Assembly (NCBI GenBank): GCA_019115525.1
Contig: DXDJ01000049.1
Span: 1-33,360 of the forward strand
Direction of reading: 5' to 3'
Origin: Candidatus Helicobacter avistercoris
Lineage (GTDB): Bacteria > Campylobacterota > Campylobacteria > Campylobacterales > Helicobacteraceae
DNA length: 33,360 nt
Of the stretch, positions 1 through 33,360 are shown in pieces. The position numbers were made by a program, and so were the translations under genes. The notes beneath the pieces are model-generated. The model did not search any database and had not been told where the DNA came from. It was given only the letters and a program-made list of their open reading frames with translations. The number at the start of each line of letters is the position of its first letter. Positions within the stretch are counted from its first letter, which is position 1.

Positions 1-38
1 AAAATATTTTTGGTAAAAATCTTTAGAAAGGAGGGACG

Positions 39-398
39 ATGTTAAGAAGGATTTTTTGCTCCTTAAAAATTAGTTTCTATCTAAAAAATTACTTCTTTGG
101 GTTAATTATCTACATTCTTCTTATGGGATATTATCTAGAGATGTTAATGGGAGGAGAATTTAAAGTAGCCGCACTTGTAATGAGTGTCAATCTATTTTTG
201 TTTCCTTTTGCAACACTAATGTATGAGGTAATAAGAGAAACTTTTCTTGGGGAGCAGGTTTTTATAATGAGCTTGAAGTATCTTTTTTTCTTAAAAGCAA
301 TTGTCAAACTCATTATTTTCTTTTTTTCAATTCCACTAGGTTGTTGTGGAATCTTATACATCATTTATAAAACAAGGAGAAATCATGATGAGGATTAA
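39..398 (+). CDS. hypothetical small membrane protein
   Basis: Open frame with several hydrophobic segments; AGGAGGG-like RBS just upstream of the ATG. Confidence 0.55.
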   Translation: MLRRIFCSLKISFYLKNYFFGLIIYILLMGYYLEMLMGGEFKVAALVMSVNLFLFPFATLMYEVIRETFLGEQVFIMSLKYLFFLKAIVKLIIFFFSIPLGCCGILYIIYKTRRNHDED

Positions 399-690
399 TA
401 CTCTAGCGATTGTTGGATTAATTGCCATTTCTTTTAATGGTTGTAATAGCAAAAAGAGCAAGCTTTCTAGTGCATATACCGATCTATGTCAAAGAACAGG
501 AATAGATTATGGATTGTGCAGATGCTTGGCAAAAGAAACCTTTGATAGTCTTGAAGATTCTGAAATTAATTTTCTAACAGCTCAAGTTATTCCAAATGAA
601 GCAAATAAAAAGAGGCTTCAGCAGATTCAACAAAAAATAGCCAATCTAATGCAAAGTGAAAAACTTCTAAAAAGCTGTCAGGGATATTGA
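385..690 (+). CDS. putative lipoprotein, small hypothetical
   Basis: Start taken at MMRINTLAIVGLIAISFNGCNSKK (lipobox-like FNGC) after an AAGGAG-like RBS; the listed ORF starts earlier at 346. Confidence 0.6.
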   Translation: MMRINTLAIVGLIAISFNGCNSKKSKLSSAYTDLCQRTGIDYGLCRCLAKETFDSLEDSEINFLTAQVIPNEANKKRLQQIQQKIANLMQSEKLLKSCQGY

Positions 691-1230
691 TCTTAAAAGT
701 CTCAGCACCTTCAAGCGATTCTCGGCAAATTCTTTGTGGGCCTTGCTATGGCAATGATTACTCACACAAAACACTCCCAAAGCAGGGATATTAAATCTCC
801 TTGCCACAGATAGCACTGAGAAAAACTCCATATTCTCTAGCAAGATTCCTCTCTCTTTCATTCTAAGAGCATAAGCGGAATCTATGCAAATATAATTACT
901 AGAATTGACAATGGCTTGAGGGAGATTCAAATCAAGGATTTTGCTGATTGTTTCACATGAAACATTTTCAAGACTTTTGACTTCTTGCTTAAGGGGTGTA
1001 TAACTCTCTCCTACTAGCAATGAGCCTTCTATCTGAGTGGCTTGTGTGCTGACAAAAAGCTCTAGCAAATCCACTTCTTTATCATAGCTCCCTGCACTTC
1101 CTACAAATACCAAGCTCTCCACTTGCTCACTCATACAAAGTTTGCTTAGAGTGATTGCACTCTCTACCAACCCTACGCCAATACTCCTTGCAAACTCAAA
1201 CTCTTCACCATTTCCAGCACATACAAACAT
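667..1230 (-). CDS. nucleoside phosphorylase-like protein (PNP/UDP/MTAN superfamily)
   Basis: VFVGSAGSYDKEVDLLELFVS and AYALRMKERGILLENMEFFSVLSVARRFNIPALGVFCVSN resemble the nucleoside phosphorylase fold (ME-FFSV-A). Start likely at MFVCAGNGEEF. Confidence 0.7.
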   Translation of the reverse strand: MFVCAGNGEEFEFARSIGVGLVESAITLSKLCMSEQVESLVFVGSAGSYDKEVDLLELFVSTQATQIEGSLLVGESYTPLKQEVKSLENVSCETISKILDLNLPQAIVNSSNYICIDSAYALRMKERGILLENMEFFSVLSVARRFNIPALGVFCVSNHCHSKAHKEFAENRLKVLRLLRSISLTAF

Positions 1231-1287
1231 TTTTTCTCCAACCATTTCCAAAAACAAGATAAAATCCTAACCAAAAGGAAACTTAGA

Positions 1288-2115
1288 GTGCATTATAAAG
1301 CAAAAAAGAAATACGGACAAAACTTCTTAAAAGATAGTTTCTTCTTGCGACAGATTGTCCAAGCGATTCCCAACACTTCCTCACAAGTGATTGAGATTGG
1401 GATTGGCTTGGGTGATTTGACCGATGAGCTACTCAAAATCCACAATTTGATAGCTTATGAGGTAGATGAAGACTTATGTTCTTTGCTTGCTAAAAGGCAT
1501 TCTAGTTTGCTAGAAACGCAAAAACTTAGACTGATCCTAGGCGATGTTTTGGAGATTGAGGGCTCCACAGGATGGCTACACCCAGAGCCATATTTTTTGG
1601 TATCCAACCTCCCTTACTACATCGCCACACTGATTGTCTTAAAGCTTCTTAGAGATGAGAAGTGTAAGGGATTTGTCGTGATGACCCAAAAGGAAGTGGC
1701 AGAAAAATTCTGCGCTCAAGTGGGGGAGAAAGAGTTTTGTGCTCTTAGCGTTATAGCTCAAAGTGTGGGAGAAATTGAGCTTCTTTTTGAAGTTCCTGCA
1801 AGTGCTTTTGAACCTGCTCCAAAAGTTACTTCAGCAGTATTTCGAGTGATAAAAAAACCTAACCACCCTAGAATGGAAGAGATAGAAAAACTTGAGGTTT
1901 TACTCAAAGCCGCATTTTGTGCGCCTCGTAAAAAACTAGAGAAAAATCTAGCAAATTTCTATCCCAAGCAAGAAGTTGAGGAGATTTTTTCACATCTAGG
2001 CATAGATAAAAATCTAAGACCTCATCAAGTCAGCACTACGCTCTATCACCAAATTTTAGAATATGAGGAAAAATATGGAAAACAACGAACAAAAGAATAT
2101 GCCGCACCACAATAG
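1288..2115 (+). CDS. ksgA: 16S rRNA dimethyladenosine transferase
   Basis: KKKYGQNFLKD, VIEIGIGLGDLT, VSNLPYYIAT motifs of KsgA/RsmA. Confidence 0.95.
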   Translation: MHYKAKKKYGQNFLKDSFFLRQIVQAIPNTSSQVIEIGIGLGDLTDELLKIHNLIAYEVDEDLCSLLAKRHSSLLETQKLRLILGDVLEIEGSTGWLHPEPYFLVSNLPYYIATLIVLKLLRDEKCKGFVVMTQKEVAEKFCAQVGEKEFCALSVIAQSVGEIELLFEVPASAFEPAPKVTSAVFRVIKKPNHPRMEEIEKLEVLLKAAFCAPRKKLEKNLANFYPKQEVEEIFSHLGIDKNLRPHQVSTTLYHQILEYEEKYGKQRTKEYAAPQ

Positions 2116-4072
2116 GGAGCAAGGAAGAGAGCGTCGAGCAAACAATAATGCTCCTAGAGAAAACAATAAAGAGGAAAAAAACGATCAAAACAAAGAGCAA
2201 AGACGCCCTCAAAATCGTCGCTGGAATGGCAAAAATAATCACGCTCACAACAATAAACCAAAAGAAGAAGGTGAAAACCTTGAGGGTGTAAGAGAGATTA
2301 AAAGTGTCAATGAAAAAGGCAATCTCAATCTCCACAGAGAACTCAAACGCAATGTAGATAACAACACAAGGATTCAGAAAGGAAGTCTAAATCCTCACTA
2401 CAAGCTCAACCTCAACACAAAAGCAAAAGTGAGAATCACTCCCTTAGGTGGTCTTGGAGAGATTGGGGGGAATATGACAGTGATTGAGACTGAAAAGTCT
2501 GCAATCATCATCGATGTAGGGATGAGCTTCCCTGATGAGAGTATGCCAGGGGTAGATATCCTAGTGCCTGATTTTAGCTACTTGCAAACTATCAAAGACA
2601 AGATTGAAGCAGTGATCATCACTCATGCACATGAGGATCACATCGGAGCCGTTCCTTATCTCTACAAAGTTATGCAATTCCCACTTTATGGAACACCGTT
2701 GCCTCTAGGAATGATTAGTGCGAAGTTTGATGAGCATGGGCTAAAAAAATATCGCTCACTCTTTAGAAGTGTAGAGAAGCGAAAGCCCATCAAAATCGGA
2801 GAATTTGAAATCGAGTGGATTCATATCACTCACTCAGTGATTGATGCCTCTGCTTTGGCAATCCGCACAGAAGCAGGGGTGATTCTTCACACAGGAGATT
2901 TTAAAATCGATCATACCCCTGTTGATGGGCTTCCCACAGATTTGCACCGATTGGCTCATTATGGAGAAGAGGGGGTAATGGTGCTTCTAAGTGATAGTAC
3001 AAACTCTCACAAAAGTGGCGTAACACCAAGCGAGTCAGTGGTAGGACCAACATTTGATGCACTTTTCAAACAAGCTGAGGGCAGGGTGATTATGAGTACA
3101 TTTAGCTCAAATATTCACCGAGTTTATCAAGCCATCAACTATGCAATCAAATACAATCGAAAAGTCGCTGTCATTGGAAGATCAATGGAGAAAAACCTAG
3201 AAATCGCAAGAGAGCTAGGCTATATCAATATCCCTCAAGGAATCTTCATCGAAGCTCATGAAGTAGAAAAATATCCTGATGAAGAAGTGCTAATCGTTAC
3301 CACAGGATCACAAGGGGAGACTATGAGTGCACTCTATCGTATGGCAACAGATGAGCATCGCCATATCAAAATGAAACCAAGCGATCTTGTTATCATCTCT
3401 GCCAAAGCCATCCCAGGCAATGAGGGTTCAGTCTCTGCTGTGATTAATTTCTTGCAAAAGAGTGGAGCAAGAGTGGTGTATCAAGACTTTAGCGAGATTC
3501 ATGTCAGCGGACACGCCGCCCAAGAGGAGCAAAAGCTTATGCTTCGCCTCATCAAACCAAAATTCTTCCTCCCAGTCCATGGAGAATACAATCACATTAC
3601 AAAGCACAAAGAAACAGCTATGAAGTGCGGTGTGCCTGAGAAAAATATCTATCTTATGGAAGATGGCGATCAAATCGAGGTCAATCCAAACTATATCCGC
3701 AAGGTTCGCTCTGTAAAAACTGGAAAAGTTTTCATCGATAATCAAGCTGATAGACAGATTGATTACAACACAATCCTAGATCGCCAAAACCTTGCAAGTG
3801 ATGGGATCCTCACTCTAAGTGCGAAAGTAAATAGAAAAAATATGGATTTTGATGGAGAGGTGAGGATTGCAAGCTTTGGACTAACAAATCCACGAGATGA
3901 AAAAGCTCTAAGCAAAGAAGTAATCGATACTCTCACTTTGATGCTCAAAGCATTCAAAAAAGATTTCAATGCCAAAAATATTGAAATTGAGGCGAGAAAT
4001 ATCCTCAAAAAACTGCTTTTCAAGCGTTACAAAAAATATCCTCTCCTCTCGCTTTCTTTCTTTGTGGATTAA
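2063..4072 (+). CDS. rnj: ribonuclease J with a long charged N-terminal extension
   Basis: Metallo-beta-lactamase/beta-CASP motifs (ITHAHEDHIGAVPYLY, HTGDFKID, HVSGHAAQEE, PVHGEYNH). Start may be 2075 (MENNEQ). Confidence 0.95.
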   Translation: MRKNMENNEQKNMPHHNREQGRERRANNNAPRENNKEEKNDQNKEQRRPQNRRWNGKNNHAHNNKPKEEGENLEGVREIKSVNEKGNLNLHRELKRNVDNNTRIQKGSLNPHYKLNLNTKAKVRITPLGGLGEIGGNMTVIETEKSAIIIDVGMSFPDESMPGVDILVPDFSYLQTIKDKIEAVIITHAHEDHIGAVPYLYKVMQFPLYGTPLPLGMISAKFDEHGLKKYRSLFRSVEKRKPIKIGEFEIEWIHITHSVIDASALAIRTEAGVILHTGDFKIDHTPVDGLPTDLHRLAHYGEEGVMVLLSDSTNSHKSGVTPSESVVGPTFDALFKQAEGRVIMSTFSSNIHRVYQAINYAIKYNRKVAVIGRSMEKNLEIARELGYINIPQGIFIEAHEVEKYPDEEVLIVTTGSQGETMSALYRMATDEHRHIKMKPSDLVIISAKAIPGNEGSVSAVINFLQKSGARVVYQDFSEIHVSGHAAQEEQKLMLRLIKPKFFLPVHGEYNHITKHKETAMKCGVPEKNIYLMEDGDQIEVNPNYIRKVRSVKTGKVFIDNQADRQIDYNTILDRQNLASDGILTLSAKVNRKNMDFDGEVRIASFGLTNPRDEKALSKEVIDTLTLMLKAFKKDFNAKNIEIEARNILKKLLFKRYKKYPLLSLSFFVD

Positions 4073-5032
4073 ATGATGTTAGAGATTGCAAAAAAAGTCT
4101 TAAGAGATGAGGCAGAGGCACTCATCAAAGCGAGTGAGAGAATTGATGAGAGAGAGTTAAGAGGGATTGTAGATTCTATTCTTTCTTTGAAAGGAAAATT
4201 CATCGTGATGGGTGTGGGCAAAAGTGGGCATATCGGAGCTAAGATTGCTGCCACTTTGGCAAGTACAGGCACTCCTAGTTTTTTCATCCACCCAACAGAA
4301 GCACTTCATGGGGATTTGGGGATGATTGAAAAAGAAGATATGGTTTTAGCCATTAGTTTTAGTGGAGAGAGCGATGAGCTAAAAATGGTTCTTCCTCACA
4401 TCAAGAGAATCGGGGCCAAAATCATCACAATGACAAAAAACCCCAAAAGCTCAGTTTCACTCCTTGGGGATTATTTCTTAAGCCTTGAGATTGAGAAAGA
4501 AGCTTGTCCTCTTAATACCGCTCCTACAACTTCTACAACTCTCACTCTAGCCCTTGGGGATATGCTAGCAGTATGTTTGATAAAAGAGAGAAATTTCACT
4601 CATCAAGACTTTGCATCCTTTCACCCAGGAGGAGCACTAGGGAAAAGACTTTTTGTGAAAATCAAAGACTTGATGCAAAGAGACAATCTCCCCTTTATTG
4701 ACACCAAACTCTCCCTCAAAGACGCAATCATCACAATGAGTGAAGCAAGGCTTGGCAGTGCGATTGTGGTAGAGAATGGCAAACTTGTAGGAGTGTTAAG
4801 TGATGGGGATTTAAGAAGAGCGATGATGAGAAGTGATTTTGATTTTGAGCGTCCAGCAGTGGATTTTGCAACACTTCATCCTAGGGTATGTGAGGATGAA
4901 AATCTTTTGGCTTATGAGGCACTTAAGATTATGGAAGAAAATAAGATTCAGCTTCTACTTATCACGGATAAGGAAAAAAGAGTTTTGGGCGTTTTACATC
5001 TTCACACACTCATTGAGGCAGGGATCAAATGA
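4073..5032 (+). CDS. kdsD: D-arabinose-5-phosphate isomerase, KpsF/GutQ family (SIS + CBS domains)
   Basis: MGVGKSGHIGAKIAATLASTGTPSFFIHPTEALHGDLGM; HPGGALGKRL; C-terminal CBS pair. Confidence 0.93.
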   Translation: MMLEIAKKVLRDEAEALIKASERIDERELRGIVDSILSLKGKFIVMGVGKSGHIGAKIAATLASTGTPSFFIHPTEALHGDLGMIEKEDMVLAISFSGESDELKMVLPHIKRIGAKIITMTKNPKSSVSLLGDYFLSLEIEKEACPLNTAPTTSTTLTLALGDMLAVCLIKERNFTHQDFASFHPGGALGKRLFVKIKDLMQRDNLPFIDTKLSLKDAIITMSEARLGSAIVVENGKLVGVLSDGDLRRAMMRSDFDFERPAVDFATLHPRVCEDENLLAYEALKIMEENKIQLLLITDKEKRVLGVLHLHTLIEAGIK

Positions 5033-5283
5033 TAATCGATCCTTTGCTTGCACGAATCGATCAAATCTATACAGAAATAGAAGTGGCAAGAGAAGAGCTT
5101 CAAATCGCTCTAAATCTTGCTTCTCTCTCAATGCAAGACTATATCCTCATCAAACGAGGCTCAAAAGATATGCCAGAGCATCTCAGTGCTTGGGCATTTG
5201 AAGAGATCAACACTTCAGCAGATAAACTCAAAAGTACACTTGAAAAGCTTAATAAGCTCAGAAAAGAGTTTTTTGTGGTGTGA
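5029..5283 (+). CDS. conserved hypothetical protein
   Basis: Overlaps the kdsD stop (ATGA) and is probably translationally coupled; no diagnostic domain recognised. Confidence 0.65.
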   Translation: MIIDPLLARIDQIYTEIEVAREELQIALNLASLSMQDYILIKRGSKDMPEHLSAWAFEEINTSADKLKSTLEKLNKLRKEFFVV

Positions 5284-5468
5284 ATCCCTTTTTTTAAAAG
5301 ATTACTTTTTATTCTTACTATACAAATCATAAAAAATAAATTATTAAAAAGTGAAATTCTCTTTCATATAAGTATTATTTAAAAATATTTTTTAATTCTA
5401 GTAATGATAATTTTTTTGATAGAATATTTTAAGATTTATCATATATAAAAATACTAAGAGGAAAGATT

Positions 5469-6659
5469 ATGGGAATTGAAACTGTTGTTTCATTATGCAT
5501 TGTTATTTTAGTTTTTATCACAATGATTGGATTACGCTTTAAGAATAAAAACGTAGAAGGAAGTGCTACAAATATCATCATCGTAACAGGGATTTGTTGT
5601 ACTTTTTTTGGAATTTCTCTTGGACTTTTTAATTTAGATACAAATAATATTGAAAGTAATCTAGAAGACCTTATTGATGGAATAAAAACAGCATTTATAC
5701 CTTCAGCAGTTGCGATTACACTTGCTCTTTTTTGGAAAATATTTTCGCTTTTTAGTGCTGTTTTTGTAAAACAAAGTGAAGTAGCCACAGATTGCTCAAT
5801 TGACGATATCGTTGCACAGCAAAATGAAATTCAAAAACTTCTTCATATTCTTCTTAATTCCAAAGATTCTTTACTACTTGAATCTTTAGATGCAATCCGA
5901 AAAGAAACAGCAGTTGGTTTTAGAGATATGGGCGATAAGTTTGAGAAGTTTGCTGAAAAAATAGCAAGTGACAATTCTCAAGCTCTTATAGATGCATTAC
6001 AGGAAGTAATTCGTGATTTTAATGCCAAAATAAATGAGCAATTTGGTGAAAACTTTAAACACCTCAATGAAGCGGTAGGAAGACTATTGGATTGGCAAGA
6101 TCAATATGCAAATGAACTAGATAGAAAAATTCATTTCTTTAATTCATTACAGGCAACTCTAGAAGAACTATCCACAAATTACAGCCAAATCGTTGAGAAT
6201 TCAAAAGAATTTGAAAAATGTGCTAGAAGTCTCCAAGAAATTAATGAACATAATCTTTCCCAACAAGAATATCTTTCTGATAATCTAGAACAACTCTCTG
6301 AACTTTGCTCTACTTTACAAAGAGATATCCCAAACGTTGCTAATCAACTTCAAGAAATGGGTAAAGCCTCTCAAAATTTCTTAAATCAAGTAGAAGAAAC
6401 ACATACTAGCCTTATTCAAGATTTCAATTCATTCCACGAAAAAATTACTGATTCATTAGAAAAAAATATCACAGGTATTAGTGAGAAAATTGGAAATCAA
6501 GCAGAAGCTCTTCATAAGAATTTAGAATCTGCATTACAAGATTCTCTTAATAGTCTAGGTTCACAACTTGCCTCACTCTCTACTAAATTTGTCAATGATT
6601 ACACACCTCTAACCGAACAATTAAAACGAGTTGTTGAAATCTCAAAAGGAATTAAATGA
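5469..6659 (+). CDS. MotA/TolQ/ExbB proton channel-like protein with long coiled-coil tail (ZorA-like)
   Basis: Three predicted TM segments (VSLCIVILVFITMIGL, IIIVTGICCTFFGISLGLF, AFIPSAVAITLALFWKIF) followed by about 250 aa of coiled-coil-like sequence; AGAGGAAAG RBS; ATGA overlap with the next gene. Confidence 0.8.
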   Translation: MGIETVVSLCIVILVFITMIGLRFKNKNVEGSATNIIIVTGICCTFFGISLGLFNLDTNNIESNLEDLIDGIKTAFIPSAVAITLALFWKIFSLFSAVFVKQSEVATDCSIDDIVAQQNEIQKLLHILLNSKDSLLLESLDAIRKETAVGFRDMGDKFEKFAEKIASDNSQALIDALQEVIRDFNAKINEQFGENFKHLNEAVGRLLDWQDQYANELDRKIHFFNSLQATLEELSTNYSQIVENSKEFEKCARSLQEINEHNLSQQEYLSDNLEQLSELCSTLQRDIPNVANQLQEMGKASQNFLNQVEETHTSLIQDFNSFHEKITDSLEKNITGISEKIGNQAEALHKNLESALQDSLNSLGSQLASLSTKFVNDYTPLTEQLKRVVEISKGIK

Positions 6660-7366
6660 GTTTAAAAAGTAAAAAGAAAGAAGGGGAAGAATATTGGATT
6701 AGTCTAAGTGATATGATGACTGCTTTGGCATTATTGTTTTTGCTTATTGCAATCATCTATATGCTCAAAGTCAAAGACAGTGTCAAAGTTCCTCAAATTT
6801 ACAAAGAAGTAACACAGGGATTAAGCGAAGCTCTCAATAAAGAATTTGAACAAGATTTCAAAAAATGGGGAGCCGTTATGGATAAAGATTTGACTATTAG
6901 ATTTCAGTCTCCAGATATTCTTTTTGATACAAGTGAGTCTGAAGTAAAAGATCGTTTCAAACAAATTCTTGATGATTTTTTTCCAAGGTATCTCAACATT
7001 ATGATGAAGAAAGAATTCATCAATAATATTGAAGAAATTAGAATTGAGGGACATACTTCATCAGTATGGACGAAATATACACCAGAAGATATTGCATATT
7101 TTAAAAATATGGAGCTCTCCCAAGAAAGAACAATGAATGTGTTGGAATATATTTTTGAATCTCCACAAATGGACTTGGATAATAAAGAACGCAAATGGTT
7201 AAGAAGACATTTTAGGGCAATCGGCTTTTCTTCTGCAATTCCTCTAAATTCAAAAGGAGAAGAAGCAAAGACAAGAGAAGAAGAAGATACAAAACGCTCA
7301 CAAAGAGTTGAATTTAGAGTAAGAACAAATATTGAAGAAAAAATTGAAAAGGTTATCAATCAATGA
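6656..7366 (+). CDS. MotB/OmpA-like single-TM protein (ZorB-like)
   Basis: N-terminal WISLSDMMTALALLFLLIAIIYML (MotB-like TM with Asp19) and C-terminal OmpA-like domain (IRIEGHTSSVW..NMELSQERTMNVLEYI..RAIGFSS..KRSQRVEFRV). Confidence 0.85.
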   Translation: MSLKSKKKEGEEYWISLSDMMTALALLFLLIAIIYMLKVKDSVKVPQIYKEVTQGLSEALNKEFEQDFKKWGAVMDKDLTIRFQSPDILFDTSESEVKDRFKQILDDFFPRYLNIMMKKEFINNIEEIRIEGHTSSVWTKYTPEDIAYFKNMELSQERTMNVLEYIFESPQMDLDNKERKWLRRHFRAIGFSSAIPLNSKGEEAKTREEEDTKRSQRVEFRVRTNIEEKIEKVINQ

Positions 7367-8214
7367 AATTGATTGATTTTAAAACCTTTGAGCCATTAGA
7401 AAGACTTAGACAAATAATGGGTGCTGAATATATTCCATTAACTTCTAATTTTAATTTTATTGGACTTGATGAAGAAATAGAAAAATTACTTGAATCAAAA
7501 GGGATTGACATAAGTATAGAAGATCTAACTTATGGAAAAGATCAGACAATTCAATATAAAAATAAAAGAGTCATTCTTTATATTAGAGATTGGACAATTT
7601 ATTCTGAAAAACACTCAGAAAGTTCTCCAAAATTCCATATATCTTATTGTCAAACATTACAAAAGATGTTTGCAACTAAGCGTAAAAATCGATATGTTAT
7701 TGCTAGTAGAAATGATGGCTTATTTTTAGTTCATAGAATTGAAAATAATGAAATCAAAAGAACAGAAGAGGTTGAACTTGAGGTATGTAGCAATTGCTTA
7801 CATACAATAAGTTGGATGGGATACCATTCACAACTATCTAAATCAGAAAAACAAGAAATTAAAGATAGATTTACACTTGAGAATTTTTTTAAGTTTTATC
7901 CAAAAAATCTTATAGATGCGGTAGGAATTGCTCGAGATGAGATTGCCCGTAATAATGTATATCCTCCAAATTGGACTTATATTTCTGAAAAAACTCGAAA
8001 AGGGGTAAATTGGATGTGCCAAGAATGTGGTATTCATTTAGAAAAACACAAAAATTTTTTAGATGTTCATCACATTGATGGAAACAAAAGCAACTCTTTA
8101 TCCACAAATTTAAAAGTCTTATGTGTAGAATGCCACTCAAAAATACATTCACATATGCAACAATCTGATCGATTAAAAAATTTTCTAACTCTTAAAAAGT
8201 CCCTATTTATATAG
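7363..8214 (+). CDS. HNH endonuclease, putative effector of the ZorAB-like operon
   Basis: C-terminal HNH/treble-clef: CQECGIHLEKHKNFLDVHHIDGNKSNSLSTNLKVLCVECHSKIH; additional upstream CSNC; ATGA overlap with the upstream gene. Confidence 0.85.
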   Translation: MKLIDFKTFEPLERLRQIMGAEYIPLTSNFNFIGLDEEIEKLLESKGIDISIEDLTYGKDQTIQYKNKRVILYIRDWTIYSEKHSESSPKFHISYCQTLQKMFATKRKNRYVIASRNDGLFLVHRIENNEIKRTEEVELEVCSNCLHTISWMGYHSQLSKSEKQEIKDRFTLENFFKFYPKNLIDAVGIARDEIARNNVYPPNWTYISEKTRKGVNWMCQECGIHLEKHKNFLDVHHIDGNKSNSLSTNLKVLCVECHSKIHSHMQQSDRLKNFLTLKKSLFI

Positions 8215-8242
8215 ATTGTAAATGTTCATAACCATTTACAAT
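8215..8242. terminator. perfect 10-bp inverted repeat, likely bidirectional terminator between convergent genes
   Basis: ATTGTAAATG(8215-8224) - TTCATAAC - CATTTACAAT(8233-8242), beginning one base after the HNH stop codon. Confidence 0.55.
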
Positions 8243-8254
8243 AGAAAGCTTTTC

Positions 8255-8923
8255 TCAATACTCCTCTACATCCTCAAAAGCTTTGAGCCAATGGGCTAAA
8301 GTCGTCCCACTCTCAACAATATAAGTTCTAAGCCCTAGCTCACTTTTCCACCAATTAGAAGTATTGTAGTAAGGGTTTGGCACTCCGATGATGTAAAGCT
8401 TGGTATCTAATCCCTCTTGTTTAAACACACTCTTAAATGTATCATACGCTCTTGAAGTATGAAAGCTATCTGTGAGGATCAAAACTTCATGGAGATTATT
8501 TTCTTTGGCAAATCTCACAAAATCTCTAGCTTCCTCTAGCGTGCTTGTCGCACCATTTCTAGGGTTTTGCACCACTTCATAAGGGATTTTTAGAGAGCTA
8601 AGCACCAAAGAAAGCTTTTCAAACTCGCTTTGAAGCAGTCTATTATAAGTTTGGATATGGTTTTTGGGCTGAGTGATATAGATCTTTTTGACAATCTCGC
8701 TTTTATATAAGGCAATCGCACCATTAAGTCGAATCAGTGGATTCCCTCCTAAGATGAGTGCTCCCTCATAGCTGTAAGTAAAATTTTGCTTTTGAATTGG
8801 AGAAAATAAAAACTTATTGCCCTCAAAAACTTCAAGAATCTGCTCTTTTACTACTTCTTTTTCAAAAGCTTTTGCATAAGAGCTTAGCAAACTCTCTTTA
8901 TATACATACCCCACAAAACACAC
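8255..8923 (-). CDS. YdcF/SanA/ElyC-like DUF218 family protein
   Basis: EGALILGGNPLIRLNGAIALYKS..KIYITQ..NGATSTLEEARDFVRFAKENNLHEVLILTDSFHTSRAYDTFK is typical of DUF218 proteins. Confidence 0.85.
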   Translation of the reverse strand: MCFVGYVYKESLLSSYAKAFEKEVVKEQILEVFEGNKFLFSPIQKQNFTYSYEGALILGGNPLIRLNGAIALYKSEIVKKIYITQPKNHIQTYNRLLQSEFEKLSLVLSSLKIPYEVVQNPRNGATSTLEEARDFVRFAKENNLHEVLILTDSFHTSRAYDTFKSVFKQEGLDTKLYIIGVPNPYYNTSNWWKSELGLRTYIVESGTTLAHWLKAFEDVEEY

Positions 8924-8938
8924 AAGAAATAAGCTTTT

Positions 8939-9256
8939 TCATACACTGATCTTTGCTCCTACAATGCAATCATTTAAAATTTGAGGTTTTTTAATGCTTA
9001 GAGTGAAATGAATGATAGAGGGAAAATAAGAATTGATTTTCATTTTTAAATCTTGCAAAGCTTCTTCAAGTAGCCCATAAGTGTTGTTCTCAAACTCGAA
9101 TTTCAAAAACTCTACAATCTCAACATAGTTTAGATACTCTCCCTTATACTCATAACTAAACTCTCCATCAATGATAATGTTCTGCTTTTTTTCTCTCTCT
9201 TGAGGTAAAATCCCAATGATTGCTTGAAGTGAGAGATTTTGAATAAGTAGTGTCAT
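8939..9256 (-). CDS. folB: dihydroneopterin aldolase family protein
   Basis: IQNLSLQAIIGILPQEREKKQNIIIDGEFSY..YVEIVEFLKFEFENNTYGLLEEALQDL: FolB-like pattern. Confidence 0.8.
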   Translation of the reverse strand: MTLLIQNLSLQAIIGILPQEREKKQNIIIDGEFSYEYKGEYLNYVEIVEFLKFEFENNTYGLLEEALQDLKMKINSYFPSIIHFTLSIKKPQILNDCIVGAKISV

Positions 9257-9912
9257 TAAAAAATCCTTTTTTCCTCTCTTTTGATTAGACGGACAATATT
9301 TGGAATATGCGTATAAAGAATCAACGCACCAATAAGAAGCACAGGGGCGTGAGAGTGGATTTGTAAGTTAATATTGATACACTCTGGCAAAGAAAAGATA
9401 GAGGGGATAACAAAAGTAAGCACGATCCCACTTAAAACGCCAATGAGTGAAGAGAGTGAAGAGATTTTAAACACTTTTCCTACGATAAACCACACTATAA
9501 GTCCTATGCTTCCCTCAACTGGCATTAGCAAAAAAACTGAGCCAATCGAAGTGGCAACGCCTTTCCCTCCTGAGAAGTTGAGAAATGGGCTATAACAATG
9601 TCCGATAACTGAAAGCAAGGCAATCATCCATTGTGTGTCATAGCTTAGCCCAAAAATCTTTGCCAAAGCTACGACAATCATTCCCTTTGTCGCATCAAGG
9701 AGGATTGTAAGGATTGAGTAGAATTTTGCTTTGCTTGGATCAACTTCTTTTATCGCTCGATAGACATTTGTCGCTCCAATGCTTCCTGAGCCAATCTCTC
9801 GTAAATTGATTCCATACACGCTTTTGCAGATAAGCAGTCCAAAGGGAATCCCACCCATAACATAAGCCAAAATATAAAAAATCACATTGATATTGCTTAA
9901 AATTTCAAACAT
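9256..9912 (-). CDS. plsY: acyl-phosphate:glycerol-3-phosphate acyltransferase
   Basis: GGIPFGLLICKSVYGINLREIGSGSIGATNVYR; HCYSPFLNFSGGKGVATSIG motifs. Confidence 0.93.
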   Translation of the reverse strand: MFEILSNINVIFYILAYVMGGIPFGLLICKSVYGINLREIGSGSIGATNVYRAIKEVDPSKAKFYSILTILLDATKGMIVVALAKIFGLSYDTQWMIALLSVIGHCYSPFLNFSGGKGVATSIGSVFLLMPVEGSIGLIVWFIVGKVFKISSLSSLIGVLSGIVLTFVIPSIFSLPECININLQIHSHAPVLLIGALILYTHIPNIVRLIKREEKRIF

Positions 9913-10120
9913 AAAAATCCTCCTCTTTATCGTTAATCGCCCAAATCAAAATAATAAACCACGAAATGATAGTCCAACCTAAAAAGAGATTAACTAAAAA
10001 AATTTTTCCTCTATTTCTAGATTTCTTAGAGTATGCAATCTTTGTAGGTAAAAAGAAAATAAAAAAGAAAATCAAGATAATAACAAAGAAAAAAACGTAT
10101 GAAAATAATAATGATTCCAT
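9905..10120 (-). CDS. small membrane protein, T4 Imm superinfection-immunity-like family
   Basis: Hydrophobic N-terminus followed by KSRNRGKIFLVNLFLGWTIISWFIILIWAI; the NLFLGWT...W..ALxWA signature resembles the Imm_superinfect family. Confidence 0.6.
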   Translation of the reverse strand: MESLLFSYVFFFVIILIFFFIFFLPTKIAYSKKSRNRGKIFLVNLFLGWTIISWFIILIWAINDKEEDFYV

Positions 10121-10121
10121 T

Positions 10122-10316
10122 TTAATCTTTCTTACTCAATGCCCACGCTAAAGACACAACCCAAAAGATAAAAGTCCAACCCAAAAAAAGATTTAGCACC
10201 AAGATTCCAAAGCGACTGCTATGTTTTCTTACAAAGCCAATCACACAAGGCACAAAATACAAAAGTGCAAAAACCCACGCCAAAGCAGGGCTTGAAACAC
10301 TATAAAAAAATTCCAC
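10122..10316 (-). CDS. small membrane protein, T4 Imm superinfection-immunity-like family (tandem paralogue)
   Basis: RKHSSRFGILVLNLFLGWTFIFWVVSLAWALS parallels the neighbouring ORF. Confidence 0.6.
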   Translation of the reverse strand: MEFFYSVSSPALAWVFALLYFVPCVIGFVRKHSSRFGILVLNLFLGWTFIFWVVSLAWALSKKD

Positions 10317-12641
<2,325 letters not shown>

Positions 12642-12651
12642 TTACTCCGTT

Positions 12652-13722
12652 TTATAAGCTAATTGGCATAACAATGGTTGAGAAGTTTTTGTCTTTGATC
12701 ATAAAAGGCAGATTGACTTCTCCGATACAAAACTCAAAAGTTTCACTATCAATTTGCCCCAAGAAATCCAAAATACTCTTCAAACTCGCAGCAATTTGGA
12801 TTGATTCTGAGATAGAAATATCTGCCTCAATTCTATCTTCAGCATGAGAATTTCCATTTCCAAAGCTTTCAAAAACAATCTCATTTTGACTAAAAGTAAT
12901 TTTGACATCTTGAGAGAGAGATTGGATCATTCTAAGTGAAGCCATCATTTTGCTTTTATTGAGTGTAAAAGTATGCTTGAAAGCCTTTGGAATGATTCTT
13001 TCATAATCAGGGAATCTTCCATTAGTGAGCTTTGTAAAGAATGAATAGTTTTCTGTTACAAGGATAAGTTGGCTCTCGTTATAGTAGATTTGAAAATCAT
13101 TAGAAAAGAGTTTTGAAATCTCAAGCAATGCTCTTTTTGGAATGATAATTGAGAGAGTAGAAATAGATTGAGTTTCCATTTTTACAAGTGCAAGGCGTTT
13201 GGTATCTGTTGCAACAAAATTGATGACATATTCTTTGATATCAAGATTTGCACCATTGAGCTCCATTTTTGTATTATTGTTTGCTACTGCTGGAGAGATT
13301 TTTTTGATAGCCTCAATGAAATTTGTTGTAGGAATGTTGATTTTATTTTCTTCAGAGTAAAGAGGGAATCTAGGGAATTCTTCTGAGTTAAACATAGGAA
13401 GCTTGAAACTTGCTCTTCCTTGTTTGATGATGAGTTCTTCATCTTTTGTTTCAAAGGTAATTTCCTTATCGTCTTTGAGTTGCTTGATAATCCCTAAAAT
13501 TTCTTTTCCATTGACAGTTCCTTCTCCTTCTTCTTGGATAGAAGTAACATTAATCAGAGATTCAATTCCCATTTCAAAATCAGTCGCTCTAAGTAAAAGT
13601 TGATTGTCTTGGATTCTAAAGAGAATGTGTGAAGTGATGTTGCTTTGATCTCTTTTGTCTAGGAAGGCTTGAAAATTGTTGAGAATATTTTCAAGAGGGG
13701 TTTTATAAATTTGTATTTTCAT
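12652..13722 (-). CDS. dnaN: DNA polymerase III beta sliding clamp
   Basis: Full-length DnaN-like sequence (TDTKRLAL, NGRFPDYERIIP, C-terminal PISL) between gyrB and dnaA. Confidence 0.96.
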   Translation of the reverse strand: MKIQIYKTPLENILNNFQAFLDKRDQSNITSHILFRIQDNQLLLRATDFEMGIESLINVTSIQEEGEGTVNGKEILGIIKQLKDDKEITFETKDEELIIKQGRASFKLPMFNSEEFPRFPLYSEENKINIPTTNFIEAIKKISPAVANNNTKMELNGANLDIKEYVINFVATDTKRLALVKMETQSISTLSIIIPKRALLEISKLFSNDFQIYYNESQLILVTENYSFFTKLTNGRFPDYERIIPKAFKHTFTLNKSKMMASLRMIQSLSQDVKITFSQNEIVFESFGNGNSHAEDRIEADISISESIQIAASLKSILDFLGQIDSETFEFCIGEVNLPFMIKDKNFSTIVMPISL

Positions 13723-13776
13723 TGTTACTCCTCAAAGGTATAGATATAAAAAAGAGTGGAAGAAGTTGTAGAGTGA

Positions 13777-13867
13777 TGTGAAATGTGAAACAACCCTCTC
13801 CAAAGCCCTTTTTTTGGGATAATCTCAATGTGAAAAACTCATAATTGTTTTTTCACATTTTTTCACA
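13777..13867. promoter_or_regulatory. oriC: oriC2-like part: DnaA-box cluster between dnaA and dnaN
   Basis: TGTGAA cores at 13777-13782, 13784-13789, 13829-13834; TTCACA cores at 13852-13857 and 13862-13867; AT-rich intergenic DNA. Confidence 0.75.
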
Positions 13868-13894
13868 CTCAAATTGTATCTAAAAATCCCTATA

Positions 13895-15217
13895 TCAAGA
13901 GAGTTTATCATCTTGCTCTTCTTGAATTTGGTTTTTTATATCGTTAATGATTGTTTTGAGTGCTTCAGAACCCTCAATTTCTTCTTCCATTTTTTTCTGT
14001 GCTTTTGAAACAGCACTGTGATCTTTCATATTGAGTTCTTTTGCAAGAGCTGACATCGAGTTTGGAATAAGTTCTCTTGCGAGGAAAATCACATAGCGTC
14101 TTGCATTTGCAATGTTTTTTGTTCGAGTTTTACTGCGGATTTCAGAAGGTTTGATATTGAGAAATCGAGCGACTTTATTGATGATATTTTCAAGTGTGAT
14201 ATTTTTGTTATTGACATTTGTATTGTTTCTAACAGCATTTTCAACCATTTTGTATGAAATTTCTACCCCCATAATATTTGCCATTGCATTCAACCATGTC
14301 AAAGCCCCTTCAATCTGTCGCACATTACTCACATTTGTAGCTAGGAAATTTATGCTTTCCTCATCGATATTGATGTGATTGATTTGGCATTTTTGTTTCA
14401 CAATCGCAATTTTTAATTCAATTTCTGGAGGAATGATTTCTACACACATTCCCCCCTCAAATCGACTTTTTAGCCTATCTTCAAGTCCGATAATCTTTCT
14501 TGGAGGCTTATCACTTGTCATCACGATTTGTTTTTGATTGTTACGCAATTCATTAAAAGTGTGGAAAAACTCCTCTTGCAAGCGTTCTTTTCCACTAATG
14601 AGCTGGATATCATCAATAAGAAAATAATCACATTGGCGGTATTTTTCTCGGAATCTATCCATAGTGTTGTTGTTGATTCGATTTAAAAACTCATTGAGGA
14701 ACTGCTCAGAATTTACATAGATAACGACTTTGCCTTGTTTTTGTGCTTCATTTCCTATGGCGTTGAGAAGATGAGTTTTTCCAAGTCCAGTATTTCCATA
14801 AATCAATACAGGATTGAAATGTTTGGCTTGGTTTTGAGATACATTTTTGGCTATATCAAATGCAATTTTATTGCTATCTCCTCTCACAAAAGAATTGAAT
14901 GTCAAATCAGGATTGAATAATGATTGGATGCGAGTTACTTTGGTAATTTCTTGAGATGAGTTATTCACATCTTGCTTTTGGGTTTGTGTGAAAATCTGGA
15001 TTTTGGGCAGAGTTCCGTGAATATCCTCCCAGAGTGAGGCAATCAGTGAAGCATATTTTGCCTCAATCCAAGAAGCAATGAATCGATTGGGAACTTTGAA
15101 AACCAGAAGATCCGATCGTGAGGCTTCTGGGTCGTATTGCATTTGAGAAAAATATCGCTCAAATTCATCAGGTAAAACTTGTAATTTTAGATTCTCAAAA
15201 ACCGCTTGGATACTCAT
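13895..15217 (-). CDS. dnaA: chromosomal replication initiator protein
   Basis: PVLIYGNTGLGKTHLLNAIGNE, FLIDDIQ, KDHSAVSKAQKKME. Start taken at MSIQAVFENLK; the listed ORF begins at 15244. Confidence 0.97.
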   Translation of the reverse strand: MSIQAVFENLKLQVLPDEFERYFSQMQYDPEASRSDLLVFKVPNRFIASWIEAKYASLIASLWEDIHGTLPKIQIFTQTQKQDVNNSSQEITKVTRIQSLFNPDLTFNSFVRGDSNKIAFDIAKNVSQNQAKHFNPVLIYGNTGLGKTHLLNAIGNEAQKQGKVVIYVNSEQFLNEFLNRINNNTMDRFREKYRQCDYFLIDDIQLISGKERLQEEFFHTFNELRNNQKQIVMTSDKPPRKIIGLEDRLKSRFEGGMCVEIIPPEIELKIAIVKQKCQINHINIDEESINFLATNVSNVRQIEGALTWLNAMANIMGVEISYKMVENAVRNNTNVNNKNITLENIINKVARFLNIKPSEIRSKTRTKNIANARRYVIFLARELIPNSMSALAKELNMKDHSAVSKAQKKMEEEIEGSEALKTIINDIKNQIQEEQDDKLS

Positions 15218-15239
15218 TTTTTCTCCATTTTCATAAGTT

Positions 15240-15264
15240 TTCACAATGTGAATAAAAATGTGAA
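15240..15264. promoter_or_regulatory. oriC: oriC1-like part: DnaA-box cluster upstream of dnaA
   Basis: TTCACA at 15240-15245, TGTGAA at 15247-15252 and 15259-15264. Confidence 0.7.
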
Positions 15265-15310
15265 TAAGTTATAATTTTGCTTTTTGAAGTGAATTATAAG
15301 GTAGTTTTGA

Positions 15311-15787
15311 ATGAATATTATGGGAATTGACCCAGGGAGTAGGAATTGTGGATATTCAATTCTTAGTTATGAAAATTCTAGGATGAAACTACTTGAGGCT
15401 GGGCTTATCAAAATCAAAGAGCGAGAACTTCAATCTCAGATTCTAGAATTTGTAGAAGGGATTGATTTGGTACTAAAAGCTCACAAAATCGATGAGGTAG
15501 CAATTGAGAATATCTTCTTTGCCTATAATCCTCAAAGTGTGATCAAACTCGCACAATTTCGTGGAGCCCTTAGTCTAAAAATCCTTCAAGAGATAGGGTA
15601 TTTTTATGAATACACTCCTCTGCAAGTCAAAAAGGCTCTAACAGGAAAAGCAAAAGCTGATAAAGTTCAAGTTGCATTTATGGTAAAAAAACTTTTGGGA
15701 ATCACAAAAGAAATAAAACCTTTGGATATTACTGATGCTATTGCTGTAGGGATTACACATGCCCAAAGAATCAAACTAAGGAGCTAA
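15311..15787 (+). CDS. ruvC: Holliday junction endodeoxyribonuclease RuvC
   Basis: [51 protein letters not shown]. Confidence 0.96.
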
Positions 15788-15788
15788 A

Positions 15789-16415
15789 ATGGAAGTCAAA
15801 CTACTTTTTCACACCCCACTCTCAATCTGTGTGAGTGCAGGACGCACTTGTTGGCAATCTCAAGAAAGAGGTGGATGCTATCCAATCCCCACAGATGAAA
15901 TCATTGAAGCGGACAAAGAGTTTTTAGATCGAATCTTAAACAAACACAAACACGGCTCAGTAGGAGAGCATCTAAACTATAACTTTGCAATTGAGGGGAT
16001 TTCTAGAGCTTGTTTGCAAGAACTTGCACGACACCGCCACGCCTCACTTTCTGTCAAATCCTCTCGCTATACACTCAAAGAGCTAAAGAGTGAGGAAAAT
16101 ATCCGAGCTGTGGCAAGTAAATATATCGTGATGAGTGGAGATGAGAGAGTGGATGAATGCTCTATTTTGGCATTAGAAAACCTTCAAAAACTCCTGCTTG
16201 AAGGGATTGCAAATGATCTAGCAAAATACGCAATGCCTGAGTGCTACAAAACTGCTCTTGCTTGGAGTGTGAATGCAAGGGCTTTGCAAAACTTCCTCTC
16301 TCTAAGAAGCTCAAAATCCGCATTATGGGAGATTAGAAATCTAGCTTACGCACTCTTTGAGGTATTGCCAAAAGAGCATAAGTTTTTGTTTGAAGGAGTA
16401 ATGAATGAAAGATAA
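15789..16415 (+). CDS. thyX: FAD-dependent thymidylate synthase
   Basis: ThyX motif RHRHASLSVKSSRYT; YAMPECYKTALAWSVNARALQNFLSLRSSKSALWEIR. Confidence 0.96.
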   Translation: MEVKLLFHTPLSICVSAGRTCWQSQERGGCYPIPTDEIIEADKEFLDRILNKHKHGSVGEHLNYNFAIEGISRACLQELARHRHASLSVKSSRYTLKELKSEENIRAVASKYIVMSGDERVDECSILALENLQKLLLEGIANDLAKYAMPECYKTALAWSVNARALQNFLSLRSSKSALWEIRNLAYALFEVLPKEHKFLFEGVMNER

Positions 16416-17478
16416 TCCAAAAGTTGCAATCATTGTTCCAATCTATAATGTGGAAAATTATCTTTCTCATTGTTTGGATTCTCTTTTGAAACAAACTTAC
16501 TCAAATTTAGTTTTTGTTTTGATTAATGATGGAAGCAGTGATAAGAGTGTTGAGATAGCCAAATCTTATTGTTTAAACAATTCTTGTTTTATTTTAATTG
16601 ATAAAAAAATAAATGAAGGATTGAGTAAAACTAGGAATACAGGATTAGAATTTTTAGAGAAAAAATTTTCTTTCCAAAAAATAAGAGAAAACCAATACAA
16701 AATCTTAGAAAATCCTCATTTTGAGGTATTTTCTTTTACCCCCCCCCCTCAATTGATCGATGAAACAATAGAATATATTGAGTTCTTAGATAGTGATGAC
16801 TATTTAGAATCAGATTGTATAGAGGTTTCTATAAGATATGCTCAACAATACCAATTAGATCTTGTTTGTGCTGGAATCAATCATATAACTAATGAGTATA
16901 AAAAGATTTCGTCAGATTTTGGATTATTACATGAAGTTAAAAAAAATAAAATTTTGAAAGGAATAGAAATTATAAGAGAAAATAAATATAATTTTTTTTA
17001 TGGTTCTTGGAATATTCTAATTAATTTTAAATTCTTAAAATCAATAAATTTACGCTTTATTAATGGAATTATTTATGAAGATCATTATTTTGGAATAATG
17101 CTCTTCATGAAAGCAAGGAGAATTATAGTTTTAAATTATTTTTTTTACTATTATGTAAACACTATGAATAGTATAACACGACCAAAAGAAATTACACAAA
17201 GTAGAGTCTTGCTTAATTTTCAAAGTTGGAAAATGACAATAGAAAAATTAGAACAAGATGTTCAAGATATAAATTATAAAAAAATTATAAAAAAATATAT
17301 CAAAAATTTTTATTTCCCGATGATGTGTAAAAGTTACTTAGAGCTTGATTCTTCTTTTCAACAAAAAATTAGAAATGAGATAAAAAAATACGAGAAATAT
17401 AGAAGTTTAAAAACATCCTTGATGTTAAATTTTCCAAAAATATATTCTTATTTAAAAAAGATCAAAAGATATATTTGA
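16405..17478 (+). CDS. family 2 glycosyltransferase, putatively phase-variable (C10 tract)
   Basis: VAIIVPIYNVENYLSHCLDSLLKQTYSNLVFVLINDGSSDKS; EFLDSDDYLE; poly-C tract inside the coding sequence. Confidence 0.9.
   Translation: MKDNPKVAIIVPIYNVENYLSHCLDSLLKQTYSNLVFVLINDGSSDKSVEIAKSYCLNNSCFILIDKKINEGLSKTRNTGLEFLEKKFSFQKIRENQYKILENPHFEVFSFTPPPQLIDETIEYIEFLDSDDYLESDCIEVSIRYAQQYQLDLVCAGINHITNEYKKISSDFGLLHEVKKNKILKGIEIIRENKYNFFYGSWNILINFKFLKSINLRFINGIIYEDHYFGIMLFMKARRIIVLNYFFYYYVNTMNSITRPKEITQSRVLLNFQSWKMTIEKLEQDVQDINYKKIIKKYIKNFYFPMMCKSYLELDSSFQQKIRNEIKKYEKYRSLKTSLMLNFPKIYSYLKKIKRYI
16739..16748 (+). repeat. homopolymeric C10 tract
   Basis: TTTTA-CCCCCCCCCC-TCAATTG, encoding T-P-P-P. Confidence 0.97.
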
Positions 17479-17531
17479 AATAATCTCAAGAAATACTTCA
17501 TGGTGTTGTTTTCACAATGTAAAATTTCAAA

Positions 17532-19463
17532 ATGCAAGTCAAAGATTTTTTAGAACAACTCTGTGGAGGGATCAGAGAGATTCCCAAAAAACATCATTCA
17601 CTCTTCTATGCTCTCCAAAAGCTCGATGTCATAAGTAAAAAAGGAAAAATTTTTGTCCTCAAAGAGGGCTATGCTATTGGTGAGCTTGATGTAGTGCGAG
17701 AGGATTTGATCTTTTTGAAATCCTTTTCCCCAGCTCATCAAAAAGATTTCAAACTGATGAAATCTTTTAAGGGTCTTGCAAGTGGAGATATTGTGCTAGT
17801 TAAAACCATTTCTAAAAGCACAAGAGCAAGGCTAGTGAGCATTCTTTATTGCCCACCTATGCAAATTTTGGGGTATTTAGAAAAGATAAAGGGCAAGATA
17901 GTTGCTCTTGAGCTTAAAAGCACTCAAGAAAAGCCTTTGCAAATCCCAATCAAAGCTAGACAAAAAGCCCTGAGTTCTCTTCCCCCTCATACGGTAATAA
18001 AAGTAGATATGAGAAATGGAGAGATTGTAGAGGTTTTGGGAGTGTTGGAGGATGAAAGGATAGATGAGAAGATTATTCTCTCTCTTTATCACCTCAAAGA
18101 GGAGTTTTCATCCTCTAGCGTGCAAATGGCTCAAAGTTTTGGAGATAGCGTATTTTCTGAGCTATATCCCAGCAGAAAAGATCTTACACATTTGCCCTTT
18201 TGCACTATTGATCCTAGTGATGCAAAAGATCATGATGATGCAATATATTTCAATCCTCAAGAACAAAAGCTCTATGTAGCTATTGCTGATGTGAGCGAAT
18301 ATGTAAGCAAAGAAAGCTCTATTGATAGAGAAGCAAGAGAGCGTGGGTTTAGCCTCTATCTTCCACACAAAAGTATCCCCATGCTTCCTAGAGAATTGAG
18401 TGAAAATATCTGCTCTCTTAAAGAAGGGGAAATCAGGCTTGCATTTGTATGGGAAATCACACTTAGCTCTTGTGCAAAAGTTGAAAAAAGCTCACTTTTT
18501 GAAGCTTTGATTCTTAATCATTGTAATCTTTCATATGAGCGAGTTGATGATCTTATAGAAAAAAATAAGACAGATAATATTCCACAAAATGTAAGAGAGA
18601 GTATAGAGGGTTTTTATCCTTATGCCATGAAACTTTTTGATCAAAGATTAAAAAAGGGATATACATTTTTTGGAGATGAGGTTAAACTCATTCTTGATGA
18701 GAATACAGCTTTGCAAGATATAAAAATAAGTGTAGAGGGTGTAAGCCACCATATTGTTGAGGAAGCAATGTTGCTTGCAAATGTAGAGAGTGCAAAACTT
18801 ATGCAAAGTCTAAAATGTAAGGGGATTTATAGAATCCATGAGGAGATGAAAGAAGAAAAAATCTTTGAGTTGCTCAGTGCTGTGCGAAGCTTGGGATATG
18901 AGGGGAAAAGCAAAGACATCCACTCTCTAATCACCTCTATTCAAAAGTGGGCAAAGGAGAGAGGGGTAGAAAAAGAGATTGACAAGATGATTATCAAAGC
19001 CCAAAAACAGGCAGTATATAGCTCTGAAAATTTAGGACACTTTGGTTTGGGATTTGAAATCTATACACATTTCACTTCTCCTATTAGGCGCTATAGTGAT
19101 TTGCTTTTGCATCGTTTGCTCAAAGAATACTTACAAGGAGGAAAAAAACTTGCATATCTAAGCGAGGGGATTGGAGCAGTTTGTAAGAGCTTGAGTGAGA
19201 GTGAAAAAAGAATTAGCAGAGCAGAGATGGAATACAAAGACAGGAAATTTGCTCATTGGGCAAGAGAGCATATAGGAGAGAGGATAAAGGTAAGTGTCAT
19301 TGATACACAATATCCCATTCTAACCCAAGCATTGGAGAAAATCTATGGTGCAAGAGTGGTGCTAAAAGATAAAATAATGTGTGAAAAATTTGACACATTT
19401 GAGATCATAATCGAAGAAGTAAATCTTGCTAATGCAAGGATTTTTGGGAGAATCAATGACTAA
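17532..19463 (+). CDS. rnr: ribonuclease R / VacB-family exoribonuclease
   Basis: CTIDPSDAKDHDDAIYF, LPHKSIPMLPRELSENICSL, HFTSPIRRYSDLLLHRLL. Confidence 0.94.
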   Translation: MQVKDFLEQLCGGIREIPKKHHSLFYALQKLDVISKKGKIFVLKEGYAIGELDVVREDLIFLKSFSPAHQKDFKLMKSFKGLASGDIVLVKTISKSTRARLVSILYCPPMQILGYLEKIKGKIVALELKSTQEKPLQIPIKARQKALSSLPPHTVIKVDMRNGEIVEVLGVLEDERIDEKIILSLYHLKEEFSSSSVQMAQSFGDSVFSELYPSRKDLTHLPFCTIDPSDAKDHDDAIYFNPQEQKLYVAIADVSEYVSKESSIDREARERGFSLYLPHKSIPMLPRELSENICSLKEGEIRLAFVWEITLSSCAKVEKSSLFEALILNHCNLSYERVDDLIEKNKTDNIPQNVRESIEGFYPYAMKLFDQRLKKGYTFFGDEVKLILDENTALQDIKISVEGVSHHIVEEAMLLANVESAKLMQSLKCKGIYRIHEEMKEEKIFELLSAVRSLGYEGKSKDIHSLITSIQKWAKERGVEKEIDKMIIKAQKQAVYSSENLGHFGLGFEIYTHFTSPIRRYSDLLLHRLLKEYLQGGKKLAYLSEGIGAVCKSLSESEKRISRAEMEYKDRKFAHWAREHIGERIKVSVIDTQYPILTQALEKIYGARVVLKDKIMCEKFDTFEIIIEEVNLANARIFGRIND

Positions 19464-20457
19464 AAAAAACTTAGATCAATATCTAAAAACCTCACTTCCT
19501 CAAGCAAGTTTATTTTATGGTGATGGAGAATTTTGGATAGGGTATTACTCCAAACTTATCGCCCCAAAACTTGCCCAAAGAGAAGATACAAGCGTGTTTT
19601 ATTATGGGGATTACAATTTTTTGGCAGTTTATGAGCTACTCAACCAATCTTCACTTTTTGGAGATCAAATCTTAGCAATCATCAAAGTGGATAAAAAAAT
19701 TTCCAAAAAAGATATCCAAGGACTGCTAGAAGCCCTTTCAAGGAATCCCAATAACTCATTGATTATAGAATTTTATCGCAACGAAAAAAAAAGTGCCAGC
19801 GAGTATTCAAGAGATTTCAAGGAAATGGCAAGTGTTTTTAAGGGAGACAGAGTCGTTGAGGTTAGATTTTATGAACCAAATGCAAATGAGGGTGTAGGAG
19901 TGTTGGCTCATCGAGCAAGTGAACTAGGGATTCAAATCCATCCTAGACTTCTCTCATCGCTCTTAGAGCTTCAAAATGGGGATATTGCTATTGCTCTGCA
20001 AGAATTAGAAAAATTCACACTCTATCCAAGAGAGATTACAGAAAAGGACATAAATTTTCTTTGTTCAGCTTTAGGGAGCATAGAGATAGAAGATTTGCTT
20101 GAGAAAATTATAAAAAGAAAAGGAGCAGAAGCCATAAAGCTCTATGCACAACTTGAAGAAGAGGGAGTTACCGAGATGGAACTTCTTGGTGCGTTGGAAA
20201 ATTATTTTTATCGCTTGTTTTTGGTATTTGTTTATATGAGAGCATTTGGAAGATTTGATGCAACAGAGGTTTTGGGCTATACTCCACCTCCTTTTGTTCA
20301 AACCAATCTTATCCAAGAGGCTCAAAGTATGCGAGAGAAACAATACAAAAAAGTTTTTGAAACATTGATTGAATGGAGAGAAAAGATTTTCTTTGGAAAA
20401 GGAAAAGAAAGCAATGGGATTTATGCTTTAAACAAACTTCAAGGAATTTTACGCTAA
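19456..20457 (+). CDS. holA: DNA polymerase III delta subunit-like protein
   Basis: Architecture and SLFGDQILAIIKVDKKI...; position between rnr and rpsF as in Helicobacter. Start at MTKKNLDQ. Confidence 0.8.
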   Translation: MTKKNLDQYLKTSLPQASLFYGDGEFWIGYYSKLIAPKLAQREDTSVFYYGDYNFLAVYELLNQSSLFGDQILAIIKVDKKISKKDIQGLLEALSRNPNNSLIIEFYRNEKKSASEYSRDFKEMASVFKGDRVVEVRFYEPNANEGVGVLAHRASELGIQIHPRLLSSLLELQNGDIAIALQELEKFTLYPREITEKDINFLCSALGSIEIEDLLEKIIKRKGAEAIKLYAQLEEEGVTEMELLGALENYFYRLFLVFVYMRAFGRFDATEVLGYTPPPFVQTNLIQEAQSMREKQYKKVFETLIEWREKIFFGKGKESNGIYALNKLQGILR

Positions 20458-20485
20458 AATTGAACGCTTTTTATTTTTAAAAAGA

Positions 20486-20530
20486 CCTTGCTTGACACAC
20501 AATCGTGAGTTGGGCGGAAACCACAAGGAG
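20486..20530 (+). promoter_or_regulatory. putative structured rpsF leader (S6:S18-type autoregulatory element candidate)
   Basis: CCTTG (20486-20490) pairs with CAAGG (20524-20528), which overlaps the rpsF Shine-Dalgarno. Confidence 0.35.
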
Positions 20531-20535
20531 TTTTT

Positions 20536-20967
20536 ATGAAACATTATGAAACGATGTTTATCGTTAAACCTACGCTTGTAGAAGATGAGATTAAATCAAA
20601 AATCGAATTCTACAAAGAAGCAATCATCAAAAATGGCGGTGAGATTGAAACTTGCCTAGATATGGGTATGCGACATCTTGCTTATGAAATCAAGAAGAAC
20701 AAAAGAGGTTATTACTTTGTAATCTACTTCAAAGCTGAACCTTCTTTGATCCTTGAGCTTGAGCGACTTTACCGAATCAACGAAGATATTTTGAGATTTA
20801 TCGTTGTAAAGTATGAGAGCAAAAAAGAGCAAAAAGCATGGGAAACTTTGGTGGATAAGGCTAAAAACCCTGCAAAATATGCAAAAAAGCCTTCTAAAAA
20901 AGAAGAAACCCCTAAAGTAAAAGAAGAAGTTGCAGAAACTGCGAGTAAGGAAGAAGAACAAGCATAA
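20536..20967 (+). CDS. rpsF: 30S ribosomal protein S6
   Basis: [40 protein letters not shown]; followed by ssb and rpsR. Confidence 0.96.
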
Positions 20968-20978
20968 GGGTTGGAGCG

Positions 20979-21494
20979 ATGTTTAACAAAGTGGTAATGA
21001 TAGGAAATTTGACAAGAGATGTAGAGTTGCGTTATCTTCCAAACAGTGGGAGTGCTATTGCGACGATCGGCTTGGCTTGCAATCGTAAATTTAAGCGACA
21101 AGATGGAAGCATGGGCGATGAAACTTGTTTTATTGATGTCAAATTTATCGGTCGAACTGCTGAGGTTGTCAATCAATATTTAAGAAAAGGAAGCAAAGTT
21201 TTGGTCGAAGGACGCTTGGTTTATGAGACTTGGACAGATCAAACTGGTGCAAAAAAAAGTCGCCACAGCATTATGGGTGAAAATATGCAAATGCTTGATA
21301 CTCGACAAGATTCTCAAAATACTCAAAGCTATGATTCATATAGCTCACCTGCTCCACAACAAGTTCCTACACCGGTACAAAATACCTATCAAGCACCACA
21401 ACAAAACACATATCAGCCTCAACAAGCTCATCCAGAGCCTTATGTGCAAAACATTCCTGAAATCAACATCGATGATGATGAAATACCATTCTAG
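20979..21494 (+). CDS. ssb: single-stranded DNA-binding protein
   Basis: [33 protein letters not shown]; acidic C-terminal tip DDDEIPF. Confidence 0.97.
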
Positions 21495-21505
21495 GAGAAG
21501 TTAAT

Positions 21506-21763
21506 ATGGAAAAGAAGAAATATTCAAAAAGATATTGCCGATACACTGAGGCAAAAATCGATTTTATCGATTACAAAGATGTAGAAATGCTTAAGCATTC
21601 TCTATCAGAGCGATACAAAATTATGCCAAGACGCCTTACAGGCAATACAAAAAAATGGCAAGAGAGAGTTGAGAAAGCGATCAAAAGAGCTAGACACATG
21701 GCTTTGATCCCTTACATCATCGACAGAAAAAGAGTAGTTGAGCATCCTTTCAAACTTTCTTAA
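21506..21763 (+). CDS. rpsR: 30S ribosomal protein S18
   Basis: [63 protein letters not shown]. Confidence 0.97.
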
Positions 21764-21765
21764 TC

Positions 21766-21785
21766 CCTCCCCTCTCCACGGGAGG
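21766..21785 (+). promoter_or_regulatory. hairpin overlapping the Shine-Dalgarno of the downstream glycosyltransferase
   Basis: CCTCCC (21766-21771) - CTCTCCAC - GGGAGG (21780-21785); GGAGG is the likely SD for ATG at 21791. Confidence 0.4.
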
Positions 21786-21790
21786 CAATA

Positions 21791-22774
21791 ATGAATCCCC
21801 TAATCAGCGTAATTATCCCTATTTATAATGTTGCTCCATATCTAAGAGCGTGTTTGGATTCTATCCTTTCTCAAACCTATCAAAATCTTCAAATCATCCT
21901 AGTCAATGATGGAAGCACTGATGAGAGTGAAGATATTGCAAAAGAGTATTTAAGAGATGAGAGAGTAGAGCTAATCTGCGTGCAAAATGGTGGGCTAAGC
22001 AAAGCTAGAAATATTGGACTTCATCAAGCAAGGGGAGAGTATATTTATTTTATAGATAGTGATGATTATACTGCAAAGGGTTTTTTGCAAGAGATGGTGG
22101 AGATTGCGCAGAGGTTTGAAGTAGAGTTTGTGTGCAATGATCATATTGCTACTTTTGGAATCAATGAGCCAAAATACAAAGAGAGAATACAACCAAAAGA
22201 AATCGAGGTGGATTCTCAAAGCATTATGCTAGGGGGAGCGGTATGGAGATGTCTTATTGCAAAAAGTCTTTTGGTTAGAAGTGGGGTGAGTTTCTTAGAA
22301 GGCAAGATTTATGAAGATGAAGGGTTTTTGTATATGATCTTGCCTTTTGTGAATAAGTTTGTGCGATATTGCGGAGAGCCGTATTTTTACCGTCAAAGAG
22401 AAAACAGCATTATGAGCAATCATAAGAGGTTTAGAAGTTATGATTTGCTTGATGTGTTTGAGGCGATTTATCGCTTTTATCAAAGCAAGGGATTTTTGCA
22501 GAGATTAAATCCCCCATATTATTTTCTTCATTCCTGTGCTTATGGATATGAAAATGAAAAAGAGTATTTAAAAAAAGCCAAAAAACTTGCAAAAGACTTG
22601 CAACTGCCCCCCCCCCCTCCGAAAAATAGAGAAAGAATAGTTCTTGATGCTCTTGTGTTGATGCCTAGTGGAGGATTTTTTTATTTCATTCGCTTTTATC
22701 ATCGCTTCTTTAAAATATCTGCAAAGATAAAAAAGATATGCAAAATCTTTTATCATAACAAGCCAAAGAGATAA
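21791..22774 (+). CDS. family 2 glycosyltransferase, putatively phase-variable (C11 tract)
   Basis: ISVIIPIYNVAPYLRACLDSILSQTYQNLQIILVNDGSTDESED; EYIYFIDSDDYT; poly-C tract in the 3' part. Confidence 0.92.
   Translation: MNPLISVIIPIYNVAPYLRACLDSILSQTYQNLQIILVNDGSTDESEDIAKEYLRDERVELICVQNGGLSKARNIGLHQARGEYIYFIDSDDYTAKGFLQEMVEIAQRFEVEFVCNDHIATFGINEPKYKERIQPKEIEVDSQSIMLGGAVWRCLIAKSLLVRSGVSFLEGKIYEDEGFLYMILPFVNKFVRYCGEPYFYRQRENSIMSNHKRFRSYDLLDVFEAIYRFYQSKGFLQRLNPPYYFLHSCAYGYENEKEYLKKAKKLAKDLQLPPPPPKNRERIVLDALVLMPSGGFFYFIRFYHRFFKISAKIKKICKIFYHNKPKR
22607..22617 (+). repeat. homopolymeric C11 tract
   Basis: CAACTG-CCCCCCCCCCC-TCCG, encoding PPPPP. Confidence 0.97.
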
Positions 22775-22822
22775 CAATAGTTTTTGTGGCTATACTTAGA
22801 TTTTTTCTTTAAGGAGCCATAA

Positions 22823-23764
22823 ATGCAAGAGAATCTAAGTTTTAGAAGTGATTTTGGAGAGATAGTCTATACCCTCTATCATCCCAAAACTCCCAATGGT
22901 GCAATCGTGCAAATCGCTCATGGAATGATTGAGGAGAGAAGCAAGTATCACGAACTTGCTCTTGCTTTGAGTGAGAATGGCTATGTAGTGGCAGTCAATG
23001 ATCATCGAGGGCATGGACAGAGTATAGGAGGAAGAAGTGGGGACTATGAAGTGAAATGGGGAGAAATGGGCGAGAGAGGATTTTTAAAAGCTGTGGAAGA
23101 TATGCACCAGCTCACAAAAATTCTAAAAGAGCGTTTTGCTGGATATCGCTTCTTTTTGATTGGTCACTCTATGGGGAGCCTACTCTCAAGAGTGTATTTG
23201 CAAAAATATGAAGAAGAATTAAATGCGTTGATTCTTATGGGAACCCCATCTCCCAATCCTTTGGCTGGGTTTGGAGCGTTTTTGTGTGAAGGGTTAAACA
23301 AAATGGGGTTTAACGTCATAGGATTAAAACTTATGAATCTTCTCACTCTTGTAGGATTTAATCAAAAATTCAAAAAAGAAGATCCCAGTAATCCTCCCTA
23401 TGCATGGCTAACACGAGAGTTTAAGAATGCAGAAGTTTTTACTTGTAGAGAGGATTATCAATTCTCTTTTACACTCAATTCTTTCAAGGGACTTTTTGGT
23501 GGAGTAAAACAGGTTTTCTCCGCATACCCCAATGTGAGAAATACTTCTTTGCCCATTATGTTTATGAGTGGGGATGATGATCCTTGCGGAGAATGTGGGA
23601 GGGGAGCATACAAGGCCTATAAACATCTTGTATCTCAAGGGTATGATGATGTTGAGCTAAGATTGTATAGTGGGGCAAGACACGAGCTATTGCTAGAAAA
23701 AAACAAAAAAGCCGTGATAAAAGAAATCATAGAGTTTTTTAACAGAGTATCTTATAAAGCGTAA
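22823..23764 (+). CDS. alpha/beta hydrolase, lysophospholipase-like
   Basis: VQIAHGMIEERSKYHELA, NDHRGHGQS, FLIGHSMGSLLSR (GHSMGS nucleophile elbow), SGARHELL. Confidence 0.88.
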   Translation: MQENLSFRSDFGEIVYTLYHPKTPNGAIVQIAHGMIEERSKYHELALALSENGYVVAVNDHRGHGQSIGGRSGDYEVKWGEMGERGFLKAVEDMHQLTKILKERFAGYRFFLIGHSMGSLLSRVYLQKYEEELNALILMGTPSPNPLAGFGAFLCEGLNKMGFNVIGLKLMNLLTLVGFNQKFKKEDPSNPPYAWLTREFKNAEVFTCREDYQFSFTLNSFKGLFGGVKQVFSAYPNVRNTSLPIMFMSGDDDPCGECGRGAYKAYKHLVSQGYDDVELRLYSGARHELLLEKNKKAVIKEIIEFFNRVSYKA

Positions 23765-24509
23765 TGCTCATAGAAGCAAGATAAATCCCCCCTAAAATCA
23801 GTTTGTGAGTTTTAGGGGTAAGGGAAGAGAGGATTTTTTGCCCCAAAACTACTCCTACCATCGAAAAGATTCCTACAACAATCCCAGAATGAAGATGGAC
23901 AAATCCTGCCTCATAAAGACTAATTGCCCCAGAGGTGGAGGAAAAACATACAAAAAATAGTGCCAATGGCACAACTTCTTTGGAGTTTAATCCCAAAAAA
24001 TATCCCAAAATCGGTGCAAGAAGCAACCCTCCCCCAATCCCTAAAGATGAGGCAAAAACCCCTGTCACTACACCTGAGAGCAAAAGTATAAGCATGCTTT
24101 TTAGATTTGTAGTTTTTTGGCATACGTAGTGTTTGGAAGAAGTGAAAAAATATTTATAAAAACTCAAAAAAGTAAAAATAAAAAAAGCAATATGCAGAAC
24201 CTGCACGCTTGTGTGCGTCAAAATCATTCCACTAAAACTTGATCCTATCAATCCCCCCATCCCAAGCGTAATACCATTTTTGAGGTCAATGAGGTTTTTT
24301 CTATAATTAAGATAAGAACCAAAAAAACTAGCAAAAATCATCTGCAAGATTGAAATCCCCACAGCAAAGGGCATATCATAGCCCATCAAGAGCAGGGCAG
24401 GAACGATGATTGTCCCCCCACCAATACCAAAAAGCGATGAGGAAATTCCAGAAAAAAATCCAAGCAAAGCAAGATAAAAAAAATCCATAAAAACTCCAAA
24501 AACTATCAA
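23739..24509 (-). CDS. TauE/SafE family sulfite exporter-like permease
   Basis: GFFSGISSSLFGIGGGTIIVPALLLMGYDMPFAVGISILQ and GVVTGVFASSLGIGGGLLLAPILGYFLGLNSKEVVPLALF: paired GIGGG motifs. Confidence 0.9.
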   Translation of the reverse strand: MIVFGVFMDFFYLALLGFFSGISSSLFGIGGGTIIVPALLLMGYDMPFAVGISILQMIFASFFGSYLNYRKNLIDLKNGITLGMGGLIGSSFSGMILTHTSVQVLHIAFFIFTFLSFYKYFFTSSKHYVCQKTTNLKSMLILLLSGVVTGVFASSLGIGGGLLLAPILGYFLGLNSKEVVPLALFFVCFSSTSGAISLYEAGFVHLHSGIVVGIFSMVGVVLGQKILSSLTPKTHKLILGGIYLASMSITLYKILC

Positions 24510-24563
24510 GATTTTTCATCTTAAATTGTAAAATAATACCTACATTTAAGAGAAGGAAAAAAT

Positions 24564-25319
24564 TTGATTTTTATTGAGGCATATCCAAAATATATCGAGA
24601 TTTCTGTCAAAGAGTATTGCCCCTATTTGCACAAGATTCTCAATGATGCCAACAAATTTTTCTCAAGCATCCATAAACTTTCAAAATCACTTCTTATTCT
24701 TGATGATAGCAAACAAATCAAGAAGCGATATTTTCTAAATTGCATTCTTTATCTTCCTGATAGTTATTCCCCTTGTAGTAGTGAGAAACTTTTTTCTCTG
24801 TGCCATTTGCCTTTAAGAATAAAAATTGTTGGAAAAAATCAGGCTGTATATAAAGTTTGTGTCCAAGCAAGGGTGCAAAATGCTAGAGAGGTAAAACTCC
24901 TTATGGAGAAGCAGGATTATCGCACAAAGCGTTGCCTTCTTCAGCTTTTTAGTGGATTTGTCAAAAGCACTCAAGGATTTGAAATCTTGCTAGATAGTTC
25001 AAAAGAAGCATTTTGGGATAAGTTTATGAATCTAATTGAACAAAGGATTGTAGGCAATCTTTTGTTGAGTTTTGATTTTGTCAAAAGAAATTCACTTTTT
25101 GCAACAAAAGAAGAAAAAGCAATGGAGCAAAACTATTTGATCTTAGATTCTAGGATAGGGGATGATTTTTCTCTTGTTCGCAAGAAATATCTAAAGCTTG
25201 TGCGAAAATATCATCCAGATAATGTTTTTTCTGCCGATTTTGAGTTGAAGCAAACTTATCATCAGAAGTTTATTCAAGTTCAAAGTGCTTTTGATGCCAT
25301 TCGTGCAAGTCAATTTTAA
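24564..25319 (+). CDS. protein with C-terminal J domain
   Basis: C-terminal DDFSLVRKKYLKLVRKYHPDNVF...YHQKFIQVQSAFDAIRAS with HPD motif; TTG start. Confidence 0.75.
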   Translation: MIFIEAYPKYIEISVKEYCPYLHKILNDANKFFSSIHKLSKSLLILDDSKQIKKRYFLNCILYLPDSYSPCSSEKLFSLCHLPLRIKIVGKNQAVYKVCVQARVQNAREVKLLMEKQDYRTKRCLLQLFSGFVKSTQGFEILLDSSKEAFWDKFMNLIEQRIVGNLLLSFDFVKRNSLFATKEEKAMEQNYLILDSRIGDDFSLVRKKYLKLVRKYHPDNVFSADFELKQTYHQKFIQVQSAFDAIRASQF

Positions 25320-25328
25320 GGAGTAGAT

Positions 25329-25982
25329 ATGGACAATACAATGACAAGTCCACAACCAAAACAGCAAAAAAAGGGTATAGCAACATTTTTATTGGGATTT
25401 TTGAGCGTAATGATTTTGTTGGGTGCTTTAGGAGGCGTGGGATATTATTATTTGATCAAGCCAAAGACTCAGCATATCGTGCAACCCCCAAAAAGCACGC
25501 TTACAAATGATGTGAATACCAAAGAGATCGATGAGCTTATCAAGCAAATTGGAATCAAAAATGATCAAATCAAAACTCTTACAGCAGAGAATACAGCTCT
25601 AAAAAAACAAGCCTCAAGCATGAGTCAAAAGCTTAGCTATATCATCAAACCAAAAGCAAAAGTCGTTGTTGAGTGCTACAAGTCAAAAATAGGAAAATGG
25701 CAACTTCCTCAAGAGTGTGCAAAAACACTGATTAGCAATGTCCAAGCTATTCTCAAGGAAGATAAGAAAATTGTTGCACTTGAAGTGAGTGGCGTAGTCG
25801 ATGAGCAAAAATACAAAGGCCTTAGTCCAGAGCTAAAGCAAGAAGGACTTGCCTCATTTAGAGCAAAGAGCGTGATTGAATACCTTAGAAAAACTTTGCC
25901 AACAATCACAACATTTGAAGGTCTTAGTATTCAACAAAAAGGCAAAAGAGGATACTTCATTCGTGCTTATTATGTGGAGTAG
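25329..25982 (+). CDS. hypothetical membrane-anchored coiled-coil protein
   Basis: Single N-terminal TM (GIATFLLGFLSVMILLGALGGVGYYYLI) then coiled coil and small C-terminal domain. Confidence 0.65.
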   Translation: MDNTMTSPQPKQQKKGIATFLLGFLSVMILLGALGGVGYYYLIKPKTQHIVQPPKSTLTNDVNTKEIDELIKQIGIKNDQIKTLTAENTALKKQASSMSQKLSYIIKPKAKVVVECYKSKIGKWQLPQECAKTLISNVQAILKEDKKIVALEVSGVVDEQKYKGLSPELKQEGLASFRAKSVIEYLRKTLPTITTFEGLSIQQKGKRGYFIRAYYVE

Positions 25983-25985
25983 GAT

Positions 25986-26798
25986 TTGATGAGTGGGTGT
26001 GTTGGAGTTTTTCTAAGAGCCAATATACCCCAAATCCACACAATCCTCAAAACTCTTGCAAATACCCTATCCCCCTACAAACTTATCTTTGAATCCAACA
26101 ATCCTTACGGATTTGATGGAAAGAGTTTAGAAGAGATTGAGAGAGAATGTGATTTTCTTATTTCTCTAGGAGGAGATGGCACACTGATCTCAACTCTTGG
26201 AAAAATCCATTCCTTGCCAATTTTAGGAATCAATGCCGGGAGATTGGGGTTTCTTACAGGGATTGTGATCTCTGAGATTGAGAGTTTTCTGCCTCTTAGC
26301 AATCAGCACAAAATAGAAAAACATTCAATGCTTAGTGTGTATTTGGATGATAGATTTATTTCTCACTGTCTTAATGAGGTTGTGATTTCCAAAAAATCTC
26401 TCCCAACAATGACGCAAATTGAAGCAAGAATTGATGGAAAAGCACTCAACCATTACCGCTGTGATGGCTTGATTGTAGCTACACCAACAGGCTCGACGGC
26501 TTATAACATCTCAGCTGGAGGAAGTGTTGTATATCCTTACTGTCGCAATATTCTTCTTACCCCCTTGGCTCCTCACTCTCTAACCCAAAGAGCAATGGTT
26601 TTGAGTGATGAGGTAGAGCTGGAGTTTGAAGTGCTGGGGGATTCAAAAATCATCATCGATGGACAAAGAGAGTTTGGCTTCAAGCCCTCTGAAGTTTTAA
26701 AAGTGCGATTTGAAAAGCAATATGCACAGCTGATCTATCCAAAAAATAGAGATTATTTTGAAGTCTTGAGAGAAAAATTTCACTGGGGAGAGCAATAA
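25986..26798 (+). CDS. nadK: NAD kinase
   Basis: LISLGGDGTLIST, GINAGRLGFLTG, CDGLIVATPTGSTAYNISAGGSVVYP. Confidence 0.95.
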   Translation: MMSGCVGVFLRANIPQIHTILKTLANTLSPYKLIFESNNPYGFDGKSLEEIERECDFLISLGGDGTLISTLGKIHSLPILGINAGRLGFLTGIVISEIESFLPLSNQHKIEKHSMLSVYLDDRFISHCLNEVVISKKSLPTMTQIEARIDGKALNHYRCDGLIVATPTGSTAYNISAGGSVVYPYCRNILLTPLAPHSLTQRAMVLSDEVELEFEVLGDSKIIIDGQREFGFKPSEVLKVRFEKQYAQLIYPKNRDYFEVLREKFHWGEQ

Positions 26799-28310
26799 AT
26801 GTTTTTAGAGAAAATTTTGATCAAAAACTCTCCTGCTTTTGAGAGCGTCAATATCGCCCCCTCAAAGGGACTAAACATCATCAGTGGTGCAAGTGGATCA
26901 GGTAAATCAGTGTTTTTTGGATCTTTGCTTGCACTTTTTGGGATCAAAGAGAGCAATGCAGGAGTGATTGAGGCAGAAATAGGCGGAGAAATAGATCTTA
27001 GAGAATATCCTCAAGAAGAAGAGGTGCTAGTGCAAATCCTCAAAAAAGACAAGGCTCGCTATTATCTCAATGAACAATCTAGCTCCAAAAAAAGATTCAA
27101 TGAAATTTTTTCTCCCTATATTAAACTCCTCACTCACAAAAACTCCAATGAGCTTAGCAGTGAATATTTGCTTGAAGTTTTGGACACTTTGATCTCCTCT
27201 TCTTCTCACCATCAAACTCTTAGAGAATTTCAAGAAGGCTTTATCCAACTTCAAGAGCTACAAAACAAACTTAAAACTCTCAAAGAAGAGCAAAAAAATC
27301 TTATTGAGCTCAAAGAATTTGCTTTATTTGAGATTGAGAGGATTGAGAAAATCAATCCAAAGATTGGAGAATATGAGGAGCTTTTGGCTTACAAAAAACG
27401 CCTCTCTAAAAAAGAAAAACTCCAAAGCCTAGCCAATGAAGCACTAAGTGCATTGGAGGGGATGGGGAGTGTGAATGCCTTTTTGGAGGGAGCTGAGCTA
27501 AAACTAGAGGGCTTTGAATCCATAATGCTAGAGGCTAGGGCGTTGATTGAGAGTGAATGTGAGAAGCTTAATGTTCTAGGAGAGAGTGATCCAGAAGAGA
27601 TTTTGGACAGATTGTCTTCCCTAAATTCTCTTATCTCTCGCTATGGAGGGATTGAAGAAGCTCTAGCAAGGCTTGAAGAGCAGAAAGTGAAGCTTAAGGG
27701 ATATGAGAGCATTGATGAGGATTTTTCTCATATCCAAAAAGAGATTGATTCTTTGGATGTGAAACTTCAAGCACTCTCCAAGAGCTTAAGTTTAGAGAGA
27801 AAGAAAGCATTAGAGATATTGATCCAAGAGCTAAATTCTTATGCAAAACTTTTGTTGCTTGAAGAAATCAGACTCTCTCTTAGCCAAGCTCCTCTTCATT
27901 TTCTAGGAGCAGATGAGCTAGGAGTTTGTATCAAGCAAAGTGGTGTGCAGACTCTAAGTTCTGGAGAATACAACAGACTAAGACTAGCAGTCCTTGCCGT
28001 AGAGAACAAAAAAGATGGCGGAATCTTGCTTCTTGATGAGATTGATGCAAACCTAAGCGGAGAGGAAAGTGAGGGAGTAGCAAAGGTGCTAAAAAAGCTC
28101 TCAAGCACTTATCAAGTCTTTGCAATCTCTCATCAACCCCATTTACCCTCTTACGCAGATGTGCATTTTCTAGTCAAAAAAGGCGAAGAAAAGAGCAGGA
28201 TGATTGCCCTAGATAGGGAGGGGAGAATCAAAGAGATCGCAAGGATGATTTCTGGCTCGACTCTCACTCCTGAAGCTCTAGAGTTTGCAAACAAAAAGTT
28301 ACAGATATGA
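26799..28310 (+). CDS. recN: DNA repair protein RecN
   Basis: Walker A ISGASGSGKSVFFGSL, signature TLSSGEYNRLRLAVLAV, Walker B GGILLLDEIDANLSG, central coiled coil. Confidence 0.93.
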   Translation: MFLEKILIKNSPAFESVNIAPSKGLNIISGASGSGKSVFFGSLLALFGIKESNAGVIEAEIGGEIDLREYPQEEEVLVQILKKDKARYYLNEQSSSKKRFNEIFSPYIKLLTHKNSNELSSEYLLEVLDTLISSSSHHQTLREFQEGFIQLQELQNKLKTLKEEQKNLIELKEFALFEIERIEKINPKIGEYEELLAYKKRLSKKEKLQSLANEALSALEGMGSVNAFLEGAELKLEGFESIMLEARALIESECEKLNVLGESDPEEILDRLSSLNSLISRYGGIEEALARLEEQKVKLKGYESIDEDFSHIQKEIDSLDVKLQALSKSLSLERKKALEILIQELNSYAKLLLLEEIRLSLSQAPLHFLGADELGVCIKQSGVQTLSSGEYNRLRLAVLAVENKKDGGILLLDEIDANLSGEESEGVAKVLKKLSSTYQVFAISHQPHLPSYADVHFLVKKGEEKSRMIALDREGRIKEIARMISGSTLTPEALEFANKKLQI

Positions 28311-29614
28311 AGCTCTCCTATCTCAAAGCTCTAAGCGAACTTTTTTCTACTTATAAGAGCATTTTTTCTCTTCGACGACTAGAAGATAATCTTTTTTTGT
28401 TGATTTTAGATTTTGATGAATATTATTTGGATATGACTAAGGGAAATTCTAGGGTTTTTATCAGCAAAGAAAGGATTTTAGGCTCTCCTTACAATGCCCC
28501 TTTTGATGTGGCATTGAGTAAATACTGCTCTAGAGCTAAGCTACTTTCTTGCTCTCTTGATGGGAATAATCGTATTTTGATTTTTAGTTTTTTGCATCAA
28601 AGTCAATACAAAGAGCAGAAGCTTTTTTTGCATTTTGAATTCACAGGCAAACATACAAATGTGATTTTGATTGATGAGCAAGGAGTGGTGCTAGAAGCAC
28701 TAAGGCATATCGCAGAAAATCGCAGCATAAGGGTAATCAAACCTCAAAAACCCTTCACCCCCCTTCCTCAGCCCAGCAAAATCCCAAATATTGAGCAAAT
28801 TGAAAACATCAAAGAGCTTTTAGAGCAAGAATACAGCTTGCTCTATACCAATGCCTTAGAGCAGAAAAGAACTGTGGTGCTAAGGAATCTGCACAAAAAA
28901 CTTGAAGCTTTAGAAGAGATTTTGCACACTCTCCCTAAGGTAGAGGATTTGCAAGTTGAGGGGGAGAAATACTCCAAATATGGAAGCCTTATTCTCTCCT
29001 CTCTACACACTCTAGAGTATTTTTGCTCTCCTCTCATCCTTGAAGATTATGATGCAAAGAGTGTGTGTATAGAGTTTCCAAGTAAGATCCGCACATTTAC
29101 TGAGGGAGCAAACTATTTCTTCACTCAAAGCAAAAAAATCAACAAAAAAATCGCAAATCTTCATCTTCAGCTTGAAAATCTCAGCTCAAAAATCGAGTTT
29201 TTGCACTCTCAGATTGCTTTTGTTTCCCAAACTCAAGATATTGAGGATTTGCAAATCTTCTCCCAAAAACTTCAAAAGAGCAAAGAAATCAAGAAAGAGT
29301 ATGAAAGCTTTTTTGTCGATGGATTTAAGGTGTCCGTAGGAAAAAATGAAAAAGAAAATCTCAAGCTTCTCCAAGATGCAAAAGCGGATGATCTTTGGCT
29401 TCATTTGCAGTCTATTCCCTCATCTCACATGATTATCCATTGTGGCAAAAAACAACCAAGAGAGGAGATGATAGAAAAAAGTGCCAAGATTCTAGCAGGA
29501 CTTAATGGGGTTTTAAACCAAGGGGTTGTTGTCGATTATACGCAAAGAAGATTTGTTAAAATCATTCAAGGTGCAAATGTGGTCTATGCGAAGCAAAAAA
29601 GCTTGAGATTCTAA
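28307..29614 (+). CDS. NFACT family protein (RqcH-like)
   Basis: NFACT-N-like N-terminus, coiled coil, NFACT-R-like ADDLWLHLQSIPSSHMIIHCGKKQP. Confidence 0.85.
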   Translation: MKLSYLKALSELFSTYKSIFSLRRLEDNLFLLILDFDEYYLDMTKGNSRVFISKERILGSPYNAPFDVALSKYCSRAKLLSCSLDGNNRILIFSFLHQSQYKEQKLFLHFEFTGKHTNVILIDEQGVVLEALRHIAENRSIRVIKPQKPFTPLPQPSKIPNIEQIENIKELLEQEYSLLYTNALEQKRTVVLRNLHKKLEALEEILHTLPKVEDLQVEGEKYSKYGSLILSSLHTLEYFCSPLILEDYDAKSVCIEFPSKIRTFTEGANYFFTQSKKINKKIANLHLQLENLSSKIEFLHSQIAFVSQTQDIEDLQIFSQKLQKSKEIKKEYESFFVDGFKVSVGKNEKENLKLLQDAKADDLWLHLQSIPSSHMIIHCGKKQPREEMIEKSAKILAGLNGVLNQGVVVDYTQRRFVKIIQGANVVYAKQKSLRF

Positions 29615-29626
29615 AAGGAGGAGAAA

Positions 29627-29944
29627 ATGGCGATTAGCTCAATTGGGAATCTGACTTTTATCAATCAAAATGCACAAGTGAGTGCGACACATCAAGCAGG
29701 AGTCCAGCATCGAGGGGATGTCGCAAATATTGCAAATATGCAAGACTTCCAAAACAAGCTTGATGATATTCAAGAGGTGCGAAAGCTAGAAGAAAATGAA
29801 GCGATCAATCCTGATGCGGATTCTGAGAAAAAGCGAAGAGAGCAAGAGAAGGATGAGCGAGAGCGAGAGCATGCACAAGCACATACTCAAGAAGAAGAAA
29901 CTCTTCCTCCACCAAAAATCCATCTCTTAGACATTAAGGCATAA
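29627..29944 (+). CDS. conserved hypothetical small charged protein
   Basis: Good RBS (AAAAGGAGGAGAAA) and tight spacing with neighbours; C-terminal Glu/Arg-rich tail. Confidence 0.65.
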   Translation: MAISSIGNLTFINQNAQVSATHQAGVQHRGDVANIANMQDFQNKLDDIQEVRKLEENEAINPDADSEKKRREQEKDEREREHAQAHTQEEETLPPPKIHLLDIKA

Positions 29945-29945
29945 A

Positions 29946-30845
29946 ATGAAAATTAGTGGTTTTACTTTCCTAAAAAATGGCTCAATTTTGGGCTATCCCT
30001 ATATTCAATCTATCCGATCCATCCTTCCTCTTGTAGATGAATTTATTGTCAATGTTGGGGCAAGTGAGGATGATACACTAGAGCGACTTCAAGAGCTTCA
30101 AAAAGAGAATGGTGGGGAGAAAATCAAAATCATCCAAAGCACTTGGTGTGAGAAAATGGTAAGCAAAGGCTATATCTATGGTCAGCAAAAGATGATTGCT
30201 CAATTTCAATGCAGTGGGGATTGGGCGTTTTATCTTGAAGCTGATGAGGTCTTGCATGAGGAGGATTTGCCTCATATCAAAGAAGCGATGAGTGCTTATC
30301 TCAATGATCCTGAAGTGGAAGCTTTGGCATTTCACTATAAGCATTTTTATGGCAATGCTCATACTTATGCCTACTCTGCTGGGTGGTATCGCACAGAAGT
30401 GAGAGCGATAAAAACAAGTGTGAGAAGCTATGCACCTGATGGGCTATTTTGGGTAGTGCTAGATAAAAGCAATAAAGCAGGGCGATATCCCAAAGCAGTG
30501 CTAACCCAAGCACAGATCTATCACTACGGGTGGATTCGCTCTGAGGAGAAGATGACACTCAAGCACTCAAAAGTCGCAAAGTATTGGAAACACAACCCCA
30601 ACACTTACAACTACGCAGAGATTGATGGCAAAGTTCTAAGAGAGTTTAGAGGCACTCACCCTAAAGTCGCACAAGAATGGCTTGAAGAAAACACGCTTGA
30701 TTTTCTAATCCCAAAGCTTTATGAAGCAAACCCAGCTCATAAACTCACAAAAAGAGAAAAACGCCATAGAATCTTAGGAAAGATAGAAAGGCTTTTTGGA
30801 TGTGATTTTTCCAAAAAGCACTACAAACTCATCAAGAAGCTTTGA
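29946..30845 (+). CDS. glycosyltransferase family 2-like protein
   Basis: SIRSILPLVDEFIVNVGASEDDTLERLQEL; GDWAFYLEADEVLHEEDL. Confidence 0.8.
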   Translation: MKISGFTFLKNGSILGYPYIQSIRSILPLVDEFIVNVGASEDDTLERLQELQKENGGEKIKIIQSTWCEKMVSKGYIYGQQKMIAQFQCSGDWAFYLEADEVLHEEDLPHIKEAMSAYLNDPEVEALAFHYKHFYGNAHTYAYSAGWYRTEVRAIKTSVRSYAPDGLFWVVLDKSNKAGRYPKAVLTQAQIYHYGWIRSEEKMTLKHSKVAKYWKHNPNTYNYAEIDGKVLREFRGTHPKVAQEWLEENTLDFLIPKLYEANPAHKLTKREKRHRILGKIERLFGCDFSKKHYKLIKKL

Positions 30846-31086
30846 TGCTAAAAAACAAGCTAGGGCTAAAAAGCCAAAGTGCTCTTGCAGAGGCTGAGGA
30901 GAGGATCATCTTCTAGCAATGGAGCGAAGCCCTATCAAAGATACCGAGCTTAAACTCTTGCTTCAAGAAGCACTCAGTGATGAAGTAGAGAGCGAGAGTG
31001 TATTTATGAGAGGGATTGATGCAAGTTATGCGTATGAGGGGTATGAGATGTATAGGCTTGAGGAGCTAGAAATACTCCTTACATAG
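30845..31086 (+). pseudogene. fic (Fic/DOC family) remnant with internal deletion
   Basis: 30845-30916 encodes MLKNKLGLKSQSALAEAEERIIF* (Fic N-terminus-like). 30919-31086, in another frame, encodes MERSPIKDTELKLLLQEALSDEVESESVFMRGIDASYAYEGYEMYRLEELEILLT* (Fic C-terminus-like). The catalytic core is absent. Confidence 0.6.
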
Positions 31087-31442
31087 GACTTTGAGTAATG
31101 AGGGGGAGATGCTATTAGGAATTGTCTTGTTTGTGCTGATATAGCCAACAAGTTTGCCTTCTTTGATAATCATTGGGGGTGTAAGTGTAATGGGATTAGT
31201 GGCGGAATAACTAGAAAACTCACTTCCAAAATCTCCATACTCATTGAAGATAGATAACGAACTGTATTCACTCCCAAAATTCCCAAATTCATTGAAAATT
31301 GAATCGCTAGAAAATGAGCTTCCAATTTTTCCTAAAAAAGTATTCTTTTCATTTTGAGCTACAACATAGGCATTTTCAAGTCCGTAACATATTTCATTGG
31401 CATTAAGCCCCAAACCAAGACAAAGAAGTAAAAAAGCCTCAT
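31066..31442 (-). CDS. secreted repeat protein, probably frameshifted in the signal peptide
   Basis: Main frame 31066-31413 has 16-aa repeats GSSFSSDSIFNEFGNF/GSEYSSLSIFNEYGDF/GSEFSSYSATNP. Start ATG at 31442 is out of frame across an A6 tract (plus strand 31430-31435). Confidence 0.6.
31192..31323 (-). repeat. coding tandem repeat, about 48-bp unit, about 2.75 copies
   Basis: Repeated 16-aa unit in the translation; consensus G-S-x-[FY]-S-S-x-S-I-F-N-E-[FY]-G-x-F. Confidence 0.8.
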
Positions 31443-31446
31443 AATC

Positions 31447-32178
31447 TTATCCATTAAGCTCATAGGATTGCCTCATAATTTTTACAATATCTTCAAGCTC
31501 AGAGAGATTGTTAAAAATCATCTCATAATCTCTTCCCCAAATGCCATTTTCTGATATATCTTTGACAATCCCTTTGGGGTCTAGGAATACTTCGCCTTTT
31601 TTAAAATTGGGATAGACTTTGATTTGCTTTTTTTGAATAAGGACAGAACCCACGCTTCTAATGCTTCCCCTAAAAATGATATACACTCTTGTAGGTTCAA
31701 TTTCAATTTCACCAAAGGAGAGAATGGCTTCTTTTAGAGCTAAATACATTGCTTGAATCCTAGCAGGAGTGTGGAGTAGATGATCCTCTTGGGTATAAAA
31801 CGCCTTTTTCTCTGTGGTTTTTTGGGGAGTGATAGAGGAGATTTGGGAAATTTTTGTGATGATATTGTCTTTGCAATGGGGTTTGAGTAGAGCAAATTGC
31901 TGTGGAGTAATTGTTTTGATTGAGTTTAAAAGGGCTAGATATTCTTTGATTTCTTTGCTGTTTTGCTCCATTTCTAAGAGCTTTTGAGTATTTTGAATAA
32001 AGGTGTAGACTCCACTTTCAAGAGCTTTATTGTGTTTGATTTTTTCTGCACTCTCTCTTAGAATCTTTACTTTATCCAAATCAATATTTGAAAAATTTTC
32101 AAATACATGCTTTTCCCACTGTGAAATTTCTTCTAGCGTTGCTGTTTGATTGATGATTTTCTCCTCGATGTTTTTCAT
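31447..32178 (-). CDS. protein with C-terminal DUF5655-like domain
   Basis: HTPARIQAMYLALKEAILSFGEIEIEPTRVYIIFRG..KQIKVYPNFKKGEVFLDPKGIVKDISENGIWGRDYEMIFNNLSELEDIVKIMRQSYE resembles DUF5655. Confidence 0.7.
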   Translation of the reverse strand: MKNIEEKIINQTATLEEISQWEKHVFENFSNIDLDKVKILRESAEKIKHNKALESGVYTFIQNTQKLLEMEQNSKEIKEYLALLNSIKTITPQQFALLKPHCKDNIITKISQISSITPQKTTEKKAFYTQEDHLLHTPARIQAMYLALKEAILSFGEIEIEPTRVYIIFRGSIRSVGSVLIQKKQIKVYPNFKKGEVFLDPKGIVKDISENGIWGRDYEMIFNNLSELEDIVKIMRQSYELNG

Positions 32179-32187
32179 ATTTCCCTC

Positions 32188-32538
32188 TTAGTATTTATTT
32201 TTCTCATAAGATTGTTTGATGAGGTCTAGGATATCTTTAAGTTCACTCTTTTGCTTAAATACAAACCTGCTAAATCTCCCATAAGCATTGTGTTTTTTGA
32301 CCAAATTCTTGGGATCAACAAAATCACTAGGCAAGAGGTTGGTAAAAATTGTTATGTTGCTTTGATTTTCAAATGCAAGAGCACAAATATTTTTTTTGCC
32401 TCTGCCCTTGCAAGAAATACAAGTGTCGTTACCGATAATAGGAAAAGAACTAAAATTTCTAATTTCTTTTTCTAATATAGAGTACATTTCTCTTTGTATC
32501 GGAGTAGCTTTAGCTAGATAACTTTCTATTGCATTCAT
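32188..32538 (-). CDS. small DUF5655-like protein (paralogue of the neighbouring domain)
   Basis: TIFTNLLPSDFVDPKNLVKKHNAYGRFSRFVFKQKSELKDILDLIKQSYE parallels the adjacent ORF; contains CISC. Confidence 0.6.
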   Translation of the reverse strand: MNAIESYLAKATPIQREMYSILEKEIRNFSSFPIIGNDTCISCKGRGKKNICALAFENQSNITIFTNLLPSDFVDPKNLVKKHNAYGRFSRFVFKQKSELKDILDLIKQSYEKNKY

Positions 32539-32690
32539 TTTTTATCCTTATTTTTATAGATGATGAAATTATATCTATTTTTCAACGTAGAAACAACGTT
32601 ATTTATATAGAGAATCAAAATATAAAAAAATAAAAACAAAAATAGAGAAAATCTAGAGAGGGAAGGGTAGGGGTGAGGAGGTTTTCCTCC

Positions 32691-32999
32691 TTAATACGCA
32701 GGGTTTTTAACGCATTTGATTTTGATTTTTTCTGCCACCATATTTTGAGAGTTTTTGGCTAAACCTACTTTGATGAAATCCCCTTGTTTGAGATCTACAA
32801 ACTTTTTGTCACTATCCCAGCCGATTCCACAAGATTCTTGTTTGATTTTTGTATAGGGCATAACCTTGATTGTGTTGCCATTGACTTGGATGGTTTTGTT
32901 TGCATTATCAATGCTATCAATCATTCCTTTGAAATCTGAAGCCATCAAAGCTCCTGTACTCAAAATCACTGCTATTGCTCCTGTAAGTAGAGTTTTCAT
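32691..32999 (-). CDS. small exported protein, DUF5666/OB-fold-like
   Basis: Signal peptide MKTLLTGAIAVILSTGALMA then DFKGMIDSIDNANKTIQVNGNTIKVMPYTKI..DLKQGDFIKV. Confidence 0.65.
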   Translation of the reverse strand: MKTLLTGAIAVILSTGALMASDFKGMIDSIDNANKTIQVNGNTIKVMPYTKIKQESCGIGWDSDKKFVDLKQGDFIKVGLAKNSQNMVAEKIKIKCVKNPAY

Positions 33000-33133
33000 A
33001 TTTTTCTCCTAGTTTGATTTTGCCTCTCTTAAGAGGTGATGGCGGAATTGTAAGAATCAAAAATAAATTTTATATAAAACTAAAATGATTTAATTTTATG
33101 AGATTGGGAGACAATAGAGCCACCCATTCCCTA

Positions 33134-33147
33134 GGGGGGGGGGGGGG
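33134..33147 (+). repeat. homopolymeric G14 tract flanked by an 8-bp inverted repeat
   Basis: CATTCCCT (33125-33132) - A - G14 - ATA - AGGGAATG (33151-33158); no substantial ORF. Confidence 0.95.
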
Positions 33148-33298
33148 ATAAGGGAATGGCATCTCAGAGGAGATGTGTTAAAAAATTCTATTGATAAAAA
33201 GGAGACTCAACGAAAAAACAAAAACCAATAATAAGGCTCTATGATGCCCTCAACCCTCTAACACCACAAAGAGAGTGAAGGCATCAGTAAACCTTATA

Positions 33299-33320
33299 TT
33301 CCTAGCCCAAAGGCTAGGAA
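33299..33320. other. strong hairpin, 9-bp stem, 4-nt loop
   Basis: TTCCTAGCC - CAAA - GGCTAGGAA. Confidence 0.7.
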
Positions 33321-33330
33321 ATGGGATTAT

Positions 33331-33354
33331 TGAGCTTTTTGCTCAGTTTTGTTT
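33331..33354 (+). terminator. possible intrinsic terminator
   Basis: TGAGC-TTTTT-GCTCA followed by GTTTTGTTT. Confidence 0.45.
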
Positions 33355-33360
33355 GTATCT

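Follow-up and report, generated by a model that had tools for sequence, protein, structure and literature searches.

Close to one end of the window, by which we mean the whole stretch of 33,360 nucleotides of Candidatus Helicobacter avistercoris DNA analysed here, lies a structured element of about 187 nt that runs on the minus strand from 33300 down to 33114, directly 3' of the tail of an autotransporter-type ORF. Sequence comparison identifies it as a pseudoknotted RNA that recurs in the genome, covaries strongly and has no counterpart among the Rfam families. With a probability of roughly one half, we regard it as a 3'-UTR riboregulator of phase-variable autotransporter mRNAs, which would act by base-pairing with the starts of autotransporter mRNAs.

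Position and architecture of the element

The window is the entire contig C35, so that its end at 33360 is the contig end. Contig C33 of the same genome breaks off at the base homologous to the window end, within a common repeat, and C23 continues this repeat for about 119 bp past the point where both stop. The extra 119 bp encode ESNGYTPISAIKTKIAPLKV..., a homologue of the C-terminal tail (ESNGYTPAVAKAKEVAPLKV...) that ends the C70 autotransporter. The earlier note had called 33100-33360 ORF-poor; ORFs are indeed few there, but in part because the contig end truncates the adjoining gene, and 33330-33360 is the coding end of a minus-strand gene. Read past 33360 by way of C23, the TGAGC-T5-GCTCA hairpin (33331-33345) falls inside the 3' coding end of the autotransporter tail. 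A plus-strand small ORF after AAGGAGAC was considered and rejected as a conserved gene: it occurs in C23 and H. cholecystus only, its ATG is ACG in the window, and the peptides are unrelated. The gene of a small DUF5666 protein (32691-32999, minus strand) adjoins the element, and four DNA stretches similar to it (71-77% identity) are grouped on contig C60 (C60:9881-11328, L049).

Table 1. Features of the element and its surroundings, in the 5' to 3' order of the minus strand
Feature	Position	Strand	Remarks
3' coding end of autotransporter-type protein tail (...DTNKTEQKAQ)	33330-33360	minus	truncated by contig end; ORF leaves window
Stop codon of the tail	33327-33329	minus	
P0, 9-bp hairpin between stop codon and element	33299-33320	minus	other copies keep the helix with a different sequence; C18 lacks it
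P5 hairpin	33230-33298	minus	covariance model matches and covariation
S1, lower stem of P5	33292-33298 with 33230-33236	minus	
L1, U-rich UUUACU	33286-33291	minus	
Upper stem of P5	33277-33285 with 33243-33251	minus	
S2 5' strand AUAGAG (extended by two bases, AUAGAGCC), in P5 internal loop on its 3' side	33237-33242	minus	pairs with 33114-33121
Hairpin UUGA-GUCUCCUUUUUA-UCAA	33191-33210	minus	exposes anti-Shine-Dalgarno GUCUCCUU (33199-33206)
Small hairpin AUCUC-CUCU-GAGAU	33161-33174	minus	neither position nor sequence conserved
P2 hairpin CCAUUCCCU/AGGGAAUGG, loop UAUC14	33124-33159	minus	C14 is the plus-strand G14, 33134-33147
S2 3' strand GGCUCUAU	33114-33121	minus	3' end of conserved element, closing the pseudoknot

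The plus-strand elements named in the earlier note are all present, each where it had placed them or within a base: the G14 tract between CCATTCCCT (33124-33132) and AGGGAATGG (33151-33159), the ATCTC/GAGAT repeat, TGATGCC/GGCATCA (33242-33248/33280-33286), the 9-bp hairpin and the T5 hairpin. In the RNA, S1 (AUAAGG/CCUUAU) and S2 (AUAGAG/CUCUAU) interleave as an H-type pseudoknot, in which the S2 5' strand directly abuts the S1 3' strand. Its first loop is U-rich (UUURCU or UUUGAU), an upper stem is inserted, and its large loop contains the hairpin or short stem that exposes UCUCC(UU), together with hairpin P2. The S2 complement is present in all own-genome copies that have the 3' sequence. 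UCUCC(UU), in a loop or between short stems, is found in the full-length own-genome copies read, in H. cholecystus C33 and in two H. brantae copies, and is absent from L211, a stand-alone H. cholecystus copy. The homopolymeric tract does sit in a hairpin loop, as had been proposed, namely that of P2. This stem is almost wholly different among copies (CCAUUCCCU/AGGGAAUGG, ACUAUCCUC/GAGGAUAGU, CUCCUU/AAGGAG), with the C- or CU-rich loop kept. In C23 and H. cholecystus this loop is C5; the remaining own-genome copies have C9-C14, and H. brantae has C12 or the CU-rich UAUCUCUCU.

Covariation, strand and distribution

The RNA structure of the element is well supported by comparison of its copies, and the proposal of a structured RNA has held up: both the folding z-score and the covariation of helices across copies exceed chance. 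In alignment A5, which joins homologous helices from 12 copies in three species with registers set by hand, 96.8% of cells are paired, as against 35-57% when the partners are slid as a control, and double-sided changes occur in 19 of the 31 pairs, as against 9.7 in shuffles. The long-range helix S2 alone has double changes in five of its eight pairs, and P2, with 100% of cells paired, in six of nine; on a model-fitted alignment of the conserved P5 hairpin they affect 10 of 16.

The earlier note had read the region on the plus strand, a view that the data do not favour. The RNA of the window folds with a z-score of -4.5 on the minus strand and -2.2 on the plus strand. Nine related copies fold significantly on the minus-equivalent strand (z from -3.9 to -7.3), and in all but one of the eight full-length copies of the own genome folding is clearly better on the autotransporter-sense strand; for H. 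cholecystus, as for one H. brantae copy, the z-score does not discriminate between the strands. In the autotransporter-sense reading, the wobbles amount to 19 G-U cells against a single A-C. This asymmetry and the better folding together assign the RNA to the minus strand, in the sense of the autotransporters, which makes poly-C rather than poly-G the functional tract. Nor does the region look like a phase-variable leader: no plus-strand gene follows it, and on the RNA strand the repeat lies downstream of a stop codon. The promoter suspected near 33071 likewise found no counterpart, 32900-33360 containing no plus-strand promoter-like match in a scan that covers Helicobacter promoters poorly.

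About ten copies of the element occur in the own genome. BLAST with the region returned further copies on C33, C23, C18, C10, C61, C73 and C66; those on C51 and C62 are truncated at the tract by contig ends, and C1 and C70 hold right-hand parts of the element. Where the gene is assembled (C1, C70, C18 and C66), about 30-140 nt separate the autotransporter stop codon from the element 3' of it, which is on the sense strand. PF03797 autotransporter beta-domains were confirmed on C1 and C66, and at 25 places across the own genome. The flanks of most copies diverge just past the equivalent of 33114-33121, and mraY-murD adjoins both the C73 locus and the C3 locus of H. brantae, which look orthologous between the species.

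When a covariance model of the conserved hairpin was run against 121 genomes of the family, convincing matches were confined to the same genus: 10 copies in the own genome (11 matches listed, one of them an antisense reading), 19 in H. brantae MIT 04-9366 (G001) and one in H. cholecystus ATCC 700242 (G003), which has at least four more copies truncated at contig ends. A second covariance model added one H. cholecystus copy and weaker copies in G002. Among 399 genomes of the order, the element was found in four congeners of genus g1 (the three named genomes and, more weakly, G002), and there were two other, weak matches, in G187 (inside an ORF) and G294. H. brantae carries tandem pseudoknot modules, two or three per single autotransporter gene (L150, L151, L154, L155 and L158). 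L211 keeps the pseudoknot and a CU-rich loop with no autotransporter adjoining, and unrelated genes follow it. The idea that the element belongs to every autotransporter was discarded, genes on C13, C53 and C8 and those of the congener G004 being without it; among these, the C13 gene and all those of G004 are autotransporters with a G-tract. The 3' flanks of the G004 autotransporters (L168-L171) share a different conserved flank, with an anti-SD-like run GAATCTCCTTCC after TTTTCATTTAGATTC; they gave no match with the covariance models, and this flank may be an analogous or diverged element.

Searches against known RNAs and mobile elements were negative. The Rfam scan that the earlier note had proposed gave no family at or above the gathering score (Rfam 15) in the window, the matches in related loci were chance ones below the threshold, apart from a genuine tRNA that lies outside the element, a tRNA/tmRNA scan of the window found none, and collections of plasmid and phage records held no match to the element.

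The exposed loops and their predicted partners

Tracts of G10-G14 occur in the first codons of autotransporters in the own genome and its relatives, shortly after an AAGGAG Shine-Dalgarno (SD); in own-genome autotransporter mRNAs, G11-12 falls within the early codons. The predicted duplexes of the C-loop with four autotransporter 5' regions reach -33.6 to -37.5 kcal/mol, compared with -14.2 kcal/mol for the best among 25 other gene starts used as controls. Such energies are a trivial outcome of C meeting G, yet they are specific to tract-bearing mRNAs. The anti-SD loops are modestly selective: they are predicted to pair best with the C1 autotransporter (-18.3 to -23.2; best control about -17.7), the only one for which the pairing clearly exceeds the controls. 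For the 22-nt anti-initiation sequence of C23, the start of the C1 autotransporter is the sole other own-genome site within three mismatches. A single colinear antisense duplex over SD and G-tract was ruled out, the loops being in the wrong order: the anti-SD precedes the C-tract in the RNA, so that a continuous duplex with the SD...G-tract cannot form and two separate contacts would be needed. Two further loci carry tracts of this kind. L107 (C70:20705-20718) is a G14 that precedes the start of the C70 autotransporter by about 130 nt, besides the in-frame G11; at L181 (G003:C36), one H. cholecystus autotransporter has a C11 on its 3' side, and the autotransporter that comes next downstream has a G10 in its start.

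The tract is 14 long in the window copy and 12 in the C33 copy, which have one other difference over 237 bp; since the lengths come from a draft assembly, the exact values are provisional. A difference of this kind between near-identical copies is as expected for a slippage tract. The earlier note had supposed that folding changes with tract length. In silico, with tracts of n = 5 to 18 on the minus strand, all nine P2 pairs form, the C-tract is unpaired (1.00), and the anti-SD loop is predicted to be 0.93 unpaired throughout. Because P2 remains intact at all n, the fold does not switch with length and only the reach of the loop varies; length-dependent refolding was accordingly rejected. Elsewhere in the window, a C11 tract (22607-22617, plus strand) lies inside a family-2 glycosyltransferase gene (PF00535, ORF 21791-22774), likely a phase-variable surface-sugar gene. 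The 1.48-Mb own genome has about 35 tracts of at least 11 G/C, many of them in autotransporter starts or promoter regions, and its candidate phase-variable set is unusually large.

Parallels exist in other bacteria. In Staphylococcus aureus, UCCCCUG in the icaR 3'-UTR pairs with the SD of its own mRNA (PMC3868564); regulators of the icaR type are marked by demonstrated pairing of the two mRNA ends, with a block of translation and cleavage by RNase III. Here too, a pyrimidine-rich anti-SD, UCUCC(UU), lies 3' of the autotransporter ORFs that it would regulate, placed for SD pairing in cis or trans; unlike icaR, the element is a multi-copy pseudoknotted family common to many paralogous genes, has a second loop with a length-variable C-tract, and its pairing is a predicted one. 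In Helicobacter pylori, a C/U loop of the sRNA RepG binds the G-repeat of tlpB (PMC8295292). The comparison with RepG, already drawn in the earlier note, is apt, but the element resembles the sRNA side, with its C/U-rich loop, and not the G-repeat target side. Both have a C- or C/U-rich hairpin loop facing homopolymeric G-repeats near the 5' ends of surface-related genes in Helicobacter, and the loop, exposed in the predicted fold, is complementary to the putative target repeats, a likeness of working rather than of identity. RepG is a stand-alone sRNA, encoded between the hp1043/hp1044 homologues, whose conserved terminator-hairpin loop meets a variable target in a 5' UTR. The element lies in 3'-UTRs behind autotransporters, its loop is itself the variable repeat, its putative targets are G-tracts inside codons, and in the own-genome copies no U-run follows the C-loop hairpin, unlike the RepG terminator hairpin. 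RNAIII of S. aureus binds the coa SD and a downstream coding site by C-rich loops (PMC2837412), a division of labour like the one proposed here between a loop that contacts the SD and another, rich in C, that contacts a site in the coding region, although sequence, bacterium and architecture are unrelated and RNAIII is without a pseudoknot of such type. Finally, a T-repeat in the promoter of NikS/HPnc4160 of H. pylori changes the level of this sRNA (PMC8322730); in both cases phase variation would act through a regulatory RNA, with the repeat here in an exposed loop and not in a promoter. Taken by analogy, these systems suggest a two-contact riboregulator like RNAIII on coa or the icaR 3'-UTR, with a RepG-like C loop.

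Competing explanations and significance

We infer that the element is transcribed and processed, and its targets and direction of regulation are likewise putative. Once an autotransporter gene is transcribed, the pseudoknot would mark and protect the 3' end, or a 3'-UTR-derived sRNA would be released. In cis or trans, the UCUCCUU loop would pair with the Shine-Dalgarno AAGGAG(AC) of autotransporter mRNAs, while the C-tract loop would have as its partner the G11-12 tract of their first codons; these contacts would lower translation and/or present double strand to RNase III. Slippage of the C-tract would tune the strength of its contact with the G-tract, and slippage of the G-tract would switch the autotransporter reading frame. 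The C5-only loop of C23 and H. cholecystus, the absence of an autotransporter at L211 and the autotransporters that have a G-tract but not the element weigh against this pairing model, as do the triviality of the C/G energies and the need for two separate contacts.

The element might instead serve 3'-end stability or termination only, its pseudoknot with the U-rich loop 1 blocking 3'-5' exonucleases or aiding termination and its C-tract and anti-SD loops having no target. This is the most serious competitor, though we hold it clearly less probable than riboregulation. It would suit the pseudoknot being the most conserved part of the element, and H. brantae carrying, after a single autotransporter, two or three repeats of the pseudoknot that lack the two loops, with a U-run (GGCTCTGTTTTT) after the S2 3' strand; yet the U-runs of the own genome are weak or missing, and the C-rich loop and UCUCC(UU) are kept in copies from three species despite complete change of the surrounding helices. 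Much less probable is an element that works as DNA: it would be the terminal part of an autotransporter cassette that duplicates or recombines, would be homogenised by gene conversion, and its hairpins and tracts would serve recombination. The roughly ten copies with flanks diverging immediately outside, the near-identical copies at different loci (the window and C33) and the unrelated genes after L211 agree with such a cassette, but an excess of 19 G-U over one A-C in helices is expected of RNA and not of symmetric DNA sites, some loci look orthologous across species (mraY-murD, above), and plasmid and phage records gave no match. Least probable of all is an sRNA or leader that is read from the plus strand and carries a G-tract, or its variant in which GGA loops (AAGGAGA) titrate CsrA. 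On that strand AAGGAGAC is SD-like, an ATG follows it in C23 and H. cholecystus, and AAGGA fits the CsrA motif; but the wobbles, by their asymmetry, and the folding energy both speak for the minus strand, conservation is lacking in the short ORFs that begin at the ATG, and no plus-strand gene follows, the autotransporters being on the opposite strand.

Returning to the riboregulator, one may tentatively go further, to a possibility that we rate as doubtful: that these are 3'-UTR regulators with a phase-variable seed loop, in which C-tract length would set the strength of pairing with the G-tracts of dozens of autotransporter genes and so link the on/off switch of surface antigens with an RNA network that is graded and cross-acting. 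If this is true, the antigen families of these Helicobacter species would be under the control of two mutually pairable length-variable repeats, the G-tract in the coding region and the C-tract in the 3'-UTR loop, and a new layer would lie above frame-shift phase variation.
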